Below, piece by piece: positions 1-64,000 of a stretch of 64,000 bases of DNA. The number at the start of each line of letters is the position of its first letter. Position 1 is the first letter of the stretch. A program made the translations under genes and the position numbers. The notes under the pieces were generated by a model. That model was not told where the DNA came from. It ran no database searches and saw only the letters and a program-made list of their open reading frames with translations. Source of the DNA: an uncultured Lachnospiraceae bacterium (lineage in GTDB: Bacteria > Bacillota > Clostridia > Lachnospirales > Lachnospiraceae); the NCBI GenBank assembly GCA_947593975.1, contig CANQDW010000001.1, positions 22,313-86,312 on the forward strand, given 5' to 3'.

Positions 1-1427
1 ATCATCCGTGCGTTTTCCGCCTCGTACGTTTTTTCCCAGTTCTTCGTATACTCCGCGATCGTTGTATCTGCGCCTTCTTTTGCCGGCATGATAACCGCAA
101 AATACGCATCGGTCAGTTCTGCGTCAGGCACGGTAAATACCAGATCGTCTCCGGTAAATGAAATATTTCCTTCAAACTGCAGCGGGGTCGTATCCGCAAA
201 TCCCTGCTGCCCCGTATATTTAGTTCTGTAAATCTTCACGTAAGCGCTTTTCGCATCTTTAAATGTCTGCGCGGAACATATATTCTCAATGCTTACCGTC
301 TGATTACCCGCCTGTCCGCCAAACAAACTGTATACGACCCTCGCTTCATCATCTGCGCTCGCGAGTCCGTACAATCCCCCGTATGCCCCGAAAGGTTTGG
401 TGTTCTCGGCGGTAAGCGGCATTTTATCCCCGCTCATTTGGGCATACCACTTATATACCCACCATGCGCCGTTTGGTTTATTTGTATCTGCCGCAAGCTC
501 ATTTAAGCTGTTCGCAAGTCCCCAGAAAGGAAGCGACGCATACACGTTCTGTTCCTCAAATACGGACAGCCAGCCCACAAGCGCGCCCGGATTGCCAAGG
601 TCTGAGAAATTGACCGTTTCATTTATAAATATATCGGGCTCGATTCCCGAACCGGCATAATATGTATTGATATAATCTTTTACCTCGGCGCACCTTGCGG
701 CAAAGCTTCCGAGCCTGCCTTTCTGGAGCTCATGCCATGTTATATATTCCGGCAGGCATTCATTGCGCCTGCAGAATTCAAAGAATGTTTTATAGGCATT
801 ACTGTCGTAAAGAGAATAATTAGGCCCGGCAACTTTTAAGTCCGGGTCGATATCTTTTACCGTCTTATATATTTTCAGCCAGTCCCTGCACAGCCCGCTG
901 ATATTATTTCCGTACCAGATCATATCCGGTTCATTAAAAAGGACAAAGCTGTAATGGGATAATTCCTCTTTGCTTTTTCCTTTTACCATTTTATTTACAA
1001 CCATTTTTACTTTTTCGCTGTAATCGTCTATCCCATTATATTCATAAGGCCATTCCAGGTAATAATCCTGTATATACACCTGGATATTTTCCACGCCGCA
1101 CTCGCGCAGAAACGGCGTCAGCCTGTAGGCGTCCCCGGACGGGTGCTGTCTTCCGTCTGCTGCCTTCTGCACAAGTATTTTCGGCGAAATCGCCTGTATC
1201 AGATTTGCCGAAGGGACACCCGGCTCGCTGACTCCGTACAGAAAACCTGTTGAACCATGCAGGAGTTTGCCCGTACTGCGTTCCTTTGACGCATCAAAAT
1301 GAAGGCATGCCCCGCCTGTTTTCGTTTCGCCGCTTTCGTCTGCCTTAAGCATACCTGCGGGAATTACCATGCTTATAAGTACAAATATGATCATGGCAAG
1401 TATTCCCCTGCTTTTTCTTTCCCCCAT
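1..1427 (-). CDS. Secreted glycoside hydrolase, clan GH-A-like (GH39-like), 3' truncated by window edge
   Basis: Open minus-strand frame from ATG at 1427 to the window edge, not in the supplied ORF list. Starts MGERKSRGILAMIIFVLISMVIPAGMLKA (signal peptide). Contains FVLFNEPDMIWYGNN (NEP acid/base motif) and EPDIFINETVNFSD (possible nucleophile Glu). Confidence 0.75.
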   Translation of the reverse strand, partial: MGERKSRGILAMIIFVLISMVIPAGMLKADESGETKTGGACLHFDASKERSTGKLLHGSTGFLYGVSEPGVPSANLIQAISPKILVQKAADGRQHPSGDAYRLTPFLRECGVENIQVYIQDYYLEWPYEYNGIDDYSEKVKMVVNKMVKGKSKEELSHYSFVLFNEPDMIWYGNNISGLCRDWLKIYKTVKDIDPDLKVAGPNYSLYDSNAYKTFFEFCRRNECLPEYITWHELQKGRLGSFAARCAEVKDYINTYYAGSGIEPDIFINETVNFSDLGNPGALVGWLSVFEEQNVYASLPFWGLANSLNELAADTNKPNGAWWVYKWYAQMSGDKMPLTAENTKPFGAYGGLYGLASADDEARVVYSLFGGQAGNQTVSIENICSAQTFKDAKSAYVKIYRTKYTGQQGFADTTPLQFEGNISFTGDDLVFTVPDAELTDAYFAVIMPAKEGADTTIAEYTKNWEKTYEAENARM

Positions 1428-1440
1428 GATTATCCCTCCT

Positions 1441-2418
1441 TTACAATATCAAGTTGCTTATCTCCACCTCATAACCTGCCGCCCAGTCCGCATACCGGGC
1501 TTCAAATATTTTCTTTTGTTCTGCCGCGATCATCTCTTCTTTCTTCTGCTTTGTCATATCTTCGTTATAATCGCTTACGCAGTATATTATATAATATCCG
1601 CCGTCGGCGGCGACAACCCCGCTTGTCTGTCCTGCCGTAAGGGCAAACGCCGCATTCGTAAACTCATCGCTCATATCTCCCCTGCCGAATGTGAGCTCTG
1701 TCTTGTCCGCTTCGGTTTCCTTCTCCGCAAACGACTGGAAATCCTCGCTTTTTGCAGCCGATTTTCTTATCTTTTCCATACTGTTTTCGTTTGCGTTAGC
1801 CGCGTTCTTATACAGATACTGCACTGTTATCTGCTTTACGCTATCCTCGCTTATATTGGTATCCACCTCGCTTATGCACGAATCGTATACCTTATTTGCA
1901 ATATCGTTTTCCATATATATATCTGCTAAAAGTTCCGCGTCAATATCATATTTTAAGCTTTCTTCCTCAGGCATGGCTTCAAATACCGTCTGCGCATATC
2001 TCTTTATATCTTCCTGCTCATCGGCGCTAAGTTCTATGCCGATATCTTTTGCCTCTTTTGATATAACTTTAAGTTCGGTAATAAGGTTTACCGTTTCTTC
2101 TTTAGCCATATATTCAAAACTTCTCCCTCCGGAAAAAGTATAAGACCAGATATTTTCATCTATTGAATTCTGATACCTGTTTTTTAACATGTACATATAT
2201 GCCATAAACTCCCTGTACTCCACCGTTTCATCGCCAACAGCGATAACGGCCGAACCGGGCGCAAGGGTCTTTTTTTCAACCTTTTCCGCTTTTTCTGCCC
2301 TTCTGTCTGCCTCTGCGCTTCCTGCCGCCGTATTGCTGCTGCCTTTCTTACAGCCGCCGCATACCGTGACTGCCGCCGCCAGGCATATTATTCCGAGTAT
2401 CTTCAATCTGCTTTTCAT
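1441..2418 (-). CDS. Lipoprotein peptidyl-prolyl isomerase / PrsA-SurA-like foldase
   Basis: Lipobox-like VTVCGGCKK; C-terminal parvulin-like segment FGRGDMSDEFTNAAFALTAGQTSGVVAADGGYYIIYC. Confidence 0.75.
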   Translation of the reverse strand: MKSRLKILGIICLAAAVTVCGGCKKGSSNTAAGSAEADRRAEKAEKVEKKTLAPGSAVIAVGDETVEYREFMAYMYMLKNRYQNSIDENIWSYTFSGGRSFEYMAKEETVNLITELKVISKEAKDIGIELSADEQEDIKRYAQTVFEAMPEEESLKYDIDAELLADIYMENDIANKVYDSCISEVDTNISEDSVKQITVQYLYKNAANANENSMEKIRKSAAKSEDFQSFAEKETEADKTELTFGRGDMSDEFTNAAFALTAGQTSGVVAADGGYYIIYCVSDYNEDMTKQKKEEMIAAEQKKIFEARYADWAAGYEVEISNLIL

Positions 2419-5400
2419 ATTGTTGTATCATCTCCCATAATTAAAATTTTCATTTTATCAAGCAGTCTGCGGATTATTTCAAACAAATCCTCGCCGTCCT
2501 TAAGCCTGTATACAAATCTCGGCCTGCCTTCAGCCTCAAACTTAAGCCTTTTGCTTTCGCCCTCAAGGAACAAAGGGATCTTATTGATATCAAACGGCGC
2601 GTTCTCATACAGCATGAACGTAATTACATCCTGCGGCTTATTTGCCTTAAGGCTCGATTTATCCTTTTTGTGCGTCACCTGCGTAACGTACACCATATGG
2701 GCCTTTGATTTAATAAGCGCGATCTCCATAAGGTTCTGCACCGCATCCGGGTACTTCCCGAAACGGTCCATAAGTTCATCGCGGCAGTCGGACATCTCGT
2801 CTTCATTCTCTATATCGGCAATCCTTTTATACATTTCAAGCTTATGGAATTCACTTTTAATATACGATGAAGGGATATATGCGTCAACCTCCATATCTAC
2901 AGAAGTTTCAAATACGGTTTCTTCTTCTGTTTTCTCACCTTTAAGCGCCGCCACGGCATCGTTGAGCATCTTGCAGTAAAGGTCGTATCCTACGGCTTCG
3001 ATATGACCGTGCTGTTCCGCCCCCAGGATATTTCCCGCGCCTCTGATCTCCAAGTCGCGCATGGCTATCTTAAAGCCGCTTCCCAGATCGGTAAATTCCT
3101 TGATGGCCGCAAGCCTCTTTTCCGCTTCTTCTTTAAGCATCTTATCCCTTTTATACATAAGAAACGCATATGCCGTCCTGTTGGAACGCCCTACGCGCCC
3201 GCGGAGCTGGTAAAGCTGCGACAGCCCCATGCGGTCTGCCTCGTCGATAATTATCGTATTTACATTCGCTATATCCAGTCCCGTTTCAATGATCGTAGTG
3301 GATACAAGCACATCTATATCCCCGTGTATGAAGTCAAACATTATATTTTCAAGCACTCTTTCACTCATCTGCCCGTGCGCAAACGTAACGTTTGCTTCCG
3401 GAACAAGTTTCGCAACCATGTTTGTTATCACGTCTATGTTATTGACCCTGTTATACACATAATATACCTGGCCGCCCCTTGAGATCTCCCTCGTTATGGC
3501 TTCGCGTATGATCTCATCGTTATGTTCCATTACAAATGTCTGTACAGGCAGCCGGTCCATAGGCGGCACGTCAAGCACGCTCATATCCCTTATCCCCGCG
3601 AGGCTCATATGCAGCGTCCGCGGAATAGGCGTCGCGGACAATGTAAGGACGTCTATGCTGTCTTTCATCTGCTTGATCTTTTCCTTGTGGGCAACGCCGA
3701 AACGCTGTTCTTCGTCTATTATAAGAAGCCCCAGATCTTTAAACGCCACGTCTTTTGAAAGCAGCCTATGCGTGCCGATCACAATGTCAATGTTCCCTTT
3801 CCTTAACTTTTCAAGCGACTTTTTTATCTCAGCCGGCGTGCAGAATCTTGAAAGCATCGCGATATTCACCGGGAAATCCTGCATCCTCTGTACAAACGTA
3901 TTGTAATGCTGCTGGGCAAGGATAGTGGTCGGAACCAGATACGCCACCTGCTTTCCTTCGGAAACAGCCTTAAACGCCGCCCTTATGGCAATCTCTGTTT
4001 TGCCGTAACCTACGTCGCCGCATATAAGTCTGTCCATGATCCTCGTACTCTGCATATCGCGTTTGGTATCTTCTATCGCCGCAAGCTGGTCTTCCGTCTC
4101 CTCATATGGGAACATCTCTTCAAATTCTTTCTGCCAAACCGTATCTTCCCCGTAGCGGTAACCTGTCTTTTCCTGCCTTTTCGCATACAGCTCCACAAGG
4201 TCTTTCGCTATATCTTTTATCTCCGAGCGCACTCTCGTTTTAGTATTATACCATTCCCTGCTGTTAAGCTTATTTAGCTTCGGCTTCCTCTTTCCCGCCT
4301 CTGCCGATGCGGAATATTTCTGAAGCGCCGAAAGGCCTGTTGCGGGGATATACAGCACCCCGTCTTTTGCGTACTCAATCTTTAAATAATCCTTAATTAT
4401 TTTGTCTACCTCGATCTTTTCAATGCCCCTGTATATGCCAAGGCCGTGGTTTTCGTGTACGACATAATCCCCCGCGCTAAGCTCCGAAAAACTCTGTATC
4501 GCTTTGCCGCTGTAGCGTTTACGCCTTTTCTTTGTTTTTTTGCCGCCAAATATATCCGCCTCGGTGATAACCGCAAAACGTATCTGCGGATAAAAAAATC
4601 CTTTATGTATAGAACCGTAGGCGGTCATTATTTCCCCTTTATCAAGCACCCTGTCCTCTCTGTCGCTGTAAAATGCCGATATGCCGTACTCGTTAAGGCT
4701 CTCGCTAAGCCTTTTCGCCCTTGTGGTTGAAGGCGAAAACACAAGTATCCTGTATCCGTTCTTTTTCCATTTTTCAAGATCTTTTACCATTATATCGAAT
4801 TTGCCGTTATACGACTGGACCGACTGCACGCTCAATGTATGGACCGACTCATATTCAATATGTTTCGGCCGCGTATCTATTGCCGAAAGCATGACCGTCC
4901 TTCTTCTTCCCAATTTGCCGAATATCTCCGCCGGCTGATACAGCACGTCCATCTGTCCCGGTATTATATATCCCTTTTCCAGCCTGTTTTTCATGCTCTC
5001 GGAAAATTCAAGGAACACCGCCGAGCCATGTTCGTAAGTCATATTAGGCTCATCTATAAAAAATATCGTTTCATCTTCGTCAAAATATTCATAAAACGAT
5101 TCCGTTTCATCATAAAAATAGCGCAGGTAACTTTCAAGTCCCGCCATTCCCTTATAATATTCAATATTTTCTTTAAGCTGCTCAAACGATTTACGAAGGT
5201 TCCCCGCCGCCTGCGTATTGCGCTCCTTCATAAATTTTGCTTCATACTTCTTAATCTCATCGCCGATCTTTGCAAGCCCTTTTAATATCCTGTCCTCATC
5301 TGCCATTATCTCTGTAGCCGAATACAGCGTAAATTCGCTGACGGAATCTATCGATCTCTGGCTGTCCACGTCAAAAGCGTGGATACTGTTTATCGTATCT

Positions 5401-5984
5401 CCCCAGAGTTCTATCCTGTACGGGACTTCCTCGGTAAGAGGGTATATATCCGCGATCCCGCCCCTTATCGAAAACTGCCCCGGCATCTCAACCTGCGTGG
5501 TATTCTCATATCCAAGAGCCGAAAGCTCTTTTCTAAGCTCCGCAAGGTCAATGCATCCGTCCACGGCAAACTTTATTACCTGTTTTTCATAACACGTCCC
5601 GGGGACACAGTGCTCCATTCCGCAGTCAAGCGTAGTAATGATAACCGCGGGGCTTTTCGAAAGGATCTGCTTCATCACCTGCATACGCTCTTTTACTATC
5701 GTATGTCCGTGAACGTCTGCGCTGTAAAATATTATATCCTTTGAAGGGTACCAAAAAACAGGCATGCCGTACAGCTTCATATCATCATAAAGCTCGCGTG
5801 CCTTCGCTTCACTGTAAGTTATGATCACTTTATACTTATATCCTTCGCCCAGGCCGCTTATCAAATGGCATTTCTGCGTATCCACGCATCCGGATATGAA
5901 CACGGGCGTCCTGCCGCGCGCAACGCCTTCCCTTGCTTCCCTGAATTCCGAAAGTTCATTTAATGGTTCCGTTAACGCTTTCAA
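2415..5984 (-). CDS. mfd: Transcription-repair coupling factor
   Basis: 1189 aa; helicase motifs GDVGYGKTEIAIRAAF, IIDEEQRFGV, LSATPIPRTLHMSL, QLRGRVGRSNRTAYAFL; CarD-like ELSAGDYVVHENHGLGIYRGIEKI. 4-bp ATGA overlap with the foldase gene. Confidence 0.97.
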   Translation of the reverse strand: MKALTEPLNELSEFREAREGVARGRTPVFISGCVDTQKCHLISGLGEGYKYKVIITYSEAKARELYDDMKLYGMPVFWYPSKDIIFYSADVHGHTIVKERMQVMKQILSKSPAVIITTLDCGMEHCVPGTCYEKQVIKFAVDGCIDLAELRKELSALGYENTTQVEMPGQFSIRGGIADIYPLTEEVPYRIELWGDTINSIHAFDVDSQRSIDSVSEFTLYSATEIMADEDRILKGLAKIGDEIKKYEAKFMKERNTQAAGNLRKSFEQLKENIEYYKGMAGLESYLRYFYDETESFYEYFDEDETIFFIDEPNMTYEHGSAVFLEFSESMKNRLEKGYIIPGQMDVLYQPAEIFGKLGRRRTVMLSAIDTRPKHIEYESVHTLSVQSVQSYNGKFDIMVKDLEKWKKNGYRILVFSPSTTRAKRLSESLNEYGISAFYSDREDRVLDKGEIMTAYGSIHKGFFYPQIRFAVITEADIFGGKKTKKRRKRYSGKAIQSFSELSAGDYVVHENHGLGIYRGIEKIEVDKIIKDYLKIEYAKDGVLYIPATGLSALQKYSASAEAGKRKPKLNKLNSREWYNTKTRVRSEIKDIAKDLVELYAKRQEKTGYRYGEDTVWQKEFEEMFPYEETEDQLAAIEDTKRDMQSTRIMDRLICGDVGYGKTEIAIRAAFKAVSEGKQVAYLVPTTILAQQHYNTFVQRMQDFPVNIAMLSRFCTPAEIKKSLEKLRKGNIDIVIGTHRLLSKDVAFKDLGLLIIDEEQRFGVAHKEKIKQMKDSIDVLTLSATPIPRTLHMSLAGIRDMSVLDVPPMDRLPVQTFVMEHNDEIIREAITREISRGGQVYYVYNRVNNIDVITNMVAKLVPEANVTFAHGQMSERVLENIMFDFIHGDIDVLVSTTIIETGLDIANVNTIIIDEADRMGLSQLYQLRGRVGRSNRTAYAFLMYKRDKMLKEEAEKRLAAIKEFTDLGSGFKIAMRDLEIRGAGNILGAEQHGHIEAVGYDLYCKMLNDAVAALKGEKTEEETVFETSVDMEVDAYIPSSYIKSEFHKLEMYKRIADIENEDEMSDCRDELMDRFGKYPDAVQNLMEIALIKSKAHMVYVTQVTHKKDKSSLKANKPQDVITFMLYENAPFDINKIPLFLEGESKRLKFEAEGRPRFVYRLKDGEDLFEIIRRLLDKMKILIMGDDTTI

Positions 5985-5997
5985 TAATAATCTCCCG

Positions 5998-6561
5998 TTA
6001 ATTGTTATGTCTGTTCATGGCTTCATCTATTCCATACAAAATATAATCCCTGCATGCTTCGCTTCCCTTTGCGAGCATGGTTCTCATCTGTTCATTCTCT
6101 TCATCCGAAAATCTTCCGAGAACATAATCCTTAAGATCCCATTTTTCCGGTTTCTTACCCACGCCTATCTTCATCCTCGGAAATCTGTCCGTCCCAAGTT
6201 CCGCAATTATATTTTTTATCCCGTTATGTCCTCCCGCGCTGCCGCTCCTTCGCATACGTATCCTGCCTATATCCATGCTGACGTCGTCATAGATGACCAT
6301 AAGCTCGCTTTCCGGATCTATCTTATAATAATTCACAAGGCTTCGTATGCTTTCGCCGCTTAGGTTCATATATGTCTGCGGCATTGCAAGCAGCGCTTTG
6401 TTTCCGCATATAAAACCTTTCCCGCATATCGCCTTATGTTCCTTATCATTCATCTGAATGTTATTATCATCCGCTATCCTCGTCACCACGTTAAAACCGA
6501 CATTATGCCTTGTCCCCGCGTACTCCCTGCCCGGATTTCCAAGACCGACTATTATATACAT
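5998..6561 (-). CDS. pth: Peptidyl-tRNA hydrolase
   Basis: MYIIVGLGNPGREYAGTRHNVGF; YDDVSMDIGRIRMRRSGSAGGHNG. Confidence 0.97.
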   Translation of the reverse strand: MYIIVGLGNPGREYAGTRHNVGFNVVTRIADDNNIQMNDKEHKAICGKGFICGNKALLAMPQTYMNLSGESIRSLVNYYKIDPESELMVIYDDVSMDIGRIRMRRSGSAGGHNGIKNIIAELGTDRFPRMKIGVGKKPEKWDLKDYVLGRFSDEENEQMRTMLAKGSEACRDYILYGIDEAMNRHNN

Positions 6562-6646
6562 ATTATCCCCTTTCAGTAAAGAACTGCTACATCAATCTCT
6601 TAATGCAGCAGTCCATATCATTTGTCACTACGTTAATATCAGATAT

Positions 6647-7975
6647 TTAATTTGACGCCTTCTTATGGAATATCCTCATGAAGAAATTATACATTCCCGG
6701 TTTGTATACCCCGCCGTCATGTCCGCCGCCCGGCACTTCATAGAATATATGCGGCACGCCGTTTTCTTTTAACGCCTCATGGTACTCCATAGGGAACTGC
6801 TTAACAACGCTGTCATTTCCGCCCTTTACTATCATTACAAGCGTATCATCCATATATTTGTCCTGCAGGGTAAACGTTTCCTTTGTAAACAGCCCCGTAT
6901 CGGTTACTCCGTTATCCGTAAAGTCAAAGATTCCCGGAGCGGGACAGAATGCGCCGATATATCTGAACGTATCCTGAAGCGCAAATCCCAAATGGAGCGT
7001 TACTCTGCCTCCCATTGAGAATCCGCCTATCGCCGTATACTCACGTTCCGTAAGCGTTGAATAATTCTCGTTAATATATGGCATAAGGCACTCCTGCAGA
7101 TCGTTCAGGAAATTGTTGTATCCTTTATAATGCTCGACGCTAAAGAAAGGATCCGAACCCTGTCCGTTTGCTTCATTGGCGCAGCAGCTTGGGAATACCG
7201 CTATCATCTCTTCGGCGTCGCCGTTTGCGATCGCGTTCCATATTACATTCTGTACGTTATCAGCCGGAAGCGACCCCTCGTTTCCTCCTATGCCGTGGCA
7301 AAGGTATACTACCGGATATTTTTTATCTTCCGTGTAGCCCTTAGGAAGCGCTACCTTAGCTTTGCGCTGTACTACGGCGCCGTCTTTTATCACCGTGGAG
7401 TCATAAGTAATATCTTCCAGTACGCCTTCATTCTCAGGGATCTTTGCATCAAACCCATCCGGTACCGGATAACTTTCATAATTCTCATCGCCCAGATACT
7501 GCGCGATAGGTTCCATTTCATCTGCAGGCTCCGCCGTAGGATCCGGAGCTTTAGTTGCATCCGGCTGCTTTGTAACATCCGGCTGCGGACCGGATAAAGG
7601 AGCGTTCGTCTGCTGAGGCGGCAGGGTTGCCTCTGCCTCGCTCGGCTTAATGGTAACTTTCACTTTTCCAAGTTTTGTTGTTTTTTTCTTATATACCTCT
7701 TTCACGGTAATATTAACCTTTCCGGCTTTCTTAGCCTTAATAATACCGCTCTTTGACACTGACGCTTTTGCTTTTTGTGAAGAAACATATTTGTAAACCG
7801 CTTTTTTCTTCTTATTCTTTATGACGATCTTTTTCTTCTCGCCAACCGACATCGTAATATTTTTGTTCTTAATGCCCGCTTTCTTTGCCGCGCGCATAAC
7901 ATCGGATGATGCGCCCGTAAATACAAGCCCGAAAGCAAGCGCAATACAGATAAATTTCTTTATCATACCCTTCAT
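6647..7975 (-). CDS. Secreted esterase (CE1/enterochelin-esterase-like alpha/beta hydrolase) with N-terminal Ig-like (BIG2-type) domain
   Basis: Signal peptide; KAKASVSKSGIIKAKKAGKVNITVK Ig-like segment; VYLCHGIGGNEGS, GGFSMGGRV (GxSxG) and GGGHDGG. Confidence 0.8.
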   Translation of the reverse strand: MKGMIKKFICIALAFGLVFTGASSDVMRAAKKAGIKNKNITMSVGEKKKIVIKNKKKKAVYKYVSSQKAKASVSKSGIIKAKKAGKVNITVKEVYKKKTTKLGKVKVTIKPSEAEATLPPQQTNAPLSGPQPDVTKQPDATKAPDPTAEPADEMEPIAQYLGDENYESYPVPDGFDAKIPENEGVLEDITYDSTVIKDGAVVQRKAKVALPKGYTEDKKYPVVYLCHGIGGNEGSLPADNVQNVIWNAIANGDAEEMIAVFPSCCANEANGQGSDPFFSVEHYKGYNNFLNDLQECLMPYINENYSTLTEREYTAIGGFSMGGRVTLHLGFALQDTFRYIGAFCPAPGIFDFTDNGVTDTGLFTKETFTLQDKYMDDTLVMIVKGGNDSVVKQFPMEYHEALKENGVPHIFYEVPGGGHDGGVYKPGMYNFFMRIFHKKASN

Positions 7976-8045
7976 AACAGCCTTCCCCTCTCAAGTATAT
8001 TTTATTACAAGCTTTATTATATAATTACTTTACATTAGATGTCAA

Positions 8046-9488
8046 TTACTGTTTCTCGCTATGGGGCAGGCTCACCCTGAAAAATCTCCTTGCAAGATGA
8101 CGCGCGTTAAACGGCACGAGCGGATACAGATAGCTTCTGCCTTTGAACGTCTTGTTAAACACAAGGCCCGCGACCGCAAGAAGGATGCCTCCTATATATC
8201 CGTATATCCCAAATAATGAAGTGGCTATAAGAGTAATGATCCTTAAGAACTTAAGCGCATAGCCAAGCTCAAAATTGACCTGCGTATAATTTGCTACCGC
8301 AACAAACGCCATATACAGCATTATTTCCGCGTTAAACCAGCCCGAACTTACGGTAAAATCCCCAAGCACGATACCTGCGACTACGCTTAACGGCGTACTT
8401 AACATATTAGGCGTATTAAGCGAGGCGAGCCTTAGCCCGTCTATCGCAAACTCCAGTATGAGAAGCTGGATTATTATAGGTATATTTATCGGGTCGTCGA
8501 TCATTATAAATTTAAGGCAGTCCGGTATATACGACGGATGCATTATCAAAAGAAGAAACGTCGGCGACAGAAGGAGCGCCGCAATATTTATTATAAACCT
8601 CGAAAGCCTGAGATACGTTCCCGTAACCGGCGGAAAATAATAATCGTCGGCATCTTCAACGATATCGAACATCGACGTAGGCACAATGATCGCGGACGGC
8701 GAATTATCGACAAGGATAGCTATATTTCCTTCCAAGATACACGCCGCCGTGGTGTCGGGCCTTTCCGAAAATTTGAATTTCGGGAAAGGGTTGTACCACC
8801 TATGCGGATAAAAGCACTCCACAAAGCTTTCCTGGTTCATCGTGAGAGAATCGACATCTATAGCGGCAATCCGCCTCTCCACTTCTTTTAATACATCCTT
8901 TTCCACCCTGTCCGACATATAAGATACGACCACGTCGGTTTTGGAACTTTTTCCCACGGAGTGTATCTTCATCACAAGTTCGGGATTGCGTATGCGCCTC
9001 CGGATCAGCGCGGTATTAAATACAACCGTCTCAACAAAGCCGTCGCGCGAACCTCTCATTACTTTATCTTTCTCGGGTTCATCCACGCCTCTTGCCGGAT
9101 AAGTCCTGAAATCCGTTCCGATAAGCATATCGTAGCCATCCACAAGAAGGATGGGTATCCCCGCCATGAACGACCGGATAAATGCATCCTTATCGCCGAT
9201 AAGGTCACATTCCCCGTACGGCACAAACCCTTTCATGAACCCTTCCGCATCCTCCGGCATTTCGTCCGCCTGTACCTTAAACAGAAATTCCATGACCTTT
9301 TCCATAACTTCATCTTTGCAGAACCCGTCTATAAAGTAATAGCATGCCTTTTTTCCCCCGATAAAAAAAGGCTTTTCCATCACGTCAAAGCTATCCTTTA
9401 CATGTATCAGATCATCCAGATATTTTTTATTCTTTTCATAATCTGCTGAAAATTTTGATTGGTTTACCGGCATATTTATCAACTCCAA
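8046..9488 (-). CDS. spoVAF: GerA-family spore germination protein, SpoVAF-like
   Basis: 480 aa; GDFTVSSGWFNAEIMLYMAFVAVANYTQVNFELGYALKFLRI and SVGKSSKTDVVVSYMSDRV are typical of the GerA/SpoVAF family. Confidence 0.75.
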   Translation of the reverse strand: MELINMPVNQSKFSADYEKNKKYLDDLIHVKDSFDVMEKPFFIGGKKACYYFIDGFCKDEVMEKVMEFLFKVQADEMPEDAEGFMKGFVPYGECDLIGDKDAFIRSFMAGIPILLVDGYDMLIGTDFRTYPARGVDEPEKDKVMRGSRDGFVETVVFNTALIRRRIRNPELVMKIHSVGKSSKTDVVVSYMSDRVEKDVLKEVERRIAAIDVDSLTMNQESFVECFYPHRWYNPFPKFKFSERPDTTAACILEGNIAILVDNSPSAIIVPTSMFDIVEDADDYYFPPVTGTYLRLSRFIINIAALLLSPTFLLLIMHPSYIPDCLKFIMIDDPINIPIIIQLLILEFAIDGLRLASLNTPNMLSTPLSVVAGIVLGDFTVSSGWFNAEIMLYMAFVAVANYTQVNFELGYALKFLRIITLIATSLFGIYGYIGGILLAVAGLVFNKTFKGRSYLYPLVPFNARHLARRFFRVSLPHSEKQ

Positions 9489-9592
9489 AAATATTTACAA
9501 CTTAGTATGTGAAAATAAATGGCAAATATTCATGGAACTATCAGTTTTAATATGCTAAAATGTAGCCGTACAAAAAAAAGGAGGCGACAGAT

Positions 9593-9769
9593 ATGGAACT
9601 GCCAAAAGACCCGGTAATACTTTTAAGTTATGTAAATACGCTGCTAAGAGACAGATACGGCAGCCTTAAGGAGCTATGTTCCGCCATGTCCGTATGCGAA
9701 TCAGACATCACAGAGCCCCTGGCTGCCATTGATTATGTTTATAACGAAAAAACCAATCAGTTTGTATGA
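9593..9769 (+). CDS. DUF4250-like small protein (58 aa)
   Basis: RBS AAGGAGGCGAC then MELPKDPVILLSYVNTLLRDRYGSLKELCSAMSVCESDITEPLAAIDYVYNEKTNQFV. Not in the supplied ORF list. Confidence 0.75.
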   Translation: MELPKDPVILLSYVNTLLRDRYGSLKELCSAMSVCESDITEPLAAIDYVYNEKTNQFV

Positions 9770-11994
9770 GGTTTCTTCCTCTCCGTATAATTATACTCAA
9801 ACACCCTTGCGGAAAGCGGCGGGAGTTTTATCTTAAGGCTGTAGTCCCGTCCGTAATATTCTTCCTTAACCGCCTTTAAAACTTTTTCCTGCGCGCGTCC
9901 TTCGCCGCCGAATATCACATCGTCCGAATTAAGTATCTCGGTATATTTTCCCGGACACAAAACGCCTATCTTATAAACCTCGTGTTCCACAGGGGTAAAG
10001 TTAAATATAAAGAGCAGATGCTTTTTCGTGCCCGAACCCCGCCTTACAAATGAAACTACGCTGTTTTTATTATCATCGCAGGTAAGCCATTCAAAACCTA
10101 TAGGGTCGCAGTCATTATAATACATCGAATCATTCGACACATAAAGTTCATTAAGTTTCCTGATAAAATTCCTGACCCCGGCGTGCGCCTCATACTCCAA
10201 CAGATCCCATTCAAGCGAAACCGCTTCGTTCCATTCATGCGTCTGCGCAAATTCCTGTCCCATGAACAGAAGCTTCTTTCCGGGATGCGCGTACATAAAC
10301 GCATACGCCGTCTTAAGATTGGCAAATTTATGCGGCATATCCCCCGGCATCTTATATATCATCGACGCCTTTCCGTGAACTACTTCGTCATGCGAAAGCA
10401 CCTGGATAAAATTCTCGCTGTAAGCATACATCATGCTAAAGCACAATTTGTTATGGTTGCCCGCGCGAAACAGCGGATCGGTTTTCATATAATCCAGAAA
10501 ATCGTTCATCCAGCCCATATTCCATTTAAACATAAATCCAAGCCCGCCGAACTCTACCGGCGCGGTAACGCCCGCCCATGCCGTAGACTCCTCCGCTATC
10601 ATGTACAGCCCCGGAGCCTGGCTTTCTATAACGGAATTAAGGTGCCCAAAGAATCTTATAACATCTTTATTGTCATTGCTTCCGTCAGGGTTAGGCAGCC
10701 ACTGCCCGTCCTGCTTGCCGTAATCCAGATACAGCATCGATGCGACCGCGTCTACCCTTAACGCGTCTATATGAAATTCATTCGCCCAGTACAGTGCGTT
10801 TGAAAGCAGGAAATTACACACTTCGTTGCTTGAATAGTCAAATATATAAGTTCCCCAGTCGGGATGTTCGCCCTTTCTCGGGTCGCTGTATTCATATAAA
10901 GGCGTGCCGTCAAACCTTCCAAGCCCGTGCGCGTCCCTCGGGAAATGCGCCGGAACCCAGTCCAGTATAACCGATATCCCGTAAGAATGGAGCTTATCCA
11001 CAAAATATTTGAAATCTTTAGGCGTCCCGTATCTGCTTGTCGGCGCATAATAACCCGTAACCTGGTATCCCCACGAACCGTCAAACGGATACTCCGATAT
11101 GCCCATGAGCTCAACATGGGTATAATCCATTTCTTTAAGGTAACTTCCAAGCTCGTCCGCAAGCTGAGTATAGCTGTAAAAGCTGCCGTCGGGATTTCTT
11201 CTCCATGAACCTATATGGCACTCGTATATGGACATCGGCATCCTCTGCCTGTCGCTTCGGGTAATGCTTTTTCTTTTATTCATCCATACATTATCTTTCC
11301 ACGTATAGCCGTCCGGATCGTATACCACGGACGCATTCTGCGGCCTTATCTCGCAGTACGATGCGTAAGGGTCTGTCTTAAATACAGTCTCGCCGGCAGC
11401 GGTCGTTATGCTGTACTTGTATACGGCGCCCTCGCCTATGCCGGGAATGAAAAGTTCATGTATGCCTGAATTTTCAAGCCTTCTCATCTGGTGAAGCCTC
11501 TTGTCCCACATATTAAAATCACCGACAACGCTCACAGACCTTGCGTTAGGCGCCCACACGGCAAACAGCGTTCCGCTCACTCCGTTTATCTCCATGATAT
11601 GCGCGCCCAGTTTTTTATATATCTGATAATGCGTGCCTTCGGCAAAAAGATACTTGTCCAAATCGCCGATCACGGGTTCATATATATAAGGGTCTTTATA
11701 TGTTATTATATCTTCTTGTGAATACTGCACGCTGTATTCATATGAGCCGATACTTCCTTTATCGTCGTACAGCGCAAAAAAGCCCTCGTTTCCCACGCTT
11801 TCCATATCGTATGTTTTTTTGCCGCACACAATGCTTATCTTTCCGGCGCCGGGCCTGTACGCGGCGAATATAACGCCGCCGTCACATTTGTGACGCCCGA
11901 GGAGCCTCTGGGGATTATCGCATTCCCCCGCTATTATACGGTCGTAGCACTGCCAGTCCATCCATTTTTCTATTTTATCGCGCATAGAATCCAC
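9757..11994 (-). CDS. glgB: 1,4-alpha-glucan branching enzyme (GH13)
   Basis: 745 aa; FAVWAPNARSVSVVGDFNMWD, VILDWVPAHFPRD, LRVDAVASMLYLDY, LSHDEVVHGK. Confidence 0.95.
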   Translation of the reverse strand: MDSMRDKIEKWMDWQCYDRIIAGECDNPQRLLGRHKCDGGVIFAAYRPGAGKISIVCGKKTYDMESVGNEGFFALYDDKGSIGSYEYSVQYSQEDIITYKDPYIYEPVIGDLDKYLFAEGTHYQIYKKLGAHIMEINGVSGTLFAVWAPNARSVSVVGDFNMWDKRLHQMRRLENSGIHELFIPGIGEGAVYKYSITTAAGETVFKTDPYASYCEIRPQNASVVYDPDGYTWKDNVWMNKRKSITRSDRQRMPMSIYECHIGSWRRNPDGSFYSYTQLADELGSYLKEMDYTHVELMGISEYPFDGSWGYQVTGYYAPTSRYGTPKDFKYFVDKLHSYGISVILDWVPAHFPRDAHGLGRFDGTPLYEYSDPRKGEHPDWGTYIFDYSSNEVCNFLLSNALYWANEFHIDALRVDAVASMLYLDYGKQDGQWLPNPDGSNDNKDVIRFFGHLNSVIESQAPGLYMIAEESTAWAGVTAPVEFGGLGFMFKWNMGWMNDFLDYMKTDPLFRAGNHNKLCFSMMYAYSENFIQVLSHDEVVHGKASMIYKMPGDMPHKFANLKTAYAFMYAHPGKKLLFMGQEFAQTHEWNEAVSLEWDLLEYEAHAGVRNFIRKLNELYVSNDSMYYNDCDPIGFEWLTCDDNKNSVVSFVRRGSGTKKHLLFIFNFTPVEHEVYKIGVLCPGKYTEILNSDDVIFGGEGRAQEKVLKAVKEEYYGRDYSLKIKLPPLSARVFEYNYTERKKPHTN

Positions 11995-12020
11995 TCCTGT
12001 ATTTTATTATCCCTATAATG

Positions 12021-13757
12021 CTAAGCGGTTATCTCATCGATCATTTTAATCATGGAATCTGCAAAAGCTTTCGACTTTTCTTCCGCGCCGCTAAGGCTGT
12101 CCGCTACTATTCCATAATAGAATTTAACCTTTGGCTCGGTACCCGACGGCCTTACGCAGAACCATGCGTTATTGTCAAGTTCATAATAAAGTACGTTCGA
12201 CTTAGGAAGCCCTGTTTCCTTAACCTCGCCCGTCTCCATATCCGTTACGGTATTCTGCATATAATCCCTTGCCGCCATAACTTTGTATCCGCCTACCTGC
12301 TTCGGCGTATTCTTCCTGAGGGAATCCATGATAGCCTGTATTTTTTCAAGCCCCTCTTTTCCTTTCATTGTAATTGCCGTAACGTCATCTTTGTAATAAC
12401 CGTATCTCTCATACATATCAAGCATAGCGTCCCAAAGCGACTTGCCCTTAGTCTTATAATACGCAGCCGCTTCGCACAGTTTCATAACGGCAACGATCGC
12501 GTCTTTATCACGCGCGTGGGTTCCCACAAGGCATCCGTAGCTTTCCTCGAAACCAAAGAGATAATGTCCCTCTCCGCTCGTCTCAAATCCAAGTATCTGC
12601 TGTCCTATATACTTAAATCCCGTAAGGACTTCAATAAGTTTTACTCCGTAATACTTCGCAATGGCGTCCGCCATATTTGAAGAAACGATCGTTTTTACCA
12701 GAACGCCGTCTGCAGGGAGTCCCTCTGTGGCTTTTCTCTGTCCGATCTCATAATCTCCTATAAGGCAGCCTGACATATTGCCCGTAAGAGTAATATATTC
12801 GCCGCTCTTAACATCCTTAACATACACTCCGAGCCTGTCTGCGTCGGGGTCTGTCGCAAGCACGAGATCCGCATCCTTTTCTTTTGCAAGTTTAAGCGCA
12901 AGTTCAAACGCCTCCGCTGCTTCAGGATTAGGATAGCTTACGGTCGGGAAGTCTCCGTCGGGAAGTTCCTGTTCGGGCACTACATACACATTTTTAAAGC
13001 CGATTTCCTTAAGGATCCTCCTTGCAGGGATATTGCCTGTTCCGTGAAGCGGCGTATAAACTATTTTAATACTGTCGCCCGCTTCATCTATACACTCCTG
13101 ATGTATGATAAGTTTCTTAAGTTCGGCAATGTATCTATCATCGACAGCCTGTCCGATAACTTCATACAGTCCTTTCGCTTTGGCGTCTTCTTTAGACATT
13201 GTCTTTACGGTATTGTAATCCGTTACGGCCTTTACCTCCGCCATGATCCCCGTATCATGAGGCGGCGTGATCTGCGCGCCGTCTTCCCAGTATACTTTGT
13301 ATCCGTTATATTCCGGCGGATTGTGGCTCGCGGTTATATTGATCCCGGCGATGCAGCCAAGATTCCTTACCGCAAACGAAAGTTCCGGAGTAGGCCTTAA
13401 ACTTTCAAATACATACGCTTTTATCCCGTTTGCGGCAAGGCACAACGCCGCTTCATCCGCAAACTCGGGAGACATCCTCCTGGAATCATATGCGATAGCC
13501 ACGCCCTTTGCCTCGCCATTCTGCTTAATTATATAGTTGGCGAGTCCCTGCGTTGCCTTACGCACTGTATATATATTCATTCGGTTGGTTCCCGCGCCGA
13601 TAACTCCTCTTAGCCCCGCGGTGCCAAATTCAAGCTCTTTGTAAAACCTGTCCTGTATTTCCTGTTCATTTCCCTCAAGTTCTTTAAGCTCCCGTATGGT
13701 AGCCTCGTCAAAATACGGATTATCAATCCATGACTGATATATCTCCTTATAATCCAT
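12021..13757 (-). CDS. pgcA: Phosphoglucomutase/phosphomannomutase family
   Basis: GITASHNPPEYNGYKVYW, LATDPDADRLGVYV, FGFEESYGCLVGTHARDKDAI, VRPSGTEPKVKFY. Confidence 0.92.
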   Translation of the reverse strand: MDYKEIYQSWIDNPYFDEATIRELKELEGNEQEIQDRFYKELEFGTAGLRGVIGAGTNRMNIYTVRKATQGLANYIIKQNGEAKGVAIAYDSRRMSPEFADEAALCLAANGIKAYVFESLRPTPELSFAVRNLGCIAGINITASHNPPEYNGYKVYWEDGAQITPPHDTGIMAEVKAVTDYNTVKTMSKEDAKAKGLYEVIGQAVDDRYIAELKKLIIHQECIDEAGDSIKIVYTPLHGTGNIPARRILKEIGFKNVYVVPEQELPDGDFPTVSYPNPEAAEAFELALKLAKEKDADLVLATDPDADRLGVYVKDVKSGEYITLTGNMSGCLIGDYEIGQRKATEGLPADGVLVKTIVSSNMADAIAKYYGVKLIEVLTGFKYIGQQILGFETSGEGHYLFGFEESYGCLVGTHARDKDAIVAVMKLCEAAAYYKTKGKSLWDAMLDMYERYGYYKDDVTAITMKGKEGLEKIQAIMDSLRKNTPKQVGGYKVMAARDYMQNTVTDMETGEVKETGLPKSNVLYYELDNNAWFCVRPSGTEPKVKFYYGIVADSLSGAEEKSKAFADSMIKMIDEITA

Positions 13758-13854
13758 TCATGTATCCTCCCTTAATTTTATTAAATAACTATAATTAAAA
13801 AACTAATTAATTATACCAATTTTTCAGTTTTTTATCAACCTTATTTTGCCATAA

Positions 13855-14838
13855 TTACCCGATTTTATCTGCGAACTTTATACGGTTGTCAAACTGCTCG
13901 TTTAACAGCTCAAGCTTTTTCATATTTTTTTCCGTCATAAGCGTCTTTTTCCCATTCATATAATAACTTGACAGTTTCCAGAATTTTTCGGGATACATAA
14001 GGAAAACCGCAAGGATATGCCTCTCTTCGTCGCTTAATTTTTTCACGCTTTCATACCCTTTAATGACTGCTTCTCCGTATTTTATATCCCATCCGTTTTT
14101 TTCCATGACTTTTCTTATAAAATAATAAAGGTCCATTATCTGCATCCCGTACGCGCACTTGTCAAATACCGTAGTGGAAACGCCGTCTTCGCACATAAGT
14201 ATATTGTGGTATGTATAAGAACCGTGGTAAACTTCCCCTTTGTCGCACACTTTGCCGTACATATCCCCGTACGCGCTTTCCGACAACATTGCGGCGGCAT
14301 TTTTCGCCTGTTCAAAATACATCGGGAATACTTTAAGGAACGCTATCTCAAATTCATTCTTATCATTATGCGACCTTATATAATTTTTTATATGCTTAAG
14401 TTCGGTATTATGGCGTCTGAATACGGAGGACATATCTTCCGCAGTGGTGCACACATCCCTGTTCCCGTATCTTATGCCGGTAAGGTTTGCGTGAAGCTTT
14501 CCCATATTTTCGGCGGCCATATATATATCATTTAAATCGTTAAGGTTACATTCCTCGCCGATATACCAGTCTTTTACGACATACCGTGTCCCGCTCTGGT
14601 CCGCGCTGCTTATATTTCCCTCATTGTTAAGGCAGAAGCTGTCTATCCTGTCAAATCCGTTTTCCCTAAGGTGCGTCTTTATCATATTCTCCCATACAAG
14701 CCTTGTTGCAGACGTCCTCGTCTCCTTAAAAAGTTTATACCCCTTATCCGTCTCAAGAAGAACCGCTCCGCGCACCCTCTTTGTCCCCTTTACACAAAAA
14801 TCATATTTTGCAAGCACCTCATCATATTTATCCTCCAA
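13855..14838 (-). CDS. CotS-family spore coat / aminoglycoside-phosphotransferase-like kinase
   Basis: 327 aa with CotS-like order: DWYIGEECNLNDLNDIYMAAENMGKLHANLTG, GEVYHGSYTYHNILMCEDGVSTTVFDKCAYGMQIMDLYYFIRKVMEKNGWD. Confidence 0.7.
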   Translation of the reverse strand: MEDKYDEVLAKYDFCVKGTKRVRGAVLLETDKGYKLFKETRTSATRLVWENMIKTHLRENGFDRIDSFCLNNEGNISSADQSGTRYVVKDWYIGEECNLNDLNDIYMAAENMGKLHANLTGIRYGNRDVCTTAEDMSSVFRRHNTELKHIKNYIRSHNDKNEFEIAFLKVFPMYFEQAKNAAAMLSESAYGDMYGKVCDKGEVYHGSYTYHNILMCEDGVSTTVFDKCAYGMQIMDLYYFIRKVMEKNGWDIKYGEAVIKGYESVKKLSDEERHILAVFLMYPEKFWKLSSYYMNGKKTLMTEKNMKKLELLNEQFDNRIKFADKIG

Positions 14839-14985
14839 CAGTAACCCTCCTTTTCCGGCTGCCCGGCCGGTAAAATGTGTCTGTTCAATATTTATGAAAA
14901 TATATCCTTATATATTCTTACAAATAATTAAGAATACTTACCCGCATCGCGAATAGATTATTGTAACAGGGAGGAATGATCATTT

Positions 14986-16782
14986 ATGCGGCAACATTTA
15001 AACAAATTGATATATTTACTTTTGACTGCTTTTCTTCTATGCGGCTGCGCGAAAAATGCCGGTCTTTCTTCAAATGACGTCTCCGGCGTATCAGAAAGCG
15101 CGCTTTCTGTAGAAAATGAATCCGCCGCCTTTCAATTTAACGCGTTATGCGACGAACTTTTTTCACATATGCTGCTTTCCGACAGCATTACGCTTAATTA
15201 CTCTCTTTCAGATCCGTCCGCATACAACATTGCCGAAACTGCCGCCACGCTTGGAGAATATTCCGAAGAATCGGTTTTGGCTGAGAATACTTACTATGAA
15301 AATATCCTTACGCGCCTTAACGATATTGACAGGGATCTTTTATCCGAAAAAGACCGGCTTACATACGATATTATTTACAAAACGCTCCGCGCGTATGCCG
15401 AATCGGAAGAATATATGCTTTATGAAGAACCGCTCTCGCCAATATCCGGGATACAGGCAAAACTCCCCGTGCTTCTTGCCGAGTACCATTTTTATGACGC
15501 GGCTGCGGTCGAAAAATATTTCGATATCATCGAATGTATCCCAAGCTACGTTGACAGCATAATCAGATTTGAACGCAAAAAAAAGGAAGCCGGCCTATTC
15601 ATGAGCGATTCGCAGGCCGATGAGATAATAAGGCAGTGTATGGATTTCATATACAGCCCCGACAACAACTATCTCATAAAGATATTTAAGGATAACCTGT
15701 CAGGCGTAAACGGCCTTGACAAAGAGCAGGTTAAAAATTACTGCGCGCAAAACAAAAAGCTTATAACAGAAACGCTTATTCCCGCTTACAAAACCTTAAT
15801 CTCCTCCCTTTCGGAACTAAAAGGAGGAAATCAGACGTTAGGCGGCCTCTGCCATTTCCCGGAAGGCAAAGAATATTATGCCGCGCTTGTCCGCTCACAG
15901 ACAGGTTCGGACAAATCGCCAAAGCAGATTTTTTCACTTCTTGAATCCACTCTTGCCTCATGCAAAAAAAACATGACGCGTATAGTCGCCGCCAATCCCG
16001 ACATATACGACAGCGTAAGCAATCCCGCATTTGCGGAATCAGAACCGGATGCAATCATGCGGTATCTTATAGAAAATACGAAAAATACCTTTCCCGCGCC
16101 CGCAAATGCATACGCCATAAAATATGTGCACCCTTCGCTTGAAAATACATTAAGCCCCGCAATGTACATCACCCCTCCGATTGACTGCGAAACAGCGGAT
16201 TCCATATACATTAACCGGGCAGAAACCGGCGATTCTTCCCTGTTTCCGACCCTTGCGCACGAAGGCTATCCGGGACACATGTGCCAGACGCGGACTTTTA
16301 TGGCGGCGGCGCCGCACCCCATACGGCTCATACTTGACTTTGGAGGCTACTGCGAAGGCTGGGCAACTTACGCCGAACTGTTATCTTATGATATCTCGGG
16401 CCTTGACGGCAATACAGCCGAACTTCTGAAAAACAATAAACTTGCGCTGTTATGCATATACTGCCTCATTGACGTAGGGATACATTACCGCGGCTGGGAT
16501 ATGTCCGACGTCTGCAGACTGCTTAACGACAACGGGATAACAGACTCCGCCGACATAGAAGAGATATATTCGGGAGTCCTTTACGAACCCGCGCTGTATC
16601 TTAAATACACCCTTTCCTGCCTGGAATTTATGGACATGAGGAAACGTTCCGAAAAAGCGCTCGGAAGCAGATTTAACGCATACGAATTCCATAAATTTAT
16701 ACTCACTGCGGGCCCGGCTTATTTTGACATCCTTAATGCGCAGCTTGATAAATGGATTAAACAATGTTTAGCGGATACTTAA
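14986..16782 (+). CDS. DUF885-family lipoprotein (metallopeptidase-like)
   Basis: Lipobox LLCGCAKN; metal-site-like FPTLAHEGYPGHMCQTRTF; FGGYCEGWATYAELLSYD. Confidence 0.85.
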   Translation: MRQHLNKLIYLLLTAFLLCGCAKNAGLSSNDVSGVSESALSVENESAAFQFNALCDELFSHMLLSDSITLNYSLSDPSAYNIAETAATLGEYSEESVLAENTYYENILTRLNDIDRDLLSEKDRLTYDIIYKTLRAYAESEEYMLYEEPLSPISGIQAKLPVLLAEYHFYDAAAVEKYFDIIECIPSYVDSIIRFERKKKEAGLFMSDSQADEIIRQCMDFIYSPDNNYLIKIFKDNLSGVNGLDKEQVKNYCAQNKKLITETLIPAYKTLISSLSELKGGNQTLGGLCHFPEGKEYYAALVRSQTGSDKSPKQIFSLLESTLASCKKNMTRIVAANPDIYDSVSNPAFAESEPDAIMRYLIENTKNTFPAPANAYAIKYVHPSLENTLSPAMYITPPIDCETADSIYINRAETGDSSLFPTLAHEGYPGHMCQTRTFMAAAPHPIRLILDFGGYCEGWATYAELLSYDISGLDGNTAELLKNNKLALLCIYCLIDVGIHYRGWDMSDVCRLLNDNGITDSADIEEIYSGVLYEPALYLKYTLSCLEFMDMRKRSEKALGSRFNAYEFHKFILTAGPAYFDILNAQLDKWIKQCLADT

Positions 16783-16823
16783 ATTGTTCATATCTTCTTT
16801 AAACACAATTCACTTTATTTTGC

Positions 16824-16852
16824 TTGACTTTTATTACGCTCAAATCTATAAT
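16824..16852 (+). promoter_or_regulatory. Sigma-A-type promoter of pckA
   Basis: TTGACT - 17 nt - TATAAT, 80 nt upstream of the pckA start. Confidence 0.75.
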
Positions 16853-16931
16853 AGGAAACAAATTTGGCTTCGCGGAAGCGAATCTTTAAATATATTTTAT
16901 ACGAAACTACTATTTAGGAGGTAATAAGGAA

Positions 16932-18623
16932 ATGGCAACAAAAGCAAATTATCCGATCAGCGAGATCGGAAAAGGTAAAGTTGGCTTCTCAAAGACCCGT
17001 TCTATTATTGAAGCAGCTTTCTATGGTAACAATGTAGTTCCGGTTAATACTCTCAAAGAGGCTTATAATCTTGCAAAGAATTCACCGGGAACGATCGTAA
17101 CAGACATGCCTGTTTACAGAGGAGAAGAGTTCGGTCTTGACAGCGATGCAAAAGTTCTTCTTTTCAATGACGGCGCAGTTACAGGCCGTTACGCAGCAGC
17201 GCGCCGCATCAAAGGCGAGCCCGGCGTAGATGAAGTTAAACTTGACAAGGTTGTTATGGATGCTATATATGAAACACGCTGGAAGAAAATGTATCATGCA
17301 ACCGTATTCGTAGGTCTTGATCCTGAATTTATGGTTAAAGCTCATCTTCTTATTCCTGAAGGAGAAGAGAATATAATGTACAACTGGATGCTTAACTTCC
17401 AGTATATGTCTGACGAATATGTAAAGATGTACAAGGAATCTGTTCCTGTAGGCGACGGAAACGAGCCTGACATCTACATCTTCTCAGATCCTCAGTGGTA
17501 CCCGCAGGAACGTCCTGACGTTGATTACAGCTGCTTAAGCGATCCGCTTACATGCTGCTATTTCGATACAAACGAAAACTGCGCCGCAATCCTTGGTATG
17601 AGATACTTCGGAGAGCACAAGAAAGGTACTCTTACAATGGCTTGGGCTATCGCAAACAGAAACGGCTATGCTTCATGCCACGGCGGACAGAAAGAGTACA
17701 CCCTTCCTGACGGAAGCAAATATGTTGCATCCGTATTCGGACTTTCAGGTTCAGGAAAATCAACTCTTACACATGCTAAGCACGGCGGAAAGTATCCTAT
17801 CACAGTTCTTCATGACGATGCGTTTATCATCAACTCAGATACATGCTCATCTGTAGCTCTTGAGCCTACGTACTTTGATAAGACTGCAGATTATCCTACA
17901 GGCTGCGCCGATAACAAATATCTGCTTACAGCGCAGAACTGTTCGGCAACCCTTGATGATGAAGGCAAGCTTCAGTTAGTAACAGAGGATATCAGAAACG
18001 GTAACGGCCGCGCGATCAAGTCAAAACTCTGGTCACCAAACCGTGTTGACAAGATTGACGCTCCTGTTAACGCGATCTTCTGGATCATGAAGGATCCTAC
18101 GATCCCTCCTGTAGTTAAACTTAAGGGAGCAGCTCTTGCTTCAGTTATGGGAGCAACTCTTGCAACCAAGACTTCTACAGCAGAGCGTGTTAAAGCAGGA
18201 ACAGACCTGAACGCACTTCGTATCGTACCTTATGCTAACCCGTTCAGGACTTATCCTCTCGTAAACGACTATGAGAAGTTCAAAAAGCTCGTTGCCGAGA
18301 AGAACGTTGACTGCTACATCGTAAACACAGGCGACTTCATGGGCAAAAAGGTTCAGCCTAAAGATACGCTTGGAATCCTTGAAGCAATCGTAGAAGGAAA
18401 GGCTTCATTTGAGAAGTGGGGACCATTTGAAGACATCGAGATCATGAACTGGGAAGGATTCGAACCTGACCTTAACGATGCTGATTACAAAGCGCAGCTT
18501 AAGAGCGCAATGGAAAACCGTGTACACGCAGTAGAAGGATTTGCTGCTGACAAGGACGGTTATGACAAACTTCCTGATGAAGCTCTTGAAGCTCTTAAGA
18601 AACTTGTGGACGCATTGAACTGA
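16932..18623 (+). CDS. pckA: Phosphoenolpyruvate carboxykinase (ATP)
   Basis: VFGLSGSGKSTLTHAKHGG P-loop; LHDDAFIIN; RIVPYANPFRTYPL; AGGAGGTAA RBS. Confidence 0.9.
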   Translation: MATKANYPISEIGKGKVGFSKTRSIIEAAFYGNNVVPVNTLKEAYNLAKNSPGTIVTDMPVYRGEEFGLDSDAKVLLFNDGAVTGRYAAARRIKGEPGVDEVKLDKVVMDAIYETRWKKMYHATVFVGLDPEFMVKAHLLIPEGEENIMYNWMLNFQYMSDEYVKMYKESVPVGDGNEPDIYIFSDPQWYPQERPDVDYSCLSDPLTCCYFDTNENCAAILGMRYFGEHKKGTLTMAWAIANRNGYASCHGGQKEYTLPDGSKYVASVFGLSGSGKSTLTHAKHGGKYPITVLHDDAFIINSDTCSSVALEPTYFDKTADYPTGCADNKYLLTAQNCSATLDDEGKLQLVTEDIRNGNGRAIKSKLWSPNRVDKIDAPVNAIFWIMKDPTIPPVVKLKGAALASVMGATLATKTSTAERVKAGTDLNALRIVPYANPFRTYPLVNDYEKFKKLVAEKNVDCYIVNTGDFMGKKVQPKDTLGILEAIVEGKASFEKWGPFEDIEIMNWEGFEPDLNDADYKAQLKSAMENRVHAVEGFAADKDGYDKLPDEALEALKKLVDALN

Positions 18624-18633
18624 TTTTCACCGC

Positions 18634-18662
18634 TTGACATTATCACTGTTATGTGATATTGT
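18634..18662 (+). promoter_or_regulatory. Putative promoter for the T-box leader
   Basis: TTGACA (18634-18639) - 17 nt - TATTGT, just upstream of the T-box. Confidence 0.6.
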
Positions 18663-18679
18663 ATATAAAATTTAATAAT

Positions 18680-18957
18680 TAAACCGCAGAGACGGAGATA
18701 AAAATAAGATAAGAACTTACAGAGAGTCCGGGATGCTGGGAACCGGGCAGCCACTGCTTATTAAATGGACCGTTGAGGGCACAGTCAAAGGCATTGCATG
18801 CTTAGTACTCTGTGACGTTATGGCTTACGTTAACAGTCGGAAATATGATAGTATTTCGCAAAGTGTATGGCTCACAGCCATAAATCAAGGTGGCACCACG
18901 GGTTATTAACTCGTCCTTGGCAGATAATAATGATATATCTGCCGGGACGAGTTTTTT
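18680..18957 (+). promoter_or_regulatory. T-box riboswitch, tryptophan (UGG specifier)
   Basis: Leader elements GAGAGTCCGGGATGCTGGGAACCGGGCAG; specifier region TTAAATGGACCGTTGAGGGCA (TGG 18766-18768); T-box AAGGTGGCACCACGG (18887-18901). Confidence 0.93.
18909..18957 (+). terminator. T-box intrinsic terminator
   Basis: AACTCGTCC...GGACGAGTTTTTT; the 5' strand follows the T-box sequence. Confidence 0.85.
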
Positions 18958-18980
18958 AATGTAAGTCGTATGTGTGTACG

Positions 18981-19121
18981 CGATTATCGGGTTTTACGAT
19001 ACCGACGCAGGCACGCTTTCGCTGCCCTCGCCACACAGCGGTACTAAGGCGTTTCTTACGCACCGCCTAAGTACCGGCGGGCTCGCAGCGCCTGCTTACG
19101 GCATGTAAAACCCGATAATCG
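18981..19121. repeat. Long stem-loop element A (conserved-core palindrome family)
   Basis: CGATTATCGGGTTTTAC ... GTAAAACCCGATAATCG perfect 17-bp arms. Core CTCGCCACACAGCGGTACTAAGGCG...CGCCTAAGTACCGGCGGGCTCG. Confidence 0.85.
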
Positions 19122-19161
19122 CCGCCACCTGATACTCCGGAAGAATAAACCTGCTAATCCG

Positions 19162-19245
19162 GGCTGCAGGAATTTTACCATATCGCAGGCAACATCCACC
19201 CCCGGCTGCAGGAATTTTATCATATTGCAGGCAACATTCGCCGCC
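19162..19245. repeat. 42-bp imperfect tandem duplication
   Basis: GGCTGCAGGAATTTTACCATATCGCAGGCAACATCCACCCCC followed by GGCTGCAGGAATTTTATCATATTGCAGGCAACATTCGCCGCC. Confidence 0.85.
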
Positions 19246-19319
19246 GGAATTTTGTAAAAGTACGTTAATCATATCTCAGGTTTTTGCGGCTGTACGATTT
19301 TATTTAAATGATATTTTTT

Positions 19320-19470
19320 CTGTATCATGCGCATTTATTGTCTTCCGGTACCGTGTGACGCCGCCGGTACTTAGTTTGCAAAAAGTATTTTTTGCAAACT
19401 TATGTATCCGCTGCGCGCGGAACAGAGTGAGAACGTGTAGCGGAAGACAAGACAATGCCGCACGATACAG
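19320..19470. repeat. Long stem-loop element C (same family, inverted relative to A)
   Basis: CTGTATCATGCGCATTTATTGTCTTCCG ... CGGAAGACAAGACAATGCCGCACGATACAG arms. Reverse-complement core TTCCGCGCGCAGCGGATACATAAG...CTAAGTACCGGCGG matches A and B. Confidence 0.8.
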
Positions 19471-19543
19471 ATTGATACCATTTATATACCGCCGCCCATA
19501 AACCTAAGTCATCTTAATAATTTTAAAAAAAGGAGGCCTTCTC

Positions 19544-20974
19544 ATGAACCTATACCCGGCTTATGCCGACGCATTAAAAATACTCAAAGAGGATAACTAC
19601 AAAACCTTTCCTGTCAGTTTCAGTACCGGCCTTAACAAGACTTCGGACGATATTTACCGTATCCTGAAGAACAAAAGCCGCAATGTATTTGTACTGGAAT
19701 CCGCCGAGGACAGCGAAAACTGGGGACGCTATACGTTCCTTGGCTACGATCCCACTCTTGAAATAACAAGCAAGGATTCACCGCCGCACGCGCGTATAAG
19801 ACAGGTCATAGCCGACCACAAAAGCCCCCGCATCGCAGGACTGCCTCCATTTACCGGAGGTCTCGTAGGATATTTTGCCTATGAATTTATCAAATACAGC
19901 GAACCGGTACTTACGCTCGACGCGCTGGATGAAGAATCATTTAAAGACGTTGACCTCATGCTGTTCGATAAACTTATCGTACTTGATAACCTTAAGGATA
20001 AGATCATATATATTGTAAATATAAGCACCGATAACTTTGCCGATAATTATAAGAAAGCAAAAGATACCCTTAAGGAAATGGAAGACCTGATAAACTGCGG
20101 CGAGCCGGTGCACGAAGAAGAAGGCAGGCTTTTAGAGCCGCTTACTCCGCTTTTTAACAAATCCGAGTATTGCGAAATGGTAAATAAAGCAAAAAATTAT
20201 ATATATGAGGGCGACATTTTCCAGGTTGTATTATCTAACAGATTATCCGCAAAATACAGCGGCAGCCTGTTTAATACATTCCGCAAACTTAAGGAAACCA
20301 ATCCTTCGCCGTATATGTTCTACTTTTCAAGCGATAATATAGAGATCGCGGGCGCTTCGCCGGAAACGCTTGTAAAACTTGACAACGGAACTGTTACGAC
20401 TTTTCCGCTTGCCGGAACAAGGCCGAGAGGCAAAACGCCGGAAGAAGATATGCGGCTTGAGAAGGAACTGTTAGCCGACGAAAAAGAATGCGCAGAGCAC
20501 AATATGCTCGTCGACCTTGGAAGAAATGACATAGGAAAGATAAGCGAATTCGGAACGGTAAAAGTGGAAAAATACATGGAAATAGAAAGATTCTCCCACG
20601 TCATGCATATAGGCTCCACTGTTTCGGGAAAATTAAGATCTGATAAGGACGCTTTGGACGCGGTAGATTCCATCCTTCCCGCCGGAACGCTTTCAGGAGC
20701 CCCGAAAATAAGGGCGTGCGAGATAATAAACGAACTTGAAAACAACAAACGCGGCATATATGGCGGCGCCATAGGATATCTTGATTTTAACGGAAATGTC
20801 GATACATGCATAGCCATAAGGCTCGCATTTAAGAAAAACGGAAAAGTATTCGTCCGCTCAGGCGCGGGGATAGTAGCCGACTCCATTCCGGAAAAAGAAT
20901 ATGAAGAATGTATCAACAAAGCAAAAGCCGTAGTAAACGCACTGGAGGTGAATACAGATGATTCTTCTGATTGA
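19544..20974 (+). CDS. trpE: Anthranilate synthase component I
   Basis: DIFQVVLSNRLSAKYSG, FPLAGTRPRGKTPEED, GTLSGAPKIRACEIINELE. Confidence 0.95.
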   Translation: MNLYPAYADALKILKEDNYKTFPVSFSTGLNKTSDDIYRILKNKSRNVFVLESAEDSENWGRYTFLGYDPTLEITSKDSPPHARIRQVIADHKSPRIAGLPPFTGGLVGYFAYEFIKYSEPVLTLDALDEESFKDVDLMLFDKLIVLDNLKDKIIYIVNISTDNFADNYKKAKDTLKEMEDLINCGEPVHEEEGRLLEPLTPLFNKSEYCEMVNKAKNYIYEGDIFQVVLSNRLSAKYSGSLFNTFRKLKETNPSPYMFYFSSDNIEIAGASPETLVKLDNGTVTTFPLAGTRPRGKTPEEDMRLEKELLADEKECAEHNMLVDLGRNDIGKISEFGTVKVEKYMEIERFSHVMHIGSTVSGKLRSDKDALDAVDSILPAGTLSGAPKIRACEIINELENNKRGIYGGAIGYLDFNGNVDTCIAIRLAFKKNGKVFVRSGAGIVADSIPEKEYEECINKAKAVVNALEVNTDDSSD

Positions 20975-21533
20975 CAATTATGACAGTTTTTCTTATAACC
21001 TGTATCAGTTTGTAGGCGAGATCAATCCCGACATTAAAGTTATAAGAAATGACGAAATGACCGCAGACGAAGTGCGCGGCCTTAATCCCTCGCACATCAT
21101 CCTTTCGCCCGGACCAAAAAGGCCTTCAGACGCGGGAATATGCATAGAACTTGTACAAAAGCTCCATACGGAATTTCCCATACTCGGCATCTGCCTGGGA
21201 CATCAGGCAATATGCGAGGCATTCGGCGCAAAGATCGTATATGCAAAACAGCTGATGCACGGCAAAACTTCCGTGATCGCGGTAAAAGATGAAAATATAT
21301 TTAAGGGACTTCCTTCGTCTATACCTGTTGCAAGATATCACTCTCTTGCGGCAGATAAAGATACAATGCCTGAATGTCTTATCGTCACGGCATCAACAAA
21401 AGACGGTGAGATCATGGCGGTAAGGCATAAAGATTATCCGACTTTCGGGCTTCAGTTCCACCCGGAGTCAATACTTACGCCGCACGGCAAATCTATCATC
21501 AAAAACTTTTTAGGAGGTAATTACAATGATTAA
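20958..21533 (+). CDS. trpG: Anthranilate synthase component II (glutamine amidotransferase)
   Basis: [47 protein letters not shown]. Confidence 0.95.
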
Positions 21534-22533
21534 AGAAGCAATATCCACACTTATGAACAACGAAAACCTTTCTTATGATACGGCATATACCGTAATGGAC
21601 GAAATAATGAGCGGAAACGTATCCGACATAGAGATAAGCTCTTATCTTACCGCCCTTTCAATGAAAGGCGAAACAGTAGACGAAATCGCAGGTTCGGCTG
21701 CGAGCATGAGAAAACACGCGGTAACGATCACGCCGGACGGCGACGTACTTGAAATAGTAGGAACCGGCGGCGACAAATCCAACTCATTTAACATATCAAC
21801 CACTTCAGCGCTCGTTCTTGCAGCGGCAGGAATACCTGTAGCAAAACACGGAAACCGCGCAGCTTCAAGCAAAAGCGGCGCCGCAGACGTACTTGAAGCC
21901 CTTGGCGTCAATATAACGATCTCACCCGAACAGAGCAAAGAGATACTTGATAAAGCAGGCATCTGTTTCCTGTTTGCGCAGAAATACCACAGCGCAATGA
22001 AATACGTTGCGCCCGTAAGAAAAACACTTGGAATACGTACAATATTTAATATACTCGGACCTCTTGCAAACCCTGCAAACGCATCATTTCAGGTAATGGG
22101 CGTATATGACGAAGCCCTGGTCGAGCCTCTTAGCGACGTCCTTTCAAAACTCGGCGTTAAAAAGGGAATGACCGTATACGGCATGGACTGCTTAGACGAG
22201 ATATCAATGAGCGCGCCTACAAAAGTATGCGAATTCAGGAACGGTGAGAAAAAAGTATACACGATCGATCCCGCCGATTACGGCTTTACCCTCTGCAGCA
22301 AGGACGAACTTACAGGCGGAACCGCCGAAGAAAACGCAAAGATCACGCTTGACATATTAAACGGCGTAAAAGGACCTAAGAGAGACGCAGTTGTCCTTAA
22401 CTCCGCAGCGGGCATATATATCGCAAGGGACGACGTTTCGCTTAAAGACGCAATTAAGATTGCCGAAGAAACTATCGACAGCGGCAAAGCCCTTGCAAAA
22501 CTCAATGAATTTATCGCCCTGTCAAATAAGTAA
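21526..22533 (+). CDS. trpD: Anthranilate phosphoribosyltransferase
   Basis: [55 protein letters not shown]. Confidence 0.96.
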
Positions 22534-22547
22534 TAAAGGAGCATTAT

Positions 22548-23339
22548 ATGATATTAGACGATATAGCGGCAGCTACGCGAAAAAGAGTCGATAACGACAT
22601 AAGCAAAGTAAGCCTTTCCGAAATGAAAGAACTTGCGGCTAACTGCCCCGACAGTAATTTTGCATTTAAAAAAGCTCTTTCGGGCAGCGGCATATCGCTT
22701 ATATGCGAAGTAAAAAAAGCTTCTCCCTCAAAGGGCGTGATCGCAGAGCATTTTCCATATACGGACATTGCAAAAGATTATGAGGCTTCCGGCGCAGACT
22801 GTATATCGGTACTGACTGAACCGCAGTGGTTTTTGGGGAGCGACGAGATATTTAAGGAAATAAGAAAAACCGTATCCATTCCGCTGCTGCGCAAGGACTT
22901 TACGATAGACGAATACCAGATATACCAGGCCAAAGTCTTGGGCGCCGACGCCGTACTCCTTATATGTGCGCTGCTTGACGACGACACTCTTAAAAGGTAT
23001 CTTGATATATGCAGCAGCCTTACATTATCTGCGCTTGTAGAAACACACGACGCTTCCGAGATACGATCGGCAGTAAACGCCGGCGCAGAAATCATAGGCG
23101 TTAATAACCGCAACCTGTACAATTTTTCAGAGGATATCACCAATACGGCAAAACTAAGGAACCTCATACCTGACGACGCGGTATTCGTATCCGAAAGCGG
23201 CATCAAAACTCCGGACGACGCCTTTTCGCTCATACAGGAGGGCGCCGACGCGCTGCTTATAGGAGAAGCGCTCATGAAAAGCAGCAATAAAGGAGGCTTT
23301 ATAAATGAAGTTAAAAATATGCGGCCTGTCACGGCCTGA
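22548..23339 (+). CDS. trpC: Indole-3-glycerol phosphate synthase
   Basis: LICEVKKASPSKGVI, GADCISVLTEPQWFLG, IIGVNNRNLYNFS, VSESGIKTPDD. Confidence 0.95.
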   Translation: MILDDIAAATRKRVDNDISKVSLSEMKELAANCPDSNFAFKKALSGSGISLICEVKKASPSKGVIAEHFPYTDIAKDYEASGADCISVLTEPQWFLGSDEIFKEIRKTVSIPLLRKDFTIDEYQIYQAKVLGADAVLLICALLDDDTLKRYLDICSSLTLSALVETHDASEIRSAVNAGAEIIGVNNRNLYNFSEDITNTAKLRNLIPDDAVFVSESGIKTPDDAFSLIQEGADALLIGEALMKSSNKGGFINEVKNMRPVTA

Positions 23340-23922
23340 AGATATAGCATACGTAAACGAAGCCGGCGCTGATTATGCGGGTTTTATAATCGATTATCCC
23401 AAAAGCCGCCGGTGCCTTATGCCGGATGAAGTAGTGCCGTTAACGGAACTTCTTTCCCCGGACACAGACCCCGTAGGCGTATTTGTAGACGAGCGCATCT
23501 CCGTTATACACAGGCTATATCTGCAGCATGCATTTAATATCGTCCAGCTCCACGGACACGAAGACAACGCATATATCCTTTCGCTCAGACAGATCATGCC
23601 TTATTTGGAAATATGGAAAGCATTTAAAATCCGTACAAAATCCGATATTAAGGCATGTATGGCCTCTGACGCCGATATGGTCATACTTGACAACGGATAC
23701 GGCACAGGCAAAAATTTTGACTGGTCGCTGGTAAAAAATATGAAACGTCCGTTTATCCTCGCCGGAGGACTGACTCCCGGGAATATAGAAAACGCCGCGC
23801 AGCTTCTTAACCCATGGGGGCTGGATATAAGCTCAGGCGTCGAAACAGACGGATATAAAGACAGAAAAAAGATACTTGCTGCTGCAGAATGTGTACGCAG
23901 ACTCAACCGAAAGGAGCAATAA
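23305..23922 (+). CDS. trpF: Phosphoribosylanthranilate isomerase
   Basis: [61 protein letters not shown]. Overlaps trpC by 35 bp. Confidence 0.94.
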
Positions 23923-23923
23923 A

Positions 23924-25108
23924 ATGTCAAAAGGAAGATTTGGCGATCATGGCGGTCAGTACATTCCTGAAACGCTCATGAATGCCGTAATAGAACTTGA
24001 AGAAGCATATGAACATTACAAAAACGATAAAGAGTTCAATGATGAACTTACCGCCCTTTTTAACGAATATGCAGGCCGTCCTTCTCTTCTTTATTATGCC
24101 GAAAAGATGACGAAGGACCTCGGAGGGGCAAAAATATATCTAAAAAGGGAAGATCTCAACCACACAGGATCCCATAAGATCAACAACGTGCTGGGTCAGA
24201 TACTCCTTGCAAAGAAAATGGGCAAAACCCGCGTCATAGCAGAGACCGGCGCCGGACAGCACGGCGTTGCCTGCGCTACGGCAGCCGCCCTTATGGGTAT
24301 GGAATGTGAAGTTTTCATGGGACGCGAAGATACCGAAAGACAGGCGCTTAACGTATACAGGATGAGACTTCTCGGCGCCAATGTGCATCCGGTAGATTCT
24401 GGAACCGCTACCCTTAAGGACGCCGTATCGGAAACTATGCGCGAATGGACAAGAAGGTTATCCGATACGCATTACGTACTCGGCTCCGTAATGGGCCCGC
24501 ACCCCTTCCCTACTATTGTAAGGGACTTCCAGTCTGTTATCTCAAAAGAGATAAAACAGCAGTGTCTAAAAAAAGAAGGCAAACTGCCCGACGTCGTAAT
24601 GGCATGCGTAGGGGGAGGCTCAAACGCAATAGGCGCATTTTATAATTTTATAGACGATCCGTCGGTAAGGCTTATAGGCTGCGAAGCGGCGGGAAGAGGC
24701 ATAGACACATTTGAAACAGCCGCAACGATATCAACCGGAAGCCTCGGTATCTTCCATGGAATGAAAAGCTATTTCTGTCAGGACGAATATGGCCAGATAG
24801 CTCCCGTATATTCAATATCGGCAGGACTTGATTATCCTGGCATCGGTCCGGAACACGCTTACCTCCACGACATAGGACGCGCCGAGTATGTAGCCGTTAC
24901 CGACGACGAAGCGGTAAACGCTTTCGAATACCTTTCAAGGACCGAAGGAATCATACCTGCGATAGAAAGCGCGCACGCCGTCGCGCACGCAATAAAAATA
25001 GCGCCGGATATGCCTTGCGATAAAATAATAGTAATAAACATCTCCGGACGCGGCGATAAAGACTGCGCAGCCATCGCACGGTACAGAGGGGAGGATATAT
25101 CAGAATGA
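23924..25108 (+). CDS. trpB: Tryptophan synthase beta chain
   Basis: [50 protein letters not shown]. Start placed at 23924 (RBS AAAGGAGC) rather than the ORF-track 23876. Confidence 0.96.
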
Positions 25109-25869
25109 AAACTGCAGACGCATTTAACAACAAAAAAGCATTTATCGCATTTTTAACATGCGGGGATCCCGATATAGAAACCACTGAAAAGCTTATACCC
25201 GAAATGGAAAAAGCGGGCGCGGATCTCATAGAACTTGGCATCCCATTTTCAGATCCCACTGCCGAAGGCCCTGTCATACAGGCTGCAAATGAAAGAGCTT
25301 TAAAAGCCGGCATAACAACCGATAAGATATTTGACATGGTAAGACGCATAAGGGATAAAGTTAATATCCCTCTCGTATTTATGACATACGCCAACGTAGT
25401 ATATTCATACGGCACGGAACGTTTCATAAAGACGGCTTACGACATAGGCATGAACGGAATCATACTCCCTGACGTGCCGTTTGAGGAAAAAAGCGAATTT
25501 TCCGAAACATGCGAAAAATACGGTCTGGACTTCATATCGCTTATCGCGCCTACATCAAAGAACCGTATAGAAACCATAGCAAAAGAAGCTTCCGGCTTCA
25601 TATACTGCGTATCTTCCCTCGGAGTTACCGGCGTAAGAAGCAATATATCTACCAATGTAGCTGAAATAGTAGAACATATAAGAACCGCCACGGACATACC
25701 CGTAGCAATAGGTTTCGGCATATCAACGCCAACTCAGGCGCACGATATGGCCGCCTGCTCGGATGGGATCATTATTGGTTCGGCTATAATAAAAATTGTT
25801 GAAAAGTACGGCAGGGAATGTATACCTCATGTATATGACTATATGAAAGAAATCAGGCAGGCTATATAA
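25105..25869 (+). CDS. trpA: Tryptophan synthase alpha chain
   Basis: [55 protein letters not shown]. Confidence 0.96.
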
Positions 25870-25894
25870 ACGCTGCCATGAATTTTAGTAAAGT

Positions 25895-26063
25895 TTTATA
25901 ACAAGGGATTTTAAATTATGTATAGCTCCCCGGCATAAGACACGTTTGCACTTGGTTCGCCGCGCAGCGGTGCATAAAATAGCAAAGTACGCTATTTAAG
26001 CACCGGCGGGCTCATACAGTCTTATGTCGGGGAGCTATACTTACTTAAATCTGCTGTTATAAA
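25895..26063. repeat. Long stem-loop element B (conserved-core palindrome family), 3' of trpA
   Basis: Inner arms GTATAGCTCCCCGGCATAAGAC / GTCTTATGTCGGGGAGCTATAC. Outer flanks TTTATAACA...TGTTATAAA extend the pairing. Core TTCGCCGCGCAGCGGTGCATAAAATAGC...GCTATTTAAGCACCGGCGGGCTC. Confidence 0.88.
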
Positions 26064-26083
26064 TCATGAATAAATATTCAATT

Positions 26084-27067
26084 CTACCCGGATATCTTTT
26101 CCGCAAGTTTATCATTAAGTATTTCAAGCAGGGATTGCCTGTCTTCATCAGGTACACCTATAGCGCAAATGGCTTCTTCGGCACTTAACTTTAATGATTT
26201 CATAATATTTAATATATCGTCTATCCGCGTTTCCTGCTCTACCTTTTCACAAAGCACTTCACCAAGATTACTCATTGAATTTGCCTCCTTACTCATCGTT
26301 TCTGACATCTGAATATCAAAGTCTTTTTCCAATATGTTTTTCTTCGCTTTTGGCTCCATATCTGCTGACAGCAGTACATTTAACAGACGCAGGATACGGT
26401 TATCTTCTGTCTCGTCTGCTAAGCCAAGCCTTATCATAAGTATCGTAAGAAGATCGTAATTATTTTCCTTTTCCGTAACGTTCCCTACGACCTGTTCCTC
26501 GGACATTCTGTATCTTGTGATAGTATTTGCCTTTTTAGCGGCTGCATCCATCTGTATCCATATAGAATATACCTTGCGTATCTTTTCATAGTGACTTTTT
26601 ACAAAAACCGTATTCTTCTGCGCCGATATCATACGACTCACATAATATATAGCCCTTTTTATAATAGGGTAAGTTACTTTACGACTTTTTTGCGCCTCAA
26701 TGTTTATAATAAGCTGTACAGGTTCTTTCATACCGGGCACAACGGCAGAAAATCGTATATCATAATATATGCTGCCTTCCATAACCGAGGTATCTTCTAC
26801 ATTCATTCCGCTAATAACACTATCATTATAATCTGAATCCTCCTGATAATCAAGCTCGTCCTGATCAACTGCTATTGAAGATATCTTTGGTTCTCCCTCT
26901 ATGCATTCATTCATAATCTGCGAAATAGTGAAACATTTAAATTCATTTACACATTCTCTAAGTATCCATGCAAGAATTATTTTTTCAGACAGAAGCCGCT
27001 TCACACAGGCATCATACTGAGCTTCTTTACTTGTAGTATCTATCATTTTTGATATTGTATTCTTCAA
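26084..27067 (-). CDS. Rpn / PD-(D/E)XK nuclease-family transposase-like protein
   Basis: YYDIRFSAVVPGMKEPVQLIINIEAQKSRKVTYPIIKRAIYYVSRMISAQ (D...ExQ nuclease core). Confidence 0.8.
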   Translation of the reverse strand: MKNTISKMIDTTSKEAQYDACVKRLLSEKIILAWILRECVNEFKCFTISQIMNECIEGEPKISSIAVDQDELDYQEDSDYNDSVISGMNVEDTSVMEGSIYYDIRFSAVVPGMKEPVQLIINIEAQKSRKVTYPIIKRAIYYVSRMISAQKNTVFVKSHYEKIRKVYSIWIQMDAAAKKANTITRYRMSEEQVVGNVTEKENNYDLLTILMIRLGLADETEDNRILRLLNVLLSADMEPKAKKNILEKDFDIQMSETMSKEANSMSNLGEVLCEKVEQETRIDDILNIMKSLKLSAEEAICAIGVPDEDRQSLLEILNDKLAEKISG

Positions 27068-27233
27068 TATATTCCTCCGTTCTTAATAGATTTTCAAAGA
27101 TCATATATGATACATATTATTGTTTTTCAAAAAGTACTTTTAGTTATTGTAACACACCCGGGCGGGTAATACAATAACTTTTTTTAATTTTTGTAATAAA
27201 TTTTTTCATTCAAAAAAATCTCCGAATATAATT

Positions 27234-27278
27234 ATGGCGGTTTAAGCAGAATTACCGTAATTATGCTTAAACCGCCAT
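27234..27278. repeat. 45-bp hairpin HP45 copy 1
   Basis: ATGGCGGTTTAAGCAGAATTACCGTAATTATGCTTAAACCGCCAT, near-perfect inverted repeat. Confidence 0.85.
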
Positions 27279-27310
27279 ATTCTTATCTTCATAACAAATT
27301 CTCAAAATCA

Positions 27311-28513
27311 CTAAAAATCCGTCGTTAGTTCTCCCGTTTCCATATCCACGATAGCAAAGTGCTCATATTCCTTGGACAATCCCAAATCTTCATTTTCCTT
27401 TCTTTTATCAAATAAAAAGGCGTATACCGGTCTTGCCTCAACTGCCTTTCCGGGGGAGCTGATATAATCGTTGGGCGCCGGACCAATTGTTGAATATATC
27501 ACATATAAAGGAATTATTTTTTCAATCTTTAGTTTATTAAAATCTGCCAGTTTTTTGTTTACAAGTTTTACCGCACTTTCAAAATCAACTATTTTTTGAA
27601 TGTTTTGCGCCGAGTCAAGTTTGATGGTTCCCTGTCCGTTTGAAAAAAATGTTATGTTATCCTGAGTATCATAGCTGATATTTACATCGCATCCGGCGAT
27701 TTCTGTTTTATCATCATCACCATAACTCGAACTTATATGGTTATTGAGTCTGATTCCTTTATATTCAAGCTCTGCGCTTATTGTCAACACATAGCTTTCT
27801 TTTTTATCCTGAGGATACAGGTATGTTTTGGTGAGCGCGTCGGCTGCATGGTACGTTAACTGCCCTGCCGGCATTTTTTCGGCAAGCCATTTTTCAGCTT
27901 TACGGCACATCTTTTTTAGGGCTGCGGAGCCGTCGTTGAGCTTGACGTTTACTTTGGATATATCATCGGTATCAATATCATATTCATCATTTATTGCCGC
28001 CTGCATTTCGGCGTCTTCATCATCGCCAATATCTAAGACAATAGAATCATATGTCACGCCCGCATAATATGAGATAAACCCATTCTCGCTTATATTGAAC
28101 CCCTTTTTTTCCTTTTCGCTGTCATAATTTTCACAGGCGCCAAGCATACCGACATCAGACTTTCCCATAAAAGTATCTTTGTTTATTCCAAACAATTGCA
28201 GATACCTATCCTTATCCGAAAGAAAATCCTTTTCATATGACATTTGCAGCAGACAGACATCTTCTACTTTGGAAAAATCAACCTTATCGGGCAGCTCTAT
28301 ATTTCCCGTGTCAATACTTATATCAGAAAGACCGGCGTTTTTTAGTTCCGCGGGCTCGCAGTAAGTAATATCTATCTTCTCCGTAATCTGTTTATTTTTT
28401 CCGTAATCCTTCGTTCTTTCGATAACTTCTTCGGGAGTCTTACGGCATCCGCACAGGATCCCGCATGAAAATATACAAATTAAAAAAACTAATAGCTTCA
28501 TTTTAAAATGCAT
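27311..28513 (-). CDS. Lipoprotein of unknown function (paralog 1)
   Basis: Lipobox FSCGILCGCRKTPEE; closely similar to 33304..34509 along its length. Confidence 0.75.
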   Translation of the reverse strand: MHFKMKLLVFLICIFSCGILCGCRKTPEEVIERTKDYGKNKQITEKIDITYCEPAELKNAGLSDISIDTGNIELPDKVDFSKVEDVCLLQMSYEKDFLSDKDRYLQLFGINKDTFMGKSDVGMLGACENYDSEKEKKGFNISENGFISYYAGVTYDSIVLDIGDDEDAEMQAAINDEYDIDTDDISKVNVKLNDGSAALKKMCRKAEKWLAEKMPAGQLTYHAADALTKTYLYPQDKKESYVLTISAELEYKGIRLNNHISSSYGDDDKTEIAGCDVNISYDTQDNITFFSNGQGTIKLDSAQNIQKIVDFESAVKLVNKKLADFNKLKIEKIIPLYVIYSTIGPAPNDYISSPGKAVEARPVYAFLFDKRKENEDLGLSKEYEHFAIVDMETGELTTDF

Positions 28514-28559
28514 AAAAATTCCTCCTATAAATGCTCTTTAAATCCACTGTTTACTAATA

Positions 28560-28595
28560 TAATAATATATTACTATCCGTACTGTATATTGTCAA
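28560..28595 (-). promoter_or_regulatory. Promoter with operator-like palindrome, lipoprotein paralog 1
   Basis: Minus-strand TTGACA (28590-28595), 17-nt spacer, TAATAT (28567-28572). TAATAATATATTACTA (28560-28575) covers the -10. Confidence 0.55.
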
Positions 28596-28643
28596 GTACT
28601 ATTTTTGTTACATTACCTGTTTGTCACAACAAGCCATATATAA

Positions 28644-28702
28644 ACTCCCCGCCATAAGATACATGCACGTTTGGTTCGCCATATAATCTTATGACAGGGA
28701 GC
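28644..28702. repeat. Core-deleted relative (D) of stem-loop element B
   Basis: ACTCCCCGCCATAAGAT ... ATCTTATGACAGGGAGC arms; interior retains CACGTTTGGTTCGCC as in B. Confidence 0.7.
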
Positions 28703-28753
28703 CCTATCGGCTTAAGCCGTCATATTTATTAAATTACTTGCCTGCATAAAATA

Positions 28754-29761
28754 TTATTGCTGTTTTTTATAAATAAAATATCTTTTTCCGCTATGCTCAT
28801 AATTGTCAACTGCCACAAAAAAATTACCGTTATCTAAAACCTTAAAATACTCCAACATCTTTTCCTGTCCGTATGCGGGATTAAATACTCCATCACTGCT
28901 TCCGTTATAGATCAGTTCAAATACCCCGCCGTCTTTTGTATCGCATCTGTATACTCCGTTCCTATTACAATAATAGATGCAGCTTCCGTTGTAATCAACC
29001 GCATTGAAGGGGTATTTATATTCAACGCCATTTAAATTAATTAAATGACCCATTACAGACGTCTCGCCTTCCGGAAGATTATATGACGAAGTTTTCTTCC
29101 CATTAAGATCGTACTCTTTAATTGTGCTGCCGTAATCATAGAAATACAATTTACCGCTGTCAAACTCGTAACTGCCGCCGGTTTTCAGTTTCTTATCGGA
29201 TATAACTTTCTTTTTCTTAAGATCATAACACTGAAGATAATTATATTCTTTATCCTTTTTGGTCGTAACATTTAAAACATAGTACATCTTCCTGCCTTTT
29301 ATCGTAACATCTTCTATGTTCGTATCTTTTATTTTTTGCGGATACTTTTTATCGATCTTTATAGGATACGACCCTTTTACTTTACCGTTTTGGTTCCTTA
29401 CCCGGATAACGGTCTTATTGTTTCCATGTTCAACATACGTATATACATTATTGTTTTCAAACTTAAAGGCATATGTTTTGTCATTCTTACATACAAACTC
29501 TTTTTGGTCTGCTTTTTCATCTTCCGATGATATAGTATAAGTAATTACCTTGCTGCAGGTCTTATCGTATTTATCTGAATAATGATCATCGTCATTCTCA
29601 AGCACAATAAGATCGCTCCCATAAGAATAATACTGTTCATGGCATGTAAACGCATACAGCTGTTCTTTTGGTTCATACTCCGCAGCCTCAGCCGTTTTTA
29701 AAGTTCCTGCGCACATAAAGCTCATTAAAAGTATTGAAATAACTAAATTTTTCTTTTTCAT
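28754..29761 (-). CDS. Secreted propeller-like protein of unknown function (DUF5050-like), paralog 1
   Basis: Signal peptide MKKKNLVISILLMSFMCAGTLKTAEAAE; repeated segments such as YEFDSGKLYFYDYGSTIKEYDLNGKKTSSYNLPEGE; shares layout with 34750..35730. Confidence 0.55.
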   Translation of the reverse strand: MKKKNLVISILLMSFMCAGTLKTAEAAEYEPKEQLYAFTCHEQYYSYGSDLIVLENDDDHYSDKYDKTCSKVITYTISSEDEKADQKEFVCKNDKTYAFKFENNNVYTYVEHGNNKTVIRVRNQNGKVKGSYPIKIDKKYPQKIKDTNIEDVTIKGRKMYYVLNVTTKKDKEYNYLQCYDLKKKKVISDKKLKTGGSYEFDSGKLYFYDYGSTIKEYDLNGKKTSSYNLPEGETSVMGHLINLNGVEYKYPFNAVDYNGSCIYYCNRNGVYRCDTKDGGVFELIYNGSSDGVFNPAYGQEKMLEYFKVLDNGNFFVAVDNYEHSGKRYFIYKKQQ

Positions 29762-29782
29762 AAACTCACACCTTCTTTATCC

Positions 29783-30847
29783 TTATTCCGCTTTTTCATC
29801 AGGCATTGCCGTACCGGATAATTCTATATGCCGTAAAGAATGAAGCATACTTGTATCCAGATCTTCTAAAGGCGCTTTAATATAAATCTTTGTAAGTTTT
29901 TTATTATGGCTCAGATCTATATTTTTAACCGACGCTTCTATCCAGATTTCCTTCAGCTCTGTATTTTTACTAAGATCTATCTTTTCAACCGGCGCGTTTA
30001 TATAAAGATATTTCAACTTTTTATTTTTACTAAGATCCAGATTTTTGACCGGCGCTGCTATCTCTAAGTTTTTTAATTCCGTATTGCTGCTGACGTCAAT
30101 ATTTTTAACCGGCGCCGATATCGAAAGCTCTTTAAGATTTTTATTTTTCCTTAAATCTATGTCCTTCAGCTTTTCTGAATAAATAGAAAAACTTTTCACA
30201 TTATCATTAGCGGCTATATCAAATTTTTTAACCTGCCCCACAACATGTACATAGCTCAGTTTTGGATTTTTGGATATATCAATATTTCGGTCGCAATCCA
30301 ACTCTTTCAGTTTATTCAGATTCCCAATATCAGCGTTTTCTACATTACGCAATGTCAGCTGTTTTATTTTTTTATTCTTGCTTATATCAATATTTTTTAT
30401 AACGCCTTTAGTAGTGCGCACCTCAAGGTTCTCAATATTGGGCGCTTTTTCAAAACTGAGCTTATTGATCCCGGAACGACAGTTCAGCGTAAAAGTTTTT
30501 AACTTATTAAAATCTCCAACCTTCAGATTTTTAAAGCTTTTACCTTCAAGATTAATATCTTTAAGCCCTGTCAGATATTCCAATCCTTTACAATTTATTT
30601 CCCGGTTGCTTTCCCATTCATCTATCTCTATCTCAAAGTGTTTTAATCCACTTATTTCATTCGGAGACAGATGGTTATCCCCGTTTTTGTCGTAACGTTC
30701 ACAAGTATCTAATATACTCTTTGAAAAATGTTTTCTGTTGAGCAAAACATCTGCTGCCCTCGCAGGCTTTAACTGCCCAAACATACTAACCCCCATTCCA
30801 AATACAGTCAATGCAAATGCTGCTGCAATCCTCTGTTTCTTTTTCAT
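29783..30847 (-). CDS. Secreted LRR-like protein with EF-hand/dockerin-like motif and 20-residue repeats
   Basis: Signal peptide; DKNGDNHLSPNE EF-hand loop; APVKNLDLSKNKKLKYLYIN / APVEKIDLSKNTELKEIWIE repeats. Confidence 0.75.
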   Translation of the reverse strand: MKKKQRIAAAFALTVFGMGVSMFGQLKPARAADVLLNRKHFSKSILDTCERYDKNGDNHLSPNEISGLKHFEIEIDEWESNREINCKGLEYLTGLKDINLEGKSFKNLKVGDFNKLKTFTLNCRSGINKLSFEKAPNIENLEVRTTKGVIKNIDISKNKKIKQLTLRNVENADIGNLNKLKELDCDRNIDISKNPKLSYVHVVGQVKKFDIAANDNVKSFSIYSEKLKDIDLRKNKNLKELSISAPVKNIDVSSNTELKNLEIAAPVKNLDLSKNKKLKYLYINAPVEKIDLSKNTELKEIWIEASVKNIDLSHNKKLTKIYIKAPLEDLDTSMLHSLRHIELSGTAMPDEKAE

Positions 30848-30904
30848 GATTAATCTCCCCCTACTGGTTTTTAATATAATTTATTTTTTTCAATCATATA
30901 TTAA

Positions 30905-30953
30905 CAGATATATCCATATCATGTGTGTTATTATTTTGCAAATATCATGTCAA
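30905..30953 (-). promoter_or_regulatory. 49-bp conserved upstream block, copy 1
   Basis: Reverse complement TTGACATGATATTTGCAAAATAATAACACACATGATATGGATATATCTG; conserved at two other loci. Confidence 0.7.
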
Positions 30954-30988
30954 TATTATGACTATTTTTCTAAAAATATGATATAAAT

Positions 30989-31032
30989 ATGGCAGCTTAA
31001 GCAGGATTACCATAATTCTGCCCAAACTGCCA
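30989..31032. repeat. Hairpin HP45 copy 2
   Basis: ATGGCAGCTTAAGCAGGATTACCATAATTCTGCCCAAACTGCCA. Confidence 0.75.
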
Positions 31033-31081
31033 CGTATATTGATATTGTATTACTATAATCTATGCTTTTTCTGCTGCCTTA

Positions 31082-31705
31082 TCAGACGATCCTCCCGCCA
31101 TCTATCTCATAAGTACGGTCGCACAGATACGAAATATCATTTTCATTATGCGATACCAAAAGTATCGTCTTGCCCCTGTCTTTTTCATCCATAAGGATTT
31201 CCCTGATCTTGCCCGCCATTTTCTTATCAAGGCCGTTAAACGGTTCGTCAAGTATAAGTATGTCCGGGTTTTCCATAAGCGCCTGCGCGATACCGAGACG
31301 CTGCCTCATTCCGAGCGAATATTTTTTCACGCTCTTTTTGCTGTACGGGTCAAGCTCCACAAGCTTCATGTAATTGATTATCTCTTCTTTACCTATGACT
31401 TTATTGATTCCCGCAAGCACCTTAAGGTTCTCGTATCCGCTGAAATACGGGACAAATCCCGGATTCTCGATTATAAATCCGCACTTTTTCGGAAATTCCG
31501 TATCTTTTCCTATCCTTTTTCCGGATACGAGTATCTCTCCGGTAAACGACGTGTTAAATCCGCATATGCATTTCATCAGCATCGTCTTTCCGGAGCCGTT
31601 GCCGCCCGTAAGCCCCACGGTCTCGCCTTTTTTTACTTCTATTGATACATTGTCCAGTATCTTATTCTTCTTTATCGTAAGAGATACATCCTTTACGCTT
31701 ATCAT
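31082..31705 (-). CDS. ABC transporter ATP-binding protein
   Basis: GLTGGNGSGKTMLMKCI Walker A; YSLGMRQRLGIAQAL signature; ILILDEPFNGLD Walker B. Confidence 0.93.
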   Translation of the reverse strand: MISVKDVSLTIKKNKILDNVSIEVKKGETVGLTGGNGSGKTMLMKCICGFNTSFTGEILVSGKRIGKDTEFPKKCGFIIENPGFVPYFSGYENLKVLAGINKVIGKEEIINYMKLVELDPYSKKSVKKYSLGMRQRLGIAQALMENPDILILDEPFNGLDKKMAGKIREILMDEKDRGKTILLVSHNENDISYLCDRTYEIDGGRIV

Positions 31706-32571
31706 ATTATGTCGCCCCCTATCATATCTAAGTTTACTCTCTTCGCTTTTCTGTATATGACCGCCGCAAATGCCGCTTCAGCCGCTATAAATATAATAAG
31801 CGATGCCCACGGCGGAAATATATACGCCCTGAAATAAGGACTGTAATGCAGGTACAGTATCGAATGGCTTATCGGAAACAGCCACTCGCCCATATTCTCT
31901 ATCGCTATAAGCCCGCAGCCTGCCGCAACCTGTATCGCAGTTATGACAAAAAACAGCAGTTTGCGCAAATACAAGCTTCCTATAAAAAACATCATCGCGC
32001 AGAACAGTATGCCCAAAAGCAGCAGTCCCGACGAATGGAAGAAAGCCTTAAAAGGCGTCATCTGGGAATACAGATTAGGCGGAACGATCCCTCTTGTGTT
32101 TAAACCCGATATTCCGCTGTACAATTCGTCATGGTCGGTTATGACAATGCTCCAGCCGTTATTTATAAACGACGCCGCCGCCGTCTGGACCACAACCCCC
32201 GCTATAATGATAATCCAGTACGTGAGCCCGCTTATAAACAGGAACGCAAGCTCGCCTATGATCCAGTTTTTCCTTCCCATGCGGCTTATATAAAACAGCA
32301 TGTTGTCATCCACGGTCGGAAACGACGAAATGAGGATTATAAAAACCATAGTCATCAAAAGCACGCCGAGCCATGAATTGAATATCCCTATGCACGGTTC
32401 AAGTATGTTTATCGGCATATCCATTTCCTCCGCCGCTTTCATAAGCGGTATCACCACCCACTCCCGCATCGGTATGAGTATGACCGGTATGAGTATCATT
32501 TTGGGCGTGAACAGAAACTTTACATACTCGCTCCGTACAACAGTCAGTATATTTTTAATATTAACTTTCAT
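31702..32571 (-). CDS. ABC-2-type transporter permease
   Basis: Several hydrophobic segments; 4-bp overlaps with the ATPase gene and with the upstream permease. Confidence 0.65.
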   Translation of the reverse strand: MKVNIKNILTVVRSEYVKFLFTPKMILIPVILIPMREWVVIPLMKAAEEMDMPINILEPCIGIFNSWLGVLLMTMVFIILISSFPTVDDNMLFYISRMGRKNWIIGELAFLFISGLTYWIIIIAGVVVQTAAASFINNGWSIVITDHDELYSGISGLNTRGIVPPNLYSQMTPFKAFFHSSGLLLLGILFCAMMFFIGSLYLRKLLFFVITAIQVAAGCGLIAIENMGEWLFPISHSILYLHYSPYFRAYIFPPWASLIIFIAAEAAFAAVIYRKAKRVNLDMIGGDII

Positions 32572-33275
32572 ACTCTCTCACCCCTGAAACGCCACATTAC
32601 TGAGTACAGCGCAAGAAACATAATGCCGCCCGCCGCAGGATATATGAAATTTACGCTTACAAAACACTCTCTCAGCATATAGCTTATTATGAATACCATA
32701 CTTAGCGAAAAATACAGGTTATTATATATAAGTATGATAAATGACGCAAGCAGCGACATCACGCCGCCGTACAGCGATATGTAAAGTATGTTATTTCCCA
32801 GGCGCAGGATAAGCTCAGTCAGAGTCTTATCTTCATAACCGATGATCTCCTTGGTTGGATTTATGCCAAAGAAGCAGCTTATTACTGCCGTATATAACAG
32901 GACCCCTATACATGCCGCCGCTGCTCCGCTTAGCGCTGAATAGATGTACCTTGAATACAGATACCTGTATTTTCCCATGCGCCCCCATACGTTAACATAG
33001 AACCTGCTCTTTATCTCCTCATAGATATATGATGCCGACGGGGCGGACACCACAACCGGCATAAGCATATACAGCCATCCATGGTAACATGCGCCAAAGG
33101 CGCTTTCAATATCCGAATCACCAAGTTTCTGCCTTGGAAGAAAAAGTATCGCTTCTATAACCGAGCATTCGCTGTCATTGATTATAAACAGCCCGCTAAG
33201 CAGACATATAATCGCTATTGCTGCAATGCATATAATATAATAAAACAATTTTTTTCTGACTTTCATATATCTCAC
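32568..33275 (-). CDS. Membrane protein, probable second ABC permease
   Basis: Multi-TM protein, 4-bp overlap with 31702..32571. Confidence 0.6.
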   Translation of the reverse strand: MRYMKVRKKLFYYIICIAAIAIICLLSGLFIINDSECSVIEAILFLPRQKLGDSDIESAFGACYHGWLYMLMPVVVSAPSASYIYEEIKSRFYVNVWGRMGKYRYLYSRYIYSALSGAAAACIGVLLYTAVISCFFGINPTKEIIGYEDKTLTELILRLGNNILYISLYGGVMSLLASFIILIYNNLYFSLSMVFIISYMLRECFVSVNFIYPAAGGIMFLALYSVMWRFRGERV

Positions 33276-33303
33276 CCCGGCATCTGATTACAACCGTTTA
33301 TTA

Positions 33304-34509
33304 TTACTTATTAGAATCTTCAAAATCCGTTGTAAGTTCTCCTGTTTCCATATCCACAATAATAAAATGCTCATATTCCTTGGATAATCCCAGATCTTCA
33401 TTTTCTTTCTTTTTATCAATCAAAAACGCATATACCGGTTTTGCTTCGACTTCTTTTCCGGGACTGCTCATATATTCCTTATTTTCGAAATTTTGTGAGG
33501 AATATATTACATACAGCGGAATTATCTTATCAATCTTAATTTCATTAAAATCTGCCATTGTTTTATTTACAATTTTTACAGCGCTTTTGAAGTCCACTAT
33601 TTTTTCAAGTTTTTCTTCCGAATCAACTTTGATTTTTCCATCTCCATTTGAATAGAAAGATATATTGTCCGGGGAATCATAATTGATATTTACATAGTAT
33701 CCTGTAATAACTTCATCCGTATCGTCCGAAGAAAAAAATAAATGGTCATTAAGTCTGATTCCTTTATATTCAAGCTCTGCGCATAATGATAAAACTGTCT
33801 TTTCTTTTTTGCCTTCAGGATATTTAACCGCTCTGGTAAGAGCATCGGATATATGATATTCCAATTGTGGTATCGGCATATTTACCTCAAGCCATTGTTC
33901 GGCTCCTTTGCACATATTAAAAAGATCTGTTTCATCATTTTCAAATGCTATTTTTACCCCGGACAAATCATCATTATCAATATCATACTCATCTTTTGGT
34001 ATAACCTGTAGTTCTTTTCCGCTGTCATTACTTCCTTCAACATAATCATATGTCACTCCTGCATAATATGACATAAAGCCATTCTCGCTTATATTAAAAC
34101 CCTTTTTCGCCTTATTGCTATCATAATTTTCACTTGTTCCAAAAACACCGTCATAACTCTCTGTAAAAGTATCTTTATTTGTTCCAAATAACTGCATATA
34201 CTTATCTTTATCCGCAAGAAAATCCTTTTCATATGACATATGCAGCCGACATACATCCTCGACTCCGGAAAAATCAACCTTATCCGGAAGCTTGATATTG
34301 CCCGTATCAATATCGATATCCGCAATGCTTGCATTTTTAAGTTCATCAGGTTTACAGTAATTCAGTTCAACATCTTCCGTAATCTGCTCATTTTCCCCAT
34401 AATCTTTCATTCTGTCCGTAACTTCCTCAGGGGTCTTACGGCATCCGCATAAGACTCCGCACGAAAATATACAAATTAAAAAAACTAATAGCTTCATTTT
34501 AAAATGCAT
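33304..34509 (-). CDS. Lipoprotein of unknown function (paralog 2)
   Basis: MHFKMKLLVFLICIFSCGVLCGCRKTPEEV; paralog of 27311..28513. Confidence 0.75.
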   Translation of the reverse strand: MHFKMKLLVFLICIFSCGVLCGCRKTPEEVTDRMKDYGENEQITEDVELNYCKPDELKNASIADIDIDTGNIKLPDKVDFSGVEDVCRLHMSYEKDFLADKDKYMQLFGTNKDTFTESYDGVFGTSENYDSNKAKKGFNISENGFMSYYAGVTYDYVEGSNDSGKELQVIPKDEYDIDNDDLSGVKIAFENDETDLFNMCKGAEQWLEVNMPIPQLEYHISDALTRAVKYPEGKKEKTVLSLCAELEYKGIRLNDHLFFSSDDTDEVITGYYVNINYDSPDNISFYSNGDGKIKVDSEEKLEKIVDFKSAVKIVNKTMADFNEIKIDKIIPLYVIYSSQNFENKEYMSSPGKEVEAKPVYAFLIDKKKENEDLGLSKEYEHFIIVDMETGELTTDFEDSNK

Positions 34510-34555
34510 AAAAATCCCTCCTATGAATGCTCTTTAAATTCACTGTTTACTAATA

Positions 34556-34591
34556 TAGTAATATATTACTATACGTACTATATATTGTCAA
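34556..34591 (-). promoter_or_regulatory. Promoter with operator-like palindrome, lipoprotein paralog 2
   Basis: Minus-strand TTGACA (34586-34591), 17-nt spacer, TAATAT (34563-34568). Perfect 16-bp palindrome TAGTAATATATTACTA (34556-34571). Confidence 0.6.
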
Positions 34592-34639
34592 GTACTGATT
34601 TTATCACATTACTTGTTTATCGTAAAAAGCCACATATAA

Positions 34640-34697
34640 ACTCCCTGCCATAAGATACATGTGCTATTGGTCTTCCGCATAATCTTATGACAGGGAG
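34640..34697. repeat. Core-deleted relative (E) of stem-loop element B
   Basis: ACTCCCTGCCATAAGAT ... ATCTTATGACAGGGAG arms; same position relative to paralog genes as D. Confidence 0.7.
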
Positions 34698-34749
34698 CTG
34701 TATCGGCTTAAGCCGCTATATATTTATATTGTATTACTATATATCCTTT

Positions 34750-35730
34750 CTACTGACCCACATACTCTACTATTTTGCTTGGCATGTTCATTTCTATATT
34801 ATCCTTTTCCATGAACATAACATAGAATTTATCCTCTCCGACAGCGCATATATCATATACCGCGCACTGCTGAAAATAAGCATCATCTTTTGCATCATAG
34901 TATACTTCAAAGCCTTGATCAGCATTAATATTGCATCTGTATACGCCATTGCTATTGATAAAATATATATAATCACCTGACACGCTTATATCATCAAAAC
35001 TGCTGTTGGACGTATTTCCTCCTTCAGGCAATTTATACGTTGACTGTTTTTTACCTGTAAGGGAATATACATTAACTTCATCTTTCGTCTGAAGGTAAAT
35101 CCTATTACCATATATTTTCATTTCATACATAAAAGCATCCGGAGTTTTTAAAATTGTATCATATTTTACTTTGCCGGTTTTCATATTGATACATCTTATA
35201 TGGGCGTATTTATTGTTTTTTATATATACGTTATACAGCTTATTTCCTTTTACTAACAGATCCTGCATACGCATGTTGTTTCTGTATTTCTCTTTTTTGG
35301 TAAATTTATCAATGACTTCTGATACTTTTTTGCCTTTCTTATTGTAGACCGTATACCTTAACTTTCCTTTACCTTTTGCAGCGCTTACTACTAACGTCTG
35401 CTTATCTTTTTTGCTGCTTTTGACATAATTAACCCAATCATCGCTGCAGGCAATGTTTTGAGTGTTATTCGCCTTATTATCGATATAAGAGTATTTACGT
35501 ATCTCCATATGATTTTTTCCATTCTTATCATCCATCTCTTCTATCTGATAATTACATACTCCTCCGGCATCCTCAGCCGACATCGGCATATTATACTCAT
35601 TTAGCGGCATCTGTATCTCCAAGTGCGTAAAACTTTTTGCAGCCGCGGGTATATATGTCCCTAACGTACCCATTCCCGCCATAACTAATGTACAGCATGT
35701 TAAACTTAATGATTTGATAAATTTTTTCAT
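34750..35730 (-). CDS. Secreted propeller-like protein of unknown function, paralog 2
   Basis: Signal peptide; YEMKIYGNRIYLQTKDEVNVYSLTGKKQSTYKLPEGG parallels YEFDSGKLYFYDYGSTIKEYDLNGKKTSSYNLPEGE of paralog 1. Confidence 0.55.
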   Translation of the reverse strand: MKKFIKSLSLTCCTLVMAGMGTLGTYIPAAAKSFTHLEIQMPLNEYNMPMSAEDAGGVCNYQIEEMDDKNGKNHMEIRKYSYIDNKANNTQNIACSDDWVNYVKSSKKDKQTLVVSAAKGKGKLRYTVYNKKGKKVSEVIDKFTKKEKYRNNMRMQDLLVKGNKLYNVYIKNNKYAHIRCINMKTGKVKYDTILKTPDAFMYEMKIYGNRIYLQTKDEVNVYSLTGKKQSTYKLPEGGNTSNSSFDDISVSGDYIYFINSNGVYRCNINADQGFEVYYDAKDDAYFQQCAVYDICAVGEDKFYVMFMEKDNIEMNMPSKIVEYVGQ

Positions 35731-35787
35731 GATTAATCTCCCCCTACTGGTTTTTAATATAATTTATTTTTTTCAATCATATATTAA

Positions 35788-35836
35788 CAGATATATCCAT
35801 ATCATGTGTGTTATTACTTTGTAAATATTATGTCAA
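35788..35836 (-). promoter_or_regulatory. 49-bp conserved upstream block, copy 2
   Basis: Reverse complement TTGACATAATATTTACAAAGTAATAACACACATGATATGGATATATCTG. Confidence 0.7.
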
Positions 35837-35870
35837 TATTATGACTGTTTTTCTAAAAATATGATATAAA

Positions 35871-35915
35871 TATGGCAGCTTAAGCAGGATTACCGTAATT
35901 CTGCCAAAACTGCCA
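35871..35915. repeat. Hairpin HP45 copy 3
   Basis: ATGGCAGCTTAAGCAGGATTACCGTAATTCTGCCAAAACTGCCA. Confidence 0.75.
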
Positions 35916-35941
35916 CATATTTTTAGTTTGGATACATGCTG

Positions 35942-37144
35942 CTATTGGGGTATTATGCATTTCACTTTAACTTTTACTTTTTTGGGCGTTATCCATGAAG
36001 TTTTCTTAGTCTGCTTTATTTTGACATATTTCTTAGATTTTCCTGTCTTTGCCCTTATCTCATATTTACATTTAAGCGGTTTTTCTGTTATGTTCCATTC
36101 CTGATTTTCTTTATCGTATCTGCATATTCGTGTTTCAGGTTTGGCTTTCTTCCATTTGTAGAGATATTTACTGCTTTTCTTTGTTGCTTTTATCTTACCA
36201 ATCGATGGAATGTTATCATACATATAATTTATCTTGTGGGTTTTACAGTACTTCATTGTTTTGGAGTCTTTCACAGTTACGACCATATTTACAAGCTCCG
36301 GGTCGCATAAAAGCTCCGTGTTTTTATCCATACAATACAGCTGGTTTTTAATAACGACTCCATCGATATCGGCTTTTTTTACACCCTTTTCCACAACCAC
36401 ATCATTCACCCATGGTTCTGCCAATGACACAGATATCTCCGCATTTTCTGACGCCCTTATTATAATTTTATTTATCTCTAAGGCAAATCCTCCATCCTCA
36501 CAATTTTCCGACAGTTCGTTTTCCACGATCACTTCATCAAATTTCACGCTTCCGAAAGCCGAACCGTCAACATACAGCGCTGACTTAATTTCAACCGACG
36601 TTAACTTTTCGCTATTGTTTAGGAAACCTCCGTTTAGAGAACGCAGCGTAGTCGGCAGTTCTAATTCCGTCAAATTAGCGACATCATCTATTGCCCTATA
36701 ACCTATATGTTCTACGCCTTCAGGTATTGTAATCTTTCTGATCGATCCCGTACCGTATGCGAATACCGTGCTTATACTGTAATCATAATACGAATTGCCC
36801 GAATCCTGTTTTCTGTAGGCGTTCATCTCGTCCGCGCCTATCTGATATACCCTAAAGCCATCAATCTCCGAAGGAAATACAACTTCTTCGCCATAATTAT
36901 AAATCTTTCGCAATGCTATCAGTTTCTGCTGCTCATTAATAATTTGATAATCGTAGTTTCCCGAATGGATCACCGGTGTCCCCGCCGGTATTCCGCACAG
37001 CGAACCGGGCATAGAGGACGCGGCCGGCGTCTCGGACGGCTTGACGCCGTTCTCCTCTGCAGATACGCCTGCAGAATTGAAAAGAATCAATACTGCAGCT
37101 GCAGCTATTATCCTTATTATATATTTTATCTTAGCGCCATTCAT
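35942..37144 (-). CDS. Secreted BspA-like leucine-rich repeat protein
   Basis: Signal peptide; ITIPEGVEHIGYRAIDDVANLTELELPTTLRSLNGGFLNNSEKLTSVEI. Confidence 0.65.
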   Translation of the reverse strand: MNGAKIKYIIRIIAAAAVLILFNSAGVSAEENGVKPSETPAASSMPGSLCGIPAGTPVIHSGNYDYQIINEQQKLIALRKIYNYGEEVVFPSEIDGFRVYQIGADEMNAYRKQDSGNSYYDYSISTVFAYGTGSIRKITIPEGVEHIGYRAIDDVANLTELELPTTLRSLNGGFLNNSEKLTSVEIKSALYVDGSAFGSVKFDEVIVENELSENCEDGGFALEINKIIIRASENAEISVSLAEPWVNDVVVEKGVKKADIDGVVIKNQLYCMDKNTELLCDPELVNMVVTVKDSKTMKYCKTHKINYMYDNIPSIGKIKATKKSSKYLYKWKKAKPETRICRYDKENQEWNITEKPLKCKYEIRAKTGKSKKYVKIKQTKKTSWITPKKVKVKVKCIIPQ

Positions 37145-37174
37145 CGCATATCCTCTCCCTATATTTCTTTGCCT

Positions 37175-38593
37175 TTATTTTACTATAACCTTCACGTAAC
37201 ATTTCTCTCCTGTTGTACGTAATGTCATGCATACTTTTGCAAAGCCCTTTTTAACGCCCTTTATTGTACCGTTTTTGTTTACCGTCACAACTTTTTTATT
37301 GTCTGAAGAATAGGAAAGTATTGTCCGGTCAGGAGTTCCGCTTTGTTTTTTGCCGACATTTTTATAATCGCCGTATCTTTCCGCTCTTCCAAGCCCCTTT
37401 TTAACGTTTACAACAGGCTCCAGCGCAGTCCGCTCTCCTTTTCTTATGACCAATGCCATTTTGCCGGCTTTGAACTTGCTGATATCTGCTGCGGAATACT
37501 TTTTAGTTTTTCCTTTAATCTTTACTTTAACTTTTGCCGCGTATGTGTAACGGACTTCGCCCGATATGTATTTGTGCGCTATCTTTTTCAAATACGGCGC
37601 TTTTTTTATTTTTATGCTGCTTCCGTCTAACCTGTCAAAAGCGCTAAATCCTACGTTGAGTACGCTGTCGGGAATAGTAACCTTAGTTAAGGAATCGCAG
37701 CTAAACGCAGAGCTTCCGATCGTTTTTAAGCCGAATGGAAGCGTAACGCTTTTCAGCCCGTCACACCTGAAAAATGCGCGCGGTCCTATATAGGTAACAT
37801 TTTTGGGGAGTACCAGCTCCTGTAACGACGTACAGTTCCAAAACGCCTCCGTTCCTATATGTTCAATCCCTTCGCCCCACTGTATCTCATTAAGTCTGCT
37901 GCAAAATTCAAAGGCATATTCTTCAATTCTCTTGACATTCGGCGGAATTACCGCTTTTTCAATATTGGTATGCCCGCAGTTTCGTATCGAGGTATATTCG
38001 CTGTTTGAAGAAAAAGTGATCTCTTTAATAAAAGAATTCGGCGAAAATCCATAGTCGCTCTTTACAGTATCCGGTTCGATATAGGAAACATCTGTTTTTG
38101 CTGCCGGATATGAAGCGAGTATGCTAAAATCCTTTGTGAAAAGCACCCCGTCTTTAGACGCGAGTTCGGGATTGTCTTCTGCCACGGTGATTGACGACAG
38201 GTTTTTAAGCTGGTTTGTCAGCGATAAGTAAGTTTTTTCATCTGCTTTAATGCTTTTCGGAAGCGTGATCTCAGTTATCACATCAAGGCTTGAGTCGCCG
38301 AAAAAGTCAATTATCGTAACAGGCATGCCGCCTAACGTTTCCGGAACGGATACTTTGCTTTCCGTACCGATATAATGTCTGATAACCGCGCTCTTTCCTG
38401 ACGGACCTTCAGCTATGTCATAGTAAAACCCGTTTTCCAGCTGACTCTTAAACTCCCCCGTCTCAATATAATGTTCAAAACTTCCAACCGGCGCTGCCGC
38501 GGAACATGCGGGCGCATGATATGCTGACGCGCACGATAATAATACTGCTGCCGTAAGGCTTAATACGATTTTTTTCATGATCATTCCTCCCAA
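37175..38593 (-). CDS. Secreted BspA-family LRR protein with C-terminal Ig-like segment
   Basis: Repeats: IEHIGTEAFWNCTSLQELVLPKNVTYIGPRAFFRCDGLKSVTLPFGLKTIGSSAF; C-terminal VVTVNKNGTIKGVKKGFAKVCMTL. Confidence 0.85.
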   Translation of the reverse strand: MGGMIMKKIVLSLTAAVLLSCASAYHAPACSAAAPVGSFEHYIETGEFKSQLENGFYYDIAEGPSGKSAVIRHYIGTESKVSVPETLGGMPVTIIDFFGDSSLDVITEITLPKSIKADEKTYLSLTNQLKNLSSITVAEDNPELASKDGVLFTKDFSILASYPAAKTDVSYIEPDTVKSDYGFSPNSFIKEITFSSNSEYTSIRNCGHTNIEKAVIPPNVKRIEEYAFEFCSRLNEIQWGEGIEHIGTEAFWNCTSLQELVLPKNVTYIGPRAFFRCDGLKSVTLPFGLKTIGSSAFSCDSLTKVTIPDSVLNVGFSAFDRLDGSSIKIKKAPYLKKIAHKYISGEVRYTYAAKVKVKIKGKTKKYSAADISKFKAGKMALVIRKGERTALEPVVNVKKGLGRAERYGDYKNVGKKQSGTPDRTILSYSSDNKKVVTVNKNGTIKGVKKGFAKVCMTLRTTGEKCYVKVIVK

Positions 38594-38634
38594 GATCTTC
38601 CATTATATTTATTTGCTTTATAATTGTATATTAG

Positions 38635-38683
38635 CAGATATATCCATATCATATGTGTCATTACCTTGCAAATATTGTGTCAA
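38635..38683 (-). promoter_or_regulatory. 49-bp conserved upstream block, copy 3
   Basis: Reverse complement TTGACACAATATTTGCAAGGTAATGACACATATGATATGGATATATCTG. Confidence 0.65.
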
Positions 38684-38705
38684 CTTTATGTTTTTTTATT
38701 TTGTG

Positions 38706-39902
38706 TCAATATAATTCATGCTGACAATTGTTCTCCTTACACTTATACTGCATGTTCGGGTCGGTCGGATCCCATGTATGCCATTTCTTTAGCTTCTCTA
38801 ACTTCGGCTTTCCGAGCGGTCCCGGATTGCTGCTTTTATAGAATATAACTTTCGTGCCTGCCCTGCAGTTGTCATATATCCACTTTACATCGCTGCATTT
38901 GAGGCGTATGCAGCCGTGGGACGCCGACGTCCCGAGCTTATTATATTCCTTAACATCTAACGAATTGGGGTCCCTGCTTTTTTTATATACCACGGTATGA
39001 AACAATATGCTTCCGTGTATACGTATCGTCCATTGCCCGTACGTATTGAAAAAAAGCGTCCGATAGCGGTATTTCGTACCAAGCGAAAATGTTCCCAGAT
39101 CGTCATGTTTATTGCCTGAGCACAAAAAAGCCTTAACAGGGATGGTGTACCCCGCTTTCCCGTCTTTTGCATAAACAGTCGTAACATTTTTCGCTATATT
39201 GACCTTGATAAGATAACTTGGGTTTTTCCCTATAAACGCAAGAACGTCTTCGATACGTCTGCCGTCCGCGTCATAGTAGTATTTGTATCCTTTTTTATAT
39301 CTGCTTTTTACCTTCAGTTTTTTTACGTAACCTTTTTCGTCATAAGCTCCGTAATATGTTTCCCCGTTATATTCCTTGTATGCCCTTACCGCATATCTGT
39401 ATGTCTCTCCATACGAAAGCCCTTTGTCGGTAAATGTGGTTACGGCGTTATCCTTGATTTTTTTCAGTTTCTCAAGTTTTCCCGATTCCGTTATATGGTA
39501 TATGCGATAACCGTCCGCTTCAGACATTTTTTCCCATGTAATCTTAATAGATGTTTTACTTATCAATACCGCGTCCGTAATATTAACTGCCGGCAGTATT
39601 TCATCCGTCTCTTTGGGGCTTTCGGTACTGCCGCCGTCGTTCGGCGCGGGCGTCTCCGAAGGTATAGGCGTATCTGTAGGCGCAGCTGTCTCCTGCGGCA
39701 TGGCGGACTGCTCCGGTTTTGATGTTTCATACGGCGTTTCCGCCGCTTGTGTATCTGCAGCTTTCATTACTGCGGGCGCAGACGCTGCGCTTCCTGCCGC
39801 TATAGCTGCCGCAAAAAGCATTAGTGCGAATTTTCTTAGTTTTTCTGTCTTTATCATGACGTCCCTCCGGTTTTTTATGTTATTTGACACTTTTATCAAC
39901 AT
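38706..39902 (-). CDS. L,D-transpeptidase (YkuD) with fibronectin III-like domain and Pro/Thr linker
   Basis: ASHGCIRLKCSDVKWIYDN catalytic motif; KTSIKITWEKMSEADGYRIYHI FnIII; TAAPTDTPIPSETPAPNDGG linker. Confidence 0.88.
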   Translation of the reverse strand: MLIKVSNNIKNRRDVMIKTEKLRKFALMLFAAAIAAGSAASAPAVMKAADTQAAETPYETSKPEQSAMPQETAAPTDTPIPSETPAPNDGGSTESPKETDEILPAVNITDAVLISKTSIKITWEKMSEADGYRIYHITESGKLEKLKKIKDNAVTTFTDKGLSYGETYRYAVRAYKEYNGETYYGAYDEKGYVKKLKVKSRYKKGYKYYYDADGRRIEDVLAFIGKNPSYLIKVNIAKNVTTVYAKDGKAGYTIPVKAFLCSGNKHDDLGTFSLGTKYRYRTLFFNTYGQWTIRIHGSILFHTVVYKKSRDPNSLDVKEYNKLGTSASHGCIRLKCSDVKWIYDNCRAGTKVIFYKSSNPGPLGKPKLEKLKKWHTWDPTDPNMQYKCKENNCQHELY

Positions 39903-40032
39903 TTCGATTTTACTTTATAACCGGTCCTTTTGCAATACCGGTTTGCCTGTCAGATTTTTCATAAAATTTGACTTCGACAACAAATGATATTAAAATACTT
40001 TTTGACACGATAATTTTTATATATCAGGTGGT

Positions 40033-40650
40033 ATGCTGCTTATGTTAAACATATTATTATTTTCATTATTGGGATATCTTTCCGGCAGTGTGCTTTTTGC
40101 CAATATCGCCGCTTCATTATACAAGAAAGAGATCCTTATCTGCAGCCGTGACAACAATCCGGGTACTGCAAACGCTTTTATGTACGGCGGGTTCTTGTGC
40201 GGGCTGACCACGCTTGCCGGCGATATATTAAAGGGATTTCTCCCGGTATCCTTATACCTTCGCTCAGTTAACGGAGCATATAAGCCGGGATTATTTATCG
40301 TGCTTGCCGCTCCGGTGATCGGGCATATACTCCCGTTATTCTTTCATTTCAGGGGAGGCAAGGGTATAGCCGCTACATTCGGGAGCCTGCTTGGTATATT
40401 TCCGGATATGAAGCCCGTTCTTTCGCTTGCGTTTTCATTTATATTCTTTTCGCTCGTAATAAGGGTCACTTCTCATTTTTACAGAACTATTGTCGCGTAC
40501 ATTTCCGCCATGGTAATTATGCTTATCATACATATTCCGCTGCCTGTCGTTTCAGGATATTTTATAATCCTTGCCGCGGTGATCTTAAAACTTATAAACA
40601 GTAATGAAGAAAAAGAAAGGTTTGGGATTCAGCTTCTATGGATGCACTGA
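40033..40650 (+). CDS. PlsY-like glycerol-3-phosphate acyltransferase family membrane protein (divergent)
   Basis: GYLSGSVLFANI, NNPGTANAFMYGG, GHILPLFFHFRGGKGIAATFG. Confidence 0.75.
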   Translation: MLLMLNILLFSLLGYLSGSVLFANIAASLYKKEILICSRDNNPGTANAFMYGGFLCGLTTLAGDILKGFLPVSLYLRSVNGAYKPGLFIVLAAPVIGHILPLFFHFRGGKGIAATFGSLLGIFPDMKPVLSLAFSFIFFSLVIRVTSHFYRTIVAYISAMVIMLIIHIPLPVVSGYFIILAAVILKLINSNEEKERFGIQLLWMH

Positions 40651-41759
40651 TTTTGTCATGCGGAACAGGCGGCGGCCACAATGCCGCCGGCAAAGCCGTC
40701 TTGGATGAGTTGATAAAAAGGGGACATAATGCGGTAATGATAAACCCCTATTCTTTGTGTAAGCATAAAGTTGAAAATAAGATAAACAACACTTATATTT
40801 CCGTTGCAAAAACCATGCCGAAATTCTTCGGGTTTATATACGGGATCGCAAACCTTTACCGTCTGCTTCCCGTCAAATCTCCCGTATACCACCTTAACAG
40901 GCTTATGTCCGATACAATGCAGGAGTATCTTGCGAACAATCATACGGATATCATAATCACCCCGCATCTTTTTCCTGCGGAGATCATCACAGGCATGAAA
41001 CAAAAGGATATGTCCGTGCCCCTTACAATGTTCATAGCTACCGATTATACATGTATACCTTTTACCGAAGAAACCGAATGCGACAGGTATGTGATACCTT
41101 CCGAAGATTTATTGAAAGAATACGTTAAAAAAGGTATTCCGAGAGAACATATATATACTCTGGGGATACCATGCCATACCGATTTTTCATCGGATATGCC
41201 GAAACAGGCGGCAAAAAAGGAGCTTAACCTGCAAACCGGCAAAAAATACATCCTGATATCCGGAGGCAGCATGGGCGCGGGCAATGTGAAGCTTGCCGTA
41301 AAGATCCTTTACGGATACTACCGCAATAATGACAATATACATTTCATAGTCGTATGCGGAAATAATGAAAAGCTGTACGCATTTTTAAACAAACGTTATA
41401 AAGATAAGGTCCTTGCCTTAAAATATACCGCGGATATGGCAAAATACATGAAAGCCTGCGATATCTTTATCTCAAAACCGGGCGGATTATCTTCGACCGA
41501 AGCTTTGGTTTCGGGAATACCGCTTATCCATATATCGCCGATCCCCGGTTGTGAAACGGCAAATATGAATTATTTTAACGAACATCACTTAAGCCTTCCG
41601 GTGCAGAATATAAGAAAAGAGCTTATTGCTGCAGCCGGCGCGCTCTTATCCGACAATACCTATAAGGAAATCAAAAGCATTAATACGCATGCAACCAAAG
41701 ATATATGCGATATGTGCGAACGGCTTGTGCAGCAAAAAACTCTTAAAAATGATCTTTAA
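40638..41759 (+). CDS. MGDG-synthase/UgtP-like glycosyltransferase (GT28-like)
   Basis: LSCGTGGGHNAAGKAVLDEL; ISGGSMGAGNVKLAVKIL; DIFISKPGGLSSTEALVSGIPLIHISPIPGCETANMNYF. 13-bp overlap with the upstream gene. Confidence 0.85.
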   Translation: MDALILSCGTGGGHNAAGKAVLDELIKRGHNAVMINPYSLCKHKVENKINNTYISVAKTMPKFFGFIYGIANLYRLLPVKSPVYHLNRLMSDTMQEYLANNHTDIIITPHLFPAEIITGMKQKDMSVPLTMFIATDYTCIPFTEETECDRYVIPSEDLLKEYVKKGIPREHIYTLGIPCHTDFSSDMPKQAAKKELNLQTGKKYILISGGSMGAGNVKLAVKILYGYYRNNDNIHFIVVCGNNEKLYAFLNKRYKDKVLALKYTADMAKYMKACDIFISKPGGLSSTEALVSGIPLIHISPIPGCETANMNYFNEHHLSLPVQNIRKELIAAAGALLSDNTYKEIKSINTHATKDICDMCERLVQQKTLKNDL

Positions 41760-41769
41760 TATTGATTTT

Positions 41770-43269
41770 TTAATAAAGTCCCTTTTTTCTTCTCCTTCTC
41801 CTTTTTGTCGCGGCGGGCTTTGTCTGATATTTGCTAAGCATCTTTCTCCTGCTGTACATGCGGATATATCTTCTCCTTAACACGGTGCGCCTCAGTATGA
41901 TAAACACTATGACCGCGACAACCGCCACAACCGCGGCTATAATTATGATCTTTACTTTTGCGCCCGACGGTTTCTCCTGTTTTTTCTTTTCTTCTTCTTC
42001 TTTTTCTTCCTCTTCGGCTTTGTTCTTTTCGTCTTCTGCTTCGCTTACTATTTCCGTAATGTTGCTGTTTAAGTTCGTATCGGAAATACGGCTTGTATCA
42101 TAATATATATCGGCGCTTCCCGCTTCCCTGTTTTCATATGTGTAAGTAATCCTTCCTATTACATTTTCTCCTTCTTTGATATCCGCATTGTCATACAGAT
42201 CTACGCTCTTTTCCGCGCTTGATATATCAACTCCGTTCGGCAGCGTCACTCCCGCGTTATCCTGTATATACAGCGGCGAATCGCTTTCGTCAAATAATTT
42301 GTTGTATTTTGAAAATAAAGAATACTGTCCTTCTTCATTTTTGTTTCTCTCGTCTTTTGACATCGGATACACAGAGTAATTGTCAAATGCGAAATTCAGC
42401 AGCTTGATCGTATCCGTGTACTCGTTCGGTTCTATGTTCGGCGGGCCCGCGGTCTTCATAACGACGCATACAAGCTCCATATCGCCTTTCTTTGCGAATG
42501 TGACAAGCGTATATCTCGCGATATCGGTATATCCTGTCTTTCCTCCGATGCAGTAATCATAGCCGTAAGGATACAGATAAGGGTTCAGCATATTATGTTT
42601 ATTGTGGAGCGGTATGTTTTCATGTTTATTGGTTTTGGGTATCGTATAATATTTCGTTCCGGTAATCTTTCTGAACGTGCTGTTTTTCATCGCTTCTTTT
42701 GATATGAGCGCCATATCGTAAGCCGTAGTATAATGGTTTTTAAGGAACAGACCGTTTGCATTGGCAAAATGCGTGTCTTTGCAGCCGAGTTCCTTTGCTT
42801 TTTTATTCATCATATCCACGAAACTGTCTATATCGCCCGCAACATGTTCCGCTACGCCGTTGCACACTTCGTTTCCGGACATAAGCATTATACCGTACAG
42901 GCAGTCTTCCATTTTGATCTTCTCTCCCGCGATCACGCCTATATTGGAACTTCCGTATTCGATGCTGTTTACCGCGTTATATGAAAATTCAACCGTATCT
43001 GAAGGAGAAGAGTTTTCAAGACATATAAGCGTAGTCATTATTTTGGTTATACTTGCCGGGTAATGTCTGTCATGTATGTTCTTCTGATACAATATCGTTC
43101 CTGTATTAAGTTCCATTACGATGGCGGATTCCGCGGTTATGCTCTTTTTTGCCGGGCCTTTTGGCCACTTTCCCGCCGCACGCGCATTTGCTCCGCTTAC
43201 ATTTGCCATGCTGAGAACCAGTATCAATAACATTAATTTTTTTACATATTTTCTCATTTTATGCTCCAA
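41770..43269 (-). CDS. D-alanyl-D-alanine carboxypeptidase (DacF-like)
   Basis: YPASITKIMTTLI (SxxK), MSGNEVCNGVAEHV (SGN), CIGGKTGYT (KTG). Confidence 0.92.
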   Translation of the reverse strand: MEHKMRKYVKKLMLLILVLSMANVSGANARAAGKWPKGPAKKSITAESAIVMELNTGTILYQKNIHDRHYPASITKIMTTLICLENSSPSDTVEFSYNAVNSIEYGSSNIGVIAGEKIKMEDCLYGIMLMSGNEVCNGVAEHVAGDIDSFVDMMNKKAKELGCKDTHFANANGLFLKNHYTTAYDMALISKEAMKNSTFRKITGTKYYTIPKTNKHENIPLHNKHNMLNPYLYPYGYDYCIGGKTGYTDIARYTLVTFAKKGDMELVCVVMKTAGPPNIEPNEYTDTIKLLNFAFDNYSVYPMSKDERNKNEEGQYSLFSKYNKLFDESDSPLYIQDNAGVTLPNGVDISSAEKSVDLYDNADIKEGENVIGRITYTYENREAGSADIYYDTSRISDTNLNSNITEIVSEAEDEKNKAEEEEKEEEEKKKQEKPSGAKVKIIIIAAVVAVVAVIVFIILRRTVLRRRYIRMYSRRKMLSKYQTKPAATKRRRRRKKGLY

Positions 43270-43405
43270 TCCTGCGTTAGAATGTCCTTAGTATAGTATG
43301 CTTGATTTGATTTTTTCTGTCAAGCCCGCTTAAATATTATTAGTAAAATTTTTCATCTTATGTTATACTGTCGGTAAATATTATTAATGAAACAGGAATG
43401 TTGAT

Positions 43406-44047
43406 ATGAGACTCAGAAATGTACCCGGTTCAAGGGAATATATCGAAACAAACGATTATGCGATAAAGGATCCCGAACAGTATAAGGGAAACTGGCGAAA
43501 CCTTTTTAATAAACCTGCCGATTCAAAACTTTATGTTGAAATAGGTATGGGAAAAGGCAGGTTTTTGACTGAACATGCAAAAAACAATCCGGATATATCG
43601 TATATAGGCATAGAAAAATTCTCAAGCGTTATCGTACGCGCCCTTGAGAAACTTAACGAACTTGAATATGACAATATATACGTTATAAGGTTTGACGCGG
43701 AGAATATCACGTCGATATTTGATAAGGGCGAAGTAGACCGCATATACCTTAATTTTTCAGATCCCTGGCCGAAAGAGCGCCATGCAAAAAGAAGGCTTAC
43801 GTCTTCCGCTTACCTTCGCAGATATGACGAGATATTATCAAAAGACGGTGAGATAATATTTAAGACGGATAACAAGGACCTCTTTTCCTTTTCCCTGCAG
43901 CAGGCGGAAAGTTCGGGCTGGGATATATGTAACTTTACATACAACCTGCACGAAAGCGACCTTGCCGCCGGCAATGTAATGACGGAATATGAAGAGAAAT
44001 TTGTTTCTAAGGGGATCCCGATATGCGGGATGGTGATCAAAAGATAA
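43406..44047 (+). CDS. trmB: tRNA (guanine-N7-)-methyltransferase
   Basis: LYVEIGMGKGRFLTEHA; YLNFSDPWPKERHAKRRLTS. Confidence 0.95.
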   Translation: MRLRNVPGSREYIETNDYAIKDPEQYKGNWRNLFNKPADSKLYVEIGMGKGRFLTEHAKNNPDISYIGIEKFSSVIVRALEKLNELEYDNIYVIRFDAENITSIFDKGEVDRIYLNFSDPWPKERHAKRRLTSSAYLRRYDEILSKDGEIIFKTDNKDLFSFSLQQAESSGWDICNFTYNLHESDLAAGNVMTEYEEKFVSKGIPICGMVIKR

Positions 44048-44348
44048 GTCGCATATGTTTACGCGCGGCATATATTATAGCAACCGTTTATTTATTTGGT
44101 GATGCTCTTATGGACATAAAAGCGCGTATAAGAAACTTTACGGCATGCAACACAGCTTTTGATAAGAAACTTTTATGCTTTAAGAAATCTCTCGATGAGA
44201 TCTCAAATATCCTTCCGCCCTGCAAAAAAAAGAAGAAAAAGTGTAAAAGATAGTATTATAATACATTATTTATCTATTATTTATAAAATATTCCTTGATA
44301 TATGTCCGATAAATATATATAATGGTTTTTGTTGTGAAATTGATATAT

Positions 44349-44421
44349 GCACCTTTAGCTCAGTTGGGAGAGCACCTGACTCTTAATCAGGGTGTCCAGG
44401 GTTCGAACCCCTGAAGGTGTA
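44349..44421 (+). tRNA. tRNA-Lys (CTT)
   Basis: GCACCTTTAGCTCAGTTGGGAGAGCACCTGACTCTTAATCAGGGTGTCCAGGGTTCGAACCCCTGAAGGTGTA; cloverleaf with CTCTTAA anticodon loop. Confidence 0.96.
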
Positions 44422-44428
44422 CTAAGGT

Positions 44429-44469
44429 CTTAGGATTGGGTAACTCTTCCGATTCTAGGGCTTTTTTTT
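44429..44469 (+). terminator. Probable intrinsic terminator of tRNA-Lys
   Basis: CTTAGGATTGG...CCGATTCTAGG stem (with G-U pairs) followed by TTTTTTT. Confidence 0.65.
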
Positions 44470-44477
44470 ATCTTTCT

Positions 44478-45005
44478 TTACTCTTCTTCTTCGGTTTTAT
44501 AATCCATAGCCTGTTTAAGCGCAAGCTCTTCTTCTTTTGACAAAGCTGCTTTTACATTTCCGGAAACAACACGCTTTACATATGTATAGCATCCTTCCGA
44601 ATTGCTATGCATACAATTCATGATTATTCCGTTATTTTCTTTGCTGAGGAGCACAAGGACAAAACTCATCCTGCCCCCGACTTCCTTAAATGCATCGTAT
44701 TTTACAAGACCCATTTTCTGAAACGTAAGAAGCATATTTTTGTCTATATCTTTTAACTGCGCGTATATATCCTTTATGGACTCGTTAAGCAGGCCGATGA
44801 TCTCAAATTTTTTCAGTATGATCTCTTCAAGGGATTTTCCGTCGCTTCCCACAAGAAAAGAATTATAATTCTTTTTCATTTTGCCAAGCTTTGAAAGCGC
44901 GGTTATTAAAAGTATCACAAGAACTATTTGTATTACTACAACTCCGAGTATTACATAATCTGCCGGTACGCCTATCGTTTCAAAAATATTTGTAACCACT
45001 GCCAA
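44478..45005 (-). CDS. DUF4446 family protein
   Basis: Single N-terminal TM; AFKEVGGRMSFVLVLLSKENNGIIMNCMHSNSEGCYTYVKRVV; next to parB as is typical. Confidence 0.85.
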   Translation of the reverse strand: MAVVTNIFETIGVPADYVILGVVVIQIVLVILLITALSKLGKMKKNYNSFLVGSDGKSLEEIILKKFEIIGLLNESIKDIYAQLKDIDKNMLLTFQKMGLVKYDAFKEVGGRMSFVLVLLSKENNGIIMNCMHSNSEGCYTYVKRVVSGNVKAALSKEEELALKQAMDYKTEEEE

Positions 45006-45012
45006 ACTCCTC

Positions 45013-45873
45013 CTATTTCAAAATAATGTCTATGATCCTGTCCAATTCGTCCTCTGAATAGTATTCTATCTCAATTTTTCCTTTTGTATTAGTCTTTCTG
45101 TTGATAATGACTTTCGTACCCATTGACTGCTTAAGTTTCTCTTCAAAGTCGGCGTATATTTCCTGATTCTTTAAAGGTTCTTTTTCTTTAACGACTTCTT
45201 TTTTCTTAAGTTTCTTTATCATGCTCTCTGTTTCGCGCACACTCATCTTTTGGTCAAATACTTTACATGCTATCTCATACTGTTCTTCTTTGTCTTCTAC
45301 TGCAAGCAAAGCCCTTGCATGTCCGCTTGATATACATTCTTCTATGACCATGTTCTGCACACGCTCATCCAGTTTAAGGAGCCTGAGCGCATTAGTGATA
45401 GTCGTCCTTGACTTACTTACTTTCTCGGCGATATCATCCTGCTTTAATTTGTAATCATCGATAAGCTGCTTATATGCTTTAGCTTCTTCAATCGGATTAA
45501 GATCTTCCCTCTGCAAATTTTCGATCAGAGCAATCTCAACAACCTGCTCGGGAGTATAATTCTTAACTACAACCGGAACTTCCTTAAGCCCGGCGATCCT
45601 TGCCGCGCGCCACCTGCGCTCGCCGGCAACAATCTCATAATAATCATCCTTTTTAACTACTATCAAAGGTTCAACGATGCCATGCTGTTTAATAGATTCT
45701 GCCAATTCATTTAACCTGTCTTCATTAAAAAGTTTGCGGGGCTGTTCCCTGTTAGGTTCTATATCATTTATCTTTATAAGCGTGATTCCTTTTTCTTCTT
45801 TATTATTGGCGGAAACTTTTCCTGACGGAATCATCGAATCAATTCCTTTTCCCAAACCTTTCTTTGGCGCCAT
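45013..45873 (-). CDS. parB: Chromosome partitioning protein ParB/Spo0J
   Basis: KGLGKGIDSMIPS; EPNREQPRKLFNEDRLNELAESIKQHGIVEPLIV; GERRWRAARIAGL; HTH KLKQDDIAEKVSKSRTTITNALRLLKL. Confidence 0.96.
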   Translation of the reverse strand: MAPKKGLGKGIDSMIPSGKVSANNKEEKGITLIKINDIEPNREQPRKLFNEDRLNELAESIKQHGIVEPLIVVKKDDYYEIVAGERRWRAARIAGLKEVPVVVKNYTPEQVVEIALIENLQREDLNPIEEAKAYKQLIDDYKLKQDDIAEKVSKSRTTITNALRLLKLDERVQNMVIEECISSGHARALLAVEDKEEQYEIACKVFDQKMSVRETESMIKKLKKKEVVKEKEPLKNQEIYADFEEKLKQSMGTKVIINRKTNTKGKIEIEYYSEDELDRIIDIILK

Positions 45874-45875
45874 TT

Positions 45876-46637
45876 TTATTCTCCTTCCATTACTTCTTTT
45901 GCAAGATTACGATAACCTTCTGCTCCCGACGATCTTGAATCATAATAATTAATCGGCAGTCCGTGGCTTGGAGCCTCCGCAAGTCTTACGTTGCGCGGAA
46001 TGATCGTTTTATATACATTCTCTTTAAGATTGGCTTTCACATTCTCCACTACCTGCGCTGACAGATTAGTCCTGGAGTCATACATGGTAAATACAACGCC
46101 TTCAAGACGCAGCTCTGGATTAAGTCTGTCATGGATGAGTTTTATAGTCTCTATCAGCTGCATTATACCTTCCAGCGCATAAAATTCACATTGTATCGGG
46201 ACAATCACTGAATTTGCCGACGTCAGCGCATTGACCGTCAATATGCTTAATGACGGCGGGCAGTCAATGATTATGTAATCATACTCCTTTTTAATATCCT
46301 TTAGGCAATTTTTAAGTACGTAATTTCTTTCTTCGGAATCAATAAGCTCTATTTCCGCGCCCGACAGATGTACATTTGCGGGAAGAATATCAAGCTCATC
46401 AAACATTGTCCTGACAATGGCTTCCTTTATGGCGCATTCACCAATAAGCACTTTGTACACGGTTTCCTCTATTCTATTCTTATCAATACCGAGACCGCTT
46501 GTAGTATTGCCCTGCGGATCCATGTCGATGACCAATACTTTGTTCTTTTTTTCAGCCAGACATGCTGACAGGTTGATTGCCGTAGTAGATTTGCCTACGC
46601 CGCCTTTTTGATTTGCAATAGCAATAATTCTACCCAT
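45876..46637 (-). CDS. parA: Chromosome partitioning ATPase ParA/Soj
   Basis: IAIANQKGGVGKSTTAINLSACLAE; DMDPQGNTTSGLG. Confidence 0.96.
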   Translation of the reverse strand: MGRIIAIANQKGGVGKSTTAINLSACLAEKKNKVLVIDMDPQGNTTSGLGIDKNRIEETVYKVLIGECAIKEAIVRTMFDELDILPANVHLSGAEIELIDSEERNYVLKNCLKDIKKEYDYIIIDCPPSLSILTVNALTSANSVIVPIQCEFYALEGIMQLIETIKLIHDRLNPELRLEGVVFTMYDSRTNLSAQVVENVKANLKENVYKTIIPRNVRLAEAPSHGLPINYYDSRSSGAEGYRNLAKEVMEGE

Positions 46638-46713
46638 TTTATCCTCCTAAAACTTATCGTATATAATTATAGCACTATTCTCTGTCATAATCTATAAATA
46701 ATTATATTAAAAA

Positions 46714-46729
46714 TGTTTCACGTGAAACA
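46714..46729. promoter_or_regulatory. parS centromere site
   Basis: Exact 16-bp TGTTTCACGTGAAACA palindrome between parA and rsmG. Confidence 0.95.
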
Positions 46730-46732
46730 TTT

Positions 46733-47443
46733 TTACATGATCGGCTTTTTAGACGGTATTCCATTCCGCCTCGGATATTTCTTCGGAGTGCTTGTATTCT
46801 TATATATTAGAATAAGACTCCTCATTATTTCCGAATCGGGCAGTTCAAACATTGCAACGTCATCTATCGCTCCGCCAAATTCTTCTACAGCCATTTCATA
46901 TTTGAATATCTCTTCTTCAACATTACTTGCCTTATACGGTATAAAGTATCCGCCGTTTTTTACAAGCGGAAGACAGTATTCGGAAATAACCGAAAGATTG
47001 GATACCGCTCTGGTAACGCAAAGATCAAAAGTTTCCCTGTATTTTGAATTGCCAAACTCTTCTGCCCTTGCATGTACCGCTCTTATATCTTTGAGTCCCA
47101 AAGCATCAATAACACGGTTCAAAAAATTAACCCTTTTGTCCAAAGAATCAATCAATGTAATTTTAAGTCGCGGAAAAGCAATTTTTAAAGGAATACCGGG
47201 AAATCCGGCGCCTGTTCCCACATCTGCCAGAGATGCTTCCGTATTCATGTCATATATATACACTATCGATAAGCTGTCGACAAAATGTTTTAACACCACT
47301 TCCTTAAAATCAGTAATCGCCGTAAGGTTTATTTTTTCATTTTCGGAAATAAGCATATTATAATATTTCAAAAAAGCTTCTGCCTGCGCATCGCTTAAGT
47401 TAATATGCAGTTTTTTAATACTGTCTTTAATATATTCTTTCAA
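46733..47443 (-). CDS. rsmG: 16S rRNA (guanine527-N7)-methyltransferase
   Basis: NLTAITDFKEVVLKHFVDSLS; LADVGTGAGFPGIPLKIAFP. Confidence 0.96.
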   Translation of the reverse strand: MKEYIKDSIKKLHINLSDAQAEAFLKYYNMLISENEKINLTAITDFKEVVLKHFVDSLSIVYIYDMNTEASLADVGTGAGFPGIPLKIAFPRLKITLIDSLDKRVNFLNRVIDALGLKDIRAVHARAEEFGNSKYRETFDLCVTRAVSNLSVISEYCLPLVKNGGYFIPYKASNVEEEIFKYEMAVEEFGGAIDDVAMFELPDSEIMRSLILIYKNTSTPKKYPRRNGIPSKKPIM

Positions 47444-47452
47444 TAATATATC

Positions 47453-49333
47453 TCACTTTCCTTTTAAATATACAAGAAGCACTGATATATCGGCAGGTGA
47501 AACTCCGGATATGCGCGAAGCCTGTCCTATTGACGAAGGCCTTATACTGTCAAGTTTCTGTACGGCTTCCTTCCTAAGACTTCCCACCTGAAAATAATCA
47601 ATATCTTCCGGTATACGTTTGTTCTCAAGTTTCTTATACTGTTCAACCTGACGCATCTGCCGGTTAATATAGCCCTCATATTTTATCATATTATCAACTT
47701 GCTCCGTAATCTCCCTGTCAAGTTCTTTTCTGTCTTTATCTAACAGAGCCGTCTTTTCATAATTAAGTTCGGGCCTCTTTATAAGTTCCGCAAGACAAGT
47801 GCTCGTATTGATCGCCGCAGTATTATAAGATTCAAGAATACTGTTGGTATACTCGCCGGCGTCAATATATGTATTTTTGACACGCTTGATCTCGGCGTCA
47901 ATACTCTCCATTTTCTTTAAGAACTTATTATATCTTTCTTCGCTTATAAGTCCTGCCCTATATCCGACCGGGGTAAGCCTGCTGTCCGCATTATCCTGCC
48001 TTAGAAGGAGTCTGTATTCCGCTCTCGAAGTCATCATCCTGTACGGCTCGTTAGTACCCTTTGTTACAAGATCGTCAATAAGTACTCCTATATATCCTTC
48101 CGAACGGTCGATTATAACAGGCTCTCTGTCCTCTATATACATAACCGCATTAATTCCCGCGATTATTCCCTGCGCCGCCGCTTCTTCATAACCTGAACTT
48201 CCGTTAATCTGACCCGCGCAGAAAAGTCCGTCTATACTCTTCATCTCAAGGTTAAGCTTAAGCTGCTGCGGATTGATGCAGTCATATTCTATTGCATAGC
48301 CGTTTCGCACGATATGGGCATTCTCAAGCCCTTTTACGGAACGGTACATATTATACTGTACATCTTCGGGGAGAGATGTAGACATGCCGCCAACATACAT
48401 CTCATTGGTATATTCCCCTTCGGGTTCAATGAATATCTGATGACGCTTTTTATCCGCAAATCTCATGACCTTATCTTCAATGGAAGGACAGTATCTCGGC
48501 CCGGTCCCTTCTATGATGCCGGAAAAGAGCGGAGATCTGTCTATATTATTTTTTATTATCTCATGCGTCTTTTCATTGGTGTACGTAAGCCAGCAGGATA
48601 CCTGCGTGCGCTCTATATCAGACGGTCTGTTCGTAAAAGAAAACGGCGTAATATATTCATCGCCTTTCTGTTCTTTCATAACCGAAAAATCTATAGTCCT
48701 CTTATCTATACGGGCGGGCGTGCCGGTCTTAAAACGCCTTATCTCAATACCGTTATCAATAAGAGACTGCGACAATTTGTCCGCCGCTGATAATCCGTTC
48801 GGTCCTGTATTTGCAGACACGTCGCCATATATGCACTTAGCCTTAAGATATACTCCTGTACACAATACAACTGCTTTAGCGTGATATATTGTACCTGATG
48901 CGGTGATTATACCTTTAATTTTATTATCTTCAACTATAATGTCTGTTACCTCTGCCTGCCTTATGCAGAGATTGTCCGTGTTCTCAAGTGTTTTTCGCAT
49001 TTCTGCGGAATAATTCTTTTTATCCGCCTGCGCCCGCAGTGAATGTACGGCGGGACCCTTAGAACGGTTAAGCATCTTCGACTGTATAAATGTCTTATCT
49101 ATATTGATACCTATCTCGCCGCCAAGCGCATCCGTTTCCCTTACAAGATGCCCTTTGGAAGTTCCGCCGATATTGGGATTGCAGGGCATCATTGCAATAC
49201 TGTCGATACTTACGGTAAATACAACTGTTTTATGTCCAAGCCTCGCCGCTGCAAGGGCGGCCTCGCATCCGGCGTGACCCGCTCCCACGACCGCAACATC
49301 ATAATAATATTCAATTATCTGCTTATTATTCAT
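47453..49333 (-). CDS. mnmG: tRNA uridine-5-carboxymethylaminomethyl modification enzyme MnmG (GidA)
   Basis: [46 protein letters not shown]-like; [16 protein letters not shown]. Confidence 0.97.
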
Positions 49334-49352
49334 AGAGCATACACCTCAAATA

Positions 49353-50735
49353 CTATTTTCCCATACAAAATTCAGCAAATATTTTATCAATAAGCTGCTC
49401 GCCGACAGTATCTCCCGTAATCTCGCCAAGGTAATTGTACGCGTCCATAAGGTCTATAGTCAAAAGATCTTCCGGCATCTTTCCCAAAATGTTATCAGCC
49501 GCAAGTCTAAGCGAAGTTACGGCGTTATTTATAGCTTCCGCATGTCTTATATTGGTTATGAATATCTCATTTTCCACATCTATCATATCAGAATAAAACA
49601 TATTTTCCAATTCATTTACAAACCGATCGAATCCTTCGCCTGTCTTCGTTGAAAAGACTATATATTTAATTCCATTATTTTCCAGTTCATTCAGGTCGAT
49701 CTTACATTCCATATCGCTCTTATTAAGCAAAACAATGACATTCCTGTCTTTTACGCGGGACAATACATATTCGTCTTCTTCGTCAAATCTGCGCGACATG
49801 TCAAATATACATATGACAAGCTGCGCATTTTCTATAGATTCAAGCGTTTTTTCTATCCCTATTTTTTCAATATAATCTTCCGTCTTATGCAATCCCGCGG
49901 TATCGGTAAGATTAAGGCATATGTTGCCTATATTTATGCTGTATTCGATTATATCCCTCGTAGTGCCGGGGATATCCGTTACTATCGCTTTATTTTCATT
50001 GAGAAGATAATTAAGAAACGACGATTTCCCGACGTTTGGCTTCCCGGCAATGACCGTATTTACACCTTCGGATATGATCCTTCCTTCTTTGTAGCTTTTT
50101 GAAAGTTTCTCAAGCCTTTCCGTACATAACGTTATCTTTTCATACAGAATGTCTCTGTAACCTTCCAGATCGTAATGTTCCGGATCGTCGAGCGCAGCTT
50201 CGATATATGCCGTTTCGCTTAAGATATCCTCTCTTATCTCTTCAATGCTTTTTCTTATATTTCCCCTGAGATGATTTACCGAAGAACGCAGAGCATAGTC
50301 GTTCTGCGATTTTATGACGTCCATTATCGCTTCGGCCTGCGAAAGGTCGATACGTCCGTTAAGGAACGCTCTCTTTGAAAACTCGCCCGGTTCTGCCATA
50401 CGTACCCCGAGACCGGTTATTATCATAAGGATGCTTTTTGCGACATATGAACCTCCGTGGCAGTTTATTTCGATAACGTCTTCTTTCGTATATGAATTAG
50501 GAGCTTTATATACAGATACCATAACTTCATCTATACATTCTTCGCCATCGAAAATATAACCGTAATGTATCGTATGCGAATCATATCTTTCCACATAAAA
50601 AGGTTTCTGCGATTTTCCTTTTTTAAATATCTTTTCTATCAAGCAAAACGCCTTATCGCCGCTTATCCTTATTATATGGATTCCCGCATTTCCAAACGCC
50701 GTGCATATCGCGGCTATTGTTTCCGTATTATGCAT
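49353..50735 (-). CDS. mnmE: tRNA modification GTPase MnmE (TrmE)
   Basis: MHNTETIAAICTAFGNAGIHIIRISG; GKPNVGKSSFLNYLL; CMGK C-terminus. Start moved to 50735 (RBS AAAGGAGGAGC). Confidence 0.96.
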   Translation of the reverse strand: MHNTETIAAICTAFGNAGIHIIRISGDKAFCLIEKIFKKGKSQKPFYVERYDSHTIHYGYIFDGEECIDEVMVSVYKAPNSYTKEDVIEINCHGGSYVAKSILMIITGLGVRMAEPGEFSKRAFLNGRIDLSQAEAIMDVIKSQNDYALRSSVNHLRGNIRKSIEEIREDILSETAYIEAALDDPEHYDLEGYRDILYEKITLCTERLEKLSKSYKEGRIISEGVNTVIAGKPNVGKSSFLNYLLNENKAIVTDIPGTTRDIIEYSINIGNICLNLTDTAGLHKTEDYIEKIGIEKTLESIENAQLVICIFDMSRRFDEEDEYVLSRVKDRNVIVLLNKSDMECKIDLNELENNGIKYIVFSTKTGEGFDRFVNELENMFYSDMIDVENEIFITNIRHAEAINNAVTSLRLAADNILGKMPEDLLTIDLMDAYNYLGEITGDTVGEQLIDKIFAEFCMGK

Positions 50736-50812
50736 AATGCTCCTCCTTTCACTCATATCCCCCATAACGTCAAAACGGGCTGAATCATAAATGACTCAGC
50801 CCTTAAAATTAT

Positions 50813-51508
50813 CTATCCCTGCCGTCTTCGTTCATTCCTGTAATTCTTTTTATATCCATCGCCGCCGTAATTCTGAGCGTCATGTTTTAACGTTACGACA
50901 ACTTTGCGGTAAGGTTCCTCGCCCTCGCTATGCGTTTCGACAAATTTGTCGGACTGAAGAGCTGAATGTATGATCCTTCTTTCATACGGATTCATAGGTT
51001 CCAAAACAACTTTTCTTCTCGTTCTCTTTACTTTATGCGCAATGTTTCTTGCAAGGTTTTCAAGGGTTTCTTTTCTTCTTTCCCTGTAATTTTCGGTATC
51101 AAGTTTAACTTTTATATAACTCTTTGCTTCTTTATTAACTACAAGGCTGGTAAGATATTGAAGCGAATCTAATGTCTGTCCTCTCTTTCCTATAAGGATT
51201 CCCATATCGCCGCCCTTAATATCAATATCCATCGTGGATTCTTCTTCATTATAATCTATATCAATATCAACTTTAAGCTGCATCGCTTCAAATACTTCAA
51301 GAAGAAAATCTCTTGCGGCCGTTACCGAATTCTTCTTAAGTTTTACACGGATCTTAGCTTCCTTTTTAGAAAATATACCAAGTATCCCGTTTGACTCTTT
51401 TTCTATAACTTCCCATTCTACCTTATCGCTGGTTGTTTCTAATTTTATAAGAGCTTCCGTTAATGCTTCATCAACATTTTTTCCTGAAAATTCTTTCCAT
51501 TCAGACAT
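50813..51508 (-). CDS. jag: KH/R3H RNA-binding protein Jag (KhpB)
   Basis: MSEWKEFSGKNVDEALTEAL; IGKRGQTLDSLQYLTSLVVN; R3H region MNPYERRIIHSALQ. Confidence 0.94.
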   Translation of the reverse strand: MSEWKEFSGKNVDEALTEALIKLETTSDKVEWEVIEKESNGILGIFSKKEAKIRVKLKKNSVTAARDFLLEVFEAMQLKVDIDIDYNEEESTMDIDIKGGDMGILIGKRGQTLDSLQYLTSLVVNKEAKSYIKVKLDTENYRERRKETLENLARNIAHKVKRTRRKVVLEPMNPYERRIIHSALQSDKFVETHSEGEEPYRKVVVTLKHDAQNYGGDGYKKNYRNERRRQG

Positions 51509-51509
51509 A

Positions 51510-52880
51510 TTAAACCTCCTGTTCATTTTCATCCGATTCTTTACTTTGATTTACATAATCTCTGTTCAGCATATTTGCAAAATCCGAAATACTTCCGCCT
51601 TTTATGTCGTGGTTCACATAAAAATCCTGCTTTGAACTTTTATTTGAACGGTTGTCGCTGTTTCTGTTCACATATTTTGCGGCGTTGGTATTTATCGAAC
51701 TTGTTCTTGTTTTGGCAACCTGCTGCATCTTAGTCGAATTAGGATCGATTCCTTTCTTTTCAAGCTTCTTATTACGTTTTTCAATATTCTTCTCAGCAAC
51801 ATATTCCAGTCCCACTTTATCAAAATACATATTGATAAAAAGACTCTGTATGATCCTGAATAAACTTCCTGCCACCCAGTAAAGTCCCACACCTATAGGG
51901 AACATGAAACAAAATGCGCCCGATACGAACGGCATGACATTGTTCATCATATTCATTGACGCCGCCGTCGGATTATCGCTGTTGTTATTTGCCGTATTGC
52001 TCATTATTATCCGGTTATTTACAAACTGCGTTACGACAGCCAGGATAGGAACCAGTATGGTAAAGTCCCTCCACGAAGCGTTCTCCATGATATTCATTCC
52101 CAGAAAACTGTATATTCCCTTTAATTCTCCGTAAGACGCCTTCATCGTATCAGTGATACTCGGATAATTCTTAAAAATATCCATACCCCATAATTCAGTC
52201 CAATTGTCTTCCCTGAACTGGCTGAGTATATCTACTATATAATTAGAAGAAGCCGTGGAGAATACGCCGTCTTTAACCGAACTTATCGCAGTAACGATAT
52301 CGTCTATCTTTGCAAGGGACTGCGATGTAATCTGGCTGCTCGCTATCGTTACATCGGTAACTCCTCCGTTTTTCACAAACGCACCTATATGATGCGCAAA
52401 ATCGCTTATGGAAATGCCCGACGTCCCTACCGCATTGATTATATTCTCATATATTTCCTTTATCTGAGGAACATATGCGGGAACATTATATATAACCCTG
52501 TATAATGCAAAAAATATAGGAAGTGTTATAAGAAGAGGAAGACAGCCTGCCGTCGCGCTTACTCCGTATTTGGAATATACCGCCTGCTGTTCAAGCTGCA
52601 TCTTTCTTACGGAATCCTGATCTTTTTTATTCTTATATTTTTCCTGGATAGCCTGGATCTCAGGAGCCATAATAGTATTCAGTTTTGAAAATTTCTGCTG
52701 TTTTATTGTAATGGGAATCATAAGAGCATTTACAATAAACGTAAATATTATAATACAAAGACCTGTATTATGAATTCCAAACATATCAAAAAACGCATAA
52801 ATTCCCTGGAGAATATATCCAAGGACTTTAGCGATAGGACCTAATATAGCTCCATTATACTGAGTTAAAAAAACATACAT
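51510..52880 (-). CDS. yidC: Membrane protein insertase YidC/SpoIIIJ
   Basis: TIKQQKFSKLNTIMAPEIQAIQEKYKNKKDQ; ATAGCLPLLITLPIFFALYRVI; FPIGVGLYWVAGSLFRIIQSL. Confidence 0.95.
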   Translation of the reverse strand: MYVFLTQYNGAILGPIAKVLGYILQGIYAFFDMFGIHNTGLCIIIFTFIVNALMIPITIKQQKFSKLNTIMAPEIQAIQEKYKNKKDQDSVRKMQLEQQAVYSKYGVSATAGCLPLLITLPIFFALYRVIYNVPAYVPQIKEIYENIINAVGTSGISISDFAHHIGAFVKNGGVTDVTIASSQITSQSLAKIDDIVTAISSVKDGVFSTASSNYIVDILSQFREDNWTELWGMDIFKNYPSITDTMKASYGELKGIYSFLGMNIMENASWRDFTILVPILAVVTQFVNNRIIMSNTANNNSDNPTAASMNMMNNVMPFVSGAFCFMFPIGVGLYWVAGSLFRIIQSLFINMYFDKVGLEYVAEKNIEKRNKKLEKKGIDPNSTKMQQVAKTRTSSINTNAAKYVNRNSDNRSNKSSKQDFYVNHDIKGGSISDFANMLNRDYVNQSKESDENEQEV

Positions 52881-52897
52881 CAGTTAAAAATCCTCCT

Positions 52898-53122
52898 TTA
52901 TGGAACGGGATCGTACCCGCCCTTTGCAAAAGGATGACAACGCAATAATCTTTTAGTAGCCAAATAAGTACCCTTAATAGAGCCATATTTATTTATAGCC
53001 TCTGCGGCATATTCAGAACATGTTGGTATATAAATACACGTAGGTTGAATTTTCAATGGAGATAAACATCTTCTATAAAATTTAATAACAACTAACAATA
53101 TATTTTTCATATTATTCAACAA
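52898..53122 (-). CDS. yidD: Membrane protein insertion efficiency factor YidD
   Basis: IKFYRRCLSPLKIQPTCIYIPTCSEYAAEAINKYGSIKG...RCHPFAKGGYDPVP. Confidence 0.96.
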   Translation of the reverse strand: MLNNMKNILLVVIKFYRRCLSPLKIQPTCIYIPTCSEYAAEAINKYGSIKGTYLATKRLLRCHPFAKGGYDPVP

Positions 53123-53444
53123 TTATATTATGAATCTTTCCCAAATGAATTAAAGCGCTGCAAATATCATTATATGATCTTCCTTTTGCAGTAATCCTGG
53201 CAATTATTACAATATCATAGCCACACTCGAACAAATCACTGTTTAATCTGTAACTTTCCCTTATTAACCTGGTAATCCTATGTCTTACGACACTGTTACC
53301 TACCTTTTTACTAACCGATATTCCCAAACGATTTTCACTGCTGTTGTTTTTCAAAATATACATTACCAGATATCTGTTGGCAAGGGATATACCATTCTTA
53401 TATACTCTTTGAAAATCGCCGTTCTTTCTTATATGTGAATACAC
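53112..53444 (-). CDS. rnpA: Ribonuclease P protein component
   Basis: RKNGDFQRVYKNG; LGISVSKKVGNSVVRHRITRLIRESYR. Confidence 0.96.
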   Translation of the reverse strand: MYSHIRKNGDFQRVYKNGISLANRYLVMYILKNNSSENRLGISVSKKVGNSVVRHRITRLIRESYRLNSDLFECGYDIVIIARITAKGRSYNDICSALIHLGKIHNIIVE

Positions 53445-53459
53445 TAATTGTATACAAAA

Positions 53460-53594
53460 CTATGCAGAAATCTTCTTCCTGCCTTTTCTTCTTCTTCTTG
53501 CCAATACTTTTCTTCCGTTAGCGGTATGCATTCTTTTTCTGAAACCGTGTTCTTTCTTTCTTGTCCGTTTCTTTGGCTGGTATGTCATCTTCAT
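53460..53594 (-). CDS. rpmH: 50S ribosomal protein L34
   Basis: Short ORF absent from the track: [44 protein letters not shown]. Confidence 0.97.
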
Positions 53595-53784
53595 TATATA
53601 TACACCTCCTTAAATTTCCTATATCCCTGTTCTGATAACATATCAATCTGTATTATATTCAATAATGTACACCTCGTCAAGTAATAATTTTTCATTACTA
53701 TTGAAAAAATTTGCAATTTGTACTAATATATAGATAATAGTTTTAATTTGGGAAAGTAGCAACTTACAGAAAGCAGGTTAACGG

Positions 53785-55164
53785 ATGGAACAATTAATAA
53801 AGTCAAAATGGCTTGAAATACTGGAACATGTAAAAAATGAATATTCTATAACTGAAGTATGTTATAAAACCTGGCTCCTTCCCCTCGAATTATATTCGGT
53901 AAACGAATCTGAAGAATCTGCCGTCATATGTGTAAACGATGAAGAACTCGGAGAAAACAGCAAAAACCATATTCAAAAGAAATATAATATTCTTCTTCAA
54001 ATAGCTATCGAAGAGATCACGGGATATCATCTTACTCTTGAATATAAGAACAAAAGCGAACTTGAAAAGAAAAGGAGCGGTTCTGCGTCCAAATCAAGGC
54101 TCAACGCTAAAAAGAATTTATCTTTTACCCTTAATGATAAATATACTTTTGATACTTTCGTCGTAGGCAATAATAACAATTTTGCCCATGCGGCCGCGCT
54201 TGCAGTAGCCGAATCGCCTCTTCAGAGCGAATACAACCCTCTTTTCATATACGGAGGTCCCGGGCTTGGAAAAACTCACCTCATACATTCCATAGCCCAT
54301 TATATTATAGAAAATTCACCTGAGCTTCAGGTACTCTATACTACGAGCGAACAGTACATAAATGAGATAGTTGACGCAATGCGAAACAGCAAATCTGACA
54401 GGACTACCCTTAACAATATCAAAAGAAAATACAGGGAAGTAGACGTCCTTATGATAGACGACGTACAGTTTATAATAGGTAAAGACCTGACTCAGGAGGA
54501 GTTCTTCAATACTTTTAACGCCCTCTACGAACAGGGAAAGCAGATAATACTTACAAGCGACAAACATCCAAACCAAATGGAGAAGCTTGAAGAAAGATAC
54601 AAATCACGCTTTAACTGGGGTCTTCCGGTGGACGTAAAGGCTCCCGAATACGAGACCAGGCTTGCCATCCTTAAGAAAAAAGAAGAAAAAGAGGGAATAA
54701 AACTCGGGGACGAGATATTAAAGTTCATTGCCGAAAATATCAAAACCAATATCCGCGATCTTGAAGGCGCTTACAATAAACTCGTGCTCAGATCAAAACT
54801 GCAGCACTGCGACATAACTCTTGATGTGGCTATTGAAGATATAAAGGATCTTATACTTACAAATGAAAAAATGAAGATAACGAATGATTACATTATTAAT
54901 ATAGTAGTAGAACATTACGGTCTTACATTAGAATCTATCAATTCAAAGAACAGAAGCCAGAAAGTTGCCAATGTAAGACAGATATGCATGTATCTTTGCA
55001 GGGAGATAACACATACTTCATATGAAGAAATAGGAGTAAAACTCGGAAACAGGGACAGGACGACAGTTATGCATGGACATAAGAAAATAGAGGAAGACCT
55101 TAAAACCGACGCATCACTGCAAAATGAGATAGAGATACTCATGAAGATAATCAATCATCAGTAA
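53785..55164 (+). CDS. dnaA: Chromosomal replication initiator DnaA
   Basis: NPLFIYGGPGLGKTHLIHSIAHYI; VLMIDDVQFIIGK; GNRDRTTVMHGHKKIEED. Confidence 0.98.
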   Translation: MEQLIKSKWLEILEHVKNEYSITEVCYKTWLLPLELYSVNESEESAVICVNDEELGENSKNHIQKKYNILLQIAIEEITGYHLTLEYKNKSELEKKRSGSASKSRLNAKKNLSFTLNDKYTFDTFVVGNNNNFAHAAALAVAESPLQSEYNPLFIYGGPGLGKTHLIHSIAHYIIENSPELQVLYTTSEQYINEIVDAMRNSKSDRTTLNNIKRKYREVDVLMIDDVQFIIGKDLTQEEFFNTFNALYEQGKQIILTSDKHPNQMEKLEERYKSRFNWGLPVDVKAPEYETRLAILKKKEEKEGIKLGDEILKFIAENIKTNIRDLEGAYNKLVLRSKLQHCDITLDVAIEDIKDLILTNEKMKITNDYIINIVVEHYGLTLESINSKNRSQKVANVRQICMYLCREITHTSYEEIGVKLGNRDRTTVMHGHKKIEEDLKTDASLQNEIEILMKIINHQ

Positions 55165-55181
55165 AATATACCGTTTAGAAG

Positions 55182-55325
55182 TTATTCACCTTATTAATAG
55201 GATTGTTGATAATTAACGTTAATATATTTTATGGGTTTATGTTAAATATTTTTTATCAACGCATCAAAGTGCATCTTTTAATCCTTTTAAATTAAGGTTG
55301 TTTTAATGATATTAACTTATCAACA
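55182..55325. promoter_or_regulatory. Candidate oriC / DnaA-box cluster (dnaA-dnaN intergenic)
   Basis: TTATTCACC 55182-55190; TGTTGATAA 55204-55212 (TTATCAACA on minus); TTATCAACG 55253-55261; TTATCAACA 55317-55325; AT-rich. Confidence 0.75.
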
Positions 55326-55391
55326 TACCTACTGTCACTACTATCTTATTATTTATATATATATTTATTTATATGAGAGGAGCGCAATAAA

Positions 55392-56498
55392 ATGAAGATC
55401 ACCTGTATCAAATCAGATTTGGTAAAGAGTACCAATATAGTAATGAAAGCCGTTTCAAGCAAAACGACGATGCCGATACTTGAATCTATCCTTATAGAAG
55501 CAGAGAACGGTTATATCAAATTTACCGGAAACGATATGGAAATGGCTATCGAGACTATAGTAAAAGGAAATATAGAAGAAGAAGGCACGATCCTCGTAGA
55601 CGCGAAGATGTTTTATGAATTTGTAAGAAAGATGCCTTCGGATGAAATAACGGTTGAAAGCAGCGACAGTATAGTAACCCTTACTTCGGGCAAATCGGAA
55701 ATAAAACTTTCTTTGAAGGATAAAGATGAATTTCCGGCGATAAAAAAGATAGAAAAGAATAATAAGATAACGATATCGCAATTTACTTTAAGGGAAATGA
55801 TAAGACAGACCATCATATCGATAAGCAGCAACGAAAGCAGCAGGCTTATGACAGGCGAGCTCTTTGAAATAAACGATAATGAATTTAAGATAACTTCCCT
55901 TGACGGATTCAGGATATCGATAAGAAAAGTCTATCTTAATGAAAGTTATCCTCATATAAAAGTAGTTATCCCCGGAAAAACGCTCAATGAGATAATTAAG
56001 ATAATAAACGGCGACATAGACGATATGGTGAATATTTACTTTGACGATAAGCATGTATTGTTTGAATTTGACGATACTATCGTGCTGTCAAGGCTTATTG
56101 AAGGAGAATATTATAAGATAGACCAGATGCTTTCGGGTGATTATGAGACGAAGATAAAGATAAATAAAGAGCAGTTATTCGGAAGTATCGACAGGGCGTC
56201 ACTTCTTATAAGGGATTCCGAGAAAAAACCTATCATATTTAACGTAAATGAAGAAAATGTAAAGATAGAGATAAATACTTCGCTCGGTTCAATGGATGAA
56301 GATATAGATATCTCAAAAGAGGGAACGGATATAATGATCGCGTTTAACCCGAAATTCTTAATGGATGCGTTAAGGGTGATCGATGATGAAGAGATAAATA
56401 TGTATTTTATTAATTCAAAAGCTCCTTTCTTTATAAAAAATGACGAAGGAAGTTATATATATCTTATCGTACCTGTAAAACTTAACGCAGTGATGTAA
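55392..56498 (+). CDS. dnaN: DNA polymerase III beta clamp
   Basis: MKITCIKSDLVKSTNIVMKAVSSKTTMPILESILIEA; C-terminal YLIVPVKLN. Confidence 0.96.
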   Translation: MKITCIKSDLVKSTNIVMKAVSSKTTMPILESILIEAENGYIKFTGNDMEMAIETIVKGNIEEEGTILVDAKMFYEFVRKMPSDEITVESSDSIVTLTSGKSEIKLSLKDKDEFPAIKKIEKNNKITISQFTLREMIRQTIISISSNESSRLMTGELFEINDNEFKITSLDGFRISIRKVYLNESYPHIKVVIPGKTLNEIIKIINGDIDDMVNIYFDDKHVLFEFDDTIVLSRLIEGEYYKIDQMLSGDYETKIKINKEQLFGSIDRASLLIRDSEKKPIIFNVNEENVKIEINTSLGSMDEDIDISKEGTDIMIAFNPKFLMDALRVIDDEEINMYFINSKAPFFIKNDEGSYIYLIVPVKLNAVM

Positions 56499-56515
56499 AA
56501 GGAAAGGTTTATGAT

Positions 56516-56720
56516 ATGCAGGAAATATATATAAAAGACGAATATATAAGGCTGGGACAGGCATTAAAGCTCGCAGGGCTTATGGGTTCCGGGACAGACG
56601 CCAAATTTGTTATAAAAGAAGGATTGGTAAAAGTAAACGGCGAGACGGCGTATGAGAGAGGAAAGAAATGCCGCAAAGGTGATATTATCGAGTATGACGG
56701 CGAAAAGGTTATGGTAAATA

Positions 56721-56731
<11 letters not shown>
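56516..56731 (+). CDS. S4-domain RNA-binding protein (YaaA/YlmH-like)
   Basis: YIRLGQALKLAGLMGSGTDAKFVIKEGLVKVNGETAYERGKKCRKGDII; between dnaN and recF. Confidence 0.93.
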
Positions 56732-59754
<3,023 letters not shown>

Positions 59755-59769
59755 TCTGGAGGATAAGTA

Positions 59770-62265
59770 ATGGAAGAAAATATTTTTGATAAAGTAAATG
59801 ACGTTGATATTAAAAAGACGATGGAGAAGTCGTATATAGAATATGCCATGTCTGTTATAGCATCGAGAGCGCTGCCTGATGTAAGAGACGGTCTTAAGCC
59901 TGTTCAGAGAAGGATCATGTATTCCATGATTGAACTTAATAACGGTCCGGACAAGCCTCACAGAAAATGCGCGCGTATCGTCGGAGATACGATGGGAAAA
60001 TATCACCCTCACGGCGACAGTTCAATATACGGCGCTTTGGTTAATCTTGCCCAGGAGTGGTCGACAAGATACCCTCTGGTTGACGGACACGGAAATTTCG
60101 GTTCGGTAGACGGGGATTCGGCGGCAGCCATGCGATATACGGAAGCAAGGCTTAGTAAGATATCTATGGAAATGCTTGCCGATATAGGTAAAGATACTGT
60201 CGAATTTGTTCCGAACTTTGATGAAACGGAAAAAGAACCGACCGTGCTTCCGGCAAGGATACCGAATCTTTTGGTAAACGGAACTTCCGGCATAGCAGTA
60301 GGTATGGCTACTAATATACCGCCGCATAACCTGAGGGAAGTCATTAACGCCGTTTTACATATAATCGAAAATGAAAAGAATGATGAAGAGACAACTATCG
60401 ATGAAATCCTTCATATAATAAAGGGACCTGATTTTCCTACGGGCGCGACTATCCTCGGAACAAAGGGAATAGAGGAATCGTACCGCACAGGGCGCGGCAA
60501 GATAAAAGTGCGCGCCGTTTCGGAAATAGAGTCCATGCCGAACGGCAAGAGCAGGATAATTGTTACAGAGATCCCTTATATGGTAAATAAAGCTAAACTC
60601 ATAGAGAAGATAGCCGAACTCCATAAGGATAAAAAGGTTGACGGGATAACGGATCTTAGGGATGAATCAAGCCGTGAAGGAATGAGGATAGTTATTGAGA
60701 TACGAAAAGACGCCAATCCTAATGTAGTATTAAATCAGTTATATAAACACAGCCAGCTTCAGGATACATTTGGAGTTATCATGCTCGCGCTTGTCAATAA
60801 TGAACCGAAGATAATGAATATCCTCCAGATGCTTAAGTATTATCTTGAACATCAGGAAGATGTTGTTACAAGACGTACTAAGTATGACCTGAATAAAGCC
60901 GAAGAAAGAGCTCATATATTAGAAGGACTTCTTATCGCGCTTGACCATATAGATGAAGTTATTTCAATAATACGCGCTTCAAAGACAGCAAATGAAGCTA
61001 AGTCAAACCTTATTGAAAGATTTTCTTTTTCAGACGCGCAGGCTCAGAGTATCATAGATATGAGGTTAAGAAAGCTTACCGGACTGGAAAGGGAAGCTAC
61101 CGAAAACGAATATAAGGAGCTGCAGATTAAAATAGAAGAATATAAAAAGATCTTAAGCGACAGAAACGAACTCCTTACCGTTATTTCAAATGAGCTTATT
61201 GTGATAAGGGATAAATACGGCGACGAAAGAAGGACGCACATCGGCTATGATGTATTCGACATATCGATGGAAGATATGATCCCGCGTGAAAACACCGTTA
61301 TTGCAATGACAAAGCTCGGATATATAAAGAGGATGACGGTTGATAATTTCAGGAGCCAGCACAGGGGCGGCAAAGGCATAAAGGGAATGCAGACTATAGA
61401 AAATGATTATATAGAAAGACTGTTTATGACAACTTCCCACCATTACATTATGTTCTTTACCGATAAAGGAAGGGTCTTTAGGATGAAGGCTTATGAAATC
61501 CCTGAAGCGGGAAGAACGGCGAGGGGAACTGCGATAGTCAATCTGCTCCAGTACATGACAGGCGAGGAAAAGATCACGGCGGTGATCCCGGTAAATGAAT
61601 ACGAAGAAGGCAAATACCTGTTTATGGCGACCAAAAAGGGAATTGTCAAGAAAACGAGAGTCGATGATTTCGCCAATATAAGAAAAACAGGAATAAGGGC
61701 GATAAGCCTCAAAGACGACGACGAACTCATAGAAGTAAAAATAACCGACAATACGAAAGAAGTGCTTCTTGTTACCAAACACGGATTATGTATCAGATTC
61801 TCTGAAAAGGACGTAAGAAATACAGGAAGGTCGTCAATGGGCGTAATAGGCATTAACCTTTCTTATGATGACGAAGTTATAGGAATGCAGCTTGATACCC
61901 AGGGACGAGATATGCTTATCGTATCTGCGAACGGACTCGGAAAACGTACCGATATAAATGAATTTAATGTACAGAGACGAGGCGGCAAGGGCGTTAAGTG
62001 TTATAAGATCACTGAAAAGAGCGGATATGTTGTCGGCGCCAAGATAGTAGATGAAAGCCGCGAGATACTTCTTATAACTAATGAAGGAATAATTATAAGA
62101 ATAAGCGTGGACGACATATCAAGGCTTGGCCGCAATACTTCGGGAGTTAAGTTGATGAACATCGACGCCGAAAGCGATATTGTGGTAGCGGGAATCGCTA
62201 AGGTAAGAGATGAGGATCCTGAAGAAGAATATAACGAAGAAAGAGAAGAGTCGGAAGAACAATGA
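59770..62265 (+). CDS. gyrA: DNA gyrase subunit A
   Basis: [92 protein letters not shown]-rich beta-propeller [11 protein letters not shown]. Confidence 0.98.
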
Positions 62266-63104
62266 GAACGGTACATACTGATGTAATTATAAAAACAATA
62301 AAAGAAATGTGTATAGAAGCCAATTATATCCTGTCAGATGATATGTCTGACAGGATAATTCAGGCTGAAAGTGAAGAAACTAATATAATAGGAAAAGAGA
62401 TTCTCGGACAGCTTGTGGAAAATATGAAGATAGCTAAAGAAGATATGATACCGATATGCCAGGATACGGGAATGACGACGGTATTTATTAAGATAGGACA
62501 GGACGTCCATATAGAAGGAATGTTTATTCTGGATGCCATAAACGAAGGCATAAGACAGGGTTATGAAGAAGGTTATCTTAGGAAATCAGTTGTGGGCGAT
62601 CCTATAAACCGCGTTAATACGAAAGACAATACGCCGGGTATAATACACTATGAAATAATAGAAGGCGAAGATATCACGATCACAGTGGCCCCGAAAGGAT
62701 TCGGTTCTGAAAATATGAGCAGAGTGTATATGTTAAAGCCTGCCGACGGTATAGAAGGAGTTAAGGACGCCGTTATTGAAACCGTAAAGCTTGCCGGCCC
62801 CAATGCATGTCCTCCCGTAGTTGTAGGAGTAGGGATAGGAGGTAATTTTGAAAAATGCGCTTTGCTTGCCAAAAAAGCGCTTACGAGAAATATCAATACT
62901 CCCTCACAGATCGGATATGTAGCCGAACTTGAAAAAGAACTCCTTGACAAGATCAATTCTCTTGACATAGGTCCGGGCGGCCTCGGAGGAAAAACAACGG
63001 CGCTTGCAGTTAATATAGAAACATATCCCACACACATAGCGGGACTTCCTGTTGCTGTAAATATGTGCTGTCATGTGAACAGGCATGTGAGCAGGACGAT
63101 ATGA
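62262..63104 (+). CDS. Fumarate hydratase class I, alpha-subunit domain
   Basis: [53 protein letters not shown]. Confidence 0.93.
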
Positions 63105-63144
63105 TCATTTTCAAAGTTATTATCAGACGATATGGAGGAATTTA

Positions 63145-63672
63145 ATGAAACGGCATATAGATACACCTCTTACCAAAGATAAAGTAAAGGAAATAAACGC
63201 AGGCGATTACGTATATATAACGGGAACTGTATATACCGCAAGGGATGCGGCGCATCTGCGCATGTATGATTCTATCAATAATAAAAAAGAACTGCCGGTC
63301 GATCTTGATAACCAGATAATATATTATCTTGGACCGACTCCGGCAAGGGACGGACAGGTTATAGGTTCTGCGGGGCCTACGACCAGCAGCCGCATGGATA
63401 AATACACTCCCGCCCTTATCGAGCGCGGGATGACCGGGATGATAGGCAAAGGAAAAAGAAGCAGAGAAGTTATAGAAGCAATGAAAAAAAATACGGCGGT
63501 ATATTTTGCCGCTGTCGGCGGAGCGGGAGCGCTTTTGTCAAAATGTATCAAATCAGCAGAAGTTATCGCATATGATGACCTTGGAACAGAAGCCATAAGG
63601 AAATTGTATGTTGAGGATCTTCCCGTAATAGCAGTGATAGACTGTAACGGAAATAATATATATGAAAGATGA
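63145..63672 (+). CDS. Fumarate hydratase class I, beta-subunit domain
   Basis: YYLGPTPARDGQVIGSAGPTTSSRMDKYTPALIERGMTGMIGKGKRS; AAVGGAGALLSKCI. Confidence 0.93.
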   Translation: MKRHIDTPLTKDKVKEINAGDYVYITGTVYTARDAAHLRMYDSINNKKELPVDLDNQIIYYLGPTPARDGQVIGSAGPTTSSRMDKYTPALIERGMTGMIGKGKRSREVIEAMKKNTAVYFAAVGGAGALLSKCIKSAEVIAYDDLGTEAIRKLYVEDLPVIAVIDCNGNNIYER

Positions 63673-63674
63673 TG

Positions 63675-63703
63675 TTGACAAATAAAGTTGTGTTTGCTAA
63701 ACT
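63675..63703 (+). promoter_or_regulatory. Promoter of tRNA-Ser
   Basis: TTGACA - 17 nt - TAAACT. Confidence 0.75.
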
Positions 63704-63764
63704 ATCTAATTGTGAAGTTCAAAGAAATACATGAACGATTAATATAGTAGTTTAATTCAGTTAT

Positions 63765-63852
63765 GGAGAAGTACTCAAGTGGCTGAAGAGGTGCCCCTGC
63801 TAAGGGTATAGGTCGTTTACGCGGCGCGAGGGTTCAAATCCCTCCTTCTCCG
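63765..63852 (+). tRNA. tRNA-Ser (GCT)
   Basis: GGAGAAGTACTCAAGTGGCTGAAGAGGTGCCCCTGCTAAGGGTATAGGTCGTTTACGCGGCGCGAGGGTTCAAATCCCTCCTTCTCCG; long variable arm, CTGCTAA loop. Confidence 0.96.
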
Positions 63853-63860
63853 GTTAAAAG

Positions 63861-63898
63861 AAAAGCGGCAGAATTCCAAGAATTTTACCGCTTTTTTT
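63861..63898 (+). terminator. Intrinsic terminator of tRNA-Ser
   Basis: AAAAGCGGCAGAATTCCAAGAATTTTACCGCTTTTTTT hairpin plus T-tract. Confidence 0.85.
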
Positions 63899-63934
63899 CA
63901 TCGCAAATTTTTTTCAAAAAACGTAAAAAAAGTG

Positions 63935-63963
63935 TTGACAAAAGAGTTTAAGTTTGGTAAACT
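63935..63963 (+). promoter_or_regulatory. Second strong promoter pointing out of the window
   Basis: TTGACA - 17 nt - TAAACT, same boxes and spacing as the tRNA-Ser promoter. Confidence 0.65.
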
Positions 63964-64000
63964 AAGATTCGCTGACGCACCAAAAGGAGCGGAAGCATGC

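Follow-up and report, generated by a model that had tools for sequence, protein, structure and literature searches.

A stretch of DNA from an uncultured Lachnospiraceae bacterium carries, twice and in the same order, a gene for a propeller-like secreted protein followed by a gene for a lipoprotein, and one of the two lipoprotein genes leads into two membrane permeases and an ABC ATPase. The question raised by this locus is which of these genes form a unit, and what that unit might do. The window, i.e. the whole stretch of 64,000 nucleotides that was analysed (G000:C1:22313-86312), comes from a genome of 2.16 Mb in 108 contigs belonging to the family Lachnospiraceae. The features on which the argument rests are as follows.

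27311-28513, minus: lip1, lipoprotein copy without transporter genes (66% to lip2, 75% to the copy in the genus-mate G003)
28558-28577, minus: putative operator of lip1 (2 mismatches to the lip2 operator)
28754-29761, minus: propeller-like secreted protein 1, a passenger (69% to the copy on contig C8, about 30% to propeller 2)
29783-30847, minus: secreted protein with LRRs and an EF-hand-like loop, whose gene reads from a duplicated leader
30840-31050, minus: duplicated leader (promoter region) of the LRR gene (94% to 35723-35933)
31082-31705, minus: ABC ATPase with the E-loop GFIIENPGF (Pfam ABC_tran, 2.8e-30)
31702-32571, minus: perm2, membrane permease of about 6 TM, with a 4-nt overlap with perm1
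32568-33275, minus: perm1, membrane permease of about 5-6 TM, 28 nt after lip2, order conserved in relatives
33304-34509, minus: lip2, remote DUF6034 relative, first gene of a four-gene operon (lipobox LCGC, conserved C23)
34554-34591, minus: lip2 promoter (-35 TTGACA at 34591-34586, -10 TAATAT at 34568-34563, spacing 17 nt)
34624-34707, minus: hairpin resembling an intrinsic terminator, located between propeller 2 and lip2; probably element D/E of the initial annotation
34750-35730, minus: propeller-like secreted protein 2, a passenger on the evidence of genus-wide neighbourhoods
35723-35933, minus: duplicated leader upstream of propeller 2 (94% to 30840-31050)

The duplicated pair and its regulatory DNA

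All the ORFs named in the initial annotation are present on the minus strand at these coordinates, and the layout it described was borne out: propeller then lipoprotein occurs twice (28754-29761 with 27311-28513, and 34750-35730 with 33304-34509), and the intergenic DNA of the two copies (28514-28753 and 34510-34749) is homologous, each with a long hairpin and then a promoter. Of the two lipoprotein genes, lip2 alone has two permeases and an ATPase downstream (32568-33275, 31702-32571, 31082-31705); in copy 1, the LRR/EF-hand-like gene at 29783-30847 and the propeller precede lip1, which has no transporter. The LRR protein matches an internalin-like LRR at E 4.6e-12, the EF-hand only at E 0.095. 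Identity between the two lipoproteins extends over 400 aa, i.e. the full length, with the lipobox cysteine conserved, and between the two propellers it is only about 30%. A 211-nt leader, at 94% identity, lies upstream of the LRR gene in one place and upstream of propeller 2 in the other; as the same leader stands before different genes, the pieces are shuffled rather than duplicated as one clean block. Ordinary shuffling within gene families explains the duplicated pair of the window.

Two further loci of the same genome had been missed in the initial annotation. Contig C8 has a third propeller-lipoprotein pair, of which the lipoprotein is 73% identical to lip2 and the propeller 69% identical to propeller 1; neither the hairpin nor transporter genes are present there. 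A fourth, distant lipoprotein on contig C22 is followed by both permeases and by only a remnant of the ATPase, which is intact at the matching place in the genus-mate G001. In a tree, lip1 groups with the G003 lipoprotein, to which it is 75% identical, and both genes stand after trpBA; judged by these sequence relationships lip1 is the ortholog of the G003 lipoprotein, so it has stayed in an old position and is not a recent duplicate of lip2. The pairwise dN/dS among lip1, lip2, the C8 copy and the G003 copy is about 0.2, so that the stand-alone lipoprotein copies are maintained by purifying selection.

The hairpin of copy 2 (34624-34707; arms AGCTCCCTGTCATAAGAT ... ATCTTATGGCAGGGAG) has a fold energy of -41.3 kcal/mol, a z of -5.2 and a T run at its end, and on these three grounds it looks like an intrinsic terminator. 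Related hairpins are found in the window at 28643-28703 and 25924-26036, and the window has 6 hairpin half-sites where chance would give 0.05. Beyond the hairpin, a palindrome at 34554-34573 (TATAGTAATATATTACTATA; chance expectation in the window 0) spans the -10 element of lip2 and is a putative operator. Searched genome-wide, the palindrome is present at lip2 (0 mismatches), at the C8 lipoprotein (1) and at lip1 (2); the one further site in the genome has 3 mismatches, which is the level of the reversed-pattern control. Being private to the three lipoprotein promoters, the palindrome suggests that the three copies are co-regulated, and they look like a private regulon. PadR was considered as the regulator and rejected, since PadR genes adjoin some of the related loci (L016, L017, L022, L059) and the same palindrome was not found upstream there.

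As to the genes called propellers, the ORFs are real and the fold is not established: searches of Pfam and PDB profiles gave very weak propeller matches only, such as SGL and Kelch. Their relatives form an expanded family of their own in the genus (8/10 genomes), and within flanks of about 1.5 kb none of the relatives fetched from the genus has a lipoprotein beside it, except for the three pairs in the genome studied here. The initial annotation had made the propeller part of the module; the lack of a lipoprotein neighbour across the genus, together with the terminator-like hairpin and separate promoter between the two genes in the window, places it outside. The propeller genes are unrelated passengers, not part of a conserved operon.

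A four-gene operon shared among clostridia

In genus-mates, the genes follow the order lipoprotein-perm1-perm2-ATPase and no propeller is present. A perm2 profile (A4) matched in 68/299 Lachnospiraceae genomes and a perm2 profile matched in 27/391 genomes of a class-wide sample, the two counts resting on different profiles and cut-offs. By manual count, a lipoprotein-like gene lies directly beside the permeases in 42 of the 47 perm2 loci read, the exceptions being L048, at a contig edge, L052, L096, L100 and L101; the ends of the lipoprotein and permease genes usually overlap or nearly touch. Starting from the lipoprotein instead, permease genes were found in 11 of the 12 testable loci. The link to a transporter that had been suggested from copy 2 is therefore upheld by conserved neighbourhoods from both directions, and homologs of the lipoprotein are not consistently unlinked from ABC genes. 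Loci of this type are spread over numerous genera of the Lachnospiraceae and occur in several further clostridial families. The real unit is lipoprotein-permease-permease-ATPase, not propeller-lipoprotein. This lipoprotein-plus-pump operon is widespread in clostridia and has apparently never been studied, a literature search that reached few subscription journals having returned no relevant papers on the combination.

The permeases of the relatives mostly have 5-7 hydrophobic segments each. For the window ATPase the nearest named NCBIfam model is TIGR03740, the lantibiotic-protection ATPase, at 157 bits against a cut-off of 309.75. The position of the Q-loop is occupied by glutamate, forming an E-loop, in 45 of 46 family ATPases (three rows being duplicates), and the sole exception, NEPGF, has its E one residue on; the unrelated ABC ATPases of these loci mostly have Q at that position. 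Conservation of an E loop motif in ABC systems for lantibiotic immunity is stated in the title of Okuda et al. 2010, a reference of PMC7038271. Neither the window permeases (searched at E 1) nor 24 perm2 relatives (at E 0.05) matched a LanE or LanG model of NCBIfam. By its anatomy the transporter is LanFEG-like, but with no such match and an ATPase below the cut-off it is not filed as a member of that family. Weak family matches (GH114, HipA, TumE, cas_csx17 and similar) fell below cut-off and were discarded.

Neither lip1 nor lip2 has a direct Pfam match, the gathering cut-off of DUF6034 (PF19499) not being reached, and DUF6034 had no match in the whole genome. The operon counterparts of the lipoprotein in other genera are DUF6034 proteins (up to 233 bits), whose genes are often on the same contig and within a few kb of perm2 relatives, and alignment of the lipoprotein to operon-borne DUF6034 by hhalign gave a probability of 96.9 (E 1.3e-10) over the C-terminal half. 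The window lipoproteins are remote DUF6034 relatives. The structural check proposed in the initial annotation was run on lip2: an AlphaFold2 model (pLDDT 85, pTM 0.81) has as its top Foldseek match PDB 5coz (EUBREC_2869 of Eubacterium rectale; E 2.8e-7), an uncharacterised protein, and as its second, weak match YycI (2o3o, E 0.049). No search of any kind found similarity of the lipoprotein to LanI. A literature search, again reaching few subscription journals, found no papers on DUF6034.

About half of the loci have, directly upstream of the lipoprotein, a small gene of roughly 107-175 aa, and a signal peptide is mostly visible in its Sec-secreted product. In one family of these small proteins the mature protein starts with a W.L.Y..GAPSS-like sequence; the model of this family is all-beta, probably a beta-sandwich, has a pLDDT of about 90 or higher over the mature region and found no counterpart in the PDB at E 0.001. 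All 4 strong matches of the small-protein profile in 100 family genomes fell inside these operons, a count that is partly circular because the profile was built from these loci. Immunoglobulin-like matches of the profile were weak, included many near-identical antibody chains and were taken as chance or compositional, and a viral fold search gave generic matches of low identity only. In 100 sampled genomes, 6 of 32 perm2 loci have AgrB no more than 6 kb away, where about 0.1 would be expected (P about 1e-9), and one of the six AgrB genes is broken; several of these loci also have an Agr kinase and a LytTR regulator (e.g. L044, L055, L058). In the genome studied here, of which the assembly is 94.5% complete, the profile search found no small protein and no AgrB was found, and the operon does not show the arrangement of an Agr-regulated locus. 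The description of the transporter as an exporter is unsupported, since the small protein encoded upstream in relatives bears its own signal peptide.

Possible functions of the operon

We give a probability of about one half to the reading that the operon at 34509-31082 is an orphaned immunity or resistance module working like LanI+LanFEG. The logic of lantibiotic self-immunity is that of a lipoprotein, LanI, acting with a pump, LanFEG (PMC5786555). By analogy, a secreted protein that acts on membrane or wall would be captured at the cell surface by the lipoprotein and cleared from the membrane by the two-permease E-loop (LanF-like) ABC pump. In relatives, the probable cognate molecule would be the small Sec-secreted protein encoded upstream, sometimes beside Agr genes. 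The genome studied here may have lost the small gene and Agr or may never have had them, and it keeps one complete operon, two extra lipoproteins (lip1 and the C8 copy) and one decayed operon (on C22). The absence of both small gene and AgrB suggests an orphan immunity or resistance directed against neighbours, in which the extra co-regulated lipoproteins might widen or strengthen capture. Gene order and its conservation, the E-loop, the palindrome shared by the promoters and purifying selection are established from the sequences; every biochemical step, and the pairing of small protein and lipoprotein, we infer. Envelope stress, peptide resistance and secretion had been suggested as roles for the transporter-linked copy; of the three, peptide resistance is the best, given the E-loop ATPase. 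Several findings weigh against an immunity function: the ATPase is far below the TIGR03740 cut-off, the permeases match no Lan model, no search relates the lipoprotein to LanI and its closest solved structure is uncharacterised, and about half of the operons have no small gene. We know of no antibacterial activity of the small protein.

The main rival, rather unlikely in our judgement, is a general resistance pump of the CprABC kind against foreign cell-wall-active peptides, with no cognate protein, in which the lipoprotein would have an accessory role and the small protein would be a separate cargo. The many operons without a small gene, including all those of the genome studied here, fit it, as does CprABC itself, in which two permeases and an ATPase likewise have a lipoprotein next to them (PMC5786555). 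However, no peptide-sensing two-component system is adjacent in this genome, and the linkage to small gene and Agr recurs in relatives. A role in surface assembly or maturation, with the lipoprotein as chaperone or anchor and the transporter supplying or removing a lipid or wall precursor for display of the small protein, seems distinctly improbable: it would account for the fact that the gene adjoining the secreted protein is that of the lipoprotein, not the transporter, and for extra lipoproteins without a transporter, but the E-loop ATPase points to the immunity type, and the module has been kept in this genome, which has no small gene.

YycI, a protein anchored in the membrane and not part of an ABC operon, regulates a sensor kinase, and it can be asked if the lipoprotein is a YycI-like sensor of a ligand or of wall state that controls a kinase or the transporter. 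The second Foldseek match, weak Pfam matches to YycI in one relative (E 0.0048) and to PepSY in two, and the Agr kinases near some relatives all point that way, but the YycI similarity is weak and no kinase is consistently linked in the 47 perm2 loci, which makes signalling highly unlikely. Least probable is the literal model of the initial annotation, a functional propeller-lipoprotein module duplicated as a unit: although this genome has the pair three times, the two genes are parted in the window by a terminator-like hairpin and a promoter of the lipoprotein's own, no other genome of the genus has the link, and the window propellers have diverged much more than the lipoproteins.

Returning to the immunity or resistance module, a wider proposal can be put forth, tentatively and as doubtful rather than probable. 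The operons may represent a widespread, undescribed clostridial antibacterial class, in which a Sec-secreted small beta-sandwich protein, sometimes Agr-controlled, would be countered by a YycI-fold lipoprotein and an E-loop pump as immunity, and the orphan immunity lipoproteins of the genome studied here would be an expanded set under common control. Should the small protein prove antibacterial, gut clostridia would have here a means of competition that is common and still without a name. In any case it is the wider operon, rather than the duplicated pair, that deserves follow-up.

Comparison with known systems

The closest parallel is LanI+LanFEG (NisI/NisFEG, SpaI/SpaFEG), where, as in the operon, a lipoprotein is combined with two permeases of about 6 TM and an E-loop ATPase, and where the genes lie beside those of the secreted product, as in the operon's relatives. 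In contrast to LanI+LanFEG, the operon has no lantibiotic synthesis genes and its candidate product is a larger, Sec-secreted, beta-rich protein; its order is lipoprotein-permease-permease-ATPase, its permeases and lipoprotein match no Lan model and its ATPase scores below the family cut-off.

CprABC of Clostridioides difficile consists of one ATPase and two different six-TM permeases with an adjacent lipoprotein and no biosynthesis genes (PMC5786555), and it resembles the operon in all these components. It differs in having a dedicated two-component system; the operon has no such kinase nearby, and the lipoprotein is its first gene.

Lactococcin 972-type loci encode a Sec-secreted, beta-rich small protein with adjacent ABC genes, and in this they are like the operons of the relatives. 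However, the permease type differs, and the small protein was rejected as a lactococcin 972 member for want of a Pfam or NCBIfam match and of a significant PDB fold match.

The DUF6034 lipoproteins (PF19499) occupy the same operon position beside related permeases, the window lipoproteins differing in having no direct Pfam match, and 5coz, listed as an uncharacterised protein, shares its fold with lip2. If the small protein is antibacterial, both the DUF6034 lipoproteins and this solved structure would gain a role.

Repeated elements between genes

The leader motif AACACACATGATATGGATATATCTG precedes three unlike secreted-protein genes:

30905-30929, upstream of the LRR gene
35788-35812, upstream of propeller 2
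38635-38659, upstream of the BspA-like gene

A similar form of the motif lies upstream of the propeller on contig C8, and the genes behind it could form a second regulon. A REP-like hairpin repeat is dispersed over three sites in the window:

25924-26036, between trpA and a PD-(D/E)XK transposase-family ORF (26084-27067)
28643-28703, in one of the two propeller-lipoprotein gaps
34639-34699, in the other propeller-lipoprotein gap

The C8 propeller-lipoprotein copy lacks this repeat.

Operons without the full gene set

In the second operon of the genome under study (contig C22, L014:6588-9107), most of the ATPase gene is gone and only a 5' remnant persists, whereas the gene is intact at the genus-mate locus L019. 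In a relative (G003:C16, L015:9820-13076), a tandem of two different lipoproteins is followed directly by perm2 with no space for perm1, and thus some pumps may use a single permease.

Duplication and expansion

Six consecutive DUF6034-type lipoprotein matches (G089:C36:158215-166943) suggest that the lipoprotein alone was expanded in another genus. A further locus (L106:3326-14190) holds two tandem copies of the entire small gene-lipoprotein-perm1-perm2-ATPase unit; the starts of their proteins are nearly identical, and the pair offers a clean comparison within one genome.
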